The notes under the pieces: model-generated | Seen by the model: only the letters and a program-made list of their open reading frames with translations | The model's database searches: none | What the model was told of the DNA's origin: nothing | Made by a program: the position numbers and the translations under genes | DNA from: Candidatus Palauibacter rhopaloidicola | Lineage (GTDB): Bacteria; Gemmatimonadota; Gemmatimonadetes; Palauibacterales; Palauibacteraceae | Direction: 5' to 3' | Length of the DNA: 64,000 bases | Assembly (NCBI GenBank): GCA_026914155.1 | Contig: JAPPGH010000008.1 | Coordinates: forward strand, 166,006-230,005 | In this document: in pieces, positions 1 to 64,000 of the stretch | Position numbering within the stretch: position 1 is the stretch's first letter | How the letters are laid out: every line of letters begins with the position of its first letter

Positions 1-925
1 CACCGTCGGGCATGATCACGACGAGCACGTCCTCGTCGGAGATCGCGTCGCGGTTCGCCTCCATCCACTGGAGCGCGCCGGCCATTGCCATGCCGCACGA
101 GCCGCCCAGGAACATCCCCTCCTCGCGCGCGAGACGGCGGGTCATGAGCATCGAGTCCCGGTCCGTGACGCGCACGTAGTCGTCCACGATGTCGAAGTTC
201 ATGTTGCCGGCGAGGATGTCCTCCCCCACCCCTTCGGTGACGTAGGGTTGGATTTCGTCCTCGTCGAACTCGCCGGTGTGGAAATACTTCCAGTAGACGG
301 AGCCGTACGGGTCCACGCCGATGATCCGCACGGCGGGGTTCCGTTCCTTGAGGTAGGCGGCGGAGCCCGAGATCGTGCCGCCGGTGCCGGAGCCGACGAA
401 GAGGTGCGTGATCCTTCCCTCCGTCCCCTCCCACAGTTCCGGGCCGGTCGTCCGCAGGTGGGCGAGCGTGTTGGCCGGGTTATCGTACTGGTTCATGTAG
501 AAGGAGTTGGGGGTCTCCTCCGCGAGCCGGCGCGAGACCTGGTAGTAGGAGCGCGGGTCCTCGGGGTCCACCGCGGTCGGGCAGACGATGACCTCCGCCC
601 CGAGCGCCCGCAGGATGGCGATCTTCTCGGGGCTCTGCTTGTCCGTAGTCGCGAAGATGCACTTGTAGCCGCGCGCGATGGCGGCGAGCGCGAGCCCGAC
701 GCCGGTGTTGCCGCTCGTACCCTCGACGATCGTGCCGCCGGGCGCGATCGCGCCCCGTTCCTCGGCGTCGTCGAGCATCGAGACGCCGATGCGGTCCTTG
801 ACGGATCCGCCGGGATTGAAGTACTCGAGCTTCGCGAGGACGGTGCCGGGCAGGTGCGCGGCGAGGCGGTTTACGCGCACCAGCGGCGTGCCGCCGATCG
901 TGCCCAGGATGTCCTCATGCCACAT
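1..925 (-). CDS. PLP-dependent cystathionine beta-synthase / cysteine synthase family protein (3' end truncated by window edge)
   Basis: Hand translation of the minus strand from ATG at 925: MWHEDILGTIGGTPLVRVNRLAAHLPGTVLAKLEYFNPGGSVKDRIGVSMLDDAEERG...EGTSGNTGVGLA...; has the PGGSVKDR lysine motif and SGNTG phosphate-binding loop. Confidence 0.9.
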   Translation of the reverse strand, partial: MWHEDILGTIGGTPLVRVNRLAAHLPGTVLAKLEYFNPGGSVKDRIGVSMLDDAEERGAIAPGGTIVEGTSGNTGVGLALAAIARGYKCIFATTDKQSPEKIAILRALGAEVIVCPTAVDPEDPRSYYQVSRRLAEETPNSFYMNQYDNPANTLAHLRTTGPELWEGTEGRITHLFVGSGTGGTISGSAAYLKERNPAVRIIGVDPYGSVYWKYFHTGEFDEDEIQPYVTEGVGEDILAGNMNFDIVDDYVRVTDRDSMLMTRRLAREEGMFLGGSCGMAMAGALQWMEANRDAISDEDVLVVIMPDG

Positions 926-965
926 GAAGATCTGCCCTCTCTGGCGCTGGCGCCCGTTTGTCGGG

Positions 966-3230
966 CTACCCGGTCAGGTTGAAGAGCCGGCTGTACTTGA
1001 CGACGAGCTGGCGCTGCTTCGGCCCCGCCATGATTCCAGTGCGCTCCAGCGAGCCGGTGTGATTCGTGTCGTTCCACACCACGTACAACCCCGTACCGGC
1101 CGTATCGAGCCACGCGAAGCGGACGTTGGTCCCGACGTCCTTCGTATCGTCGTTGTACTGGACGTTCGCCTGCAGATAAACGCGCGGGGTGAACGAATAT
1201 GACGCGTTGAAGCGCACGACGGCGGTCTTGAAGCTGCCCTCGTCGAGGCGGACATCGAAGTAGTTCGTGATCAGGTTCGCGCTGAGCCTGTCCCCGTAGC
1301 GGTACGCGAGTGTCGCGTTCGGGCCGAAGCGGGTCCCGCTGTAGAACCCGCCGAGGTCCCAGCCGACGGACAGCGACAGCGGGGCGCCGCGATTCGTGTT
1401 CGCCCTGAACTCCCAGTCGATGTTGTGGTACGTCCCGGGCGGGATGACGATGTCCTCCCGGATCGCGAACGGCGCCTCGAGACCCTCGCCGGTGAAGTTG
1501 AAGCCGGGAAGCTGGAAGAAGGCGCCGTTCTCGAACTGGAAGTGGTTGTCGATGTGCAGGAGATACGACTCGTTGAAGCCGCCCAGCGTCCACCAGCTGT
1601 TCCCGGAGATGTGAGGCCGGAACTCCCGGAACCAGGACACGCTCTCGGTGCGCATGTGGCGGAGAAAACGCCAGTTCACCTGCCGGTAGCCGCGCCGGTT
1701 CACGAAACCGACCTCCGGGTTGAAGGCGTCGCCGATCTGCCGGTACCCGGTCGTGACCTGCCAGTCCCGCGTCACGTACCGCATGCCGCCGGCGAAGCCG
1801 TACTCGCCGCCGTTGAACCCCGATCCCAGGGCTGCCTCCCCGGTGGGGACGGGCGTGGCGGTGAGGCTCGCCCAGCCGTCGAACGTCAGCGCGTCGCCGA
1901 TGCCGAGCCGGCCGTCGATCCCGTACGTGAGGTTGTGGTCTCCCGCATCGGCGGTGTTGAGGCGCGACACGAAGATGGCGCCGAGCTGCGAGCGGTTGCC
2001 GAACTCCCGGTACGCCCGCAGGACGCCGAAGTTGTTCGCCGGCGCGATCCGTTCGCTGGCGCCCGTGTCGTCGTCGAAGCGGAAAGCCTCGTCGGTCTGG
2101 ATGTTAAGCATGCCGACCTGGAAGGCGCCGACCTTTCCGGTCATGCGGGCGCCCGCCGTGATCGGCACCTCCCGTCCGCCCTGGAGCCCGATGCGGCGGC
2201 TGAAGAAGAGCTCGGCCGAACGGCTCGCGCCGACGGCGAAGGTCCCCGCGTTCTCCAGGAAGAATGCCCGCTTCTCGGGGAAGAAGAGGCTGAAGCGCGT
2301 GAGGTTCACCTGCTGGTCGTCGACTTCCGCCTGCGCGAAGTCGGTGTTCACCGTGAGATCGAGCGTGAGGCTCTGGTTGAGGCCGATCTTCGCGTCGCCA
2401 CCGATCTGCCGGCCAAAGTCCGTCTCCGGCGACGGCACGCGGTAGTCCCGAAAGCCGTCCATGAGTGCGTACGGGCTGATCGATACCGTGCGTCGGGCGG
2501 GGGCCTCGAGCGCGAGGGTGCCGGCGAGCGAGACCCGGTACACGCCGAACTGCCTGGGCAGGGGCGCCCACATCGACTGCTCGCTGTTGCGCCGGATCTT
2601 CCGCTCGAAGTTCAGGCCCCAGTCCTGCGGTCCCCCGGCGCCGTAGCGGAGCGTCGAGAACGGGATCCGCATCTCGGCGTACCAGCCGCGATCGTCCCTG
2701 CTCGTGGCGACCTCCCACGAGGCGTCCCAGTTGAGGTTGAAGCCGCCGGCCGAGCCGCGCTGCTGGCGGCCACCGCCCCGGCCGCCGCCCACCCCCTCGC
2801 CGGTGACCTGTCCGTCGTACTCGATCCCCGCCGGCGTGGTGCCGAAGACCAGGGCGTTCTGCCGGTCCAGGTAGGTGTCGAGCACGACGACGAAGGCGTC
2901 GGAGTCGTCCAGCGAGGCGTCGCGCAGCGTCTGGCCCGTGACGATGCCCGCCGGGTCGTCGTCGAAGAGCCACGCGCCGATGTACAGGGCCGCCCCGTCG
3001 TAGCCGACGCGGACCTCCGTGGGCTGCGACACCGGCTGGCCCTCGGTGGGCTCGCGCTGGGTGAACCCCTCGAGCGGTTCGAGGCCGGACCAAGCCTCGT
3101 CGTCGAGCCGGCCGTCGATGACCGGAGGCGCCGCGATCTCCGACGCCCGCGCCCGGGGCGCCTGCTGGCCGCTCAGCAGTCCCGGAACGGCAAGGCTGGA
3201 GATGGCGACGAGGCCAAGGACGGTGCGCAC
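966..3230 (-). CDS. DUF5916 domain protein with N-terminal CBM9-like domain, secreted
   Basis: Signal peptide VRTVLGLVAISSLAVPGLLSGQQ, then PPVIDGRLDDEAW...GYDGAALYIGAWLFDDDP, then outer-membrane beta-strand-like C-terminus (FSLFFPEKRAFFLENAGTFAVG). The track ORF extends further upstream; GTG at 3230 is the likely start. Confidence 0.85.
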   Translation of the reverse strand: MRTVLGLVAISSLAVPGLLSGQQAPRARASEIAAPPVIDGRLDDEAWSGLEPLEGFTQREPTEGQPVSQPTEVRVGYDGAALYIGAWLFDDDPAGIVTGQTLRDASLDDSDAFVVVLDTYLDRQNALVFGTTPAGIEYDGQVTGEGVGGGRGGGRQQRGSAGGFNLNWDASWEVATSRDDRGWYAEMRIPFSTLRYGAGGPQDWGLNFERKIRRNSEQSMWAPLPRQFGVYRVSLAGTLALEAPARRTVSISPYALMDGFRDYRVPSPETDFGRQIGGDAKIGLNQSLTLDLTVNTDFAQAEVDDQQVNLTRFSLFFPEKRAFFLENAGTFAVGASRSAELFFSRRIGLQGGREVPITAGARMTGKVGAFQVGMLNIQTDEAFRFDDDTGASERIAPANNFGVLRAYREFGNRSQLGAIFVSRLNTADAGDHNLTYGIDGRLGIGDALTFDGWASLTATPVPTGEAALGSGFNGGEYGFAGGMRYVTRDWQVTTGYRQIGDAFNPEVGFVNRRGYRQVNWRFLRHMRTESVSWFREFRPHISGNSWWTLGGFNESYLLHIDNHFQFENGAFFQLPGFNFTGEGLEAPFAIREDIVIPPGTYHNIDWEFRANTNRGAPLSLSVGWDLGGFYSGTRFGPNATLAYRYGDRLSANLITNYFDVRLDEGSFKTAVVRFNASYSFTPRVYLQANVQYNDDTKDVGTNVRFAWLDTAGTGLYVVWNDTNHTGSLERTGIMAGPKQRQLVVKYSRLFNLTG

Positions 3231-3247
3231 GCGGATCGCTTCCCCCT

Positions 3248-4222
3248 TCAAGTGACGGTCCGCTGAGAAAGTACGACTCCGCCGCGGATGGCGGCGATTT
3301 CGGCGGGGCCGACGCGGCAACAGCCCCCGACGCCGTCGGCTCCCTCTTTCCGCCACTCGGCGGCGCTCCGGGCCCAGTCCATCGGGGTCGCGGGGCCGGT
3401 CCAGCGCTTCGCTTCCGCGTCCCATGCCTCCCCCGAGTTGGGATAGGCGAGGATCGGTTTTCCGGTCGCCGGCCGCGCCGCGCGGATGAGGGGCCCGACG
3501 AAGCGCGGATCGACGCAGTTCACGCCGACCGCGACGACGTGGGGTTCGGCGTCGCACAGGGCGACGGCGGTCTCGAGCGGGGTGGCGTCCGCGAGGCGCG
3601 CGCCGTCGCGACACTGGAAGCTGATCCACGTCGGGCGGTGGGATACGGCGGCGAGCCGGCAGTAGGCGCGCGTCTCCTCCACGGACGGAGTCGTCTCGCA
3701 GGCGAGGACATCGGCCTCCGTCTCGGCGAGGACCTCCCACCGCGGGGCGTGGAAGTCGTACAACTCGGCCGCGGAGAGCCCGTAGTCGCCCGTGTACTCC
3801 GATCCATCGGCCAGGTAGGCTCCGTACGGCCCGATGCTCGCCGCGACGAGCGGCGGCGGGCGGCTCGCGGACGGCGGGCCGTCGGCGGGAGGCGCCGCCC
3901 GGCCGCCGAGGAACTCCGCGCGGGCCGAGATCGCCGCGTCGACGGACGCGCGCAGGACACGGGCGGTCGCCGTCGCGTCGAGCCCCCGGGCCGCGAAGCC
4001 TTCGAACGTCGCCTGGTAGGTCGCGGTGGCGATGCAGTCGGCCCCCGCGTCGAGGAAGCGGCGGTGCGCGGTGCGGATCGCCTCGGGGTCGTCGATGAGG
4101 GCGCGGGCGGACCAGAGCGGATCGTCGAGATCGCAGCCCAACGCCTCGAGTTCCGTCGCCAGGCCGCCATCGAGGACGAGAAAGCCCTCCCGCTCGATGA
4201 AGTCGCGGATCGGGTCGATCAA
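3248..4222 (-). CDS. mmuM: homocysteine S-methyltransferase family protein
   Basis: VLDGGLATELEALGCDL, DAGADCIATATYQATFEGF, GVNCVDP and GGCCRVGP zinc-ligand motifs. Confidence 0.85.
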   Translation of the reverse strand: MIDPIRDFIEREGFLVLDGGLATELEALGCDLDDPLWSARALIDDPEAIRTAHRRFLDAGADCIATATYQATFEGFAARGLDATATARVLRASVDAAISARAEFLGGRAAPPADGPPSASRPPPLVAASIGPYGAYLADGSEYTGDYGLSAAELYDFHAPRWEVLAETEADVLACETTPSVEETRAYCRLAAVSHRPTWISFQCRDGARLADATPLETAVALCDAEPHVVAVGVNCVDPRFVGPLIRAARPATGKPILAYPNSGEAWDAEAKRWTGPATPMDWARSAAEWRKEGADGVGGCCRVGPAEIAAIRGGVVLSQRTVT

Positions 4223-5184
4223 CGCGGGTCCGGCCCGACCATGATCGAGAATCCCTCGAACACGAACTCGACCCCGCCGTCCCGCAGCCGGTTGCCGACG
4301 GCGATGCCGTCGAACATGGCTTCCACGGCGTCGTGCAGCTCGAGCAGCCGCGAGGGCTGCGCGACCGGCGTGTTGTGGCCCGTGAACAGCATCGTCAGCT
4401 GGGGAACGAGTTCGGCGAGCCGGGCCACCGAAGCCCGATACGCCTCCAGGTCCGTCTCGGGGGCGAAGAGCCAGATCGGGCCCTCGTAGAAGGAATCGCC
4501 GGTCCAGAGGAACCCGGCCTCGCGGTCGAGGAGGGCGATCGCGTCGGGCGTGTGGCCGGGGACGGCGATGACTTCGAGCGTGCGTCCCCCCAGGTCGATC
4601 CGGTGTCCGTCGTCGACGAAGGCGGAGATCTCGAAGGCGGGCGTATGGTAGTTGTCCTCGGTGATCCCCGCGGGCAGGGGCCGGCAGACCGCGCTTCCGG
4701 CCACTTCTCCGCGCACCTCGGCGTTCGTGCGGCCCCGGGCGTGCGCGCGGGTGAACTCCGTGTCCAGGGCGAGCACGCGCTCGAACTCGGCGTTGCCCCC
4801 GACGTGGTCCATGTGCGTGTGGGAGTTGAGGACGGTCATGGGCAGCGCCGTGAGTTCGTCCACGACGGCGCGGATGCGGCCGATCGCCATCCCGGTGTCG
4901 AAGAGGAGGGCGCCCGCCTCGCCCAGGATCAGGTAGGAGATGACCTCCTGGAACTGGAACGGCTCGTAGATCGCGTACACCCGCGGGGCGACGCGATACA
5001 CCTCGAACCAGTCATCCGCGGCTTCGACGCGCTCCAGGTCGGCGTACTGCGAGCGGGGCACGTTCGAGCAGAACCCCGCCGTCGCGGCGCGCGATTCGGG
5101 GGCGGACTCGCCGCCCGGCGCGCAGGCGAGCGCCCCCCCGGCCAGCGCGCCCGCGGCCGCCAGCCGGAGGATCGCCCCGCGCAC
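4219..5184 (-). CDS. MBL-fold metallo-hydrolase, putative lipoprotein
   Basis: Lipobox ALACAPGG; HSHTHMDHVGGN motif; VPGHTPDAIALLD; 4-nt overlap with the downstream gene. Confidence 0.9.
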   Translation of the reverse strand: MRGAILRLAAAGALAGGALACAPGGESAPESRAATAGFCSNVPRSQYADLERVEAADDWFEVYRVAPRVYAIYEPFQFQEVISYLILGEAGALLFDTGMAIGRIRAVVDELTALPMTVLNSHTHMDHVGGNAEFERVLALDTEFTRAHARGRTNAEVRGEVAGSAVCRPLPAGITEDNYHTPAFEISAFVDDGHRIDLGGRTLEVIAVPGHTPDAIALLDREAGFLWTGDSFYEGPIWLFAPETDLEAYRASVARLAELVPQLTMLFTGHNTPVAQPSRLLELHDAVEAMFDGIAVGNRLRDGGVEFVFEGFSIMVGPDPR

Positions 5185-5189
5185 GTCCG

Positions 5190-8100
5190 CTACCCGTCGT
5201 CGGTGGTGATGACGCGGCCCACTCTCGCCTGGAGCATCCGGTTGAACTCGGCGAGTTCGTCGGCCAGCACCGCCTCCAGCCGCACAACCACTTCATCGAT
5301 CTGGTCGCTCAGGAGCTGCGCCACCTCGGCGTGCTGGTCGGTGGGCGGGAAGTCGGCCGTGCCGACCGCCCCCTGGAGGTACTGCAGACGGCCGGCGATC
5401 ATCGAGGGCCAGCGCACTCCGTCCGGCCCCGTGTTCTTGAGCTGCACGAGCTCGCCCTCCACCTCGATGAGCGATTCGTCGAGCGCCTCTCCCGCCTCGA
5501 GCACGTCCTCCGCGTCCCCGGCCTCTTCGAGCACCGGTCGCAGGTCGGAAATCTGGCGCCGCAGGAGTTCGATCCGGTTGACGGCATCGGCGAGCCGGTT
5601 CCGGTCCTCCACGATGTCGTCGAGCAGCGCCTTCTGGGCGAGGATGTCCGCCATCGACCCTTCGGAGCTGGGATCCCGGAGGACGGTCAGCTCCTCGGAC
5701 CCCACGTCCTCGCCGTCCACGACGAGCGTCACCGTGTAGGTGCCCGGGGGCTGCCGCGGCCCGCCCCCGAAGCCGAAGAAGCCGCCTCCCACCTGCCGGG
5801 AGACCTCAGGCATGGGCATCCAGTCCGCGAACTGCGGCTTCGTGCGGTACTGGATCGGCTCTGCGTCCGGCCCCCGGAAGTTCCACCACACGCGGTTGAA
5901 GCCGTCGTGGCTGGAGCCGTCGAGCGTGGCCAGCGTCTCGCCGTCCGAGTTCTCGACCCGCACCTGGACTTCGCGCCCCTCCCCGTCCCCGAGCCAGTAG
6001 TTGATCGACGCCCCGTTGGGCGGGTTCTCACCCACGGACCAGTCCTCGTACATGATCTGAGGCTCGGAGATGTCGTTGAAGCGGTACGCGTCGCGCGGCG
6101 CGAACAGGTGCGCGTTGGCGGCCGCGATCTCGGGCGTGAGCTGCTGCACCGCGCTCAGGTCGTCGAGGATCCAGTAGCCGCGTCCGTACGTCCCGCCCAC
6201 GAAGTCGTTGAAGTGCTCCTGGATGATGAGCCCGTAGTACGGCGACGGGGGAAGGTTCGGCATGAAGAGCTGCCAGCTCTCCCCGTCGTCGTAACTGATG
6301 TAGACGTTCGTCTCGGTGCCGAGGTAGAGGAGGCCCGGCCGCACCGGGTCCTCGAGCAGGTAGCGGGTGTAGTCGACGGGGTAGTTGTCGACCCCGTCGG
6401 TGATCTGCGTCCACGTCGCCCCGAAGTCGTCCGTCCTGTAGGCGCGCGCGTCGAAGTCGCCGACCTGGTGGTGCTCGATCGTGATGTAGGCCTTCGCGAC
6501 GTCGAAGCGGGAGGCGTCGATGCTCCGCACGATGCCGTCGGGAGGCAGGTTCGGGATGTTCTCCGTGACGTTCGTCCACGTCGCCCCGTCGTCCCGGCTC
6601 ACCTGCACGAGGCCGTCGTTCGTCCCCGCCCAGAAGACGCCCTGCTCGATGGGCGACTCGTCGAAGGCGTAGATCACGCAGCAGAACTCCACGCCGATGT
6701 TGTCGGGCGTGAGCCCGCCGGAGACCGTCATCCGCTCCCGGTTGTTCGTGGAGAGGTCGGGGCTGATGACCTCCCAGCTCTGGCCCCGGTTGCGCGTGCG
6801 GTGCACGTGCTGGCTCGTGACGTAGATCGTCTCGCTGTCGTGCGGGGAGATGAGGAGGGGGAAGGTCCACTGGAATCGGTAGCGGATCTCCTCCGCCGGA
6901 TATCCCATGGTGGACTCGGGCCACACCTCGACGTCGCGGAACTGGCCGCGCTCCCGGTCGTGCCGCACGACGATGCCGCCGACCGCGCCGGCGCCGGAGG
7001 CGCTCGACCACACGATGTTCGGGTCGGTGGGGTCGGGCGTCGCGAAGCCGCTCTCGCCGCCGCCCACGGTCGTCCAGTCGCCGCGCGGGATGAGTCCGCG
7101 GGCCCAGAAGCCGCTGTAGCGCGTGTTCGACGGCCCGTGGTAGGAGGGCCCGTCCTGCCGGTTCCCCATCACGTTGTAGGGGATCTCGTTGTCCACCGTG
7201 ACGTGGTACATCTGCGCGATCGGCAGCTGCATGCGGGACCACGACTTCATCCGGTTCTCCGTGATCGCGACGCCGCTGTCGCCGCCGATGAAGACGCGGT
7301 CCGAGTTCTCCGGGTCGGCCCAGATGTCGTGCAGGTCCCACCCCGGGGCCTGCGGGTCCCCGCCCGGGGGACCGCCGCCGAGGAAGTTGAACATCTCGTA
7401 CGTCGCACCCCCGTCGCGGCTCACGCTGAAGCTGGACGAGAGGAAGTAGAGTTCGTCGCGGTCGTCGGACGCGACGCCGCAGCGGGTGTAGTAGGCCTGC
7501 CGGGTCGCGAGGTCGTGGCTGTAGTTCACGAGGCGCCACGTGCGGCCGCCGTCATCGCTGCTCCACAGCTCGCCCGTGTCGGTCTCGTACCCCTCCATCG
7601 GCACGCCGTCGCTCGTCTCGATGAGGGCGTACACCCGGTCCGAGTCCGAGTGGGACATGCAGACGGCGATCTTGCCGAGCGTGCCGGTCGGAAGCCCGTT
7701 CCCCTGGAGTTGGGTCCACGTGTCGCCGCCGTCCATCGTGAGGTGGAGACCGCTCCCCGGCCCGCCGCTGTCGCGCTTCCACGTCTTGAGATCGATGTCC
7801 CACATCGTGGCGAAGATCTTCCGCGGGTTCGCCGGGTCCATGACCATGTCGTAGGCGCCCGTCCCGCGGTCCACGAAGAGGATCTTCTCCCACGAGGCGC
7901 CGCCGTCGAAGGTGCGGTACACGCCGCGCTCGTCGGATTCCGCGTAGGCGTGGCCGAGCGCGGCCACGTACACGACGTCCGCGTCGGTGGGGTGGATCAG
8001 GATGCGGCCGACGCGGCCGGTCCCCTCCAGTCCCATGTGGGTCCACGTCTCGCCGCCGTCCGTCGACTTCCAGACGCCGTTCCCGATCGAGACGTTCGAG

Positions 8101-8438
8101 CGGATCGAGGTCTCGCCGGTGCCCGCCCACACGACCGCGTGGTCGCTCGGGGCGACGGCGAGGGCACCGATGGAGTGCACGGGCTGGTCGTCGAACACGG
8201 GCCGCCAGTGCAGGCCGGCGTCGTCCGTCTTCCAGATGCCGCCGGTCGCGGCGCCGGCGAAGTACGTGTTGCGGTCCCCGGGGACCCCGGCGATCGAGGA
8301 GACGCGGTTGCCGACGGGTCCGATGTGGCGCGCCCGCAGCCCCTCGTACTGCTCGGGCGCGAGTTGCTGGGCCGTCAGCGGCGCGGCGGCCGCGAGCGCG
8401 AAGGCGAGACTGATGGAGAAGCGGCGAACGTTGGACAT
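5190..8438 (-). CDS. sortilin/VPS10-like, YCF48/BNR-repeat secreted protein
   Basis: 1082 aa, signal peptide, repeated SxDGGxTW/TDDAGLHW Asp-box motifs. Confidence 0.88.
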   Translation of the reverse strand: MSNVRRFSISLAFALAAAAPLTAQQLAPEQYEGLRARHIGPVGNRVSSIAGVPGDRNTYFAGAATGGIWKTDDAGLHWRPVFDDQPVHSIGALAVAPSDHAVVWAGTGETSIRSNVSIGNGVWKSTDGGETWTHMGLEGTGRVGRILIHPTDADVVYVAALGHAYAESDERGVYRTFDGGASWEKILFVDRGTGAYDMVMDPANPRKIFATMWDIDLKTWKRDSGGPGSGLHLTMDGGDTWTQLQGNGLPTGTLGKIAVCMSHSDSDRVYALIETSDGVPMEGYETDTGELWSSDDGGRTWRLVNYSHDLATRQAYYTRCGVASDDRDELYFLSSSFSVSRDGGATYEMFNFLGGGPPGGDPQAPGWDLHDIWADPENSDRVFIGGDSGVAITENRMKSWSRMQLPIAQMYHVTVDNEIPYNVMGNRQDGPSYHGPSNTRYSGFWARGLIPRGDWTTVGGGESGFATPDPTDPNIVWSSASGAGAVGGIVVRHDRERGQFRDVEVWPESTMGYPAEEIRYRFQWTFPLLISPHDSETIYVTSQHVHRTRNRGQSWEVISPDLSTNNRERMTVSGGLTPDNIGVEFCCVIYAFDESPIEQGVFWAGTNDGLVQVSRDDGATWTNVTENIPNLPPDGIVRSIDASRFDVAKAYITIEHHQVGDFDARAYRTDDFGATWTQITDGVDNYPVDYTRYLLEDPVRPGLLYLGTETNVYISYDDGESWQLFMPNLPPSPYYGLIIQEHFNDFVGGTYGRGYWILDDLSAVQQLTPEIAAANAHLFAPRDAYRFNDISEPQIMYEDWSVGENPPNGASINYWLGDGEGREVQVRVENSDGETLATLDGSSHDGFNRVWWNFRGPDAEPIQYRTKPQFADWMPMPEVSRQVGGGFFGFGGGPRQPPGTYTVTLVVDGEDVGSEELTVLRDPSSEGSMADILAQKALLDDIVEDRNRLADAVNRIELLRRQISDLRPVLEEAGDAEDVLEAGEALDESLIEVEGELVQLKNTGPDGVRWPSMIAGRLQYLQGAVGTADFPPTDQHAEVAQLLSDQIDEVVVRLEAVLADELAEFNRMLQARVGRVITTDDG

Positions 8439-8559
8439 GGCTCTCTGCCTCGTGAAACGGGTCGTTTGAGCGACGAAACGTGCGGCCCCGGACGGATGCG
8501 GGCCAGAGCCCGCGGGACCGGAGACGGGCCAGGGGCCCCGCCGGCGGTTCCTGTCGCCG

Positions 8560-10443
8560 CTAGGAACCCGTGGCGACGGGAAGTTCGACGCTCGACGGAT
8601 GGGTCGCGGAGCGGTACACGCGCACGGTCGGCGGGTCCTCCGACACCTCTTCCGCGTTGTCGCGGTCGGCGCCCATGACCGTGAGGCGCAGCCGATGGCC
8701 CGCGTTGAAGACGGTCGAGGTCGGGTGCAGGTCGAGCCGCAGTTCGGCCGGCGCGTCCGGAAGCGGTTCGACGTCGCTCGCGTAGCTGCGCTGGAAGGGG
8801 AGGCTGAGGTTGTCCCACGGCGCTTCCGCGAGCGCGCGATGCGAGGCGCGCAGCACGCCCTCGGTCACGTAGCGGGAGGATCCCTCCGCGTCCACTTCCT
8901 CGAGCAGCACGAAGAAGTCGGCGTCCCGCGTCGACGAGGTCACCCACAGCGTCACGACCGGGTGGCCCGTGACCGTGAGGTCGGACGCCAGCGGCGGAGT
9001 CGTGTAGGTCAGCGACTTCGCATCGGTGTCGCGCAGGTCCGGGTACACCATCTCCGGCGCCGCCCCGACGGCGTTGTCCCAGCGGCTGGAGGTCCCGGTG
9101 GTCGTCGAGAGATCGACCAGGTACTCGTCGAACGCGGCCTCGGCCGTCGGTGCGTCGGGCGAGAGCCCGCCGTCGTTGACCGATGCGACGCTCCCGCTCG
9201 CCCCGGGCGCGAGGAAGAGGCGTTGGCTTGTCGTTTCCGGCGGCCACGCTTCGGACGACGCCCAGCGCCAGTCGCCGGGATCGTTCATGATGGCGTAGTG
9301 GATCGGCGCCTCGTCGAGCACGCCGTTGTCGATGCCCTTGAGCCAGTAGTCGAACCAGCGGTGCTGCTCCACCGCGTACAGCTCGATGCGTTCCGCCATC
9401 AACGCGGGGTCGGGCATGCCGGAGTGGGGCCAGGCCCCGATGCCCAGCTTCTGCGGCCCGCGGTAGTTCGCGAACCAGAGCGTGGCGTCGGTGATGAAGA
9501 TGTCGTACCAGCCGTTCCAGTGGTACGCCGGAACCCCCGCCTCGAGCACGTCTTCGAGCACGCCGCTGGGTCCGTGGCGCTCCCACGCCAGTTCGGGCGC
9601 CGCATGGTCGCGATAGCGCCCCGCGCCGTACTGCTCGAGCACGTCCCAGTTGTCCTCGTGCTCCTCCATCGCCTGCCGCAGGAGCACCCCCTCGACGTCC
9701 TCGTCCACCGCCGGGGCCGGAATGGAGACGTCGAACTCGCGCGTCAGGCCACCCCAGTGCCCGATGAGGTCATCCCGGTACACGCCGCCGGGATACATGA
9801 GATCGTACATGTCGAGGGCCGCGACGTCGGGGAAGATCGCCCTGAGCGCCGGCGGGTTGCGGGACGCGGCCATGTACTGCGTGATCCCCAGGTAGGAACC
9901 GCCGTACATGCCGACGTTGCCGTCCGACCAGGGCTGCGAGGCCAGCCACTCGATGAGTTCGACGGCATCGGTCGTCTCCGACTCCGAGAACAGCCCCTCG
10001 TAGCGGCCGAAGGAGGCCCCGCTCCCCCGCACACCGGCCGCCGCCACCACGTAGCCGTGGAGGACGAGCCGCTGGAGATCCTCGTTCGCGTCGACCTGCG
10101 AGCGGATGTCCGGGAGCGGGTCCAGGTCCGGCGCAATCACGCGGATGATCTGGCCCGGATTGCGGTGATAGCGGGAATGCGTCCACACGACCGGCAGGGG
10201 CTCGCTCTCCGTCACGCCTCCAAGCGCCGGGCGGGTGACCTCGACCGCCAACCGCACGCCGTCGCGCATCTCGACGTAGCGGGAGGTTGTCACCCAGCCG
10301 TCGTACCGGGGCTCGCTGTACCCCTCATAGCGGCCGAACTCCGACACGCGGTCGGGCGCTTCTCCTCCGGCGGCGTCGGCGCCGGGTTCGGCGGCACATG
10401 CCGCCAGAAGGGCGGGCAGGAAGATGGCGGTGATTCTCTTCAT
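8560..10443 (-). CDS. CocE/NonD family (X-Pro dipeptidyl-peptidase S15-like) hydrolase, lipoprotein
   Basis: LLAACAAEPG lipobox; MRDGVRLAVEVTRPA; GMYGGSYLGITQ nucleophile elbow; C-terminal jelly-roll (PLASDLTVTGHPVVTLWVTSSTRDADFFVLLEEVDAEG). Confidence 0.92.
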   Translation of the reverse strand: MKRITAIFLPALLAACAAEPGADAAGGEAPDRVSEFGRYEGYSEPRYDGWVTTSRYVEMRDGVRLAVEVTRPALGGVTESEPLPVVWTHSRYHRNPGQIIRVIAPDLDPLPDIRSQVDANEDLQRLVLHGYVVAAAGVRGSGASFGRYEGLFSESETTDAVELIEWLASQPWSDGNVGMYGGSYLGITQYMAASRNPPALRAIFPDVAALDMYDLMYPGGVYRDDLIGHWGGLTREFDVSIPAPAVDEDVEGVLLRQAMEEHEDNWDVLEQYGAGRYRDHAAPELAWERHGPSGVLEDVLEAGVPAYHWNGWYDIFITDATLWFANYRGPQKLGIGAWPHSGMPDPALMAERIELYAVEQHRWFDYWLKGIDNGVLDEAPIHYAIMNDPGDWRWASSEAWPPETTSQRLFLAPGASGSVASVNDGGLSPDAPTAEAAFDEYLVDLSTTTGTSSRWDNAVGAAPEMVYPDLRDTDAKSLTYTTPPLASDLTVTGHPVVTLWVTSSTRDADFFVLLEEVDAEGSSRYVTEGVLRASHRALAEAPWDNLSLPFQRSYASDVEPLPDAPAELRLDLHPTSTVFNAGHRLRLTVMGADRDNAEEVSEDPPTVRVYRSATHPSSVELPVATGS

Positions 10444-10462
10444 GTCGTTCTCGTCCCGCGGG

Positions 10463-11647
10463 TCAGTTGTAGGCGGGCAGTCCCGTAGCGTCGTGTCCCA
10501 GGATCAGGGAATGGATGTCGTGCGTGCCCTCGTACGTATAGACCGACTCCAGGTTCGCCATGTGACGCATCGAGGCGTACTCGGCGAGGATCCCGTTCGC
10601 GCCGAGCAGACGCCGCGACTCGCGGGCGCACTCGCACGCCATGTTCACGTTGTTTCGCTTCGCGAGGGAGACGTGTTGCGGCCGCATCGTTCCCTCGTCC
10701 TTCATCCGGCCGAGCCGGAGGCAGAGAAGCTGCGCCTTCGTGATCTCGGTGAGCATGTCCGCGATCCGGACCTGCTGGATCTGCGTCTGCGCGATCGGCG
10801 TGCCGTCGAACTGCACGCGGTTCTTCGCGTACTCGATCGACTCGCGATAGCAGGCCATGGCGGCGCCGACGGCCCCCCACGAGATCCCGTAGCGCGCCTG
10901 CGTGAGACACTTCAGCGGGCTCTTGAGCCCCCCGCTGCCGGGGAGGAGGTGCGTGCGCGGCACCCGCACGTCCTGCAGCACGAGTTCGGAGGTGTCGGAG
11001 GCCAGGAGGGAGAGCTTCCCCTTCTGGTCGCTGGCGGAGAAACCGTCGCGCCCGGTCTCGACGATGAAGCCGCGGATCGAGCCGACGTCGTCCAGATCTC
11101 CGGTCTTGGCCCAGATCACCGCCACGTCGGACATCGAGCCGTTCGTGATCCACATCTTGGCGCCGTTGAGGACCCACTCGTCCCCGTCCTCGACCGCCCT
11201 CGTGATCATGCCGCCGGGGTTGGAGCCGAAGTCGGGCTCGGTGAGGCCGAAGCAGCCGATGGACTCGCCGCTCGCCAGCCGCGGCAGCCACTCTCGCTTC
11301 TGTTCCTCCGATCCGAAGGCGTAGATCGGATACATGACGAGGGCGCCCTGTACGGAGACGAAGGAGCGGATGCCCGAATCCGCCCGCTCGAGTTCCTGCA
11401 TGATGAGGCCGTAGGCCACGTTGTTGAGGCCGGCGCAGCCGTACTCCTCGGGGAGGTTCGCCCCGAAGAAGCCGAGTTCGCCCATCTGGGGGATGAGTTC
11501 CCGCGGGAACGTGCGTTCGATGTAGTGGTGGCCGATGATGGGGAGGACCTCGCGGTCCACCCACTCGCGCACCACATCCCGAATGGCGATCTCCTCTTCG
11601 TGAAGGAGCGCATCGAGATTGAAGTAGTCGACACCTTCGAAAGTCAT
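10463..11647 (-). CDS. acyl-CoA dehydrogenase (glutaryl-CoA dehydrogenase-like)
   Basis: GCFGLTEPDFGSNPGGM, NGAKMWITNG, C-terminal YTYEGTHDIHSLILG. Confidence 0.9.
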   Translation of the reverse strand: MTFEGVDYFNLDALLHEEEIAIRDVVREWVDREVLPIIGHHYIERTFPRELIPQMGELGFFGANLPEEYGCAGLNNVAYGLIMQELERADSGIRSFVSVQGALVMYPIYAFGSEEQKREWLPRLASGESIGCFGLTEPDFGSNPGGMITRAVEDGDEWVLNGAKMWITNGSMSDVAVIWAKTGDLDDVGSIRGFIVETGRDGFSASDQKGKLSLLASDTSELVLQDVRVPRTHLLPGSGGLKSPLKCLTQARYGISWGAVGAAMACYRESIEYAKNRVQFDGTPIAQTQIQQVRIADMLTEITKAQLLCLRLGRMKDEGTMRPQHVSLAKRNNVNMACECARESRRLLGANGILAEYASMRHMANLESVYTYEGTHDIHSLILGHDATGLPAYN

Positions 11648-11925
11648 TCGCGAATCTCTCCGGATTCCGGGCAGCCGGTGGCTGCGGGACGAGGGACGGC
11701 GGACGAATCCGCGCGGAAACAGTGGACGCCGAGCGCGACGCCGGCGGCGGCGAGGAGCAGGCCCCCGACGACGCCCGGCCAGCCGTACACGTGCGCGTTG
11801 ATGACGAGGACGACCCCGACCATGGCGGCGAGCGCCGCGGCCGGAAGCCCCAGCACGATTCGGATGCCGGCGCGCTTGCCGGGCCGGGTGCCCGGCGGCG
11901 GGGCGCCTAGCGGCCGAGCCGCCAT
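11644..11925 (-). CDS. small membrane protein of unknown function
   Basis: In-frame ATG at 11925 (MAARPLGAPPPGTRPGKRAGIRIVLGLPAAALAAMVGVVLVINAHVYGWPGVVGGLLLAAAGVALGVHC), two hydrophobic segments, overlaps both neighbours. Confidence 0.55.
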   Translation of the reverse strand: MAARPLGAPPPGTRPGKRAGIRIVLGLPAAALAAMVGVVLVINAHVYGWPGVVGGLLLAAAGVALGVHCFRADSSAVPRPAATGCPESGEIRE

Positions 11926-12227
11926 CGGGTGTAGCCCTTCACGACCTCGCGGCCGATGCGGAAACCGAGATAGTACGCGGCCACGAGCGGCAGCCCCCAC
12001 GCGTACGCGGGCAGGAACGCGAGTTCGGGGGAGGCGCGGAGCCAGACCACGACCCAGACGGCGAAGGGCAGCGTGATGCCTGTGGCGACCACGTGGCGCC
12101 AGCGCCCCATCCGCCGCTGCATGCCCGGCCCGCAGGCTTCGCACCAGTCATCGCCGTCCAGTTGCCCCTTGGGGAACATCAGGCCGCAGGCGCCGCACAT
12201 CACGCCCTTGAACTGAAGCTCTTCCAT
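11907..12227 (-). CDS. zinc-ribbon membrane protein of unknown function
   Basis: MEELQFKGVMCGACGLMFPKGQLDGDDWCEACGPGMQ (two CxxC pairs) followed by two TM-like segments; start chosen inside the longer track ORF 11907..12290. Confidence 0.6.
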   Translation of the reverse strand: MEELQFKGVMCGACGLMFPKGQLDGDDWCEACGPGMQRRMGRWRHVVATGITLPFAVWVVVWLRASPELAFLPAYAWGLPLVAAYYLGFRIGREVVKGYTRWRLGR

Positions 12228-12261
12228 CCGTCCGCGCTCCATGCCGGTCGTTCCGTGCCGG

Positions 12262-13323
12262 TCATTCATCCGCGGCATCACCCGCGGCATCCAGTCGTTC
12301 GATCACCGCGCCGGCGAACTCCGCCGTGCCCGCGGAACCGCCGAGATCCGGCGTATAGGCGGCGCCCTCCCGCAGGGTCCGGTGCAGGGCGGCGCGAATG
12401 CGCGCGGCCACGTCGCGTTCTTCGAGATGGTCGAGCAGGAGGCAGCCCGCGAGCAGGAGGGAGGTGGGGTTCGCGATCCCCTTCCCCGCGATGTCCGGGG
12501 CCGATCCATGCACCGCCTCGAAGATCGCCGCCCGCTCGCCGAGGTTCGCGCCCGGCGCGAAGCCGAGCCCGCCGATGAGTCCGGCCACCTGATCGGAGAG
12601 GATGTCGCCGAACATGTTCTCGGTCACAATCACGTCGAAGCGGTACGGATCCAGCGCCAACTGCATCGCCGTTGCATCCACGATCTTGTCGTCGAATTCC
12701 ACCCTTCCCTCGTACTCGGCCGCGACGTTGCGCCCCACCTCGAGGAAGAGACCCTGCGTGTACTTGAGGATATTCGCCTTGTGGACCAGGGTCACGAGAC
12801 GCCGGTTGTGGGCGAGCGCGTACTCGAACGCGAAGCGGACGATGCGGCGCGACCCGTAGCGCGTAATGAGCATGACGGATTCCGCGACGGCGCGGGGGTC
12901 GTTCTCCATCCCGATGAAGTGCTCGATCCCGGCGTAGAGGCCCTCGGTGTTCTCGCGCACGATGACGAGATCCACGTCCGGATAGCGGGCGGCCGGGAGG
13001 AGGGTGACCGCCGGACGCACGTTCGCATAGAGGTCGAAGTGCTTGCGGAGGGCGACGTTCACGGACCGGAAACCGGAGCCGATGGGGGTCGTGAGCGGTC
13101 CCTTGAGCGCGACGCCGGTCGCCTCGATCGCTTCGAGCGTCGCCTGCGGAAGCGGCTCCCCGACGGTCTCCATGGCGGTGACGCCCCCGAGGCATTCGCG
13201 CCAGCGGATGGGCGCGCCGGCGGCCTCCAGGATTGCGAGCGTGGCCTCGGAGATCTCCGGGCCAATGCCGTCACCCGGGATCAGCACGACATCGTGCTGC
13301 GGCTTCATCGTCCGAGGTCTCAT
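12262..13323 (-). CDS. isocitrate/isopropylmalate dehydrogenase family (NAD-IDH-like)
   Basis: [81 protein letters not shown]. Confidence 0.9.
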
Positions 13324-14561
13324 GCCCGCGCCGCCTCGACGCCCGCGATCTCGGCTTCGATCTCCTCCTGCGAGAGCGTGTGGTCGCACTTCTTGGCGAG
13401 CCGGAACACCGCCTCGCAAAGGGTTTCGTCCCGCGCGTCGTATCCGTGCCGGCTCAGCCAGAAGCGGACGTTGCTGAGACCGGACACCGGGGAGATCTCG
13501 ATGGTCTGTTTCCGCCCCACGATCGAAGCCGGGACGCCGCTGTAGACGCGGTCCTCCAGCCAGCCGTCCCCCTTCTGCATGGCCTTGATGATCGCGGCCG
13601 CGTGTACGCCGGTCCCCGTCCGGAACGCGTCGTCCCCGATGACGGGATAGTTGTGGGGCACGTCGACTCCGCACATCTCCGCCGTGAGGCGGCAATAGTC
13701 CGACAGCCGGTCGATCGGGTGGTCGTGCGTTCCGAGCAGGTAGAGGTTCACGAGCAGCAGGTCCATCTCGACGTTGCCGATCCGCTCGCCGATCCCGAGC
13801 GCGGTGGCGTGCACCCGGTCGACACCTTCCTCGATCGCCGCCAGCGCGTTGGCGAGCCCGAAGCCGCGGTCGCGGTGTCCGTGCCAGTCGATCTTCACGG
13901 ATTCTCCCGTGCCGGCCACGATGTCCTTCGCGAACCGCACGAGTCGCCGCACGCCGTGGGGCGTCGAGTGACCGACGGTGTCCGCGAGACAGATCCGGCG
14001 GGCCCCCGCCTCGACCGCGGCCGAGAAGAGCCGGGCGAGCGTCCTTGGCCGCGACCGTGTCGTGTCCTCCGTCACGTACATGACATCGAGTCCCTCCCCG
14101 ATGGCGAACTCGATGGCGTCGCGCGACGAAGCGAGGATCTGATCTACATCCCAGTTTTCGGCGTACTGCCGGATCGGCGAGCTTCCGATGAAGGTGGCGA
14201 CCTCGATGTTCAGGCCCGTCGCCTGCTGGACGCGCGCCACGGGTTCGATGTCGGCACGGACCGTGCGGGCGGCCGCGTTGGCCTCGATCGGGAGCCGGTC
14301 GCCGGTGATCTCGCGAGCCAGCGCGAGGCACGCTTCGTAGGCGCGGGGCCCGGCGCCGGGGAGGCCGATGTCGACGGCGTGGATGCCGAGGTCCACCATG
14401 AGGTGGAGGAGTTCGATCTTCTTCTCGATCGGCGGGTCCTTGACGGACGGATTCTGGAGGCCATCGCGCAGCGTCTCGTCGTCGAGTTCGACCCGGGTCG
14501 CCGCGTAGTCGTGGCTGCCCGGAAGCGCGTTCCAGTCGTATATCAGTTCGTCCTGGCTCAC
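13320..14561 (-). CDS. 2-isopropylmalate synthase / homocitrate synthase family (DRE-TIM) protein
   Basis: ELDDETLRDGLQNPSV, WHGHRDRGFGLANALAAIEEGVDRVHATALGIGERIGN; overlaps downstream IDH-like gene by ATGA. Confidence 0.88.
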   Translation of the reverse strand: MSQDELIYDWNALPGSHDYAATRVELDDETLRDGLQNPSVKDPPIEKKIELLHLMVDLGIHAVDIGLPGAGPRAYEACLALAREITGDRLPIEANAAARTVRADIEPVARVQQATGLNIEVATFIGSSPIRQYAENWDVDQILASSRDAIEFAIGEGLDVMYVTEDTTRSRPRTLARLFSAAVEAGARRICLADTVGHSTPHGVRRLVRFAKDIVAGTGESVKIDWHGHRDRGFGLANALAAIEEGVDRVHATALGIGERIGNVEMDLLLVNLYLLGTHDHPIDRLSDYCRLTAEMCGVDVPHNYPVIGDDAFRTGTGVHAAAIIKAMQKGDGWLEDRVYSGVPASIVGRKQTIEISPVSGLSNVRFWLSRHGYDARDETLCEAVFRLAKKCDHTLSQEEIEAEIAGVEAARA

Positions 14562-15550
14562 GTCCGCTCGCCTTCGACGACGCCGTCGTCTCCCACGCTC
14601 ACTCTGCCGCGCACGCCTCGAAGCGTCACGCGGTCCCCGACGAGGGAATCTATCAGATCGCAGTCCTCGATGACGCTGTCCGCGCCCACGATCGTGTGGC
14701 GGAGGCGCGAACCCCGGACCTGGCTCCCGGCTGCGACGCTCACGTTGGGGCCGACCTGGGAGGTCTCGACGATGGCGTCGGCTGCGACCGCGATGGCTCC
14801 GTCGACGGTGACGGAATCCGGGAGGTCGGGATCCCCTCCGTGCCCGCGCTCGAGCATCACGCGATTCGTCTCGAGCAGCGTTTCCGGCTTCCCGCAGTCA
14901 AACCAGCCGCCGACTTCCGCCGTATGGAGACGTGCGCCACGGTCGATCATGTACTGGAACGCGTCCGTGAGGAAATACTCCCCAGGCTGAGGGTCCAGCT
15001 CCATCACATGCCGAATCCCCTCGAACATCAGTTCGTGATCCTTGATGTAGTAGACGCCGATGTTTGCGAGCTTCGAGACCGGTTCCGACGGCTTCTCGAC
15101 GATGCGCTTCATGGTTCCCGCCTCGTCCGTGAGGATGACGCCGAACCGCTGGTAGTCCTCAACCTCCTTGGCCCAGATGATGCCGGAGGCGGAAGCGTGG
15201 CGGTGCAGGACGCTGAAATCGGCGTCGAAGAGCGTGTCCACGAACACGATGAGGACGGGCCCGGTCACGTGGGGTTCCGCCAGCGCGATCGCGTCCGCCG
15301 TCCCCCGCTGGACGGCCTGTTCCACGTAGGTGACCGGGAGGCCGGGGAACTCCTCCGCCATGAAGGACCGGATCTGGCCGGCGAGGTGACCGGTGATGCA
15401 GATGAGGTCGTCCACGCCCTCGGCTCGGAGTTGCTCGACGACGTAGGAAAGGACGGGCCGATTGGCCACGCGGAGTAAGGGTTTGGGACGGGTGTGGGTG
15501 TGGGGACGGACCCTTGTACCCATTCCCGCCAACGGTATTATGGCCTGCAT
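14558..15550 (-). CDS. NDP-sugar nucleotidyltransferase (glucose-1-phosphate thymidylyl/uridylyltransferase-like)
   Basis: MQAIIPLAGMGTRVRPHTHTRPKPLLRVANRPVL; YFLTDAFQYMIDRG; C-terminal left-handed beta-helix-like repeats. Confidence 0.9.
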   Translation of the reverse strand: MQAIIPLAGMGTRVRPHTHTRPKPLLRVANRPVLSYVVEQLRAEGVDDLICITGHLAGQIRSFMAEEFPGLPVTYVEQAVQRGTADAIALAEPHVTGPVLIVFVDTLFDADFSVLHRHASASGIIWAKEVEDYQRFGVILTDEAGTMKRIVEKPSEPVSKLANIGVYYIKDHELMFEGIRHVMELDPQPGEYFLTDAFQYMIDRGARLHTAEVGGWFDCGKPETLLETNRVMLERGHGGDPDLPDSVTVDGAIAVAADAIVETSQVGPNVSVAAGSQVRGSRLRHTIVGADSVIEDCDLIDSLVGDRVTLRGVRGRVSVGDDGVVEGERT

Positions 15551-15685
15551 GTTGAGCCGTCAGAGTTTCGGGAGAGTGGTCCTGCTTTCTGCGGGGGCCG
15601 GGAGCCCGGGCCAACCGGGCCCCGCGGATCGCCAAGCTATCCGTGCGCGGCGGACGCGGGCAACCGGGGAAAGGGGACTTCCGGA

Positions 15686-16141
15686 GTGACGGAGGCATCT
15701 CCCGAGGGCGGACGTACCGGCGGGCGCTCCCGCTGGCTTCACGAGAATTCGGCGGACACGCGTGCGCCGGGCGGGCCAGAGCCGCGCGTCTACGAGATCG
15801 CCTTCTCACGGGTCTGGGACCAACTGCTGAAATACGTGGGACGGCACTGGTGGTGGACGCTCGCCCACCGCGACGAAGATCTTGGACTCATCTCGGTGAG
15901 ATGTGTGGTCCCGCTCCTGCGCTGGGCGGATGACCTGACGATCTGGGTTGCACTGGATTCGAACGGGCTCACGCGGGTCGAGGCGTTTTCCCGCGCGCGG
16001 CGGCGAGATTTCGATCTCGGAATGAACCGGCGGCGGATCCGGCGCATGCTGAAGTCGCTCGACCGGGCGCTGGGACCGCAAGCCAGGCTGCCCGAGTCCG
16101 CTCCCGGCGGGGACGCGCCGGATGCGCCGGTGGGGACGTGA
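15686..16141 (+). CDS. hypothetical protein
   Basis: GTG-start ORF (VTEASPEGGRTGGR...PRVYEIAFSRVWDQLLKYVGRHWWWTLAHRDEDLGLISVRCVV), overlapping the next gene by 4 nt. Confidence 0.6.
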   Translation: MTEASPEGGRTGGRSRWLHENSADTRAPGGPEPRVYEIAFSRVWDQLLKYVGRHWWWTLAHRDEDLGLISVRCVVPLLRWADDLTIWVALDSNGLTRVEAFSRARRRDFDLGMNRRRIRRMLKSLDRALGPQARLPESAPGGDAPDAPVGT

Positions 16142-17043
16142 TCAGGCCCTGGCCCCGCGGGGCGGCGGGCGCCGTCCTCCTCCTCTTCGGCTGTGCAGGA
16201 CCTCCCCCTGACGGAACGGCGGAATCCAGCGGAGAAATCGTCGGCGAGCCGCTCACTCCGGCGGTCGACGCGCGCTATCTGACGCACCTGCTCTTCGCCG
16301 CCGACGACGGGACCGCGTTCATCGGCTCGTTCGATCAGACGGCCGAGGGCGAAGATCTGCGCCTCGACTACGACGTGCGCCTCGCGGAGGGAGACGCCTG
16401 GCGGTCGCTCGTTCTGACGCAGGACACGGTCTCCGTGGCCCGCGCGGCGTGGCGCCTTCTGCCGACGCCGTCGATGGCGGTGCGCGTGGGCGACGCCGGC
16501 CAGATCGTGAGTCTTCGGTTCAGCGAGGGCGAGGGCGCGGATTCCGTGCGTCTCGTGGCGGGCGAGGAAGTGTCCGTCTGGACGGGGCCGACAGGGCAGC
16601 GGGAGTCGCTGGGGGTCGCGGCGGTGCAGACGAGCGACGGGGCGGTGCCCGGCATCCTCTTTTTTCGCCGCGCCGCGCGCGCGCTGAGTATCCCCGTCGC
16701 GACGACGGATGGCCGGACGTTCGTGTTCGCCGACTCGCTCGGGAACGGCCTCGTCGTCCACGCGGGCGCCCTCGGCCAGCCGGCGGTTGCCTACACCTGG
16801 CTGCACGGCGTCGAGGCGGCCTGGGGCGACGTGACGCTCGAGCCGCCGGATCCGGGTCAGGCCGGCGGGTCGGCCGCGGCCTGGCGGTTCGAGATCTCCG
16901 GTACGACGGTCCGGGGGAGTTTTCGGCCGCAGACGAGCGAGGACCCGGGTGATGGGACGGTCATCCGCATGGAGGCCGTCGTCAACGTCGGAACGGAGGT
17001 ACTCGACTTCAGCGGGTTTGTCGCCACGCTGCCTTCTCCCTGA
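16138..17043 (+). CDS. hypothetical lipoprotein
   Basis: IRPWPRGAAGAVLLLFGCAGPPPDG lipobox; coupled to flanking genes. Confidence 0.7.
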   Translation: MIRPWPRGAAGAVLLLFGCAGPPPDGTAESSGEIVGEPLTPAVDARYLTHLLFAADDGTAFIGSFDQTAEGEDLRLDYDVRLAEGDAWRSLVLTQDTVSVARAAWRLLPTPSMAVRVGDAGQIVSLRFSEGEGADSVRLVAGEEVSVWTGPTGQRESLGVAAVQTSDGAVPGILFFRRAARALSIPVATTDGRTFVFADSLGNGLVVHAGALGQPAVAYTWLHGVEAAWGDVTLEPPDPGQAGGSAAAWRFEISGTTVRGSFRPQTSEDPGDGTVIRMEAVVNVGTEVLDFSGFVATLPSP

Positions 17044-18632
17044 TGGAGTTCGACTGGCTGCGCGCCCTCGTCACGGTGGCCTTCGGCGCCCTGGCGGGCG
17101 GCATCACGAACCGGATCGCCGTCTGGATGATCTTCCATCCCTACCGTCCGCCGAAGATCCTGGGCCGGCCCGTGCGGTGGCTGCAGGGCGCGGTGCCGAA
17201 GAACCAGAAGCGGCTGGCGGATTCGGTCGGCGGCGTCGTCGGGGGGGCGCTCCTCACCCCGGAAGACATCACCTCCGAACTGCGGCAACTCGAGTCCGCG
17301 TTCCGGGAGCGACTGCGGGAGCTTGCGGTCGAACTCAGCGAGGAAGAGCAACCCGCGCTGGTCGATCTCCTCCCGGAGGCCGCGCTCGTCGAGGTCCGGG
17401 AACTCCTCACGCGGATTCTCGGACAGGGCCGCGAGTTCCTGGCCGCGACGCTGGACTCCCCGGACTTCGGGGATGAGGCCGGACGCCTTCTCGAGTCGAT
17501 CCGGGAGTCGCTGAGCGACGAGTCCCTGGCGCAGACGCTGGAGCCGGAACGGATCGCGGCCATCCGCGACACGATGGACGGCTGGCTCGGGCGGCTCGTC
17601 GATTCGTCGGCCTTCGAGGCGACCGTGCGCCGCTACCTGGACGAGGCCGCGCGGAAACTGCTCCAGCCGCACCGGACGTTCGAGCAGCTGATTCCCGCGG
17701 GGCTCGTTGCGGCGCTGGAGCACGCGATCAAGGACTACCTTCCGGTCGCGATCGAGCGCCTGGGCCGACTGCTCGATGACCCCGACGCGAGGCAGCGGAT
17801 CGAGCATGTGCTGGGGGAGCTGTTCGACCGCTTCATGCAGGATCTCCGCTTCCATCAGCGCGTTGTGGCGCGCCTCATCGTGACCGAGGAAACCGTGACG
17901 CACGCGCTCGATGCCCTGCGGGAGGAGGGCGCCGACCGCCTTGGCGGCGTGCTGCGCGAACCGGAGGTCCAGACGGCGATCGCGCGGCACGTCAACGACG
18001 GCGTCGTCGAGTTCCTCCGTCACCCTCCGTCGGAGGTCATCGGCGGCGCGGGCGACCCCCAGGTCGAGAGCGCGCTCGATGCGTCGGCCGAGTGGCTCGT
18101 GAAGGCGGCGCGGGATCCGGGCTCGCGCGCCTTCCTGCTCGACCGGCTCGAGGGACTGCTCGAGCGTTTCGGAGAGAGGAGCTGGGCGGACCTGCTGCGC
18201 GCCGTCCCCGCCGACCGCGTGGCCGCCTCGCTTGCCGCCGGTTTCCGGTCCGACGCGGGACGCGTCCTCTTCGATTCGATCACCGAGCCGATGGCGGACC
18301 GGCTCCTTCGCACGCCGATCGGACGGCTAGGGCGCTTCCTGCGGGAGGACGCCGCGGTACGGCTTTCGGATACGCTCGCCACGCCCGCGTGGGACTGGAT
18401 CGTCAACCGCGTGCCGGAGGTGGCGGAACGAATCCGGATCGCCGAACGTATCTCGACGAAAATCGAGAACTTCTCCATCGAGCGGATCGAACACCTTGTT
18501 CGCGACATCAGCCAGCGCGAATTCGACCTCATTGTGCGGCTCGGATACCTGCTCGGCGCCGGCATCGGCACCGGGCTCGTGATTCTCGATTCCCTGCCCG
18601 TACTCGAGTTCATCCGGGGGCTGTTCGGGTGA
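17043..18632 (+). CDS. DUF445 family membrane-associated protein
   Basis: ALAGGITNRIAVWMIFHPYRPPKILG at N-terminus and GYLLGAGIGTGLVILDSLPVL at C-terminus, long helical middle. Confidence 0.8.
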   Translation: MEFDWLRALVTVAFGALAGGITNRIAVWMIFHPYRPPKILGRPVRWLQGAVPKNQKRLADSVGGVVGGALLTPEDITSELRQLESAFRERLRELAVELSEEEQPALVDLLPEAALVEVRELLTRILGQGREFLAATLDSPDFGDEAGRLLESIRESLSDESLAQTLEPERIAAIRDTMDGWLGRLVDSSAFEATVRRYLDEAARKLLQPHRTFEQLIPAGLVAALEHAIKDYLPVAIERLGRLLDDPDARQRIEHVLGELFDRFMQDLRFHQRVVARLIVTEETVTHALDALREEGADRLGGVLREPEVQTAIARHVNDGVVEFLRHPPSEVIGGAGDPQVESALDASAEWLVKAARDPGSRAFLLDRLEGLLERFGERSWADLLRAVPADRVAASLAAGFRSDAGRVLFDSITEPMADRLLRTPIGRLGRFLREDAAVRLSDTLATPAWDWIVNRVPEVAERIRIAERISTKIENFSIERIEHLVRDISQREFDLIVRLGYLLGAGIGTGLVILDSLPVLEFIRGLFG

Positions 18633-19321
18633 GGCCGGGGCGCGTCGTTGCCGCGGCCGCGGTCACGTGCGGCGTCGGTCTCGCCGGGGTCGCCTGCGCC
18701 TCCCCCGACACGGCGATCGACCGCACGGAGGGCACGGGGGAGCTGCGCGGGCTGGCGCTCGAACAGCCTTTCGAGGCGCCGGAGTTCGCCCTCACGGATT
18801 CGCGGGGGCGCCGGTTCGACTTTCGGCGGGAGACGGCGGGGTCGCTCACGCTGCTCTTCTTCGGGTACACGAACTGCCCCGACATCTGTCCCGTGCAGAT
18901 GGCGGTGCTCGGGGCCGCTCTGGACGATCTTTCGTACTCGGACCGCCGCGAGATCGACGTCGTCTTCGTGACGACGGACCCGCAGCGCGACACGCCGGAC
19001 CGGCTGCGGAGCTGGCTGGACCTCTTCGACGCCTCCTTCGTCGGCCTCAGCGGAGAGATCGAGACGGTGAACGAGATCCAGGCCGGGTTCCGCCTGCCGC
19101 CCGCGCGCATCGAAGGGACAACCACCCCGCCGGGCGCCGGGGAGCCGTATCTCGTGGGACACGCGACGCCGGTCGTCGCCGTTACGGGCGATGGGTTGGC
19201 GCGGGCGCTGTACCCGAGCGGCGTGCGGCAGACCGACTGGCGGCACGACCTTCCCCTGCTCCTGCGTCTCAACCGGGCGGTTTCGAAGCCGGGCGGCGAA
19301 GCGGGTCCGAGCGGCGACTGA
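18629..19321 (+). CDS. SCO1/SenC family protein
   Basis: LLFFGYTNCPDICPVQM (CxxxC copper site), VFVTTDPQRDTPDRL, GHATPVVAV histidine; lipobox GVACASP; GTG start overlapping DUF445 stop. Confidence 0.9.
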   Translation: MRPGRVVAAAAVTCGVGLAGVACASPDTAIDRTEGTGELRGLALEQPFEAPEFALTDSRGRRFDFRRETAGSLTLLFFGYTNCPDICPVQMAVLGAALDDLSYSDRREIDVVFVTTDPQRDTPDRLRSWLDLFDASFVGLSGEIETVNEIQAGFRLPPARIEGTTTPPGAGEPYLVGHATPVVAVTGDGLARALYPSGVRQTDWRHDLPLLLRLNRAVSKPGGEAGPSGD

Positions 19322-19330
19322 GGTCACGCG

Positions 19331-20116
19331 ATGCAATGGTGGTGTGCGGCCCAGGGCATCCCGTGGGACTGGTCCTGGCGCCCCTACCCGGGCGTCTGGC
19401 TCTTCATCGCGTTCCTGTGCCTCGCCTATCGCGCCTTCACGCGGGGCGCCGCGCCTTCGCGACTCGAGGTCGTCCGCTTCGCCGGCGGCGCGCTCATCCT
19501 CTGGGTCGCGCTGGACTGGCCGGTGGGTGCGCTGGGCTCGGGATACCTGGCGTCGGTGCACATGGTGCAGTTCCTCCTCATCGCGCTGCTCGCCCCGCCG
19601 CTCCTCATCGCGGGGCTTCCGCGCGCGGCGCTGGAGCGCGTGCGCGGCGGCGGGGCCCTCTCCGTCCTCGGATTCCTCGCGCGACCGCTCATCGCGCTGC
19701 TCTTCTTCAACGCGATGGTCATCGCGACGCACTGGCCGGAGGTCGTGGACGGTCTCATGGCCTCGCAGGCGGGCTCCCTCGTCCTCGACATGGCCTGGCT
19801 GTGCGGCGGACTCGTCTTCTGGTGGCCCGTCGTGAGTCCGATCCCGCACCGGCCGCGTTTTCCGCTCGGCGTGCGGATCTGCTATCTGATCGCGAGCACC
19901 GTGTTGATGACGCTGCCGTACGTCTTCCTGACGTTCGCGGAGCTCCCCTTCTACGCGACGTACGAACTCGCGCCGCCGGTCGGCACGCTTTCCGCGGGGG
20001 AGGACCAGCGGCTCGCGGGGCTGATCATGCGGATCGGCGGGGGCACGATCCTGTGGACAGCGGCGGGCGTCATCTTCTGGTTCTGGTACCGCTCGGAGAA
20101 GGACCCGGTCGGCTGA
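19331..20116 (+). CDS. ctaG: cytochrome c oxidase assembly protein, CtaG/caa3 type
   Basis: Multi-TM protein with HMVQFLLIALLAPPLLIAGLP and HWPEVVDG; adjacent to SCO1. Confidence 0.82.
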   Translation: MQWWCAAQGIPWDWSWRPYPGVWLFIAFLCLAYRAFTRGAAPSRLEVVRFAGGALILWVALDWPVGALGSGYLASVHMVQFLLIALLAPPLLIAGLPRAALERVRGGGALSVLGFLARPLIALLFFNAMVIATHWPEVVDGLMASQAGSLVLDMAWLCGGLVFWWPVVSPIPHRPRFPLGVRICYLIASTVLMTLPYVFLTFAELPFYATYELAPPVGTLSAGEDQRLAGLIMRIGGGTILWTAAGVIFWFWYRSEKDPVG

Positions 20117-20126
20117 GGCGCGACGG

Positions 20127-20447
20127 CTAGCCGCTCACCTGTTCGGAGACCCAGTCCACGTAGGGTCGGGAGCCGGCGGCCACGGAGATGAAGAGGATCT
20201 CGGGGACATCGTAGGGATGGAGTTCGCGGATGCGCCGCTCCACGGCGTCGCTGCGGGCGGCCGTCGTCTTGAGGATGCCGAGGGCTTCCACTTCCTCGCA
20301 CACCTCGCCCTCCCAGCGATAGATGGAGGTCACGCGGTCCACGACGTTCAGGCAGGCGATGAGCCGTTCTTCGACGAGGGCCCGTCCCAGCCGCACGAGT
20401 TGCTCGCGGTCGGGCCCCGTGACGAGCCCGGCCACGATGTCGCTCAC
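20127..20447 (-). CDS. cutA: divalent cation tolerance protein CutA
   Basis: LVEERLIACLNVVDRVTSIYRWEGEVCEEVEALGILKTT, HPYDVPEILFISV. Confidence 0.95.
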   Translation of the reverse strand: MSDIVAGLVTGPDREQLVRLGRALVEERLIACLNVVDRVTSIYRWEGEVCEEVEALGILKTTAARSDAVERRIRELHPYDVPEILFISVAAGSRPYVDWVSEQVSG

Positions 20448-22315
20448 GGGCGGTCCCGCTCTTTTTCCCGCCCGCTCATGGCGTCCTCGGCCCGCTCGTA
20501 GAGCGCTTCGATCGCCTCGGCGAAGCGGGTCTCGATCACGCGGCGCTTGACCTTCAGCGTCGGCGTCAGTTCCCCGCCCTCGACGGTGAACGGCCCGGGG
20601 ACGAGGAGCACGTCGCGCGGCCGCTCATAGTGCGCGCAGTCCCGGCAGCTCTCCCGCACGGCCTGTTCGATCATGCCGCGCGTCCGGGCGTCCGCGACCA
20701 GGTCGGCGTCCGCCGCTTCCTCGACCCCGTGCAGCGCCGGACGAACGGCCTCGAATTCGGGCACGACGATGACGATCGGGAACTTTCTCCCGTCGCCCAG
20801 CATCACGGCTTCCGCCACCATCGGGTGCCGCTTGATCTCCGCCTCGACCGGCTGCGGGGCGATGTTCTTCCCGTAGGCGGTGATGATGAGGTCCTTCTTG
20901 CGGTCCGTGATGCGGAGATACCCGTCCGCGTCGATCTCGCCCACATCGCCGGTGTGGAACCAGCCGTCGTCGTCGATGGCTTCGGCCGTTGCCTCGGGCT
21001 TGTTGTAGTAGCCCGCCATGATCTGCGGCCCACGGATGAGGATCTCGCCGTCCTCGGCGATCCGGATTTCAGTGCCGGGGATCGGCTTGCCGACCGTGCC
21101 GAGGCGGATGGCGTCGATCGGATTGAAGCTGACGGCGGGCGAGGTCTCCGTGAGCCCGTAGCCTTCGACGATCGGCAGGCGCGCGGCGAAGAAGAAGCGG
21201 GCCACGGCGGGCGCGAGCGGGGCCCCGCCGCTCACGAAGTAGCGCACCCGCCCTCCCGTCCGGGCGCGCAGCTTCGAGAATACGAGGCGGTCGGCGAGCC
21301 CGGCCTGGAGAGCGAGAGCCGGACCGACCCGGCGTCCCTCGAGTTCGGCCATCGCCCGCGCTTCCCCGACGCGGCGCGCCCAGTCGAAGATCTTCTGCTT
21401 CGCGCCGCCCGCCTCCCGGGCGGTGGCTTCGGCCCGCTCGAGCACCTTCTCGAACACGCGTGGGACGGCGGCCATGAAGGTGGGCGAGACCTCGCCGAGA
21501 TCGCGGGCCACCGTGTTGGGGGACTCCGCGTACGCGACGGTCACCCCCGCTTTCCACATGATGTAGTGGCCGACCGTGCGCTCGAACACGTGCGCGAGGG
21601 GCAGGAGCGCGAGGGCCACGTGCGTGGAGTCGATCGGGAAGACCCGCAGCGCCATGTCCGCGTTCGAATGGAAGTTGCCGTGCGTGAGCATTACGCCCTT
21701 CGGGTCGCCGGTCGTGCCTGAGGTGTAGATGAGCGTCGCCAGGTCTTCCGGACGCGTCTTGCGGGCGTGCGTTTCGTAGGTCGCCGCGAGCGCTTCGGGC
21801 GCGGACTCGCCCAGATCGGAGAGGGCATCCAGCTGCAGCGTCGCGAGCGAGGAGCCCTCGGGCGCGGTGACGGCCCCGAAAGCGATCGCCAGCTCCAGAG
21901 CGGGCAGGTCGTCCTTTATCTCCGCGAGCTTGTCCAGCTGCTCCTGGTCTTCCACGAACACGGCTCGCGCGCCGGAGTCCGCGAGGATGTAGCGAACCTG
22001 GTCGGCGGGAAGCACGGGGTAGACGGGGACGGAGGTGAGCCCCGCCATGACGATGCCCCAGTCGGCCAGGGCCCACTCGAGGCGGGTCTGCGAGAGGATC
22101 GCGATGCGGTCGCCCGCCGTGAAGCCTCGCGTCCGGAGCCCGAGCGCGATGGCGCGGGCGCGGCGCCCGATGTCATCCGTGGAGGTCGAGACCCAGGCGC
22201 CGTCCGCTCCCCGCGTACGCGCCGCGTCCTCGCGGGGCCGCGAGAGACCGTCGAGGAAGAGTTCCGGTAGTGTGCCGGGCCGATAGTCGTCCGGGAGCGG
22301 GCTCGAGACTTGCAC
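20444..22315 (-). CDS. long-chain fatty acid-CoA ligase (AMP-forming)
   Basis: IYTSGTTGDPKGVMLTHGN, GYGLTETSP, WFHTGDVGEIDADGYLRITDRKKDLIITAYGKNI; likely GTG start at 22315 inside the longer track ORF. Confidence 0.93.
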   Translation of the reverse strand: MQVSSPLPDDYRPGTLPELFLDGLSRPREDAARTRGADGAWVSTSTDDIGRRARAIALGLRTRGFTAGDRIAILSQTRLEWALADWGIVMAGLTSVPVYPVLPADQVRYILADSGARAVFVEDQEQLDKLAEIKDDLPALELAIAFGAVTAPEGSSLATLQLDALSDLGESAPEALAATYETHARKTRPEDLATLIYTSGTTGDPKGVMLTHGNFHSNADMALRVFPIDSTHVALALLPLAHVFERTVGHYIMWKAGVTVAYAESPNTVARDLGEVSPTFMAAVPRVFEKVLERAEATAREAGGAKQKIFDWARRVGEARAMAELEGRRVGPALALQAGLADRLVFSKLRARTGGRVRYFVSGGAPLAPAVARFFFAARLPIVEGYGLTETSPAVSFNPIDAIRLGTVGKPIPGTEIRIAEDGEILIRGPQIMAGYYNKPEATAEAIDDDGWFHTGDVGEIDADGYLRITDRKKDLIITAYGKNIAPQPVEAEIKRHPMVAEAVMLGDGRKFPIVIVVPEFEAVRPALHGVEEAADADLVADARTRGMIEQAVRESCRDCAHYERPRDVLLVPGPFTVEGGELTPTLKVKRRVIETRFAEAIEALYERAEDAMSGREKERDRP

Positions 22316-22319
22316 GCGG

Positions 22320-22754
22320 CTAGTGCGCGACCGATTCCGCCGGCACCCCCAGCCGCTGCAGGGTGCGCCGGGCATGCTCGAGATGCCTCGGCTCTTCCCG
22401 GTCTCCCCCCGCGTAGGCGAGGAACTCCTGAAGGTGCCGCGAGGCGTCCCGCTCGGCCCCCTTCTTCAACAGGAGGAACGCCAGGCCGTAGTGCGCCGCC
22501 GTGCTGCGCGGGCGCTCCTCGAGGGCCGCCCCGTAGGCGCGGACCGCGTCATCGGTCAATCCGATGTGCGTGTACACCACGGCCATCTGTTCCAGCGTGG
22601 CCGGATGCCGCGGGTTGTACTTCAAGGAGAGACGAAACGAGATGAGCGCCTCATGGTAGAGTTCCTGCCGAACGAGCTCCACACCTTCATCGTAGAAGTC
22701 CGGCTGCTTCCGTCGGCGCCTTCCATCACTGTCCCAGATCTTCCACCACACCAT
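22320..22754 (-). CDS. tetratricopeptide-repeat protein
   Basis: Degenerate TPR repeats: YHEALISFRLSLKYNPRHPATLEQMAVVYTHIGLTDDAVRAYGAALEERP. Confidence 0.75.
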   Translation of the reverse strand: MVWWKIWDSDGRRRRKQPDFYDEGVELVRQELYHEALISFRLSLKYNPRHPATLEQMAVVYTHIGLTDDAVRAYGAALEERPRSTAAHYGLAFLLLKKGAERDASRHLQEFLAYAGGDREEPRHLEHARRTLQRLGVPAESVAH

Positions 22755-22838
22755 GCCACCTCCCCCCGAGCGAGCTGGACCGTACCTCTCACTCCACCAC
22801 CTTCCACACAGCCCCACACATCTGGCGACAACGGAGGA

Positions 22839-23606
22839 TTATAGCGTCTTGTCAAGCTGTGGCAAATTTTTCGGCTGCGTTTCCGGCCAGGTCTGGCGAC
22901 GTTCGCCGACCCAGACGGTGCGGTCGGAGGCGACTTCCGCGAACTCCGACGCGGCGAGCGAGTCGAGGTCCGGGGGGGTGGGAGCCTCCACGACGAGGCG
23001 CGCGCCGGGGCGCGCGCAACGCGTGATCTCGGACAGTTGGAGCGTCAGGGGAGCGCTGAGCGCGATGCCGTGCAGCGCGGCGGAGCGGATCGGCCAGCGG
23101 TCCGGCGCGGCGCCCAGGAGAGGGTCGACGCCGACCACGAGATCCTCGATGGCCACGGCGGCGGATGTGGCAGCTTCGCCGGGGTCCGGCAGCCAGACGA
23201 GCACCTCGAGACGGTCTCCGAGCCGGGCGATGGCGGGGGCGCACGCGGCCAGCCCCGGGCCCAGGAGCACCGCCATGCCGGCCCGGTCGCTCACGCCCAG
23301 CAGTGCGGCAAGGCGCAGCGCCGCGTCCGGAGCGGCTTCCTCGGCGGACCCGGCCGGAGCCGCCGTGGCCTCGAGCGCCGTGGCGGCGGGGGGCGCCGTC
23401 GCGGCACCCGGGGCGGTGCGGCGCGCGGCATCGGAAAGATCGAAGCGCATCGTTCCCCGATGGATGGGCACCTCGATCTCGCACAACGGGCAGCCCAGCC
23501 GTCCCTCGACCACGCGACGCGACGCGGCCCGGTCGACGAAGGCGACGAGCCCGGCCGACGCCTCGCAGTCGGGACAGTCCAGGACTTCAGCCAGTTCGAG
23601 AAACAC
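22839..23606 (-). CDS. Trm112-like zinc-ribbon protein with degenerate methyltransferase-like domain
   Basis: LDCPDCEASAGLV...GRLGCPLCEIEVPI (two CxxC), then Ala-rich Rossmann-like region ending SEITRCARPGARLVVEAPTPPD; GTG start. Confidence 0.55.
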   Translation of the reverse strand: MFLELAEVLDCPDCEASAGLVAFVDRAASRRVVEGRLGCPLCEIEVPIHRGTMRFDLSDAARRTAPGAATAPPAATALEATAAPAGSAEEAAPDAALRLAALLGVSDRAGMAVLLGPGLAACAPAIARLGDRLEVLVWLPDPGEAATSAAVAIEDLVVGVDPLLGAAPDRWPIRSAALHGIALSAPLTLQLSEITRCARPGARLVVEAPTPPDLDSLAASEFAEVASDRTVWVGERRQTWPETQPKNLPQLDKTL

Positions 23607-23639
23607 GCCGCCATCCCATGCCGTCCCCCGCCGGATGCA

Positions 23640-23825
23640 AAAGGGGCGACCCGTGGGTCACCCCCTCTGTAGAATCAGATGCAAGGGGATTTCTTGAAGC
23701 CCTCCGCAACACGGTTCGGCCCCTCCCATCGGTTTTCGCCGTCCCCGCAGGGCATGACGTCCGCCTCCGGATCGGAGACTCTATGGGCAATTGTTGGCTC
23801 AAGAAATATGGCCTTGCATCCGTCT
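23640..23825 (-). ncRNA. ssrS: 6S RNA-like structured ncRNA (ends approximate)
   Basis: Minus strand: ATGCAAGG-cc-ATATTTCTTGAGCC...GGCTTCAAGAAAT-cc-CCTTGCAT closing stem (23679-23686 with 23812-23819), inner CCCAT/ATGGG pairing, central hairpins, then G/C hairpin plus TTTT; the TTGAGCC/GGNTTCAAG pairing resembles the 6S central-bubble-proximal stem. Confidence 0.5.
23642..23664 (-). terminator. Rho-independent-like terminator after the 6S-like RNA
   Basis: Minus strand GGGGTGACCC-AC-GGGTCGCCCC followed by TTTTGC. Confidence 0.6.
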
Positions 23826-23953
23826 TCGTGAAGGTTAGTGCGGCTTCGGGTTCGCGGCAAACCCCTGTGGCGCGGGCCGAACGGACGACCGCGGTGGCGC
23901 GCGGCGATCGCCGGCATCATGATGCTTCCGAACATCTCCCCAACGGAGGCGCC

Positions 23954-24238
23954 ATGGCCCGCCGACCCTCTCCGCCACGTTCCGTCGCGTTATCGCAGGA
24001 GGTGACGGACGAGCAACTCGACGCGTACATCCGCACGCGCCTCGCGCTCGCGGGCGTCGACCTCTCCGTGCTTCCCGACGACGATGAGGATGCGCCGGCG
24101 GACCAGCGCCGCATCATGGCCTCCGCGCGGCGCTTCCTGAGGTCGACCCCCGGGGCGATCGCGGACTTCGAGTTCGACCCCATGGGACCGGCGCCGGCCA
24201 TCTACCCCGCCGAAGTGAGCGCGCGGAACCGTGGGTGA
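23954..24238 (+). CDS. small conserved-looking hypothetical protein upstream of amidase
   Basis: 94-aa ORF from ATG 23954 (MARRPSPPRSVALSQEVTDEQLDAYIRTRLALAGVDLSVLPDDDED...) overlapping the amidase start. Confidence 0.55.
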   Translation: MARRPSPPRSVALSQEVTDEQLDAYIRTRLALAGVDLSVLPDDDEDAPADQRRIMASARRFLRSTPGAIADFEFDPMGPAPAIYPAEVSARNRG

Positions 24239-26024
24239 GCTGAACCGGCGCCGCTTCCTCGAGCGGATGACGGCGCTGACCGCGACGGCCATGGCGGCCC
24301 CCGCAACGCTGGGCGCGGTACCCAGCGGGGGATCCGGGGTCGGGACGCGCGCCCCCGGGGCGACCGGAGCGGGCCGCCGGGCCGTGGCCGGACGCCTCGG
24401 CGAACCGGACCTTCCGCCGGCGCGCCGTCCGCAACCCGCGGACCCGACCGAACTCACGCTCGCGGAGGCGGCGCGGCTCCTTCGTGACGGCGGCGTGGGC
24501 GCGGTCGAACTCGTCGAGGCATACCTGGCGCGCATCGGCCGGTGGGACCCCCGCTACCAGGCGTTCAACACGGTGGTTTCCGAGTCCGCGCTGGAGGCGG
24601 CCCGGGCCGCCGACCGAACGCGCGGGCGGGCGCCGCTGACGGGGGTGCCGCTCGCGATCAAGGACAACTACTTCACGGCCGGGGTCCGCACGACGGCCAA
24701 CTCGTTCATCTTCGAGGACTTCGTGCCGGATTTCGACGCGACCTCGTGGGCCCGGCTCCGCGACGCGGGCGCGATCCTGCTCGGCAAGACCCAGATGGGA
24801 CCGCTCGCGACGACGGCCGCCTCGACTCCCACGGGAGAGCGCACGACGGTGAACGCCTGGGCTCCGCACCACGACGATGTGAGCCCGGGCGGGTCCTCGA
24901 GCGGATCGGCGACGGCGGTCGCGGCGCGCCTGGCCGCGTCTAGCACGGGGACGCAGACGGGCGGCTCGATCACGAACCCCTCGAACGCGCAGGCCCTGAC
25001 GGGCATCAAGCCGACGATGGGCCGGGTCTCGCTGCACGGGATCCTGCCTCTGACCTATACGCGCGATCACCCCGGCCCCCTGGCCCGGGACGCGGTCGAC
25101 GCCGCGCTGATGCTGCAGATCATGGCGGGGCCGGACCCCGCGGACCCCCGGTCCCTCGGCCTCCCGCCGGTTCCGGACTACCTGGGGGCGGTGAGCGGGG
25201 ACGACGCGGCGCTCAGGCATCCGGAGCGCGGGGGGGCGGTGCGGATCGGCGTCCTGCCGGGCTTTCTGGACGAACCCGAACCGCCGGAGGATCCCGGGCC
25301 CGACCCGGACCCCGACATCGACCGCATCGGGAGTTCGTTCCCGCGGCGCGAGCGGACGCAGGCGGCGTACCGCCGCGAGGTGGCGACGGTGGAGGCGCGG
25401 CGGCGCATGCTCGCGACCCTCGGGGAGATGGGGGCGGAGATCGTCGAACTCGACTTCCCCGCCCACTGGGAAGCCCTGACGAGCTTCAACTTCAACAACG
25501 TGCGGCTCCCCGAGCGCTCCGAGATCTTCCTCGAACACCTTCGGGACGACGTGAGGAAGTTCGGCGTCTCGCTCGCGCCGTGGATCAACGGGCTGCTCCT
25601 TCCCGCGGCGGAGTATGTGCGGGGCTCGCGGGCCCGGCTCGTCCTCCTGGAGGAGATCCTCGAAGAGGTGTTCGGCCGCTGCGACCTGGTGACGCAGACC
25701 GCGCCCTTCCCCTTCGACATGGTCGGGCTGCCGCTCATCGGCTTCCCGATCGGGTTCGAGACCGGGTCGACGGGATACCCGAGACCCATCGGGGGCATGT
25801 TCGGCGCGGAACCCTACGCGGAGCACCACCTGCTCCACGTCATCGCGGCGTACCAGCGCGCGACGGACTGGCACCTGCGGCGCCCCGCGGACCCCGGCGA
25901 CCTTCGGCCCGCGGACGGAGACGGAGACGGGGACGGCCCGCGCGGCGGATCCGACCGCCGGGGCGGCCGGATCCGTTCACCGGGGCGCTACGATCTGTTC
26001 GACGTGATGGAGCGCGGCGAATAG
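24231..26024 (+). CDS. amidase signature family protein with Tat-like signal
   Basis: NRRRFLERMTALTATAMAAP Tat motif; AIKDNYFTAGVRTTANS; SPGGSSSGSATAVAARLAASSTGTQTGGSITNPSNAQALTGIKPT. Confidence 0.9.
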   Translation: MGELNRRRFLERMTALTATAMAAPATLGAVPSGGSGVGTRAPGATGAGRRAVAGRLGEPDLPPARRPQPADPTELTLAEAARLLRDGGVGAVELVEAYLARIGRWDPRYQAFNTVVSESALEAARAADRTRGRAPLTGVPLAIKDNYFTAGVRTTANSFIFEDFVPDFDATSWARLRDAGAILLGKTQMGPLATTAASTPTGERTTVNAWAPHHDDVSPGGSSSGSATAVAARLAASSTGTQTGGSITNPSNAQALTGIKPTMGRVSLHGILPLTYTRDHPGPLARDAVDAALMLQIMAGPDPADPRSLGLPPVPDYLGAVSGDDAALRHPERGGAVRIGVLPGFLDEPEPPEDPGPDPDPDIDRIGSSFPRRERTQAAYRREVATVEARRRMLATLGEMGAEIVELDFPAHWEALTSFNFNNVRLPERSEIFLEHLRDDVRKFGVSLAPWINGLLLPAAEYVRGSRARLVLLEEILEEVFGRCDLVTQTAPFPFDMVGLPLIGFPIGFETGSTGYPRPIGGMFGAEPYAEHHLLHVIAAYQRATDWHLRRPADPGDLRPADGDGDGDGPRGGSDRRGGRIRSPGRYDLFDVMERGE

Positions 26025-26043
26025 TGCCGCGCCGGGCAGCGGT

Positions 26044-27951
26044 TCACCACGCGATGCCGTAGTCGTCGCCGTGGTGGCTCGAGCCGCCCCAGAAGGCATC
26101 GTTCTCCCAGTCGAAGAAGATCGCGTTGATCGGCCCGGACGTGCGCTCCGAGAAGGTCAGGTCGTATCCCATCGACTCCAGGGCGGAGCGGATCCAGGGC
26201 GGGGTCGCGTCCTGCAGGAGCATCCGTCCCGGGCGCGTCTCGTGCTGGCCGAACGAGCCGCGCATCTGGTAGCTGTTCATGTTCGGCGCCTCGACGGCCT
26301 CCTGCACGTTCATGTCCCACTCGACCACGTTGAGGAAGAACTGGAGCAGGTTCTGGTCCTGTCCGTCGCCGCCCTGGACCGCGAAGGAGAGGAAGGGACG
26401 TCCGTCCTTCAGCGCCATGCCCGGCGTGAGCGTGGCGCGCGGGCGCTTCCCGGGCTCGATCACGTTGTACGGGTTGTCCGCCTCGTCGAGCACGAAGCTC
26501 TGGGCCCGCTGCGAGAGCCCGATCCCGGTCTCCCCGGCAACGACGGCGGGGATCCAGCCGCCGGAGGGCGTGATGGAGACGACCCAGCCCTCGGCGTCCG
26601 CCGCCTGTACGGAGGTCGTGCCGAGATAGAAGTCCTCATCGAGTTCAGCGTGATCGCCCAGCGAGAGTTCGACTCCCTGCTCCGTCGTGACGGCGGCCCG
26701 CGCCCCCCAGCGCTCGAGCAGGTCGCCGAAGGGATTCTCCTCCCCCTGGAAGGGATAGGGATCGCCGGGCCCCGCGTTCGGATCGTTCCGGTCCCAGTCG
26801 ATGGTCTCGAGCCGCGCCCTCGCGTAGTCCTTCGAGAGGAGTCCCTCGATCGGTTCGGCGGGGGGAAAGTAGGGGTCCCCGTAGTAGAAGTCGCGATCGG
26901 CGAAGGAGAGGTTCATCACCTGATAGAGGGCGTGGAGATAGTTCGCGCTGTTGTAGCCCATGGCCCTGAGGTCGAGTTGCTCGGCCATGTTGAGCGCCTG
27001 CAGCATGACGGGACCCTGAACCCAGGTCGTGAGCTTGTAGACGTCGATCCCCTTGTAGTTGGCGGTGACGGGCTCCTCCAGGTAGACCTGCCAGTTCGCC
27101 ATGTCCTCCATCGTGATGAGCGCGCCGGCCGCCTGCGCGCCCGCGACGAAGTCCGCCGCGATGTCGCCCCGGTAGAAGGCGTCGTAGGCCGCGTAGATCG
27201 CCTCCTTGCGGCTGGCGCCTCCCGCCAGCGCCTCGGCCTCGGCTTCCACGAGCCGCTCGAGCGTCCGCTTGAGTCCCGGCTGCCGGAAGATCTCGCCCTC
27301 GCGCGGACCCGGATTATCCGCGTCGTCCGGGTGCGTGAAGTAGACGCCCACGGACGACGGCCACTGCCGAATCTCGTCCGCCGTATTCCGGATGCGGCGC
27401 GCCGCGTCCGCTTCGATCGGGTATCCGTCCGCCATCTCGATCGAGGGTTGAAGCACGTCGGCGAGACTCAGCCGGCCCCACTCGGCGAGCATCGTCATGA
27501 GCCCGCCGGGCGTGCCGGGGGTCACGGCCGACAGCGGGCCGAACTCGGGCGGGAAGTTGTCGTGACCCTCCGCGCGGTAGTGGTCGGGGGTCGCGCCGCT
27601 GGGAGCCACGCCGAGCGCATTGACGCCGATCACGCGCTGTTCTCCGGGGTGATAGACGAGCGCCTGCGTCTCCCCTCCCCACGAGAGCACGTCCCACATG
27701 GTGGAGGTTGCGGCCAGCATGGCGGCGGCCGCGTCGACCGCGTTCCCACCCTGGTGGAACATGCGCGCCCCGGCGGTGGCGCCGAGCGGCTTGCCGGTGA
27801 TCGCCATCCAGTGCCGTCCGTGCAGGACCGGCTTGGCGGTGCGCTGGGCTTCGACGACCGGGGGCAGAGCCAGGAGCAGCAGGGCCGCGAGCGCGACGCG
27901 GGGCGTCAGCACGTTGCCAGGAGAGCGGGAGCCGAAAGCGACAGACATCAT
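26044..27951 (-). CDS. ggt: gamma-glutamyltransferase family protein, secreted
   Basis: Signal peptide; AGARMFHQGGNAVDAAAAMLAA; YLGTTSVQAADAEGWVVSITPSGG catalytic Thr region; SFAVQGGDGQDQNLLQFFLNV. Confidence 0.88.
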   Translation of the reverse strand: MMSVAFGSRSPGNVLTPRVALAALLLLALPPVVEAQRTAKPVLHGRHWMAITGKPLGATAGARMFHQGGNAVDAAAAMLAATSTMWDVLSWGGETQALVYHPGEQRVIGVNALGVAPSGATPDHYRAEGHDNFPPEFGPLSAVTPGTPGGLMTMLAEWGRLSLADVLQPSIEMADGYPIEADAARRIRNTADEIRQWPSSVGVYFTHPDDADNPGPREGEIFRQPGLKRTLERLVEAEAEALAGGASRKEAIYAAYDAFYRGDIAADFVAGAQAAGALITMEDMANWQVYLEEPVTANYKGIDVYKLTTWVQGPVMLQALNMAEQLDLRAMGYNSANYLHALYQVMNLSFADRDFYYGDPYFPPAEPIEGLLSKDYARARLETIDWDRNDPNAGPGDPYPFQGEENPFGDLLERWGARAAVTTEQGVELSLGDHAELDEDFYLGTTSVQAADAEGWVVSITPSGGWIPAVVAGETGIGLSQRAQSFVLDEADNPYNVIEPGKRPRATLTPGMALKDGRPFLSFAVQGGDGQDQNLLQFFLNVVEWDMNVQEAVEAPNMNSYQMRGSFGQHETRPGRMLLQDATPPWIRSALESMGYDLTFSERTSGPINAIFFDWENDAFWGGSSHHGDDYGIAW

Positions 27952-28060
27952 GGAATCCTCCGGGTAGGGACCGAGCGAGCCGACAGCCGAATATGGACCC
28001 CGCCATGCGCACGGCGAAAGCCGGGCCGAAAGCCGGCAGCCCGTGGCCTGGGCGCGGCTG

Positions 28061-29281
28061 CTAGCGCCGGCGGCGGATCCCGCGCCTCAGGGCGGTGGGC
28101 TCGGGGCGCTCGACCTCCGGCTCCTCCGGGGGCGGCGGCTCCACGTCGGGTTCGAAGCCGGCGACGACGCGGCGCTCGATCGTTTCGCCCAGCAGACGCT
28201 CGATGGCCCGGATCTCGACCCAGTCGCTCGCGGCCATGAGCGTGATCGCGTCGCCGGTGTCGTCGCCGCGGGCGGTGCGGCCCACACGGTGCACGTAGTC
28301 TCTGGGATCTTCGGGGACGTCGAAGTTCACGACATGGCGGATGCCGCGGATATCCAGGCCTCTCGCGGCTACGTTCGTGGCGACGAGGACGCGGATCGAG
28401 CCCTCGCGGAAGCGCCGCAGCGCCTTGTCGCGCTGGTCCTGGTGCTTGCCGCCGTGCAGCCCCGCCACCGCGACGCCGTGCGACCGGAGATAGTCGGCGA
28501 GGTAGGTCGCCGTCACCCGCGTGCGCGTGAACACGAGCACCTGTCCGTCCGGCCACTCTCCGAGCAGGTGGTGAAGGAGCGCGTGCTTCTGCGACCAGTC
28601 CACCGGATGGAGGACCTGGCGGATGCCCTCCGCCGCGGTCTCCCGGCCCACCTGCACCTCTTCGGGGTCGGTCATCAACTGATGCGCGAGCCAGCGGACG
28701 CCGTCGGGCATCGTCGCCGAGAAGAGGAGCGTCTGCCGGTCGTCCGGCGTGTGGCGCACGATCTCCTTCACGTCGTCGATGAACCCCATGTCGAGCATGC
28801 GGTCGGCTTCGTCGAGCACGAGCACCTCGACGCGGGACAGGTCCGCGTTCCCGCGCTTGATGTGGTCGAGCAGGCGGCCCGGGGTGGCGACGAGCACGTC
28901 GCACCCGAACGCGAGTTCTTCCTTTTCGGGCCCCAGCGGGGTGCCGCCGTGGACGACGACGGACTCGATCGAGGAGACCGCGCCGTAGGTCGTGACGGCG
29001 GCGCCGACCTGCTGCGCGAGTTCGCGCGTCGGCGTGATGACCAGGCCTCGCGGGGCGGTGGACGGTTCCGTGGCCGCAAGCCGCTGCACCGCGGGGAGGG
29101 TGAAGGCCGCCGTCTTTCCGGTGCCCGTGTGGGCGGTGCCGAGAACGTCGCGGCCGGCGAGGATGGCGGGGATCGCCTGGCGCTGAATCCCGGTGGGCTC
29201 CGCGTAGCCCGCCCTCGCCACGGTCTCGACGAGATCGGAAGAGAGACCGAGTTCGGCGAAGGGGTGCCCCTCCTCACCCAC
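28061..29281 (-). CDS. DEAD-box RNA helicase
   Basis: GIQRQAIPAILAGRDVLGTAHTGTGKTAAF, VLVLDEADRMLDMGF, LFSATMP, RVGRTARG. Confidence 0.95.
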   Translation of the reverse strand: MGEEGHPFAELGLSSDLVETVARAGYAEPTGIQRQAIPAILAGRDVLGTAHTGTGKTAAFTLPAVQRLAATEPSTAPRGLVITPTRELAQQVGAAVTTYGAVSSIESVVVHGGTPLGPEKEELAFGCDVLVATPGRLLDHIKRGNADLSRVEVLVLDEADRMLDMGFIDDVKEIVRHTPDDRQTLLFSATMPDGVRWLAHQLMTDPEEVQVGRETAAEGIRQVLHPVDWSQKHALLHHLLGEWPDGQVLVFTRTRVTATYLADYLRSHGVAVAGLHGGKHQDQRDKALRRFREGSIRVLVATNVAARGLDIRGIRHVVNFDVPEDPRDYVHRVGRTARGDDTGDAITLMAASDWVEIRAIERLLGETIERRVVAGFEPDVEPPPPEEPEVERPEPTALRRGIRRRR

Positions 29282-29514
29282 GGACGTAGAGTCTCATGAG
29301 TCGCGGGCGGACCGCCGGGACGGCGGCGCTTCTTCGAGAGCGGGTATAATGACCGGACTTCGTTTCGCCATGGAATCGGACAGACGTCGGGTCCTCGCCC
29401 GACGCAGCATGCGCCGCCACGGTGGGGCGCGCGAAGGCGCTTCGCAAGACGGAGGGGGGCTGCGGGGCCGATGGCCGCCGGGCGAGCGTGCGCCTCGATC
29501 CGCGAGAGGCGACG

Positions 29515-30846
29515 CTACGCATACCGGGCGCCGCGGGCGGGCGCCGGGCTGCCGAGAGTGAGGTCGCACGCCAGGAGATCGTCGTCCGTTTCGCGGCGAA
29601 CCACCTCTCGCGCCGCGCCGTCCCGCACGAACACGACGGCGGGGCGTCCGACCCCGTTGTAGCGGCTCGACATCGCGAACACGTAGGCGCCGGTGCCCGG
29701 GATGGCGAGCACGTCGCCCACGGCCGTGTCGCCGGGCAGCGTCGCCGCCGGCGCGATCACATCGCCCGACTCGCAGTGCCTTCCCACCACGCGAAACGTC
29801 CGCTCGGCATCGCCGCTCGGGCGCGACGCGTTGAGCACCTCGTAGCTCGCCCCATACAGCGACGGGCGCGGGTTGTCCGAGAGCCCGCCGTCCACGGCCA
29901 GCGCCTCCCCGGCCCCATCGAGACGCTTGCGCGCGTGAATGGTGTAGAGGGTGAGACCGGCGTTCGCGATCACGGACCGGCCCGGTTCGACGATGAGCCG
30001 GTACGCGCCCAGCCGCGCCTCCGCGTCGGACCGGCGCAGGCCGGCCTCCAGCGCCTCGGCGTACTCGTGCGGTGAGGGCACCTCTTCCCCGGCTCGGTAG
30101 GGCGCCGCGAGCCCTCCCCCGAGATCCAGGTCGACCGTCGCGGGAAAACAGAGCCGAAGCGGCGCCACGAAATCCGCCGCCGCCTCCGCGACCCGGGAGA
30201 ACAGCGCGGGATCCCGAATCTGGCTGCCCGCGTGGATGTGGACGCCGGTCAGGCGCCACGCTCCCGCGCCCGCGATCCGGCGCGCGACGGACGCCGCGAC
30301 GGACGGCGACATTCCGAAATGCGTGCCCGGCCCCACGGTCCGCACCTTTTCGTGAGTCTCCGGGGTCAGGTCCACATTCAGCCGCAGGAGCAGGTCGGGA
30401 CGGCGGTCGGGGCCGACCACGGCTGCGGCTCTCCGCAGGTCGTCGACCTCATCCGGATGGTCGATGACGATCCGTCCCACCCCGTACGCGATGGCCCGTT
30501 CCAGCTCGGCGGCCGACTTCGCGTTCCCGTGCAGGATGACGTCGCGCATCGGGAATGCGGCACGCCGCACGAGTTCGAGTTCCCCGCCGGAGACGACATC
30601 CACGAGCCAGCCCTCCCGGGCCAGGAGCCGCGCCAGGGCTCCGCACAGGAAGGCCTTGCCGGCGTACGTCAGCCCGGCGTCCGCTCCGAAGGCGGCGCGA
30701 AAGCGGGCGAGGCGATCCTCGAGATGGCTTTCGTCGACGACGACCAGCGGCGTCCCGAAGCGGGCGGCGAGTTCCGCCAGGGCGACCCCGCCGACGCGCC
30801 CGCGCCCGCCGGCGTCCGTCCAGGAGACGGGCAGAACGTCCCTCAC
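29515..30846 (-). CDS. lysA: diaminopimelate decarboxylase
   Basis: LTYAGKAFLCGALARLL, HGNAKSAAELERA, GGGLAAPYR, HCESGDVIA. Confidence 0.92.
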   Translation of the reverse strand: MRDVLPVSWTDAGGRGRVGGVALAELAARFGTPLVVVDESHLEDRLARFRAAFGADAGLTYAGKAFLCGALARLLAREGWLVDVVSGGELELVRRAAFPMRDVILHGNAKSAAELERAIAYGVGRIVIDHPDEVDDLRRAAAVVGPDRRPDLLLRLNVDLTPETHEKVRTVGPGTHFGMSPSVAASVARRIAGAGAWRLTGVHIHAGSQIRDPALFSRVAEAAADFVAPLRLCFPATVDLDLGGGLAAPYRAGEEVPSPHEYAEALEAGLRRSDAEARLGAYRLIVEPGRSVIANAGLTLYTIHARKRLDGAGEALAVDGGLSDNPRPSLYGASYEVLNASRPSGDAERTFRVVGRHCESGDVIAPAATLPGDTAVGDVLAIPGTGAYVFAMSSRYNGVGRPAVVFVRDGAAREVVRRETDDDLLACDLTLGSPAPARGARYA

Positions 30847-32279
30847 ATCAGCGCCCCGACGACGGCGAAGCCCGCGGTCGCGATCCCTCCGGCGACGAGC
30901 GCATACGGAATCTGCGTACGGACGTGCTCGATGTGATCCGTGGCCGACGCGAGAGAGGCGATGATCGTCGTATCGCTGATCGGGCTGCAGTGGTCACCGA
31001 AGATGCCGCCCGACAGCACCGCCGCCACGAACGGCGCGGGCGGCAGGCCGAGGGCGTTCGCGAGCGGTACGGCCACCGCGAGCATGATCGCGAAGGTCCC
31101 CCAGCTGCTCCCCGTGGCGAAGGCGATCCCGCCCGTGACGACGAACACCAGCGGCAGCAGCGCCATGAGCGGGAAGGTGTCGCCGACGATGTTCGCCGCA
31201 TAGAGGCCCGTCCCCAGCGACCGCGTCACGTCCCCGAGCGACAGCGCGAGCCAGAGCACGACCGCCATCCCGGTGAGCGCCCCGGCCCCCTTCAGTCCGA
31301 CCCGGCTCAGGCTCTCCAGCTTGAGGGAGCGCTGCGCGAGTGCGAGGACCCAGGCGAGCCCCAGCCCGACGATCACGGCCCACAACACGCTCGTCGAGCC
31401 CGAGCCCTCCCTGATGTCGCCGCCACCCGTCACCCACATGAACACAGGCATGGAGACGACCATGGCCGCGATCGGAATCAGCATGTTGCGAGGCTTGAGC
31501 GCGACGCCCTCGGCCGGCGGCGGCGCGATCTCGTCCGGGTCCGCGAGCGCCACCGCGTGGTCCCAGTGGAGACGCCCGTCCCGCGTGCGCGCCTCGGCCT
31601 TCTTCATCGGGCCCCAGTTCCAACCCCGGAAGGCGGTGAGGCCCGCGAGGATGAGGGCCGCGACGGCGTAGAGGTTGAGGGGAATCGCGACGAGAAAGAC
31701 GCCGAGCGGGTTGCCCACGCCCTGCTCGGCCAGGATGCCCAGAACCAGCGCGCCCCAGGCGTTGAACGGGATCAGGATGCAGACGGGCGCCGAGGTCGAG
31801 TCGACGATGTAGGCCAGCTTCTCCCGCGAGATTCGGAAGCGGTCGAAGAGGGGCCGCGACACGGAACCCGCCACGAGGATCGTGAGATTCGATTCGATGA
31901 ATACGACGATCCCGATCAGCCATGCCATGATCTGGGCGCGACGGGCGTTCGTCACCCACCGGGCTTCCTCGACCCAGCGCACGAAGCCCCGCATGCCGCC
32001 ATTCGCCTCCACCGTGGCGATGAGGGCGCCGATGAGGAAGGTGAAGACGATGACCCGCGCATTGCCCGCGTCGCCCAATACGCCGATCGCGCCATCGATC
32101 GCGCTCGCGGCGCCCGTGGCCGGGTTCCAGCCGGAGAGAATCGTGTGTCCCAGCCAGATGCCGGCGGCCAGAGAGAGAAAGACCTGGCGGGTGTAGATCG
32201 CCAGCCCAATGGCCAGCAGCGGTGGGAGGAGCGAGGCGAAGCCGTACGTACCGACTTCCTGCAGAGCGATTTCGGCCAT
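30843..32279 (-). CDS. nhaC: Na+/H+ antiporter NhaC family protein
   Basis: Multi-TM, FATGSSWGTFAIMLAVAVPLANALG and SGGIFGDHCSPISDTTIIASLAS motifs. Confidence 0.9.
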   Translation of the reverse strand: MAEIALQEVGTYGFASLLPPLLAIGLAIYTRQVFLSLAAGIWLGHTILSGWNPATGAASAIDGAIGVLGDAGNARVIVFTFLIGALIATVEANGGMRGFVRWVEEARWVTNARRAQIMAWLIGIVVFIESNLTILVAGSVSRPLFDRFRISREKLAYIVDSTSAPVCILIPFNAWGALVLGILAEQGVGNPLGVFLVAIPLNLYAVAALILAGLTAFRGWNWGPMKKAEARTRDGRLHWDHAVALADPDEIAPPPAEGVALKPRNMLIPIAAMVVSMPVFMWVTGGGDIREGSGSTSVLWAVIVGLGLAWVLALAQRSLKLESLSRVGLKGAGALTGMAVVLWLALSLGDVTRSLGTGLYAANIVGDTFPLMALLPLVFVVTGGIAFATGSSWGTFAIMLAVAVPLANALGLPPAPFVAAVLSGGIFGDHCSPISDTTIIASLASATDHIEHVRTQIPYALVAGGIATAGFAVVGALM

Positions 32280-32337
32280 TCACGTCCTCCCGGGGGTTGG
32301 CAGCCCGTGACCCGCCGTCGCGGCCCGCGACGGCGAC

Positions 32338-32868
32338 TCAGCGCTTCGAGACCCAGCGGCTCCGTCGATCGTAGAACCTGAGCGGTCGATCCGCCGCGCG
32401 CGAGATCCCGATCCGCGTCGTGACCTGCACGGCCGGCTCCGGGACAGGCTCTCCCCAATGCAGGGAGAGTGGAGGCCGGTCCAGCCGATGCCCCTGCATT
32501 TCCGGGCCCACCCCGAGCGCCTGCGCGAGCCGGGCCGGGCCGTTGGTGAGTTCGGCGCGGCCGCGGCGGCGGCGCATGAAATCGAGACCCTCGGTAGGCT
32601 CCACCGCTCGCAGGAGGACGCCGGCCGGGAAGCCTTCCGGTCCCGTGACCACGTTCAGAAGCCAGTGGATGCCGTAGTTGCGGTGGACGTACGCGGTGCC
32701 CGGCGGTCCGAACAGCGGCGCGTTCCGCGCGGTGCGGCCGATCCGCTCCGCCGCGTGGCAGGCTTCGTCCTCGGGCCCGGTGTAGGCTTCCGTCTCGACG
32801 ATGCGGCCGGCCGTCCGCTCGCCCGCGCAGTCCGAATGCACCGTGCAGCCAAGCAGCGCCCGGGCCAC
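32338..32868 (-). CDS. DNA-3-methyladenine glycosylase (AAG/MPG family)
   Basis: GRIVETEAYTGPEDEACHA, GTAYVHRNYGIHWLLNVVTGPEG, RRRGRAELTNGPARLAQALGV; true start probably lies upstream (in-frame LSRPAVEV precedes). Confidence 0.92.
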   Translation of the reverse strand: MARALLGCTVHSDCAGERTAGRIVETEAYTGPEDEACHAAERIGRTARNAPLFGPPGTAYVHRNYGIHWLLNVVTGPEGFPAGVLLRAVEPTEGLDFMRRRRGRAELTNGPARLAQALGVGPEMQGHRLDRPPLSLHWGEPVPEPAVQVTTRIGISRAADRPLRFYDRRSRWVSKR

Positions 32869-32939
32869 CTCGACGGCGGGGCGGGACAGAAAGTCGGCGC
32901 CGATCGGTCCGGATTCGGGATCCGGGCCGGCCGGGTCGT

Positions 32940-35216
32940 TCAGCTTTCCAGCTCTGAGCGCCGGGCCTCGCGAACCACTTTCGCCCGACCTTCCGAGAGG
33001 ACTTCGGTCAGGCGCGCCGGCTCGGAGTCGATGACCTCGAACACGCGGTCGCCGAAATGGTCGAAGAGCACCTCCGCGGTCCGCTTCCCGACGCCCGCAT
33101 AGTTGCGGACCATGTGTCCGATGGGTCCTCCGGCCGGCTTCGAGGCTGGCTTCGCGGCTCCGCGGGTCGACTTGCCGGCCCCGCCACCCTTGCGGGCCGC
33201 CGGCTTGTCACGAGTCGGGGCGTCCGCGCGCTTCGCGTCCGCCTTCTTCTCTGCCGTGGTCGGCTCCTCATCGGCCACCGGACCGATACGAGGCGCACCC
33301 GCCTTCTTCGCCGCACCCGCCGCGGCCGTCCGCCCGCGGGACCCCGACCGATAGCGCCCCAGCGTCCGCCGGGCAGGCGCCTCCTCCCGGGCGGCCGGAC
33401 GACTGTCCCGGGCCTCCGGCTCGGGCTTCGGCGCCGAGTCCGCGGGCTCCCTCTTCGGGGTCTCCTTGTCGCGACTCGGCCGCGAGGCCCGCTGTTCCCT
33501 CGCCGTCGCCTGTCCGCGGCGCCCGGCAGCCCGGTCACCCTGCTCATCGGGCCGACGCCGATCCGCCTGACCCTTCGCGGGCGTCTTCGCCCCGCGCGCG
33601 CCGGACCGGTCCTTCCCGGCGCCACCGGATCGGGCCGTCTCCGCCGTCCGCTCCCGAGCCGGTGTTTTCTGCTGGCTCGGCGCTTCCGCCCTTGTCGCCG
33701 GAGACGATGGCGCACGCCGGGGCGCCGGCTTGCTGCGGGAGGCGGGCCTGCTCGGCCGCTCTGCCTCCCTGCGGGCGTCCGGCTTGCTCGAGGCTGCCGA
33801 CTTGCTGCTGGCTGCCGGCTTGCTGGGGGCTGCCGGCTTGGTTGAGGGCGCCGCCTCGCTGCGGGCGTCCGGCCCTCGCCGGAAGCGGCCAAGCGTCTTG
33901 CGCGCGGCCCTGGCCGCAGCGGACAGGGGGGACCGTCCACCCGCCTCGTCCGGGCTTGCGGCCGACTCCGACGCCGCCTTGCGCGCGGGCGCGGCCGGCG
34001 CGGTCGCCACGGTCAGATAGTGATTGCCGTCGTCATGCCGGGACATTCGGATCACGCCGGCGTCGTGCGCCGCCCGCAGGAAGAGGCTGAACTTGCTGAA
34101 ACCGAAGCTGCCTTCATCGAAGGCGTCGTCGTACTGCAGCAGCTTGCGCTTCGCCATGGAATCGCGGACCGGGGCTCCGTCCCGCGAGAGTTCGGCTACC
34201 GCGCGCTTCAGCGCTCCGTAGGCACCTTCGAGGGCGACCGCCGAAGGGTCCGCCGCCTTCGCTGCCGTCTTCGCTGTCGTCTTCGCCGATGGCTTTTCGG
34301 CCTTGGCGGGGGCGCGCCCTTCCGAGGGCTTCGGGGCGGAGGCGCGACCGCGGCCGGAGCCGCCGCGGCGGCCGCGCCGTCCGCGGCTCCTGGCCGTCGA
34401 GGTCTCCCCCCTGGAGGATACCGTGCCGCCGCTCGCCGCCAACGGCGCGGCGCCGGACGGCAGCCCGACATCGTACTGGCCGTTTTCTCGCTTTTGGAGC
34501 ACGATGCGGTCGCGCTTGGCCGCTTCACTCAGAAATCGATTGAACCGGGAGAAGCCGGCCGTTTTTTCGTCAAAGCCCGGGTCCATCTCCAGCATCACCT
34601 GCTTCAGGCGATCCGACCGCATCACATCGCCGCGCTCAGCCATGCGCGCGACGGCCCGGCTCGTCAACTCCCACGGATCGTGCTTCTCGGTCTGGATCTC
34701 GTCGGCCGACGTGAGCCCGGACAGGCGGTTGTAGCTGTAGTACTCGTCGCAGTTCTGGACGAGGATGTCCGAAGTGGATTCCTGGAGCCCCACGCCGATC
34801 ACATACTTCCCGTACTCTTTCAGCTTCAGCACGAGGCTCGAAAAGTCGGAGTCCCCCGAGAGGAGGATGAAGGTCCCGATCTCCGGGCGCGTGAACACCA
34901 GTTCGAGCGCGTCGATCGCGAGCCGGATATCGGTGGCGTTCTTCTTCGACGACCCGTAGGCGGGCGCGAAAATCAGATCGACGGAGGACTCGGAGAGCGG
35001 CACGATGTACTGGGGATAGCGCCGCCAGTCCGCGTACGCCCGCTGGACGGCCACCTTGCCGCGGATGATGTCCGAATCGAGGAAGTTTCGGAGTTCCTGT
35101 CCCAGGTTGGACCGGATCCCCATGGTTACGTTGTCGAAGTCGATGAGAAGCGCCGCGGCGTCTGCCATATCGGCGGAGGGGCGCCGGTGAGGCGCCCGCG
35201 TGTACATGTCGTTCAT
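32940..35216 (-). CDS. NYN-domain protein with two OST-HTH/LOTUS-like domains, long low-complexity linker and C-terminal helix-hairpin-helix
   Basis: ALLIDFDNVTMGIRSNLG and LLSGDSDFSSLVLKLKEYGKYVIGVG (NYN/PIN-like); DKLKQ-type HTHs ending ...GFSRFNRFLSEAAKRDRIVLQKRENGQYDV and ...GFSKFSLFLRAAHDAGVIRMSRHDDGNHYLTV; K/R/A/P-rich ~300 aa; HMVRNYAGVGKRTAEVLFDHFGDRVFEVIDSEPARL. Confidence 0.88.
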   Translation of the reverse strand: MNDMYTRAPHRRPSADMADAAALLIDFDNVTMGIRSNLGQELRNFLDSDIIRGKVAVQRAYADWRRYPQYIVPLSESSVDLIFAPAYGSSKKNATDIRLAIDALELVFTRPEIGTFILLSGDSDFSSLVLKLKEYGKYVIGVGLQESTSDILVQNCDEYYSYNRLSGLTSADEIQTEKHDPWELTSRAVARMAERGDVMRSDRLKQVMLEMDPGFDEKTAGFSRFNRFLSEAAKRDRIVLQKRENGQYDVGLPSGAAPLAASGGTVSSRGETSTARSRGRRGRRGGSGRGRASAPKPSEGRAPAKAEKPSAKTTAKTAAKAADPSAVALEGAYGALKRAVAELSRDGAPVRDSMAKRKLLQYDDAFDEGSFGFSKFSLFLRAAHDAGVIRMSRHDDGNHYLTVATAPAAPARKAASESAASPDEAGGRSPLSAAARAARKTLGRFRRGPDARSEAAPSTKPAAPSKPAASSKSAASSKPDARREAERPSRPASRSKPAPRRAPSSPATRAEAPSQQKTPARERTAETARSGGAGKDRSGARGAKTPAKGQADRRRPDEQGDRAAGRRGQATAREQRASRPSRDKETPKREPADSAPKPEPEARDSRPAAREEAPARRTLGRYRSGSRGRTAAAGAAKKAGAPRIGPVADEEPTTAEKKADAKRADAPTRDKPAARKGGGAGKSTRGAAKPASKPAGGPIGHMVRNYAGVGKRTAEVLFDHFGDRVFEVIDSEPARLTEVLSEGRAKVVREARRSELES

Positions 35217-35227
35217 GTCCTCTTGTT

Positions 35228-35321
35228 CCGTTCGTTTGTCGCGAACGGCCCGTTGAGGCCCCTCTGCCTCGCCCCCGGTGGCGGGGGGGATGGTGAGAGG
35301 GGTCTACGAACCGCCGTTCGC
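35228..35321 (-). promoter_or_regulatory. Candidate structured leader with alternative hairpins upstream of the NYN-LOTUS gene
   Basis: gcgaacggc 35241-35249 pairs with gccgttcgc 35313-35321; cgaacgg 35242-35248 also pairs with ccgttcg 35228-35234; nested cccctct 35259-35265/agagggg 35296-35302. Confidence 0.5.
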
Positions 35322-35378
35322 GTTCTCGCCGATCCGGTCGCGGGCCGCTTTGCCCGGCGACCGCCGCGGCGATCTGGT

Positions 35379-36986
35379 CTAGTCGGCCTCGGCGCGTACG
35401 ATGCGGGCCAGATTCACTCGGCGCGCTTGTGCGCTGGAGGCCTCCGGAAGCTCATCCAGAAAGTGAATGAGATCCGGCACTCTGTGCTCTGCCAGAGATT
35501 CGTGGCAGAAATCGCGGATTTCGTCGGCCGTGATCAGGGCCCCTTCGGCGGTGATGACGCAGGCGCAGATGAGTTCGCCCAGGACATCGTTGGGGATCCC
35601 CAGAACCACCGCTTCTTCCACCGCGGGGTGGGACCGGAGCTGCGCTTCGATTTCGGCGGGGTGGACGCTGTTACCCCCGCGAAGAATCACATCGCTCAAG
35701 CGGCCGACGATATGCAGGTAACCCTCGGGGTCCACCATCGCAAGGTCGCCGGTCTTCAGGAAGCCGTCTTCCGTCATGGTCTTTCGGGTCTGGCCGGGCT
35801 GACGGAAGTACCCGCGCATCACGTTGAAACCACGCACGGCAAGTTCACCCACGGACTCGTTGGGGAGCTCCGCGCCGGCTTCGTCAAGCACCCGGAGCTC
35901 GACCCCATCGAGCGGGCGACCCACCGTGTGGGCCCGCTTCGGCTCGGGATCCAACCGGGTCGTGATCGACACCGTGGGGGAGGTCTCGGTGAGGCCGTAG
36001 GCGCTCTCGAGATCGGGGATCAGGCGACGGCGCACGTCACGCACGAGGTCCTCGCCTACCGGGGCACCGGCGATGACCCCGATCCGCAGCGAGTCGGGCC
36101 GGGCCCTGCCCTGTTCCAGCGCCCGCAGCAGCATCACGAACATGGTCGGGACGCCGTGAATGACCGTGGCCTCGTACTCCCGCGCGAGCGCGAGCGCACC
36201 CGTCGCGTCAAAGGTCTCCTGCAGCACCAGCGCCCCTCCAGTGCCGAGCGTCGTGAGCAGCGCGGTGAGCCCGAAGATGTTCGGCAGGGGGACGACACAG
36301 AGCGTTCGGTCGTCGCCGTCCAGCTCCAGCCGCGCGGCGGTCGCGAGCGCAGTCCTCACCAGGTTGTCGTGCGTGAGGACGACCCCCTTCGGGGCCCCCG
36401 TCGTCCCGGGCGTGTACAGGATCGCGCAGGGATCCCGGAGCGGGTCCACCTCCGTCGGAGGGACTTCCCGACCACGGCCGCTCGCGATGAGGTCCTCGAA
36501 CTGGAAGATCCGGTCGTCGTACCAGAGATCCTCCTCTCCGACCGTCACCACGTACTGAAGATCCGGCAGCCGGGTGAGGAGGTTCTCGAAACGCTGAAGA
36601 TAGTCGACACCGTTCCAGTTCTCCGCCGTGATCGCGACGGCGGCCTCGGAATTCCGCAGCGTGAAGCGCAGTTCGCGCGCCGAACAGTTCGGACCGATGG
36701 GCACGAGAACGGCGCCCGCTTCCGCGACCGCGAGGGTGGAGACCACGAATTCGGGCCAGTTGGGCAGCTGGACCGCGACGCGGTCCCCCGGCTCGACCCC
36801 CAGGTTGTGAAGCCCCACCGCGAGGGCGCGCGCCTGGGCGGCGACGCGGGAATAGCTCCACGACCCGCCCCCCGCCCATATGCAGGGCGCGTGCGGGCTC
36901 AGCTCCGCGTGTCGGGCGAAGAGATCGGCGACGCTGAGCGTGGAGGTCGGGGACGGTTCGGCCGGGATCACTTCCGACAATCTCAA
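35379..36986 (-). CDS. AMP-dependent synthetase / acyl-CoA ligase
   Basis: ILYTPGTTGAPKGVVLTHDNL, SAYGLTETSPTVS, GFLKTGDLAMVDPEGYLHIVGRLSDVILRGGNSVHPAEIE; likely TTG start overlapping the aroB stop. Confidence 0.9.
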   Translation of the reverse strand: MRLSEVIPAEPSPTSTLSVADLFARHAELSPHAPCIWAGGGSWSYSRVAAQARALAVGLHNLGVEPGDRVAVQLPNWPEFVVSTLAVAEAGAVLVPIGPNCSARELRFTLRNSEAAVAITAENWNGVDYLQRFENLLTRLPDLQYVVTVGEEDLWYDDRIFQFEDLIASGRGREVPPTEVDPLRDPCAILYTPGTTGAPKGVVLTHDNLVRTALATAARLELDGDDRTLCVVPLPNIFGLTALLTTLGTGGALVLQETFDATGALALAREYEATVIHGVPTMFVMLLRALEQGRARPDSLRIGVIAGAPVGEDLVRDVRRRLIPDLESAYGLTETSPTVSITTRLDPEPKRAHTVGRPLDGVELRVLDEAGAELPNESVGELAVRGFNVMRGYFRQPGQTRKTMTEDGFLKTGDLAMVDPEGYLHIVGRLSDVILRGGNSVHPAEIEAQLRSHPAVEEAVVLGIPNDVLGELICACVITAEGALITADEIRDFCHESLAEHRVPDLIHFLDELPEASSAQARRVNLARIVRAEAD

Positions 36987-38110
36987 CCCCCCGGGGCCGG
37001 CCGTAAAGCCGTCGCGAGAGGTTGCGCGAGATCCTCCTCGCCGAGAGCGAAGCTGTGTCGTCCATCGGCGTCGGTGGCCACCTCGCCGAGCCGCGACAGG
37101 AAGACGCAGCGGATCCGGTCCAGACGCGCCTTTTTGTCCTTCGACATCGCATCCCGAATCTCGGCTGGCTCGCGGTCGGTCTCCCAGTCGCCGCCGAGCC
37201 CGCACGCCTCCAGCAGTGCGGCGAGCTGTTCGGAGGTGCCGCGCTCGGTGATCCCGAGCAGTTCACCGAGGTGCGACTCGACGCGCATGCCCGCGGCGAC
37301 GGCCTCGCCATGGAGGAGCTTGTAGCCCTCGAGGGTTTCCAGCGCGTGGCCGACGGTGTGTCCGAAATTCAGGATCTCGCGGCGGCCGCGCTCCAGCGGG
37401 TCGTCGCCAACCACCGCCGCCTTGTGCCGCACGACGCGCTCGATGAGCTCGGCGGACGCGTCCGGATCGCCGTTCGACAACGCCGAAGACCCGCGCACCA
37501 TCCAGTCCCAGAGTTCCGCATCGAGAATCGCCGCCGTTTTCACGGCCTCCGCCAGCCCGGCACAGCGCTGGTGCCGCGGCAGTGTCTCCAGCACGGCGGG
37601 ATCGATGAGCACGGCCGATGGGTGATGAAAGGCCCCGATCAAGTTCTTGCCCGCCTCGGTATCGACCCCCGTCTTCCCCCCCACGGAGCTGTCCAGCATG
37701 GCCAGAAGCGTCGTCGGAACCTGGATGACGGGAACGCCGCGCATGTACGTGGCCGCGACGAACCCGGCCAGATCGCCCGCGACCCCGCCTCCCAGCGCGA
37801 CGACGGCCGAGTCGCGGCCGAACCCCGCGTGAAGCATGCGGTCGCTCAGTGCGGCCCACTGTTCCCGGCTCTTATTCCACTCGCCCGCCGGAAACGGGAA
37901 CAGATCGGCGGCGAGACCGGCACCGTCGAGGCCGGAGACGACCGCGGCGCCGTAGAGCCGCGCGACCTGCGAATCCGCGATCACGGCGTATCGGTGCGCC
38001 GGCGCGTATTCCCGGCAGACCGACGCCGCTTCGCCGAGCAGGCCCGGTTCGATGTGAATCGGGTAGCTCGCGTCCCCGGCGGCCCCGACCTCCAGAGTCC
38101 TACGGCTCAT
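36983..38110 (-). CDS. aroB: 3-dehydroquinate synthase
   Basis: VVALGGGVAGDLAGFVAATYMRGVPVIQVPTTLLAMLDSSVGGKTGVD, ILNFGHTVGHALE. Confidence 0.96.
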   Translation of the reverse strand: MSRRTLEVGAAGDASYPIHIEPGLLGEAASVCREYAPAHRYAVIADSQVARLYGAAVVSGLDGAGLAADLFPFPAGEWNKSREQWAALSDRMLHAGFGRDSAVVALGGGVAGDLAGFVAATYMRGVPVIQVPTTLLAMLDSSVGGKTGVDTEAGKNLIGAFHHPSAVLIDPAVLETLPRHQRCAGLAEAVKTAAILDAELWDWMVRGSSALSNGDPDASAELIERVVRHKAAVVGDDPLERGRREILNFGHTVGHALETLEGYKLLHGEAVAAGMRVESHLGELLGITERGTSEQLAALLEACGLGGDWETDREPAEIRDAMSKDKKARLDRIRCVFLSRLGEVATDADGRHSFALGEEDLAQPLATALRPAPGG

Positions 38111-38664
38111 GAGCCTCCATGGGCAGCCTCCGTCAGGCACAGCTCCGTGACCGTGACGCCCTCCGGGTCCACAGCGGTCGCCAGTTCGGCGATCGAGCGC
38201 CCGAGCGCCGGATGTCGCCAAGGGCCGGCAACGTCTGCCAGCGGCAGGAGAACGAAGGCCCGTTCCGCGAGGGCGGCGTGAGGAATCGCCAGGTGCGGCG
38301 TCTCCACAACTTCGTTTGCGTAGAGAAGGATATCGAGATCGAGCGGGCGGGAGGAGTATCTCGGCGCGTCCAGGTCGCGGCCTGCCTGCGTCTCGAGGTC
38401 CTTGAGCGAAGCGAGCAGTGTCCCGGGCTCGAGACGGGTCCAGCCGGCGCAGCAGGCGTTCAGATAGTCGGGCTGGTCGAGACCGTAGGCGGGCGCGGTC
38501 TCATAGACCCTGGAGAACCGGGGCTCGACCAGCACCGTCTTCGCCAAGCGCCGCGCGGCGCCCCGCAGATGCTCGATGCGAGGGCCCAGATTCGATCCCA
38601 TCCCGATGGCCACCTCCCGCAGCGGAGCGTCGATGCCGGCGGATGGCCGGCCGGGCCCCGTCAA
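38107..38664 (-). CDS. folK: 2-amino-4-hydroxy-6-hydroxymethyldihydropteridine diphosphokinase
   Basis: AIGMGSNLGPRIEHL, YETAPAYGLDQPDYLNACCAG, RYSSRPLDLDILLY, HAALAERAFVLLPLADV. Confidence 0.95.
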   Translation of the reverse strand: MTGPGRPSAGIDAPLREVAIGMGSNLGPRIEHLRGAARRLAKTVLVEPRFSRVYETAPAYGLDQPDYLNACCAGWTRLEPGTLLASLKDLETQAGRDLDAPRYSSRPLDLDILLYANEVVETPHLAIPHAALAERAFVLLPLADVAGPWRHPALGRSIAELATAVDPEGVTVTELCLTEAAHGGS

Positions 38665-38686
38665 GGCGCACCGGATGTCCGGAGCG

Positions 38687-38887
38687 CTAGCGGCTCTCCG
38701 GGAGGGCCGGGACGATGTTGTTGCCCGGATTCGTGTTGCCCGGCTCGTCGAGCGCGGTGTCTTCCATCGAATCGACGTTGGGAACCGTAGGTCCGACGTT
38801 CAGGTCCACACACCCGGTCGCGGACGCGCCCGCCAAACCGATCAGGACCGCGCATGTCGCCAGGAAGTGCGTGGCTCTCAGTCTCAT
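38687..38887 (-). CDS. short putative lipoprotein
   Basis: MRLRATHFLATCAVLIGLAGASATGCVDLNVGPTVPNVDSMEDTALDEPGN; signal and lipobox-like Cys. Confidence 0.5.
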   Translation of the reverse strand: MRLRATHFLATCAVLIGLAGASATGCVDLNVGPTVPNVDSMEDTALDEPGNTNPGNNIVPALPESR

Positions 38888-39011
38888 TAATGCCTCTGTG
38901 TTCGTGCTCAAGACCGTCTCCGTCGCCGAAAGCTAGCGCGGCCGACGACCGCCGCACAACGAGGAAACGTCCGAAGTCCGCGTTTTCTGACAACTCCCGA
39001 TCCCGGACGTA

Positions 39012-39044
39012 AAGAGGCCACCGGGACGGACCCGGTGGCCTCTT
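39012..39044 (-). terminator. terminator hairpin downstream of susD copy 1
   Basis: 14-bp perfect inverted repeat aagaggccaccggg/cccggtggcctctt with 5-nt loop; minus strand continues TTTACG. Confidence 0.65.
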
Positions 39045-39099
39045 CCACCAACCCGGGGTCGCCCGCAGGCGCCCGGGACGGGACACTCCGCCGGAACTG

Positions 39100-40833
39100 C
39101 TAACGCACCACGAGATTGGCGTTTGCCCCCCGCCTCTCAGCTGCGAGACTCCTCTGGAGACGCTCCAGCGAGTACGCCGCACGCTCCAAAGCGGCGTTGA
39201 GACTGCCCGGCACGATCGACGGCGGGATCGGATTTCCGGCCGAACTCGCCTCTCCCCCGCCGAACGTGTAGATGTCCCGCTGCAGGACCTCGAGGTCCGC
39301 CGCCGGAATGGGCAGTTGCAGCGCAGTCAGCGCAGGCAGGATGTCGTTGCGGCGTCCATGCCAGAATTCGAGCCCGCCGAACACGTTGAACACGTTCTCG
39401 AAGTGCTCGAACCACATCGCGTCGCGCAGGTTGCCGCAGCGACCCTGCACGTCGTACCGCTTGCGCGGCGTGCATTCGCCGTCCGCGTTCGATGGTACCG
39501 CCTCCGTCGGGTTCGACGGCGCGGGCGGCAGGCCCGCCGCCATGCGCGTCTTGTTCACGATGTCCGCGGCAGCCGCGAAGTTACCCATGCGGTAGTGAGC
39601 CTCGGCGACGTAGGTGTCCATCTCCTGGTGCGTCATGGACTCCATCGCGCCGAACTCGCAGCGGCTGCAACTCAGCGTGTAGTCGTCGTACCGCGAGTCG
39701 CCGTAGTGCGACTGCCGGTACGTCCCGCGCTCCGGCCGGAAGATGATCGTCGCGTTGTACCGATGGCGCGGACCGTACGAGGCCACCGATGGGGTCACGG
39801 GCTCCCCCAGCGTGCCGTGATCGTTCACGGCCGGGAACCGCTTGTCATCGCCGAACGTCATCTCGCGCGCCGTCCGCTGTTCCGTGGGGAACGTCAGCCA
39901 GTCCTGGTACTGGCCGCTCTGGTCCGCCATGCCGACCCAGTCCATGTGCATGCGGTGCCAGGTCCGGTTCTCCTGCATGAAGATCTTGATGCCGCTCCAC
40001 CACGGAGTCCCCGAGGAACGGTCCTCGCCGACGACGACAAGTTCGCGAATGCCGTTCTCGGCGTCCGAGATTACCTTGCCCCAGTTCACGCCCGCGGCCT
40101 CGGCGTCGGTTCGCGGCAGGTTCGCCGCGCAGCGCGCCTTCCAGCTCACGAGGTAGTCCGCAAACTGATTGTTGTCCCACGCATTCCCGTTGATCCACGT
40201 ATCCGGGAGTGTGAACGAAGACGACCGGGCCGCCGCCTCGGCCTCATCCAGCTTGTTCACGGCGTACTGGTACACCGCGTTGTAGTCGACCGTGTCCAGC
40301 TCGCCGCCGAGATCCACGGTCTCATCGACGATGAAGGCCTGGTCGTACCACAGCGCGAGCAGGCAGCTCAGCATGGCCTGACTCGCCATGGCGAACGTGC
40401 GCGCGCGTGTGTTGCGCTCGCCTCCGGGACCGATCTCCAGACCCTCGTCGATGGCCCGGATCCCATCCGAGGCGGCGGAGATGCCGCCGTAGGCATCACC
40501 CCAGTTCGCCTCGAAGACGTACGAGACGCCATATGAAGCCGAGTTCGGCAGCGGCTCCCGGGGCTCACGACCGAGGTCGTTCATCCCCATGTTCCCCCAT
40601 GTCGCCGTGTGGCGGCTCGACATGTGGTTGAAGGCGAAGTTCGAGTTGGTCCAGTAGTGTCCGATTTCCCAGACCTTGATGTAGGAGCTCGCGATGAGCG
40701 TCTCCACATCGTCCGGGCCCGCCAGCGCACGCGCCCTGTCCGGCTCGTTCAGATTGTCGACCTGTAGGTCGCAACCCGTAAAGCCGACCGTAAGCGCCAG
40801 CGCGATGGCAGGCAGTGTCAGCTTCCTTTTCAT
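39100..40833 (-). CDS. RagB/SusD family outer-membrane lipoprotein (copy 1)
   Basis: MKRKLTLPAIALALTVGFTGCDLQVDNLNEPDRARALAGPDDVETLIASS; same architecture as copies 2 and 3. Confidence 0.92.
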   Translation of the reverse strand: MKRKLTLPAIALALTVGFTGCDLQVDNLNEPDRARALAGPDDVETLIASSYIKVWEIGHYWTNSNFAFNHMSSRHTATWGNMGMNDLGREPREPLPNSASYGVSYVFEANWGDAYGGISAASDGIRAIDEGLEIGPGGERNTRARTFAMASQAMLSCLLALWYDQAFIVDETVDLGGELDTVDYNAVYQYAVNKLDEAEAAARSSSFTLPDTWINGNAWDNNQFADYLVSWKARCAANLPRTDAEAAGVNWGKVISDAENGIRELVVVGEDRSSGTPWWSGIKIFMQENRTWHRMHMDWVGMADQSGQYQDWLTFPTEQRTAREMTFGDDKRFPAVNDHGTLGEPVTPSVASYGPRHRYNATIIFRPERGTYRQSHYGDSRYDDYTLSCSRCEFGAMESMTHQEMDTYVAEAHYRMGNFAAAADIVNKTRMAAGLPPAPSNPTEAVPSNADGECTPRKRYDVQGRCGNLRDAMWFEHFENVFNVFGGLEFWHGRRNDILPALTALQLPIPAADLEVLQRDIYTFGGGEASSAGNPIPPSIVPGSLNAALERAAYSLERLQRSLAAERRGANANLVVR

Positions 40834-40887
40834 GACCCCTCCATTACTCAAATCCATGTCCGTCCGACCTCCGTTCCCGGAGGGGCA

Positions 40888-43800
40888 TCAGAAGACGAGT
40901 TCCGCCGAGAAGGTGAACGTCCGGAAGTTCGGGTAGCCGAAGCTGTCGTAGCGGTTCAAGGTCGCGCTCCCGACCTCGCCGCCGTCTCGGCCGACTTCGG
41001 GATCGTACCCGCGGTACTCGGTGAACGTGAACAGGTTGCGCCCGATGGCGCTCAGCGTGACCCGGTCGAACACGTTCCCGAACACGGACGACGTGAGTGA
41101 CTCCGGAAGCGTGTAGCCGAGCGAAAGCTCACGGACCTTGAGCCACGTGCCGTCCTCGCGGAACCAGGAGTTGTCCGACCCGACGTTGTAGATGACCGAG
41201 GCGTAGCCCGTCGGCTTGTTCAACTCAAGCGGCTTGCCCGTCTGGTCCACGTCCTCGCCGCGCAACTCGCGAAGCGCCCACTGCGCCGTGTTGTTGTAGA
41301 TCGAGTGACCGACCGACGACTCGAGGAGCGCGTTCAGGCTGAGGTTCCGGTATCGGAAGTTCGTGGCGAACGACGCGCTGAAGTCCGGTGTCGTGTTCCC
41401 GAACGGCAGGAAGTCCGTCAGCCGGCACTTCTCCTCGTAGTCGCCCGGATTCTTGGCGATGCAGGCCGGCGAGTAGTCTTCGACGTAGAACGGATGCCCC
41501 CAGCGGTAGTTCCGCGTTCCACCGTCGGCCGTGCCGACCTCGCCCGTCGTGCCCCACAGCTTCTTGCTGAACCCTTCCGTGTAGTCGCTCCCGCCCGTGT
41601 AGACGAGAAGGCCGTCGTCGTTGATCTGGAAGTTGGCGTTGCAGTCGGAAGCCGACACGCCGACCGGAGCCAGGTCCGCACAACTCGTGGCCAGGACTTC
41701 GCCCCACATCTCGCCCAGCGGACGACCCTCGGAGACGTAGTAGGTCGACACCGTGTAGTCGGGAACGTCCAGACGCGTGATTTCCTGCCGCGTCTTGTCC
41801 CAGTTCAGCCGGAACTGAAGGCCCATGTCCTGCGTGTCGATCGCCGCGTAGCGCAGCGAGACCTCGTACGTCTGTGCCGAGATTTCACCGGCGTTCTGCC
41901 ACTGGTTCGAGAAGCCCACGAACGCCGCCTGCGGAACCTGCAGCAGCTGGTCGTCGGTCGTCTGCCAGGCGTAGGTCAGATCGAGGCCGAGGTTCTCGAA
42001 GAACACGAAGTTGATCCCCGCTTCACGCTCCGTCGTGAACTCCGGCTTCAGCGCCCGGTTCCCGAGGTTGATCGGGAAAATCGCGCCCTGCGCGACGCCG
42101 AACGTCTCGTACTGGGCGTAGAAGTTCGGCCGGCCGCCGGCCGTGCCCAGCGAGAAGCGCAGCTTCAGCTCATCGATTGCGTCGATGTTCCAGAAGTCCT
42201 CCTGCGCCACGCGCCACGCGACCGAGCCGCGGTAGTAGGTCTGCCACCGCTCATCCGGCCCGAACAGCGAGGAGCCGTCGCGACGGATCAAACCGTCCAG
42301 GATGTACTTGCCCTGGTAGTCGACGCTCGCGATCCCGAACAGCCCTTCCGCCTTGATCGACCGGACCTGGTTGTTCCCGGAAGTCTCGCCGATGATGGCG
42401 CCGAAGTTCGGCACGTCCTGCACCGAGAAGCGGCTGCCGAACACGCCGTTCGACTTGAAGCTCTGGTCTTCGATCAGGTAGCGGGCCTTCCCGCGCACCG
42501 TGACGTCACCGTCCAGGAACGTCTGGCTCGCGCCGAGCGTCACGGAGGCGTTGATCGCCTCATCGGTGAAGTTGAACTCGCGCAGGCTACCGCCGGTGAG
42601 TTCGCCGGTGCCGCTGGCGCTCGACGTGCGCTCGTTCTTGGGCCGGATCGTGTAGTCCCGGAAGTCCGTCCGGTCGAACGAGGCGTTCGCTTCGAGCGTC
42701 AGCCAGTCAAAGGCTGCCGGAGAGAAGTTGAGGTCCACCGATCCCATCGACCGCGTCCGCTTGTCCCGGCTGTCGTTGACCGCGAGCAGGTAGAGCGGGT
42801 TGGCCTCGATCGACTGCGGATCCGCGTCGATATCGGGGTACCCGTCGAACGGGGAGACGCCCGTCAGCTCGATCGCGGGCGACATGAAGGTGAGCCGCGA
42901 GAAGGCGCCGGTCGTGACCGCTTTGTCATCCTGGTCGGAGCGTGAGTAGAACCCGCTCGCGGCGATGTCCAGGTCGCCGAAGCGCGTGTCGACGTTCAGG
43001 CGCACGTTCTGACGCTCGAACCCTTCGTCGTTCGGAACGCCGACGTTGAAGGGCGAGAGTCCCTGTGCGACGCGGTCCGAGTTCAGCGTGGCGAGGTTGT
43101 CGATACACTGCGAGCAACTCACGACCCCGGCCTCGCGGAACTGGTCCACGCTCACCCGGAAGCTCGACTCGCCGAACCGGCCCGTCACCGCGGCGTAGAT
43201 GTCCATCGTCTCGCCGGGATCGAAGAACGTGTCCATGTGGTCGAACAACTCGCCCGGAAACGCCTGGTTCGCGAACGCCGTGGACGTAGTCCCCGGCTCG
43301 CCGACGTTGATCTGGTTGTAGAGCAGCGCGGAGCCGAAACCCTGCCGGTTGAGGTCGCGGAAGTCGACCTCGCTGCCCTGCGAGTCGATGAACTTGGTCC
43401 CCGACGCGTTCATCGTGTACGGATGTGAACGCACGAGGCCGATGTCACCGACGAGCTGGCCGAGGCCGTACTCGCCGCGCGTGAGGACGTTCAGCGTGTT
43501 CGTCTGCAGGCCCGTGCCGCGCTTCGTCGTGATCTCGATCACGCCGTTCTGCGCCCGCGAACCGTACAGCGACGCCGCCGCCGCACCCTTCACGATCTCC
43601 ACGTGGTCGATGTCCAGCGCGCCCACGTCCGAGAGCGACGCGCCTTCGGACTGGATCACGCCGTCGATCACGATCAGGGGTGACGTGCTCCGGCCGGACG
43701 CGTTGATCGAGGTCGGACCCCGCAGCATGATCGAGGCCGGCTGGCCCGGCTGGCCCGAAGCGGAGACGACCGAGACACCGGCCGCCTTACCCGCCAGCAG

Positions 43801-44271
43801 CGACGAAGCATCCGCCGCCGGGACCGGAAGGTCCTGTGCCGACAGCCGCTCCACCGTGAACGGGAGCTTCACCTGCGGCGTCTCGCCCACCACCCCCGTC
43901 ACGACGATGTCCTGGAGGCGAAGGGCCGTCTGCTCGACGGAGAAGTCCGCCGATGCCACTTGGCCCGATGCCACCGTCACCGTCTGCGACAGCTCGTGGT
44001 AGCCGATCAGACGGACCGTCACGGTCTGCTCGCCCGCCGGCACCCCTTCCAACCGGTACGTGCCCTCCGGACCCGACAGCGTACCGATCACCGTTCCCGC
44101 AACGAACACCTGCGCGCCGGCCACCGGGGCCAGCGACTCCGCATCGGTCACCGTCCCCGAGATCGCTCCCTGAGCGAGCAGCGGGGCCGCGCCGATAAAG
44201 AGCCAGACGCTCGCTGCCGTGGCGGCCAGCGCACCCGCGCGCCTCCGCCGTCCTGACAACCTTAACAACAT
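40888..44271 (-). CDS. SusC/RagA family TonB-linked outer membrane protein (copy 1)
   Basis: Carboxypeptidase-regulatory-like N-domain (ISGTVTDAESLAPVAGAQVFV), plug domain (TSINASGRSTSPLIVIDGVIQ; SLYGSRAQNGVIEITTKRG), C-terminal FRTFTFSAELVF. Confidence 0.95.
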   Translation of the reverse strand: MLLRLSGRRRRAGALAATAASVWLFIGAAPLLAQGAISGTVTDAESLAPVAGAQVFVAGTVIGTLSGPEGTYRLEGVPAGEQTVTVRLIGYHELSQTVTVASGQVASADFSVEQTALRLQDIVVTGVVGETPQVKLPFTVERLSAQDLPVPAADASSLLAGKAAGVSVVSASGQPGQPASIMLRGPTSINASGRSTSPLIVIDGVIQSEGASLSDVGALDIDHVEIVKGAAAASLYGSRAQNGVIEITTKRGTGLQTNTLNVLTRGEYGLGQLVGDIGLVRSHPYTMNASGTKFIDSQGSEVDFRDLNRQGFGSALLYNQINVGEPGTTSTAFANQAFPGELFDHMDTFFDPGETMDIYAAVTGRFGESSFRVSVDQFREAGVVSCSQCIDNLATLNSDRVAQGLSPFNVGVPNDEGFERQNVRLNVDTRFGDLDIAASGFYSRSDQDDKAVTTGAFSRLTFMSPAIELTGVSPFDGYPDIDADPQSIEANPLYLLAVNDSRDKRTRSMGSVDLNFSPAAFDWLTLEANASFDRTDFRDYTIRPKNERTSSASGTGELTGGSLREFNFTDEAINASVTLGASQTFLDGDVTVRGKARYLIEDQSFKSNGVFGSRFSVQDVPNFGAIIGETSGNNQVRSIKAEGLFGIASVDYQGKYILDGLIRRDGSSLFGPDERWQTYYRGSVAWRVAQEDFWNIDAIDELKLRFSLGTAGGRPNFYAQYETFGVAQGAIFPINLGNRALKPEFTTEREAGINFVFFENLGLDLTYAWQTTDDQLLQVPQAAFVGFSNQWQNAGEISAQTYEVSLRYAAIDTQDMGLQFRLNWDKTRQEITRLDVPDYTVSTYYVSEGRPLGEMWGEVLATSCADLAPVGVSASDCNANFQINDDGLLVYTGGSDYTEGFSKKLWGTTGEVGTADGGTRNYRWGHPFYVEDYSPACIAKNPGDYEEKCRLTDFLPFGNTTPDFSASFATNFRYRNLSLNALLESSVGHSIYNNTAQWALRELRGEDVDQTGKPLELNKPTGYASVIYNVGSDNSWFREDGTWLKVRELSLGYTLPESLTSSVFGNVFDRVTLSAIGRNLFTFTEYRGYDPEVGRDGGEVGSATLNRYDSFGYPNFRTFTFSAELVF

Positions 44272-44340
44272 GGATCACTCTCCTTGTAGCAGTGAGATCC
44301 GTTGGTGCTTCGTATACGACCGTCCTTTATCTGAAGTCAG

Positions 44341-44370
44341 ACCGGGGGGCGCCCGCTGGCGCCCCCCGGT
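44341..44370. terminator. strong hairpin between susD copy 2 and susC copy 1
   Basis: 13-bp perfect inverted repeat accggggggcgcc-cgct-ggcgccccccggt; no clear T tract on the minus strand. Confidence 0.55.
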
Positions 44371-44385
44371 CATTTCACCTCTGCC

Positions 44386-46113
44386 TCAACGCACGACCAT
44401 GTCTTCGCTCGCGCGCGACGCCTTCTGATGCCGCTGGAGGCGATGCAGCGTGAACGCCGCCCTCTCCAGCGCCGAGTCGAGGCTCCCCGGAACGATCGAC
44501 GGTGGCGTCGGATTGCCGGCCGCTCCGCCCGCGCTCCCACCGAAGGTGTAGATGTCCCGCTGCAGAACCTCGAGATCCGCTGCCGGCATCGGCAGGTGGA
44601 GCGCCGTGCCCGCCGGCAGGATGTCGTTGCGTCGTCCGTGCCAGTGCTCGAGCCCTCCGAACACGTTGTACACGTTCTCGAAGTGCTCGAACCAGATCGC
44701 GTCCCGCAGATTGCCGCAGCGGCCCTGCACGTCGTACCGCTTCCGCGGCGTGCACTCGCCCGCCCCGTTCGACGGCACCGGATCCGTCGGGTTCGACGGC
44801 GCCGGAGCCAGACCGGCTTCCATGCGCGTCACATTGATGATGTCCGCGGCCCCCGCGAAGTCGCCCATCCGGTACAGACCTTCCGCGACGTAGTGTTCCA
44901 TCTCCTGGCCCGTCATCTCCTCCATGTCCCCGGATTCGCAGAAGTTGCAGCTCAGGGTGTAGTGGTCGTACCGCGCATCTCCGTAGTGCGACTGCCGGTA
45001 CGTTCCGCGCGAGGCGATGAAGATGATGTTCGCGTTGTAGCGGTGGCGCGGGCCCGTCGAAGCGGCCGTGGGGCTCACGCTCTCTCCCAGCGTCCCGTCC
45101 TCGTTCACGGCGGGGTAACGCTTGTCATCCCCGAAGGTCATCTTGCGCGCCGTCCGCTTCGAGGTCTCGAAGGTGAGCCAGTCCTGGTATTCGCCGCTCT
45201 GGTCCGCCATGCCGGCCCAGTCCATGTGCATCCGGTGCCAGGTGCCGTTCTGCTGGGCCTTGGCCTTCAGGTCGTCATACCAGGCCGTGTCGGACGAGCG
45301 GTCTTCGCCGACGACGACGACATCCTGGATGCCGGCCCGCGCGTCGGACATGATCTGGCTCCAGTTCGCACCGGCCGCCTCGGCATCCGTCCGCGGCAGG
45401 TTCGCCGCGCAGCGCGCCTTCCAGCCGACCAGGTAATCGGCGAACTGGTTGTTGTCCCAGGCATTCCCGTTGATCCAGGTGTCCGGGAGCGAGAACGACG
45501 TCCCCCGCACGGCGGACTCCGCCTCGTTCAGCTTGCCCATCGCGTAGCTGAACATGCTGTTGTAGTCGACCGTCTCGAGTTCGCCGGTGAGATCCGTCGT
45601 TTCGTCGACGATGAAGGCCTGATCGTACCACAGCGCGAGCAGGCAGCTCAGCATCGCCTGACTGGAAAGGGCGAAGGCGCGCGCCCGGGCGTTCCGCTCG
45701 CCGCCCGGCCCGATTTCCAGACCCTCGTCGATGGCCCGGACCCCGTCGGACGCCGCCGCGATCCCTCCATAGGCGTCGTTCCAGTGCTCCGAGAACACGT
45801 ACGACCAGCGATAGGAGGTCGAGTTCGGCATCGGTTCGCGGGGCTCCCGGCCGAGGTCGTTCTGGCCGTTGTTGCCCCACGTCGCCGTGTGCCGGCTCGA
45901 CATGTGGTTGAACGCGAAGTTCGCGTTGTTCCAGTAATGGCCCATCGCCCAGACCTGCTGATAGGAACTGGCGATGAGCGACTCGACGTCATCCGGGCTC
46001 GCCAGCGCGCGCGCCCGGTCCGGCTCGTTCGGGTTATTGACCTGAAGGTCGCAGCCCGAAAAACCGATTCCGAGGGCCAGCGTGACGGCCGGCAGTGTCA
46101 ACTTCCTGTTCAT
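44386..46113 (-). CDS. RagB/SusD family lipoprotein (copy 2)
   Basis: MNRKLTLPAVTLALGIGFSGCDLQVNNPNEPDRARALASPDDVESLIASS. Confidence 0.92.
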   Translation of the reverse strand: MNRKLTLPAVTLALGIGFSGCDLQVNNPNEPDRARALASPDDVESLIASSYQQVWAMGHYWNNANFAFNHMSSRHTATWGNNGQNDLGREPREPMPNSTSYRWSYVFSEHWNDAYGGIAAASDGVRAIDEGLEIGPGGERNARARAFALSSQAMLSCLLALWYDQAFIVDETTDLTGELETVDYNSMFSYAMGKLNEAESAVRGTSFSLPDTWINGNAWDNNQFADYLVGWKARCAANLPRTDAEAAGANWSQIMSDARAGIQDVVVVGEDRSSDTAWYDDLKAKAQQNGTWHRMHMDWAGMADQSGEYQDWLTFETSKRTARKMTFGDDKRYPAVNEDGTLGESVSPTAASTGPRHRYNANIIFIASRGTYRQSHYGDARYDHYTLSCNFCESGDMEEMTGQEMEHYVAEGLYRMGDFAGAADIINVTRMEAGLAPAPSNPTDPVPSNGAGECTPRKRYDVQGRCGNLRDAIWFEHFENVYNVFGGLEHWHGRRNDILPAGTALHLPMPAADLEVLQRDIYTFGGSAGGAAGNPTPPSIVPGSLDSALERAAFTLHRLQRHQKASRASEDMVVR

Positions 46114-46168
46114 GACCCCTCCATAAACTCAGTCCATGTCCGTCCGGCCTCCGTTTCCCGGAGGGGCA

Positions 46169-49100
46169 TCAGAACACCAGTTCCGCCGAGAAGGTGAACG
46201 AGCGGAAGTTCGGATAGCCGAAGCTGTCGTACCTCTGCAGGCCCGCGTTCGTGAGTTCGCCGCCGCTCCGGCCGACTTCGGGATCGTATCCGCGATAGTC
46301 CGTGATCGTCAGCAGGTTACGGCCAATTGCGTTGAGCGTAACCCGGTCGAACATCTCGCCGAAGAGGCTCTGCCGCATCCCGTCCGGCAGCGTGTACCCG
46401 ATCGACAATTCGCGAATCTTGATCCAGTCGCCGTCCTCGCGGAACCAGTCGTTGTCGTTGTTCGAGAGATAAACCCCCGCCACGTAACCGATGGACTTGT
46501 TGTGCTCGAGGGGCTTTCCCGTCTGGTCCACGTCCTCGCCGCGGTCGTCCCGGAGCGCCCACTGCGCCGTGTTGTTGTAGATGGAGTGACCCATCGACGA
46601 CTCGACGAGGGCGTTCAGCGCGAGGCTCTTGTAACGGAAGTTGGACCCGAACGACACGTTGAAGTCCGGCGTCGTGTTCCCGAACGGAAGCACGTCCGTG
46701 AGCTGGCACTTCTCCATGTAGTTGCCCGGGTTCTTCGCCACGCACGCCGGCGAGTAGTCCAGGACCTTGATCGGAATGCCCCAGAGGTACGTGTTCTCGC
46801 CACCACCGGTCGTGGGCACCGTACCGTCCGTCCCCCAGAGTTTCTTGCTGAACCCTTCGGTGAAGTCGGCGCCTCCCGTCCACACGAGGATGCCGTCGTC
46901 GTTCACACGGAAGTTCGCGTTGCAGTCGGACGCCGCGATGCCGACGGGTTCGAGATCCGAGCAGGTTGTCGCCAGCACGTGGCCCCACATCTCGCCCAGC
47001 GGACGACCCTCCGAGACGAAGAACGTCCCCTGGCGGTACGCGGGCACGTCCAGCCGCGTGATCTCCTGGCGCGTCCGATCCCAGTTCAGCCGGAACTGCA
47101 GGCCCATGTCCTGGGTGTCGATCGGTGCGTAGCGCATGGAGATCTCATACGTCTGCGCCGAGATCGCGCCCGCGTTCTGCCACTGGCTCGAGAAACCGAC
47201 GAACGCCGGCTGCGGGACGCGCAGCAGCTGGTCGTCCGTCGTCTGCCACGCGTATGTCAGGTCGAGACCCAGGTTGTCGAAGAACACGAAGTTGATCCCC
47301 GCTTCGCGCTCCGTCGTAAACTCCGGCTTGAGCGCGGTGTTCCCGAGGTTGACGGGGAAAATCGCGCCGCCGGAGATGCCGAACGTCTCGTACTGCGCCT
47401 GGAAGTTCGGCCGGCCGCCCGCCGTACCCAGCGAGAAGCGCAGCTTCAGCTCATCGATCGCGTCGATGTTCCAGAAGTCCTCCTGCGTCACGCGCCAGGC
47501 AAACGAGCCGCGGTAGTAGGTCTGCCACCGCTCGTCCGGCCCGAAGAGAGACGAACCGTCGCGCCGGATCAGGCCGTCGAGGATATAGCGGCCCTGGTAG
47601 TCCGCGCTCGCGATCCCGAACAGTCCTTCCGCTTTGATCGCCCGGACGGAGTTGCTGCCCGTCGTGGAGCCGGTGATGGCGCCGAAGTTCGGGACGTCCT
47701 GCACGGAGAACTGAGTTCCGAAAACGCCGTTCGACTCGAAACGCTGGTCCTCGATGAGGTAGCGGGCCTTACCGCGCACCGTGAGGTCGCCGTCCATGAA
47801 CGTCTCGCTCGCGCCGAGCGTCACCGATGCGTTGATCGCCTCGTCCTCGAAGTTGCCCTCGCGCAGGCTGCCGCCGGTCGGCCCCTCCCGGGTCTTCTCG
47901 TTCTTCGGGTAGAGTTCGTAGTCGTAGAAGTCCGTCCGGTCGAAGGATGCGTTCGCCTCGAGCGTCAACCAGTCGAGACCCGACGGAGAGTAGTTGAGGT
48001 CGACCGACCCCATCGTGCGCGTCCGCTTGTCCCGACTGTCTACGATCGCCAGCAGGTAGAGCGGGTTGTTGGAGATGGACTGCGAGTCCGCATCGATCCG
48101 CGGATATCCGTCCACCGGATCGATCTGCGCCAGGTCGACGGCCGGCGAGGCGAACGTCAACTGACTGAACGCGCCGTTCTCAAGCGCCTTGTCGTCCTGG
48201 TTGGCGCGCGAGTAGAACCCGCTCGCCGCGATGTCCAGATCCCCGAACCGCGTGTCGACGTTCAGGCGTACGTTCTGCCGCTCGTATCCGTCGTCGTCGG
48301 GCAGCCCAACTTCGAAGGCCGTCAAGCCCTGGGCGACCCGGTCCGCGTTCAACGTGGAGAGGTTGTCGATACACGGCGTGCAACGAACGATGCCGCCTTC
48401 CCTGAACTGGTCCACGCTCACACGGAAGCTCGACTCCCCGAAGCGGCCCGTCACTGCGCCGTAGGCATCGAACGTCTCCCCCGGATCGAAGAACGTGTTC
48501 ATGTGATCGAACAGCTCATGCGGGAACGCCTGGTTGGCAAACGAAGTGAAGGAATCGCCCGGTTCGCCGGGGTTGATCTGGTTCGCGAGGACCGGCGCAC
48601 CGAATCCGCCGCGGCTCAGGTCGGTGAAAGCGACCTCGTTCCCGTCGGTGTCGATGAAGAGCGTTCCCGCCGCGTTCATCTGGTACGGGTGGGACCGGGT
48701 CAAGCCAACGTCCCCCACCAACTGGGCGATGCCGTATTCGCCGCGGGCGAGGATGTTCAGCGAGTTCGTCTGCAGGCCCGTGCCGCGCTTCGTCGAGATC
48801 TCGATCACGCCGTTCTGCGCCCGCGAACCGTACAGCGACGCCGCCGCCGCGCCCTTCACGATCTCCACGTGATCGATGTCCAGCGATCCGATGTCGGAGA
48901 GCGAGGCCGACTCCGACTGGATCACGCCGTCGATCACGATCAGCGGCGACAGAGAGCGCCCTGCGGAGTTGATGGAAGTTGGGCCGCGCAGCATGATCGA
49001 CGCCTCCGCTCCGGGCTGGCCGGAACCGGACACGACCGACACGCCGGCCGCCTTCGCCGTCAGCAACGCGGAGACGTCGGCCGCCGGCACGGGGAAATTC

Positions 49101-49537
49101 TGCGCCGACAGCCGCTCCACCGTGAACGGGAGCTTCACCTGCGGCGTCTCGCCCACCACCCCCGTTACGACGATGTCCTGGAGGCGAAGGGCCGTCTGCT
49201 CGACGGAGAAGTCCGCCGACGCCACCTGGCCCGACGCTACCGTTACGGTCTGCGACAGCTCGTGATAGCCGATCAGGCGAACCGTCACGGTCTGCTCGCC
49301 CGCCGGCACGCCTTCCAACCGGTAGGTGCCCTCCGGACCTGACAGCGTACCGATCACCGTTCCCGCAACGAACACCTGCGCGCCGGCCACCGGGGCCAGC
49401 GACTCCGCATCGGTCACCGTCCCCGAGACCGCTCCCTGAGCGAGCACCGGGGCCGCGCCGATAAAGAGCCAGGCGCTCACTGCCGTGGCGGCCAGCACGC
49501 TCGCGCGCCTCCGCCGTCCTGACGACCTGTGCAACAT
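46169..49537 (-). CDS. SusC/RagA family TonB-linked outer membrane protein (copy 2)
   Basis: Near-identical N-terminus to copy 1; full plug/barrel and C-terminal FRSFTFSAELVF. Confidence 0.95.
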   Translation of the reverse strand: MLHRSSGRRRRASVLAATAVSAWLFIGAAPVLAQGAVSGTVTDAESLAPVAGAQVFVAGTVIGTLSGPEGTYRLEGVPAGEQTVTVRLIGYHELSQTVTVASGQVASADFSVEQTALRLQDIVVTGVVGETPQVKLPFTVERLSAQNFPVPAADVSALLTAKAAGVSVVSGSGQPGAEASIMLRGPTSINSAGRSLSPLIVIDGVIQSESASLSDIGSLDIDHVEIVKGAAAASLYGSRAQNGVIEISTKRGTGLQTNSLNILARGEYGIAQLVGDVGLTRSHPYQMNAAGTLFIDTDGNEVAFTDLSRGGFGAPVLANQINPGEPGDSFTSFANQAFPHELFDHMNTFFDPGETFDAYGAVTGRFGESSFRVSVDQFREGGIVRCTPCIDNLSTLNADRVAQGLTAFEVGLPDDDGYERQNVRLNVDTRFGDLDIAASGFYSRANQDDKALENGAFSQLTFASPAVDLAQIDPVDGYPRIDADSQSISNNPLYLLAIVDSRDKRTRTMGSVDLNYSPSGLDWLTLEANASFDRTDFYDYELYPKNEKTREGPTGGSLREGNFEDEAINASVTLGASETFMDGDLTVRGKARYLIEDQRFESNGVFGTQFSVQDVPNFGAITGSTTGSNSVRAIKAEGLFGIASADYQGRYILDGLIRRDGSSLFGPDERWQTYYRGSFAWRVTQEDFWNIDAIDELKLRFSLGTAGGRPNFQAQYETFGISGGAIFPVNLGNTALKPEFTTEREAGINFVFFDNLGLDLTYAWQTTDDQLLRVPQPAFVGFSSQWQNAGAISAQTYEISMRYAPIDTQDMGLQFRLNWDRTRQEITRLDVPAYRQGTFFVSEGRPLGEMWGHVLATTCSDLEPVGIAASDCNANFRVNDDGILVWTGGADFTEGFSKKLWGTDGTVPTTGGGENTYLWGIPIKVLDYSPACVAKNPGNYMEKCQLTDVLPFGNTTPDFNVSFGSNFRYKSLALNALVESSMGHSIYNNTAQWALRDDRGEDVDQTGKPLEHNKSIGYVAGVYLSNNDNDWFREDGDWIKIRELSIGYTLPDGMRQSLFGEMFDRVTLNAIGRNLLTITDYRGYDPEVGRSGGELTNAGLQRYDSFGYPNFRSFTFSAELVF

Positions 49538-49601
49538 GGATCACCCTTCCTCTAGCGTGGAACCCTAAGCAACCCGAACCCTCTCCCTGCCTCCCAAGAA
49601 A

Positions 49602-49638
49602 AACGATCGGGGCCGCAGGATCGCGACCGCCGATCGTT
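49602..49638 (-). terminator. Rho-independent-like terminator between cassette 3 and cassette 2
   Basis: aacgatcgg 49602-49610 / ccgatcgtt 49630-49638; minus strand continues into TTTTTC. Confidence 0.6.
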
Positions 49639-49666
49639 GTTTGCTGGCGCTCGTCTCGTCGTTAAG

Positions 49667-49711
49667 CGCACGCCTCCCGGAACCGTCACTGACGGCGCCG
49701 GGAGGCGTGCG
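49667..49711. repeat. long two-tier inverted repeat between cassettes 3 and 2
   Basis: cgcacgcctcccgg 49667-49680 / ccgggaggcgtgcg 49698-49711 (14/14), with inner ccgtc-act-gacgg. Confidence 0.75.
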
Positions 49712-49811
49712 TACTCCCTGGAAAGGCTGTCTATCCAACCAATCGCCTTCCTGGTTCAAGATCTCGGGGAGAACCATCCCCCCGCCCGGTTTCTTGCCGG
49801 GCCGCTACTTC

Positions 49812-51536
49812 CTACCTGACGACCAGATCCCGCGCCTTGCGGTCGGCTGCCTGGCTGGCCCTGAACCGCTCGAGCGCATAGGCGGCCCGCTCCAGCGCCG
49901 CGTCCAGACTGCCAGGTACGATCGACGGCGTGGGATCACCGGCTGAACTCGCACCGCCGCCTCCGAACGTGTAAACGTCGCGCTGAAGGACCTCGAGGTC
50001 CGAAGCCGGGATCGGCAACTGAAGCGCCGTACCCGCCGGCAGAATGTCGTTACGACGCCCATGCCAGAATTCGAGTCCGCCGAAGACGTTGTACACGTTC
50101 TCGAAGTGCTCGAACCACATCGCGTCGCGCAGGTTGCCGCAACGCCCCTGCGTGTCGTACCGCTTCCGAGGCGTGCATTCGCCCGCTCCGTTGGACGGTA
50201 TCACATCGGTCGGGTTGGCAGGCGCGGCCGGCAGGCCCGCCTCCATGCGCGTCTTGTTCACGATCTCCGCAGCGCCCGCGAAGTTGCCCATGCGGTAGTG
50301 CGCTTCGGCGATGTAGCCCTCCATCTCCTGCGTCGTCATGTGCTCCATGTCGCCGAAGAAGCAGAAGCTGCAACTGAGCGTGTAGGCGTCATACCTCATG
50401 TCGCCGTAGTGCGACTGCCGGTACGTCCCACGCTCCGGCCGAAAGATGATCGTCGAGTTGTAGCGCGATCGCGGACCGAAGGAAGCGATCGACGGGCTGA
50501 TGATCTCCGACGTGACGCCGTTCTCATTACTCGGCGGGAACCGCATGTCGTCGCCGAACGTCATCCTGCGCGCCGTGCGCTGCTGCGTCGGGGTCGACAG
50601 CCAGTCCTGGTACTCCCCGGACTGGTCGGCCATGCCCACCCAGTCCATGTGCATCCGGTGCCAGGTCTCGTTCTCCTGCATGAGCGTCTTGAGACCGTCG
50701 AACCACGGGCTGTCCGATGACGAGTCCTCACCCACCATGACGACATCCTGGATGCCGTTCTGGGCGTTGGAGATGATCTGACCCCAGTTGGCACCCGCGG
50801 CTTCGGCGTCCGTTCGCGGCAGGTTCGCCGCGCAGCGCGCCTTCCAGCCCACGAGATAGTCCGCCCACTGGTTGTTGTCCCAGGCATTCCCGTTGAGCCA
50901 CGTGTCGTTGAGCGTGAACGAGGCCCCCCGGGCCTGCGACTCCGCCGCGTCCAGCTTGCCCATGGCGTAGCTGAACATGCTGTTGTAGTCGACCGTTTCG
51001 AGTTCGCCGCCCAGGTCCGTCGTCTCGTCGACGATGAAGGCCTGGTCGTACCAGAGCGCAAGCAGGCAGGAAAGGATCGCCTGGCTGCCCGCCGCGAAGG
51101 CGACGGCGCGCGCGTTGCGCTCACCACCCGGGCCGATCTCGAGGCCCGCTTCGATGGCCCGGATCCCATCCGATGCCGCCGAGATTCCGCCGTACGCGTC
51201 GCCCCAGTTGGCCTCGAAGACGTAGGCCCACCGGTACGAAGGCGAGTTCGGGAGCGACTCGCGGGGCTCACGACCGAGGTCGTTCATCCCCATGTTGCCC
51301 CAAGTCGCTGTGTGGCGGCTGGCCATGTGGCCGAACGCGAAGTTTGCGTTGTTCCAATAGTGTCCGATTTCCCAGACCTTGAGGAAGGAGCTCGCGATGA
51401 GCGTCTCCACATCGTCCGGGCCGGCGAGCGCGCGGGCGCGGTCCGGCTGGTTCGGGTTGTCGACCTGCAGGTCGCAGCCCGAAAAGCCGACCGTCAACGC
51501 CAGCGCAAAGGCCGGTAGCGTCAGCTTCCTTTTCAT
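49812..51536 (-). CDS. RagB/SusD family lipoprotein (copy 3)
   Basis: MKRKLTLPAFALALTVGFSGCDLQVDNPNQPDRARALAGPDDVETLIASS; start chosen inside the longer track ORF. Confidence 0.92.
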   Translation of the reverse strand: MKRKLTLPAFALALTVGFSGCDLQVDNPNQPDRARALAGPDDVETLIASSFLKVWEIGHYWNNANFAFGHMASRHTATWGNMGMNDLGREPRESLPNSPSYRWAYVFEANWGDAYGGISAASDGIRAIEAGLEIGPGGERNARAVAFAAGSQAILSCLLALWYDQAFIVDETTDLGGELETVDYNSMFSYAMGKLDAAESQARGASFTLNDTWLNGNAWDNNQWADYLVGWKARCAANLPRTDAEAAGANWGQIISNAQNGIQDVVMVGEDSSSDSPWFDGLKTLMQENETWHRMHMDWVGMADQSGEYQDWLSTPTQQRTARRMTFGDDMRFPPSNENGVTSEIISPSIASFGPRSRYNSTIIFRPERGTYRQSHYGDMRYDAYTLSCSFCFFGDMEHMTTQEMEGYIAEAHYRMGNFAGAAEIVNKTRMEAGLPAAPANPTDVIPSNGAGECTPRKRYDTQGRCGNLRDAMWFEHFENVYNVFGGLEFWHGRRNDILPAGTALQLPIPASDLEVLQRDVYTFGGGGASSAGDPTPSIVPGSLDAALERAAYALERFRASQAADRKARDLVVR

Positions 51537-51636
51537 GATCTCTCCGTTGTTCAAGCGGTATCTCCCGATCGCCCTGTCGTAACGAGGCGAGGCCGCCCTC
51601 CGGAGAGGGCGACCCGCCACTGCCACGGGCAGAGAA

Positions 51637-54600
51637 TCAGAATACCAACTCGGCTGCGAAGGTGAACGTCCGGAAGTTCGGATAACCGAAGCTGTCGATC
51701 CGGTTAAGCGCCGCGCTCCCGAACTGTCCGCCGGTATAGCCGACCTCGGGGTCGTAACCGCGGTAATCCGTGATCGTGATCAGATTCCGGCCGATCACGT
51801 TCAGCGTCACCCTGTCGAAGACGCCGCTGAACAGACTTTCGACCATGCCCTCGGGCAGCGTGTAGCCGAACGAAAGCTCGCGCAGCTTGATCCAGCTGCC
51901 GTCTTCGCGGAACCAGTCGTTGTCGGCGTTGACCGAGTAGACCGCGGACGCATAGCCGACGGGCTTGTTGTGCTCGAGCGGCTTGCCCGTCTGGTCCGTG
52001 TCCTCGCCGCGCAGCTCGCGAAGCGACCACTGCGCCGTGCCGTTGTAGATCGACTGGCCTTGAGAGGTCTCCACCAGCGCGTTCACGCTGAGACCCTGAT
52101 ACCGGAAGTTCGTCGCCAGCGAGGCGTTGAAGTCTGGCGTCGTGTTTCCGAACGGCAGGAACTCGGTGAGTACGCACTTCTCGGTGTAGTCGCCAGGATT
52201 CTTCGCGACGCAAGCCGGCGAATAGTCCGAAACCTTGACCGGCAGGCCCCAGTGGTACGAGTTGCTGCCGTCGTCCGTGGCGACCTCGACCTGAGTGCCC
52301 CACAGCTTCTTGCTGAACCCTTCGGTGAAGCCGGCGCCACCCGTCGGGACGAGGAGGCCGTCATCGTTCACCTGGAAGTTGGCGTTGCAGTCGGAAGCCG
52401 ACACGCCGACCGGCGCCAGGTCCGCGCAGCTCCTGGCCCACCGCTCGCCCCACAGCTCGCCCAGCGGACGACCCTCGGAGACGTAGAAGTTGCCGAACGA
52501 GTAGTCCGGAACGTCCAGGCGTGTGATCTCCTGCCGCGTCTTGTCCCAGTTCAGCCGGAACTGCAGGCCCATGTCCTGCGTGTCGATCGCGGCGTAGCGC
52601 AGCGACACCTCATACGTCTCGGCTGCAATCTCGCCCGCGTTCTGCCACTGGCTGGAGAAGCCGACGAACGCCGGCTGCGGAACCTGCAGGAGCTGGTCGT
52701 CCGTCGTGTTCCAGGCGTACGTGAGGTCGAGACCCAGGTTCTCGAAGAACACAAAGTTCAGTCCCGCCTCTTTCTCGGTCGTGAACTCCGGCTTGAGCGC
52801 GCGGTTCCCGAGGTTGATCGGGAAGATCGCGCCGGCCGAGACGCCGAACGTCTCGTACTGGGCGGCGAAGTTTGGACGACCGCCGGCCGTACCGAGCGAG
52901 AAGCGCAGCTTCAGCTCGTCGATCGCGTCGATGTTCCAGAAGTCTTCCTGCGCCACGCGCCACGCGACCGAGCCGCGGTAGTAGGTCTGCCACCGCTCGT
53001 CCGGCCCGAACAGCGAGGAGCCGTCGCGACGAACGAGACCGTCGAGGATGTAGCGGCCCCGATAGTCGGCGCTCGCGATCCCGAACAGCCCTTCGGCCTT
53101 AATCGCGCTCTGGAAGTTGTTCCCGGAGGTCTCGCCGATGATCGCGCCGAAGTTCGGCACGTCCTGCACCGAGAACCGGCTGCCGAACACGCCGTTCGAC
53201 TGGTAGCTCTGGTCCTCGATGAGGTAGCGGGCCTTACCGCGCACCGTAAGGTCGCCGTCCATGAACGCCTGGCTCGCGCCGAGCGTCACGGAGGCGTTGA
53301 TCGCCTCGTTGGTGGAGTTGAACTCGCGGAGGCTGCCGCCGGTGAAGTCGCCGGTGCCGCCGCCGCCCGCGGTGCGCTCGTTCTTGGGCCGGATCGTGTA
53401 ATCGCTGAAGTCCGTCCGGTCGAACGAGGCGTTCGCCTCGAGCGTCAGCCAGTCGATGGCCGCGGGCGAGAAGTTGAGGTCGACGGACCCCATCGTCCGC
53501 GTCCGCTCGTCCCGGCTGTCATTGACGGCCAACAGGTAGAGCGGGTTGGGCTCGATCGACTGCGGATCCGCGTTGAGATCCGGATACCCGTCCATCGGAT
53601 CGACCTGCGAGATGTCGAGCGCCGGGGACATGAAGGTCAGCCGGGAGAAGGCGCCGGTCGAAACGGCCTTGTCGTCCTGGTCGGAGCGCGAGTAGAAGCC
53701 GCTCGCCGCGATGTCCAGGTCGCCGAAGCGCGTGTCGACGTTCAAGCGCACGTTCTGCCGCTCGTAGCCTTCGTCGTTCGGCACGCCGACATCGAAGGCC
53801 GTGAGCCCCTGCGCCACACGGTCCGCGTTGAGCGTGGCGAGGTTGTCGACGCAGGCGGAACAACTCACGACGCCGGCCTCGCGGAACTGGTTGACGCTCA
53901 CCCGGAAGCTCGACTCGCCGAACCGGCCGGTGACCGCGCCGTAGACGTCGACGGTCTCGCCCGGATCGAAGAACGTGTCCATGTGATCGAACAGTTCATT
54001 CGGGAACGCCTGGTTCGCGAACGACGTCTGCGGCGTCGCCGCCTCGCCGGGGTTGATCTGGTTGAAGAGCCGGGCGGAGCCGAAGCCGGGGCGGTTGAGG
54101 TCACCGAAATCGACCTCGTTGCCTTCGCTGTCGATGAACTTCGTTCCCGATGCGTTCATCTCGTAGGGATGCGAACGCACGAGCCCGACATCGCCGACCA
54201 GCTGGCCGAAGCCGTATTCGCCGCGGCCGGTGATCGTCAGCGTGTTCGTCTGGAGGCCCGTGCCGCGCTTCGTCGTGATCTCGATCACGCCGTTCTGCGC
54301 CCGCGAACCATACAGCGACGCCGCCGCCGCACCCTTCACGATCTCCACGTGATCGATGTCCAGCGCGCCCACGTCCGAAAGCGATGCGCCCTCGGCCTGG
54401 ATCACGCCGTCGATCACGATCAGCGGCGACTGGCTCCGGCCGGACGCGTTGATCGAGGTCGGGCCGCGCAGCGTAATCGATGACTCCTGGCCGGGCTGGC
54501 CGGAATTGGAGATGACCGAGACGCCGGCCGCCTTACCCGCCAGCAGCGAGGAGGCGTCGGCCGACGGAACTGGCAGGTCCTGCGCCGACAGCCGCTCCAC

Positions 54601-55014
54601 CGTGAACGGGAGCTTCACCTGCGGCGTCTCGCCCACCACCCCCGTCACGACGATGTCCTGGAGGCGAAGCGCCGTCTGCTCGACGGAGAAATCCGCCGTG
54701 GCGACCTGGCCCGATGCCACCGTCACGGTCTGCGACAGTTCGTGGTAGCCGATCAGGCGGACCGTCACGGTCTGCTCGCCCGCCGGTACTCCTTCCAACC
54801 GGTACGTGCCCTCGAGACCCGACAGCGTACCGATCACTGTTCCCGCAACGAACACCTGCGCGCCGGCCACCGGGGCCAGCGACTCCGCGTCGGTCACCGT
54901 CCCCGAAACCGCTCCCTGAGCGAGCAGCGGGGCCGCGCCGATAAAGAGCCAGGCGCTCACTGCTGCGGCTAGCGCGCTCGCGCGACTCCGCCGCCCTGAC
55001 AAGTGAAACAACAT
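51637..55014 (-). CDS. SusC/RagA family TonB-linked outer membrane protein (copy 3)
   Basis: MLFHLSGRRSRASALAAAVSAWLFIGAAPLLAQGAVSGTVTDAESLAPVAGAQVFV...; C-terminal FRTFTFAAELVF. Confidence 0.95.
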   Translation of the reverse strand: MLFHLSGRRSRASALAAAVSAWLFIGAAPLLAQGAVSGTVTDAESLAPVAGAQVFVAGTVIGTLSGLEGTYRLEGVPAGEQTVTVRLIGYHELSQTVTVASGQVATADFSVEQTALRLQDIVVTGVVGETPQVKLPFTVERLSAQDLPVPSADASSLLAGKAAGVSVISNSGQPGQESSITLRGPTSINASGRSQSPLIVIDGVIQAEGASLSDVGALDIDHVEIVKGAAAASLYGSRAQNGVIEITTKRGTGLQTNTLTITGRGEYGFGQLVGDVGLVRSHPYEMNASGTKFIDSEGNEVDFGDLNRPGFGSARLFNQINPGEAATPQTSFANQAFPNELFDHMDTFFDPGETVDVYGAVTGRFGESSFRVSVNQFREAGVVSCSACVDNLATLNADRVAQGLTAFDVGVPNDEGYERQNVRLNVDTRFGDLDIAASGFYSRSDQDDKAVSTGAFSRLTFMSPALDISQVDPMDGYPDLNADPQSIEPNPLYLLAVNDSRDERTRTMGSVDLNFSPAAIDWLTLEANASFDRTDFSDYTIRPKNERTAGGGGTGDFTGGSLREFNSTNEAINASVTLGASQAFMDGDLTVRGKARYLIEDQSYQSNGVFGSRFSVQDVPNFGAIIGETSGNNFQSAIKAEGLFGIASADYRGRYILDGLVRRDGSSLFGPDERWQTYYRGSVAWRVAQEDFWNIDAIDELKLRFSLGTAGGRPNFAAQYETFGVSAGAIFPINLGNRALKPEFTTEKEAGLNFVFFENLGLDLTYAWNTTDDQLLQVPQPAFVGFSSQWQNAGEIAAETYEVSLRYAAIDTQDMGLQFRLNWDKTRQEITRLDVPDYSFGNFYVSEGRPLGELWGERWARSCADLAPVGVSASDCNANFQVNDDGLLVPTGGAGFTEGFSKKLWGTQVEVATDDGSNSYHWGLPVKVSDYSPACVAKNPGDYTEKCVLTEFLPFGNTTPDFNASLATNFRYQGLSVNALVETSQGQSIYNGTAQWSLRELRGEDTDQTGKPLEHNKPVGYASAVYSVNADNDWFREDGSWIKLRELSFGYTLPEGMVESLFSGVFDRVTLNVIGRNLITITDYRGYDPEVGYTGGQFGSAALNRIDSFGYPNFRTFTFAAELVF

Positions 55015-55388
55015 GGATCGCCCTCCTGTGGCAGTGGGATCCTCTACGACCCGAACCTGTTCGAGGGCCAAGCCCCCGCCTGACGCGGCCGGGTCAGTTC
55101 ACCGCGTCGAGATTGACAAAAGAGCACGTCGTGTCGTGCCACTACTCCTTTACAACGATTGGCGGAACCGTTTTGCGACGATACCGGCCACGCTCCGAAG
55201 CTCGACGATTCCCGTACGTGGCGTGCAGCCTTTCGGCGCACACGCGCAACTTCCCCACGAAGGGGACCGGGCAACATGAGCGCCGATTTCGGCCCGTGCA
55301 AGACCCTCGCAGTGTCGGCCGCGGTGTCGGTCGAAGTGTCGGCCCCGCGACCGCGTGCGCGGCCATTGAGCTCACGAAACTCGAGACC

Positions 55389-56606
55389 TCAGGAACGGAG
55401 GGAGATCCGCGCGAACGCTCGTTTGCCTCGCTGTACGAGATACTCGCCTTCTCCCAGCCGGAGGTCGCCCTCCCGGACCACGCTCCCATCGACCCGCACG
55501 GCCCCCTGCCGGATGAGCCGACCCGCCTCCGAGGAGGAGGCCGCGAGCCCCGAATCGCGGAGGATGTGCGCGATCCAGCGCGTCTCCCCCTTTCCCAGAG
55601 AGAGCGACACGACGGGGACATCTTCCGGCACCTCCCGGCGCCGGTGCAGGCGGTCGAACGCCTCCCGCGCCTCGCCCGCGGCCGCCGCGCCGTGGTAGCG
55701 GGCCACGAGGTCGCCGGCCAGCCACCGCTTGGCCGCGAGCGGATCGGTCTCCGCCTGGGCGCGGCGGGTGGCGAGTTCCTCGCCGGAGGCGCTCGACACG
55801 AGCACGAGCCACTCGTCGAGCAGCGTGTCCGGGATCGACATCACGCGCCCGAACGTCTCTGCCGCCTCCATCGCGATACCGACGTAGTTGCCGTAGCTCT
55901 TGGACATCTTCCGGTGCCCGTCGGTCCCGCGCAGAAGCGGCATGATGAGGCACACCTGCGGTTCCTGGCCCGCGCGCTCCTGAAGCGTTCTCCCGAGCAG
56001 GAGGTTGAACCGCTGGTCGGTGCCGCCGAGTTCGACGTCAGCCCTCAACGCGACGGAATCGTACGCCTGCATCATCGGGTAGAGGAATTCGACGAGGCTG
56101 ATGGGACGTCCCTCCCGGTGGCGAGCGGCGAAGTCGTCACGCTCGAGCATGCGGGCAACGGTGTACTGCGAGGTCAGCCGCAGGATGTCCGCCAGCGCGA
56201 GGCCCGCGAGCCATTCGCTGTTCTTCCGGATCTCGGTCGCCGCCGGATCGAGGATGCGGAAGACCTGGTCCTCGTACGTGGCCAGGTTCGACTCGATCTC
56301 TTCCTCGGACAGCATCGGCCGCGTCTCGTCCCTTCCGCTCGGGTCGCCGACGCGGGCCGTGAAGTCGCCCATCACGAAGACGACGCGGTGGCCGAGTTCC
56401 TGGAAGGTCCGCAGCTTGTGAATCGACACGCCGTGGCCGATGTGGAGGTCGGGCCGGGTCGGATCGAACCCCTGTTTAATAAGGAGGGGCCGATCCTCTC
56501 GTGCCGAACGTTCGAGCTTGGCCACGAGTTCGTGTTCAGGGACGATGGACTCGGCTCCCGCGCGGATCCGGCGGATCTGTTCGTCTACGGGGAGAAACAT
56601 CTGCAC
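55389..56606 (-). CDS. tyrS: tyrosyl-tRNA synthetase
   Basis: GFDPTRPDLHIGHGVSIHKLRTFQELGH, ELGGTDQRFNLLLGR, HRKMSKSYGNYVGI (KMSKS), C-terminal S4 domain. Confidence 0.96.
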   Translation of the reverse strand: MQMFLPVDEQIRRIRAGAESIVPEHELVAKLERSAREDRPLLIKQGFDPTRPDLHIGHGVSIHKLRTFQELGHRVVFVMGDFTARVGDPSGRDETRPMLSEEEIESNLATYEDQVFRILDPAATEIRKNSEWLAGLALADILRLTSQYTVARMLERDDFAARHREGRPISLVEFLYPMMQAYDSVALRADVELGGTDQRFNLLLGRTLQERAGQEPQVCLIMPLLRGTDGHRKMSKSYGNYVGIAMEAAETFGRVMSIPDTLLDEWLVLVSSASGEELATRRAQAETDPLAAKRWLAGDLVARYHGAAAAGEAREAFDRLHRRREVPEDVPVVSLSLGKGETRWIAHILRDSGLAASSSEAGRLIRQGAVRVDGSVVREGDLRLGEGEYLVQRGKRAFARISLRS

Positions 56607-56758
56607 CTGGTTTCGGTATATTCCCTATCGTCCCGTCGCGGGGTCGCTCCCGCCGGGGGCCATCGAGACGGTAGAATCGGGCCGTCGGCGGTCCGACGCG
56701 AGGGGTGAGGTCCGGAGGAACGAGTGAACGGCCGGGAGATCGCAGGGGGGGAACGGGG

Positions 56759-58927
56759 ATGATCCGTCGACGACGAACCGCGCGCCGGTGGCGGGGCGCG
56801 AAGAATGGGACGGCCGGAAAGCGGAGGAACCTGCGCCGGGCCCTGGTGCTTGCCGTTCTGATCTGCGGTGGACTGGGGGGAGGCGTGGCGTGGCGCGGAT
56901 GGACACACCTGTGCGACGCGTGTCCCTCCATCGCCCAGATCTACGCCTTCGAACCCAAGGAAGCGACGAAGCTCTTCGCGGCGGACGGATCCCTCCTCGC
57001 GGAGCTTGCCATCGAACGGCGGACGCCCATACGAATGGAGGCGCTTCCGCGTCACGTGTACAACGCCTTCATCGCGGTCGAGGACAAGCGTTTCTGGGGT
57101 CACGCGGGAGTGGATCTGCTGCGGACGACGCGGGCCTTCTTCGATTTCCTGCTGAGGGGGTACGGGGCCGCGGGCGGCAGTTCGATCACGCAGCAGCTCG
57201 CGGGCAACATGTTCGAGGGCTCCGTGAACCGGCGGGACATCAGCGTGCGCAGGAAGCTGCGCGAGATGCGGGTCGCGATCGACCTGGAGCGCGCGTACAG
57301 CAAGTGGGAGATCCTCGAGGCCTACCTCAACCAGATCAACTTCGACGGGGTGTTCGGAGTCCAGGCCGCGGCGGAGCGCTACTTCGGGAAGACGGCCGCG
57401 CAACTCAATCTGCCGGAGGCGGCACTGCTCGCGGCCATCCCCAGGAATCCCGCGGGGTACAACCCGATCCGCCGCCCGGAGCGGGCCATCGGACGGCGCA
57501 ATCTCGTCCTGCAACTGATGGCTGCGCAGGGACTCGTGAGCATCGAGGACGCCGAGGCCGCGAAGGCGTACCCGCTGGAACTCGCGAGGGGGGCCCGCAT
57601 CGAGCAGGACGCGCCCTACTTCGTGGAGTGGGTGCGGCAGCGGCTCTACGACCGATACGGCACCGACATCTACGAGAAGGGGTTCCGCGTCTACACGACG
57701 CTCGACCCGGATCTCCAGGCGGTCGCGGATTCCGCGCTGCTCGCGCAGCTGGAGTGGGTGGATCGCCACCCGGCCTATCGCGGCGTCACCTTCGAGGAGG
57801 TGCGGGCGTGGCCGCCCGACAGCCTGTACCAGGTGAGCCGCGGCGGCGCCGAGATGCCCTATGTGCAGGGGATGTTCGTCGCGCTGGATGCGGCGACCGG
57901 CGATGTGCGGGCGATGGTAGGCGGGCGCGATTTCGGCGACTCCGAGTTCAACCGCGCGACCCAGGCCATCCGGCAGCCGGGTTCCGTGTTCAAGCCGTTC
58001 GTCTACGCGACGGCGATCGCGGCGGGCATCCCCGCATCGGAGATCATCTACGACCAGCCGTACTACCTCGAGAATGTCGGCGGCGATCCGTACGCACCGC
58101 GCAACTTCGAGAACGACTTCAAGGGCCCGCTGACCCTCCGGCGGGCTCTGGCCCGGTCCATCAACGTCGTAGCCGTCAAGCTGGGACAGCGCGTCGGCGA
58201 GGAGTCGTTCGCGCAGATGGCCGAACGCATGGGGATCGCCTCGAGCGTCCCCCGCGTGCCTTCGGCCGCCATCGGCTCGATGGATGTGCGTCCGATCGAG
58301 ATTGCCACCGCCTACAGCACCTTCGCGAACCTCGGCGTGCGGGTCTCGCCCCGGTCGATCCTCCGCGTGGAGAGCAGGGACGGCCGCGTGCTCTGGGAGA
58401 GCCGGGTCCAGCGCGAGCGCGTGCTGGAGCGGGACATCGCCTGGGTCGCCCAGTCCATGCTGCGGGACGCGGTGGACCGGGGGACCGGGACGCTGGCGGT
58501 GAGGTCCCGCTATGCGATTCCGTTCTCCGTACCGGTGGCGGGCAAGACGGGAACGACGAACGACGCGACCAACACCTGGTTCGTCGGATTCACGCCGGAC
58601 CTCGTGACGACAACGTGGATCGGGCACGACCGGCCCCGGCGCATCTATACGGGCGCCACGGGGGGAGGCACGGCGGCGCCGGTCGGAGCGGCGGTGCTGG
58701 CGCACTACTACGAGACGCACGAACACCCCGAAGCGTGGGAGCGGCCGCCCGGCCTCATCGAGCGGACGGTGAGCGAGACCACGGGATTGCTGTCCACGCG
58801 CTGGTGTCCGCTCGACGTCCGTTACGTCGAGATCTACCTCGAGGGCACGGAACCGACCGAGATGTGCGACGCGCATGGTCCGTGGAGCGCGCAGGTCCCC
58901 GTCCGCGGGAAGTCCGCGCCACACTAG
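56759..58927 (+). CDS. penicillin-binding protein 1A (transglycosylase/transpeptidase)
   Basis: AVEDKRFWGHAGVDLLRTTRAFFDFLLRGYGAAGGSSITQQLAGNMF; RQPGSVFKPFVYATAI (SxxK); AGKTGTTNDATNTWFVGFTPDL (KTG). Confidence 0.96.
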   Translation: MIRRRRTARRWRGAKNGTAGKRRNLRRALVLAVLICGGLGGGVAWRGWTHLCDACPSIAQIYAFEPKEATKLFAADGSLLAELAIERRTPIRMEALPRHVYNAFIAVEDKRFWGHAGVDLLRTTRAFFDFLLRGYGAAGGSSITQQLAGNMFEGSVNRRDISVRRKLREMRVAIDLERAYSKWEILEAYLNQINFDGVFGVQAAAERYFGKTAAQLNLPEAALLAAIPRNPAGYNPIRRPERAIGRRNLVLQLMAAQGLVSIEDAEAAKAYPLELARGARIEQDAPYFVEWVRQRLYDRYGTDIYEKGFRVYTTLDPDLQAVADSALLAQLEWVDRHPAYRGVTFEEVRAWPPDSLYQVSRGGAEMPYVQGMFVALDAATGDVRAMVGGRDFGDSEFNRATQAIRQPGSVFKPFVYATAIAAGIPASEIIYDQPYYLENVGGDPYAPRNFENDFKGPLTLRRALARSINVVAVKLGQRVGEESFAQMAERMGIASSVPRVPSAAIGSMDVRPIEIATAYSTFANLGVRVSPRSILRVESRDGRVLWESRVQRERVLERDIAWVAQSMLRDAVDRGTGTLAVRSRYAIPFSVPVAGKTGTTNDATNTWFVGFTPDLVTTTWIGHDRPRRIYTGATGGGTAAPVGAAVLAHYYETHEHPEAWERPPGLIERTVSETTGLLSTRWCPLDVRYVEIYLEGTEPTEMCDAHGPWSAQVPVRGKSAPH

Positions 58928-58975
58928 CAGGCCTTCGGGACCAGATGGCTTTCGGGCTCTGCTGCGGCCTGCTAG
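58924..58975. terminator. bidirectional palindrome between convergent PBP1A and deoA
   Basis: ctagcaggcc 58924-58933 / ggcctgctag 58966-58975, each arm containing one gene's TAG stop. Confidence 0.45.
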
Positions 58976-60273
58976 CCGATGCGCTCCAGAATCAGCGGTT
59001 GCGACGCGCGGGGTTCGGGAGAGAGCCGAATCGCGTCCGTGAGGCGGTGGGCGGCCGTCGCGGCGCTGGCCGCGTCCGCCGCGTGCACGGTGAGGAGAGC
59101 CTCGCCTTCGGAGACTCTGTCGCCCGCCCTGCGGTGAAACTCGAATCCCACCCTCGGATCGACCGCGTCCTCGACGCGCCGGCGGCCGGCCCCGAGTTCC
59201 ACCGAGGCGACGCCCACCTTGAAGGCGTGGACATCGAGCCAACCGGAGCCGGGTGATCGGAAGGGTTCGCGGATCGGGGCGCGGGGGAGGCGCCCGGGGT
59301 CATCCGCCACCCCCGGATCCCCTCCCTGGCGTTCGATGAGCCGCGCGAAGCGCTCGAGCGCCTGACCGCCATCCAGGATCGCGCCGAGTTCCGCGCCGGC
59401 CTCTTGAGCGTTGGGTGCGCGACCGACGGAGACGAGCAACTCGGCGCCCAGCGCGAGGGTGACGGCTCGCAGATCCGCCGGTCCGCCGCCTTTCAAGGCC
59501 TCGATCGCCTCGCGCACCTCCAGTGCGTTGCCGACGGTGCCGCCCAGCGGAGCGTCCATCGCCGTGAGGAGCGCGCTCGTCCGCACCCCCTCGCCGGTCG
59601 CGAGGTCGACCATGGTGCGCGCCAAGCCTCGCGCCTGCTCGAGGTCGGTAATGAAGGCGCCGCGTCCACACTTCACGTCAAGCACGAGCGCCCCGATTCC
59701 TTCCGCCACCTTCTTGGAAACGATCGAGGCCGCGATCAGGGGTGGTGACGGAACGGTCCCCGTCACATCCCGCAGTGCATAGAGGCGTCCGTCGAGCGGC
59801 GCGATCTCCTTCGTCTGGCCGATCATCGCGCACCCGACCTCCTCGAGAATGGCCCGGAACCGTACCAGATCCACGGACACGTCGAAGCCGGGGATCGCCT
59901 CGAGCTTGTCCAGCGTGCCCCCGGTATGTCCGAGACCGCGACCCGACATCATGGGGACGCGAAGTCCGGCTTCGGCCAGCAGCGGCGCCAGGATGAGCGA
60001 GACCTTGTCGCCGACGCCGCCGGTCGAATGCTTGTCGACGGCGGGCGGACCCTCCTCCGTGAACCGCAGTCGCGCCCCGGACTCGATGATCTCCCTCAGG
60101 AGCACGGAGAGTTCCGCGGGGTCCAGCCCGCGAATGAACGCAGCCATGAGGAAGGCGGACATCTGATACTCGGCGACGTTTCCTTCGAGGTACGCGCGCA
60201 GGAAGGCGGCGAGTTCGTCGGGCGAGAGCCGCCCGCCATCCCGCTTCTTCTCGATGATCCGCGTGGGGAGCAT
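58972..60273 (-). CDS. deoA: thymidine / pyrimidine-nucleoside phosphorylase
   Basis: KHSTGGVGDKVSLILAPLLAEAGLRVPMMSGRGLGHTGGTLDKLEAIPGF, SKKVAEGIGALVLDVKCGRGAF. Confidence 0.95.
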   Translation of the reverse strand: MLPTRIIEKKRDGGRLSPDELAAFLRAYLEGNVAEYQMSAFLMAAFIRGLDPAELSVLLREIIESGARLRFTEEGPPAVDKHSTGGVGDKVSLILAPLLAEAGLRVPMMSGRGLGHTGGTLDKLEAIPGFDVSVDLVRFRAILEEVGCAMIGQTKEIAPLDGRLYALRDVTGTVPSPPLIAASIVSKKVAEGIGALVLDVKCGRGAFITDLEQARGLARTMVDLATGEGVRTSALLTAMDAPLGGTVGNALEVREAIEALKGGGPADLRAVTLALGAELLVSVGRAPNAQEAGAELGAILDGGQALERFARLIERQGGDPGVADDPGRLPRAPIREPFRSPGSGWLDVHAFKVGVASVELGAGRRRVEDAVDPRVGFEFHRRAGDRVSEGEALLTVHAADAASAATAAHRLTDAIRLSPEPRASQPLILERIG

Positions 60274-60322
60274 GAGGCGCCAACCTTGTCCGGCCTCGGC
60301 CCCCTGTCTAGCTTTTTTCGCG

Positions 60323-60820
60323 ATGATCTCACCCACGCAGCCCCCTCCCGTGATCCTGCCGAGGTCGGTCCTCGCGGGTCTCTTTCACCGTTGCGCGAGC
60401 CTGGGCGATGCCGGCATTGCGGCGTTGATCGAGGCGGGGGACCGAACCGGCGCGGAGGCCGTCGCCCTGCTCGGCGACGCTCCGGACGCGCTTCCCGCGG
60501 TGGAGTTCTGGGCTTTCCTGGACGAGATCCTCCGGAAGGCGGGCCTCGGATCGATATCGTTCAAACCGGGGGGAGGAGGGTTCGCCGCCATCGCCTGGCA
60601 CGACTCGGCGGAGGCCACGGCGTCCGGGGACGTTCGCTGTCACTTTGCGACGGCGCTGCTGCGGGGCGTGCTGAGCCGCGTGGCGGGCCGCGCAGTAGAA
60701 GTCGCCGCGGTGCAGTGCGGCGGCGGGACGGAGCCATGCTGGTACCTGTTCGGATCTGCCGAAACGATCCAACGTGTGCTGGCCGATGGCCCGTCGCCGG
60801 CCGGGGGCCCGGAGCGCTGA
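60323..60820 (+). CDS. small V4R-like domain protein
   Basis: C-terminus HFATALLRGVLSRVAGRAVEVAAVQCGGGTEPCWYLFGSAETI resembles the Cys-containing V4R (4-vinyl reductase) signature. Confidence 0.6.
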   Translation: MISPTQPPPVILPRSVLAGLFHRCASLGDAGIAALIEAGDRTGAEAVALLGDAPDALPAVEFWAFLDEILRKAGLGSISFKPGGGGFAAIAWHDSAEATASGDVRCHFATALLRGVLSRVAGRAVEVAAVQCGGGTEPCWYLFGSAETIQRVLADGPSPAGGPER

Positions 60821-60822
60821 CC

Positions 60823-61287
60823 ATGCCCGCCGGCCGTTTGATGGCGCTCGACTACGGCCGACGACGCATCGGGGTGGCCGTCACGGATCCGACCCGGACG
60901 ATCGCGGCGCCTCACGGCGTGGTGGAAAGGGCGAAGCGCCGCGCGCCGGCGGGCGCGGTCCCGGCCGCGCTGGCCGAACTCGTGGCGGAATTGGACCCCG
61001 CCGCCATCCTCGTGGGTATCCCCTTCTCGATGGATGGGACCGCGGGCGAGATGGCCGCAGAAGCGCGCGCCTTTGCCCTGGCCCTGGAGGAAGCGACGGG
61101 AGTGCGAACCATCGAGTGGGATGAGCGGCTGTCCACCGCGCGGGCGGAACGAGAGATCCTCAGCATGGGTCTGCCTCGCGGCCGGCGGCAGCCGAAGGGC
61201 CGAACGGACGAAATGGCCGCGGCGCTGATGCTGTCCGCCTATCTGCGCAGCGCCCCAGCCGGCGCCGGCGTCCCCCCGGGACCATGA
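60823..61287 (+). CDS. ruvX: Holliday junction resolvase RuvX/YqgF
   Basis: LMALDYGRRRIGVAVTDPTRTIAAPHGVV, ILVGIPFSMDG, EWDERLSTARAE, DEMAAALMLSAYL. Confidence 0.92.
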   Translation: MPAGRLMALDYGRRRIGVAVTDPTRTIAAPHGVVERAKRRAPAGAVPAALAELVAELDPAAILVGIPFSMDGTAGEMAAEARAFALALEEATGVRTIEWDERLSTARAEREILSMGLPRGRRQPKGRTDEMAAALMLSAYLRSAPAGAGVPPGP

Positions 61288-62315
61288 AACTCCTGCCGAA
61301 AGCGACGGGCCTTCGCCTGCTCCTCGCCGCCCTCGCCGCCCTCGCTCCGGTGGCATACGGGTTCTTCTCCGCCGAGTTCCGGGGCCGCGGCATTCCCGAT
61401 GGGTCCGTTGTCGAGGTTCTCATCCCGGATGGCGCCACATCGCTCGAGGTCGCGGACACGCTCCGAGCACAGGAACTGATCTTCCATCCCCGCATCTTCG
61501 ACGCGTACGTGCGCCTCAAGGGTCAGGGGCGGCAACTGAAGGCCGGCCGGTACGAGATTCCGCGCGGCGCCCCGTACCCGTACCTGCTGGAGGTGCTCCA
61601 AGCCGGGGCCGTCGTTACGACGCCGCTCACCATCCCGGAGGGTCTTCGGCTCCCGCAGGTGGCGGAACGCCTGGCCGCCTACGTCGGCGATTCGACCGCG
61701 GCCGTCCTTGCCTATCTGACGGCTCCGGAGCGAGTTGGCGAGCTGGGCGTGCCGGGTCCCACGCTCGAGGGATACCTGTTCCCGGAGACGTATCGATTCG
61801 CCGATGGTGTCGGAATCCGGGTCATCGTGCAGGCGATCGTCGGACGATACACGGGTTTCTGGGGAGCCGAGGAGCGAGCCCGGGCCGCCGCGCTCGGTCT
61901 CGACGAGCGCGAGGTCGTAACGCTCGCGAGCATCGTCGAGAAGGAGGTCCGGTGGGACGAGGAGCGTCCGGTGGTCGCGGGGGTCTACTGGAACCGCCTT
62001 CAGCGCGACATGCTGTTGCAGGCGGATCCCACGGTCCAGTACGCCCTCGGCGAACCACGGGCGCGTCTGCTCTACCGCGACATCGACTCCGTCGCGGATC
62101 ACCCCTACAACACCTATACGCAGCCGGGACTGCCGCCCGGGCCCATCGCTTCACCCGGAGCGGCATCGCTACGGGCCGCCCTCCAGCCCGCCGACCACGA
62201 GTACACCTTCTTCGTGGCGCGAAACGACGGCTCGCACGAGTTCACCCGGACCCTGCGCGAGCACAACAACGCGAGAAACCGGATCCGTCTCGACCGCGAG
62301 TCGGCGGAACGGTAG
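61284..62315 (+). CDS. mltG: endolytic transglycosylase MltG (YceG-like)
   Basis: VTLASIVEKEVRWDEERPVVAGVYWNRLQRDMLLQADPTVQYALG, PYNTYTQPGLPPGPIASPGAASLRAAL. Confidence 0.95.
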   Translation: MKLLPKATGLRLLLAALAALAPVAYGFFSAEFRGRGIPDGSVVEVLIPDGATSLEVADTLRAQELIFHPRIFDAYVRLKGQGRQLKAGRYEIPRGAPYPYLLEVLQAGAVVTTPLTIPEGLRLPQVAERLAAYVGDSTAAVLAYLTAPERVGELGVPGPTLEGYLFPETYRFADGVGIRVIVQAIVGRYTGFWGAEERARAAALGLDEREVVTLASIVEKEVRWDEERPVVAGVYWNRLQRDMLLQADPTVQYALGEPRARLLYRDIDSVADHPYNTYTQPGLPPGPIASPGAASLRAALQPADHEYTFFVARNDGSHEFTRTLREHNNARNRIRLDRESAER

Positions 62316-62328
62316 GACGAAAGGGACC

Positions 62329-62985
62329 ATGCCCGGCTCGCCCACATGGGATGGTTGGCCTCTCATGGTGATCACCCTCCCGCAGCCCGCCTGCGGCCGT
62401 CCGCTCGAGCGGGTCGTGGCGGAATGCGTGGACGCCGGGGCGCCGGCGATTCAACTCCGGGACAAGACCGCGGACGCCCGGGCGCTTGCCTCGACCGCCG
62501 AGCGGCTCCGTGCCATCACGAAGTCTGCGGGCGCCACCCTGATCGTGAACGATCGTCTCGATGTCGCCCTCGCCACCGGCGCGGACGGCGTCCACCTCGG
62601 ACCGGACGATCTCACCGTCTCCGCGGCCCGCAACATCGCCCCGCGCGACTTCATCATCGGCTACTCCACCGATGATCCCGTGGAAGCCCGCCGCGCCGCA
62701 GCTGCGGGAGCGGACTACCTGGGCGTCGGCGCCGTGTTCGGTACACGCTCCAAGCCCGGCCTCGCCGACGAAGCCATCGGCCCCGACCGGGTTCGCCTGG
62801 TCCGCGAGGCCAGCCGCCTCCCCTGTCTCGGCATCGGCGGCATCACTCTGCAAAACGCCCGCGAGCTTCTCGATACCGGCGCCGGTATCGCCGTCCTCTC
62901 TGGTGTGATGTCCGCCTCCGACCCCGCCGCGGTCGTGCGAGAGCTTCTTCGCATCGCAGGCGGAGGAGGAGGGTGTCGGCGCTAG
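62329..62985 (+). CDS. thiE: thiamine phosphate synthase
   Basis: AGAPAIQLRDKTADARALAS, LIVNDRLDVALATGADGVHLGPDDL, GADYLGVGAVFGTRSKPG, CLGIGGITLQNA. Confidence 0.94.
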   Translation: MPGSPTWDGWPLMVITLPQPACGRPLERVVAECVDAGAPAIQLRDKTADARALASTAERLRAITKSAGATLIVNDRLDVALATGADGVHLGPDDLTVSAARNIAPRDFIIGYSTDDPVEARRAAAAGADYLGVGAVFGTRSKPGLADEAIGPDRVRLVREASRLPCLGIGGITLQNARELLDTGAGIAVLSGVMSASDPAAVVRELLRIAGGGGGCRR

Positions 62986-63115
62986 CTGGCTGGTGAACGC
63001 CGCGGCCATGCCGAACGGCTGCGGAGCACTCCGTCGCGCGGGCGCGCTGCCGCACGGGGGGCGGGTCGGAGGGCGTTCAAGGCTGGCGCCGGCGCCGACA
63101 CCCCCCTCCTCCGCC
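62959..63115. repeat. hairpin repeat element A: 24-bp terminal inverted repeat enclosing conserved core ends
   Basis: ggcggaggaggagggtgtcggcgc 62959-62982 pairs with 63092-63115 (23/24); contains core halves 62986-63018 and 63060-63090. Confidence 0.85.
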
Positions 63116-63206
63116 GCATCACCGAAGCGCTCACGCTACCGGAAGCTCGCGAGCCCCCACGCACGCCGGCACGGCCATCTGCCATCCCATCGCAGCGGCG
63201 ACGGAT

Positions 63207-63357
63207 GGGAGAGGGGAGGGTGGGCGGTGGCGCCAGCCTTGAACGCCCTCCAACCCGCCGACCCGCGGAGCCGCGGCCCCGCGACGATCATGCACCCCGC
63301 CCGTTCGGCATGGCCGCGGCGTTCACCAGCCAGCCACCGCCCACCCTCTCCTCTCCC
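63207..63357. repeat. hairpin repeat element B: inverted copy of element A's core with a different 25-bp terminal inverted repeat
   Basis: gggagaggggagggtgggcggtggc 63207-63231 pairs with 63333-63357 (24/25); 63301-63333 is the exact reverse complement of 62986-63018; 63229-63259 is the reverse complement of 63060-63090 (30/31). Confidence 0.85.
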
Positions 63358-63376
63358 ACTCCTGCCCCGATGCAGA

Positions 63377-63411
63377 AAACGCCTCGCATCCGCAACGGAC
63401 ACGAGGCGTTT
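63377..63411 (-). terminator. Rho-independent terminator downstream of the 5S rRNA
   Basis: aaacgcctcg 63377-63386 / cgaggcgttt 63402-63411; minus strand ends in GGCGTTTTC. Confidence 0.7.
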
Positions 63412-63422
63412 CCCAAAAAAGT

Positions 63423-63540
63423 CGCCGGCAGCGACCTACTCTCCCAGGGCGTCCCCGCCCAAGTACCATCGGCGCTGAGGGGCTTAACTGCTGGGTTCGG
63501 GATGGGACCAGGTGTTTCCCCCTCGCTAAAGCCGCCGGCA
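63423..63540 (-). rRNA. rrf: 5S ribosomal RNA
   Basis: Minus strand: GCCGGCGGCTTTAGCGAGGGGGAAACACCTGGTCCCATCCCGAACCCAGCAGTTAAGCCCCTCAGCGCCGATGGTACTTGGGCGGGGACGCCCTGGGAGAGTAGGTCGCTGCCGGC. Confidence 0.95.
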
Positions 63541-63617
63541 ATCCGGGATTTGGCTCACGAGTCGAGTGCAGGGCGGTCGAGCGCGCTGAAGCGCTTATCG
63601 ACCTCATATGAAGATAT

Positions 63618-64000
<383 letters not shown>

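Follow-up and report, generated by a model that had tools for sequence, protein, structure and literature searches.

Two hairpin elements of ~155 nt each, here called A and B, face one another in the intergenic region between thiE and the rRNA operon of Candidatus Palauibacter rhopaloidicola. We read them, with a probability of roughly 0.6, as genus-specific, low-copy, BIME-like palindromic interspersed DNA repeats of ~155 bp, found between genes, usually as a composite of ~400 bp and once solo, with arms probably kept complementary by template switching and perhaps by selection. As far as the comparisons made here show, this repeat family is undescribed.

Two facing hairpins between thiE and the rRNA operon

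In the window (the whole 64,000-nt stretch that was analysed) the rRNA operon is convergent with thiE, and the A-B pair lies between them in opposite orientations, as the preliminary description had placed it. On the left, thiE (62329-62985, + strand) runs into the first element: read directly in frame, its TAG stop codon (62983-62985) and its last ~8 codons are inside the left arm of A. In two relatives (G001 and G016), two third-position changes at the end of thiE (CGG CGC to CGC CGG) keep Arg-Arg, and the opposite arm matches. On the right, the operon runs toward the pair on the - strand, with the 23S rRNA gene (63617-64000, cut by the window and the contig end) and, at the operon's end, the 5S rRNA gene (63423-63539). 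A separate short hairpin, AAACGCCTCGCATCCG... (63377-63411, - strand), lies outside the A and B elements; it is conserved beside 5S in relatives and is the probable rrn terminator.

Element A spans 62959-63115 on the + strand and element B 63206-63358 on the - strand, scoring 136.4 bits on + and 149.3 bits on -, respectively, with the covariance model R1, which was itself built with both copies. All parts of A are read on the + strand. A purine-rich 5' outer arm (62959-62986) is followed by the conserved 5' side of an internal loop (TGGCTGGT, 62987-62994) and by the nearly invariant 5' strand of the inner stem, GAACGCC (62995-63001); on the far side come the 3' strand of the inner stem, GGCGTTC (63072-63078), the conserved 3' side of the loop (AAGGCTGGC, 63079-63087) and a pyrimidine-rich 3' outer arm (63088-63115). 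B has the same parts on the - strand, which in its own sense are the 5' outer arm (63333-63358), loop TGGCTGGT (63325-63332), GAACGCC (63318-63324), GGCGTTC (63241-63247), loop AAGGCTGGC (63232-63240) and the 3' outer arm (63206-63231), in which 63219 pairs with 63345. In the spacer between the elements (63116-63205), the B-proximal part alone (CAT-GGCG-CGGG) is recognisably common to both of the loci at which pairs occur.

The outer arms pair over 24 nt in A (62959-62982 with 63092-63115) and 26 nt in B (63206-63231 with 63333-63358), each 96% complementary, in agreement with the single mismatch first noted in each terminal repeat. A and B also form inverted repeats with one another, of 63 nt (86%) and 49 nt (88%). 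The 33-nt segment 62986-63018 of A is the exact reverse complement of 63301-63333; direct reading confirmed this claim of the preliminary description, and its further statements, that the other core ends match at 30/31 and that the middles differ, also hold. The region as a whole, flanks included, does not form a single large inverted repeat. When the full 64 kb was scanned for inverted repeats, the top four pairs were exactly those of A and B, others being shorter or poorer (e.g. 22 nt, 91%), and the structure is not due to chance.

A family confined to one genus

Candidatus Palauibacter is an uncultured, cosmopolitan marine group associated with sponges and corals. Covariance-model matches were found in 12 Palauibacter genomes including the home genome, and in none of the other 27 genera searched, a search whose filters become stricter above 40 genomes. 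The home genome (4.1 Mb in 63 contigs) has the A-B pair only, i.e. 2 copies, and relatives have at most 4 full copies per genome, where thiE-rrn and a second locus hold pairs and one genome (G015) has a solo element. The further copies that had been anticipated are thus present in relatives, as this model search of genus genomes showed, and all of them carry self-complementary flanks, as had also been expected.

We aligned 19 copies from the two loci; the solo copy sits at a third. A core of 91-93 nt with conserved ends is present in 19/19 aligned copies and consists of the near-invariant stem GAACGCC/GGCGTTC, the conserved loop TKGCTGGT/AAGGCTGGC and a variable middle (69-71 nt, measured between the two search motifs), while the outer arms around it are purine-rich on the 5' side and pyrimidine-rich on the 3' side. 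All six complete pairs are head-to-head, with a core-to-core gap of 143-152 nt. At the thiE locus of one relative (L100:52-330, contig C40 of G006) a partial copy is followed immediately by a full copy in direct orientation, the arm of the full copy being compensated differently (CTG/CAG).

A scan of 84,980 species with the two motifs gave ten matches in Gemmatimonadota records, eleven in other taxa and two in viral contigs. The same-genus matches are in Candidatus Palauibacter poriticola and in Gemmatimonadetes/Gemmatimonadales MAGs (the order containing the genus is described in PMC10469786). Arm-complementarity scores were 16.5-27.5 for the Gemmatimonadota matches versus 4.5-7.5 for the rest; we judge the 13 matches outside the genus to be chance because their arms are not complementary, and they are also of variable length. 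Copies are confined to Candidatus Palauibacter. A weak R1 match in G014 (C60:14083-14234) was rejected; it has no core motifs and looks coding.

Arms that change yet stay paired

Over the outer and inner stems of the 19 copies, 94.5% of cells are paired, and 15 pairs show double Watson-Crick changes. Double-change cells number 70, compared with 20 when columns are shuffled, a control that leaves the relatedness among copies in place; the number of pair types apart, the observed covariation values are reached in 0/500 shuffles. When the partner is slid by 1-3 columns, pairing falls to 38-55%. Double Watson-Crick changes are also seen within same-locus orthologue sets, at 11 pairs in A and 9 in B, counts that are inflated where indels shift G006 and the B copy of G007. 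In the B arms, 63219 and 63345 are the only positions at which the sister genomes G000 and G010 differ, and these two form a pair. It is strongly supported that outer stem complementarity is maintained while the sequence changes. The preliminary description had suggested that complementarity is under selection; the kept pairing and covariation stand, and either selection or a mutational process may be their cause.

It had also called the flanking arms of A and B unrelated, which overstates their difference. Aligned in register, their 5' arms match at 17/24 positions versus 9.9 in shuffles, and among five class representatives 10/10 pairs of 5' arms exceed the shuffle mean (p 0 to 0.04); 5' arms average 87% purine. 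This likeness across classes means that the arms belong to the element, and it disfavours the other suggestion made at first, that a small mobile core cassette enters or leaves the apex of existing palindromes, in the manner of attC sites or of an IS within a REP. Such traffic would account for G001, where the arms of the B locus are fused into a near-perfect palindrome with no core, and for G015, where a B-type core lies inside arms matching the A position. However, the G001 junction, read by eye, falls at a short GCCG repeat, as slippage predicts, and takes away some of the inner stem too, so that a deletion explains the apparently empty palindrome; B in G009 and A in G002 were lost by other, non-precise deletions (also read by eye), and the G015 copy is at a contig end. 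Since the purine-rich 5' arms resemble one another beyond chance across all classes, we consider apex insertion very unlikely. In all three genomes with a loss at thiE-rrn (B or A missing in G001, G009 and G002) the genes are retained, and the losses look like slippage deletions.

A second locus and a solo copy

At locus 2 the pair sits upstream of both of two divergent amidohydrolase-like genes (named by eye). The signatures that set the A and B types apart recur there: CAGGCGTTC is in A2 and most A copies, and GAGGGCGTTC in B and B2. From this recurrence, the unit that spread to locus 2 was probably the whole composite; more generally, the dispersed unit is probably the whole element or the A-spacer-B composite and not the core cassette.

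Ten Palauibacter genomes, the home genome among them, have the same two genes but no pair between them. In a pairwise flank alignment, the right flank of filled locus 2 matches the empty site over ~70 nt. Where a short target-site duplication might be seen between filled and empty sites, the flanks show instead a diverged promoter-region repeat, which borders the pair on both sides (26-nt core match). This promoter-like region, with AGCGTAGAT, occurs once on each side of the pair, at L093:1970-2000 and L093:2450-2485. The first codons of the upstream gene differ as well, and a larger rearrangement may therefore have taken place.

The two halves of the G015 solo element are on two contig ends with overlapping sequence, and we infer that they join. 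In that genome (L092:154-3996 with L091, contigs C81 and C64), a TonB-receptor-like gene and the solo element lie between two genes that are neighbours in G000, G006 and G004. In those three genomes the next gene comes immediately after the amidohydrolase gene, which means that either G015 gained the element and the receptor gene or the others lost them. A search for the orthologous empty site of the solo copy gave no readable boundary, and the relatives of the TonB receptor in other species were only ~65% identical.

DNA or RNA

Strong covariation is what a structured RNA would give, if A and B were transcribed (in a 3' UTR or as a small RNA) with a long stem under selection and a conserved internal loop as the binding site of a protein or ligand. 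Besides the very strong covariation, U-G/G-U pairing is possible across the conserved internal loop in the sense strand, and the sense strands at thiE-rrn follow the direction of the adjoining gene, as does the solo copy after the amidohydrolase gene. Selection for an RNA stem on the sense strand should, however, favour G-U over A-C, and the outer stem shows the reverse, with 415 Watson-Crick, 8 G-T and 18 A-C among 456 cells; these counts speak against RNA. The sense strand is the more stable fold in 14/19 copies, but the energy difference between sense and antisense is about the same in composition-matched core shuffles (mean z -0.35), and on neither strand is the core much more foldable than its shuffles (mean z -0.83 sense, -0.53 antisense). 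The shuffle test on the aligned copies thus gave no strand preference for RNA beyond composition. Rfam scans returned 5S and 23S only, A and B matching no described family, and the position of the locus 2 pair upstream of two divergent genes is a poor fit to a 3'-end RNA or a terminator. RNA function of A and B is not supported, and we regard the structured RNA as unlikely.

A related proposal is that the pair marks a transcription boundary, as a bidirectional terminator or insulator that keeps converging transcription out of thiE and the rRNA operon. The convergent setting at thiE-rrn fits, the G015 copy adjoins convergent gene ends, and the predicted hairpins are very stable, mostly about -100 to -124 kcal/mol. 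The pair at locus 2 nevertheless lies between divergent genes, and G001, G009 and G002 miss B or A yet keep the genes. There is no U-tract terminator signature (no intrinsic terminator, as a G+C-rich stem followed by a T run, was found in 62300-63700), and rrn has its own conserved hairpin at 63377-63411. A boundary function of this kind seems to us quite improbable.

What these elements offer is a clean natural case of near-perfect stem covariation whose other features favour DNA over RNA. Pairing covariation, often taken as near-proof of a functional RNA, need not mean RNA, and comparisons of orthologous copies in sister species let one gauge how much of it template switching can produce.

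Proposed upkeep and spread

On the palindromic DNA repeat reading, the hairpin DNA of each element would fold during replication, and one arm would be recopied from its partner by template switching, so that the arms drift yet stay complementary; selection for the hairpin or cruciform may add to this. Such recopying would yield changing but complementary arms, and would also account for swaps of G-C to C-G, for which no G-U intermediate exists. Template switching is documented as a cause of arm homogenisation and of spacer inversion (PMC8604942, PMC8794818). The near-identical inverted cores of A and B may in addition exchange sequence by gene conversion, which would explain the exact 33-nt match in the home genome; in G010 the middle of B carries the CCGAACGGCTGCGGAGCACTCC tract of A, with differences clustered at 63285-63300.

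A mobilising protein, past or still unseen, probably uses or used the invariant ends of the core as its recognition site. A RAYT/Y1 transposase (PF01797) as mover was rejected, since it is absent from the ten carrier genomes searched (G014-G016 lay outside this search); the domain is present only in the non-carriers G003 and G005. A half-site pattern search of 12 genus members found no autonomous element with the same ends, the matches beyond element copies being mainly single-mismatch ones, and two of these matches (G009 C26 and G005 C51) proved on inspection to be unrelated sequence. Once in place, the hairpins would be at most inert or mildly useful boundaries between transcription units, with A supplying the thiE stop codon as well.

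Against the repeat reading weigh the two negative searches for a mover, the locus 2 flanks with their promoter-region repeat in place of a clean target-site duplication, and a copy number that for interspersed repeats is very low. The strong conservation of the core ends from species to species may also reflect selection for a cellular function. On a further reading the elements would be a new class of selected hairpin, with a stem free in sequence but paired, shown to a protein via the invariant loop TKGCTGGT/AAGGCTGGC and GAACGCC/GGCGTTC, and used at Palauibacter gene boundaries, among them the rRNA operon's end; we hold this as a tentative and rather doubtful view.

Comparison with known repeats

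The closest likeness is to REP/BIME repeats, which are likewise palindromic, intergenic, arranged in close inverted pairs, lineage-specific and possibly non-autonomous mobile DNA (PMC2817692, PMC3733652). The arrangement in close pairs of opposite orientation is shared by 6/6 complete Palauibacter pairs, all head-to-head. REPs are, however, 20-40 nt long against ~155 nt here, usually exceed 100 copies per genome against the 2-4 found in Palauibacter, and have a cognate RAYT, whereas the ten Palauibacter carriers searched have none. The unpaired GTAG or CGTC tag at one end, by which the REP superfamilies are named (PMC2817692, PMC3733652), has no shared counterpart at the feet of the aligned copies inspected. 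Covarying arms around a conserved internal loop further distinguish the Palauibacter element. It is therefore filed as a palindromic interspersed repeat and not as a member of the REP family, from which it departs in size, tag, copy number and RAYT.

Terminal inverted repeats like those of MITEs are present in the Palauibacter elements. Larger intergenic palindromes, ERIC and Correia/NEMIS-type MITEs among them, are imperfect palindromes of ~100-160 bp, interspersed and gene-free, that can overlap gene ends. Going by their descriptions, they are set apart by high copy number and sequence-conserved arms, whereas Palauibacter arms vary by locus and species yet remain complementary. Integron attC sites, too, are palindromic but imperfectly so, with end motifs that are conserved and a middle that varies, but their GTTRRRY/RYYYAAC pair is not seen at the element ends. 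Quasipalindromes that act as template-switch hotspots (PMC8604942, PMC8794818) resemble the elements in arms that are homogenised while drifting and in multi-base compensatory changes; that process, however, is a mutational one at hairpins generally, while the Palauibacter elements are a defined repeat family with a conserved core.

Hairpins and assembly

Many contigs end inside an element (in G006, G008, G011, G015 and G016, and C15 and C71 of G007), and one such end, in G008, looks scrambled, as if the palindromes were artefacts of metagenome assembly. Yet the complete pair lies inside contigs of separate assemblies (G000, G010, G014 twice, G007 and G004), with species-specific compensated arms, and an artefact is extremely improbable. 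At the thiE-proximal site of G015 (L106:1-150, contig C77), a reversed B-type core lies in A-position arms and thiE runs to a TGA inside the core; this contig end may be an assembly product. The contig ends inside elements suggest that long hairpins break short-read assemblies, and such elements are probably undercounted in metagenomes. L089, L090, L091, L092, L100, L101, L104, L105 and L106 all end in this way, including at loci with no rRNA nearby.
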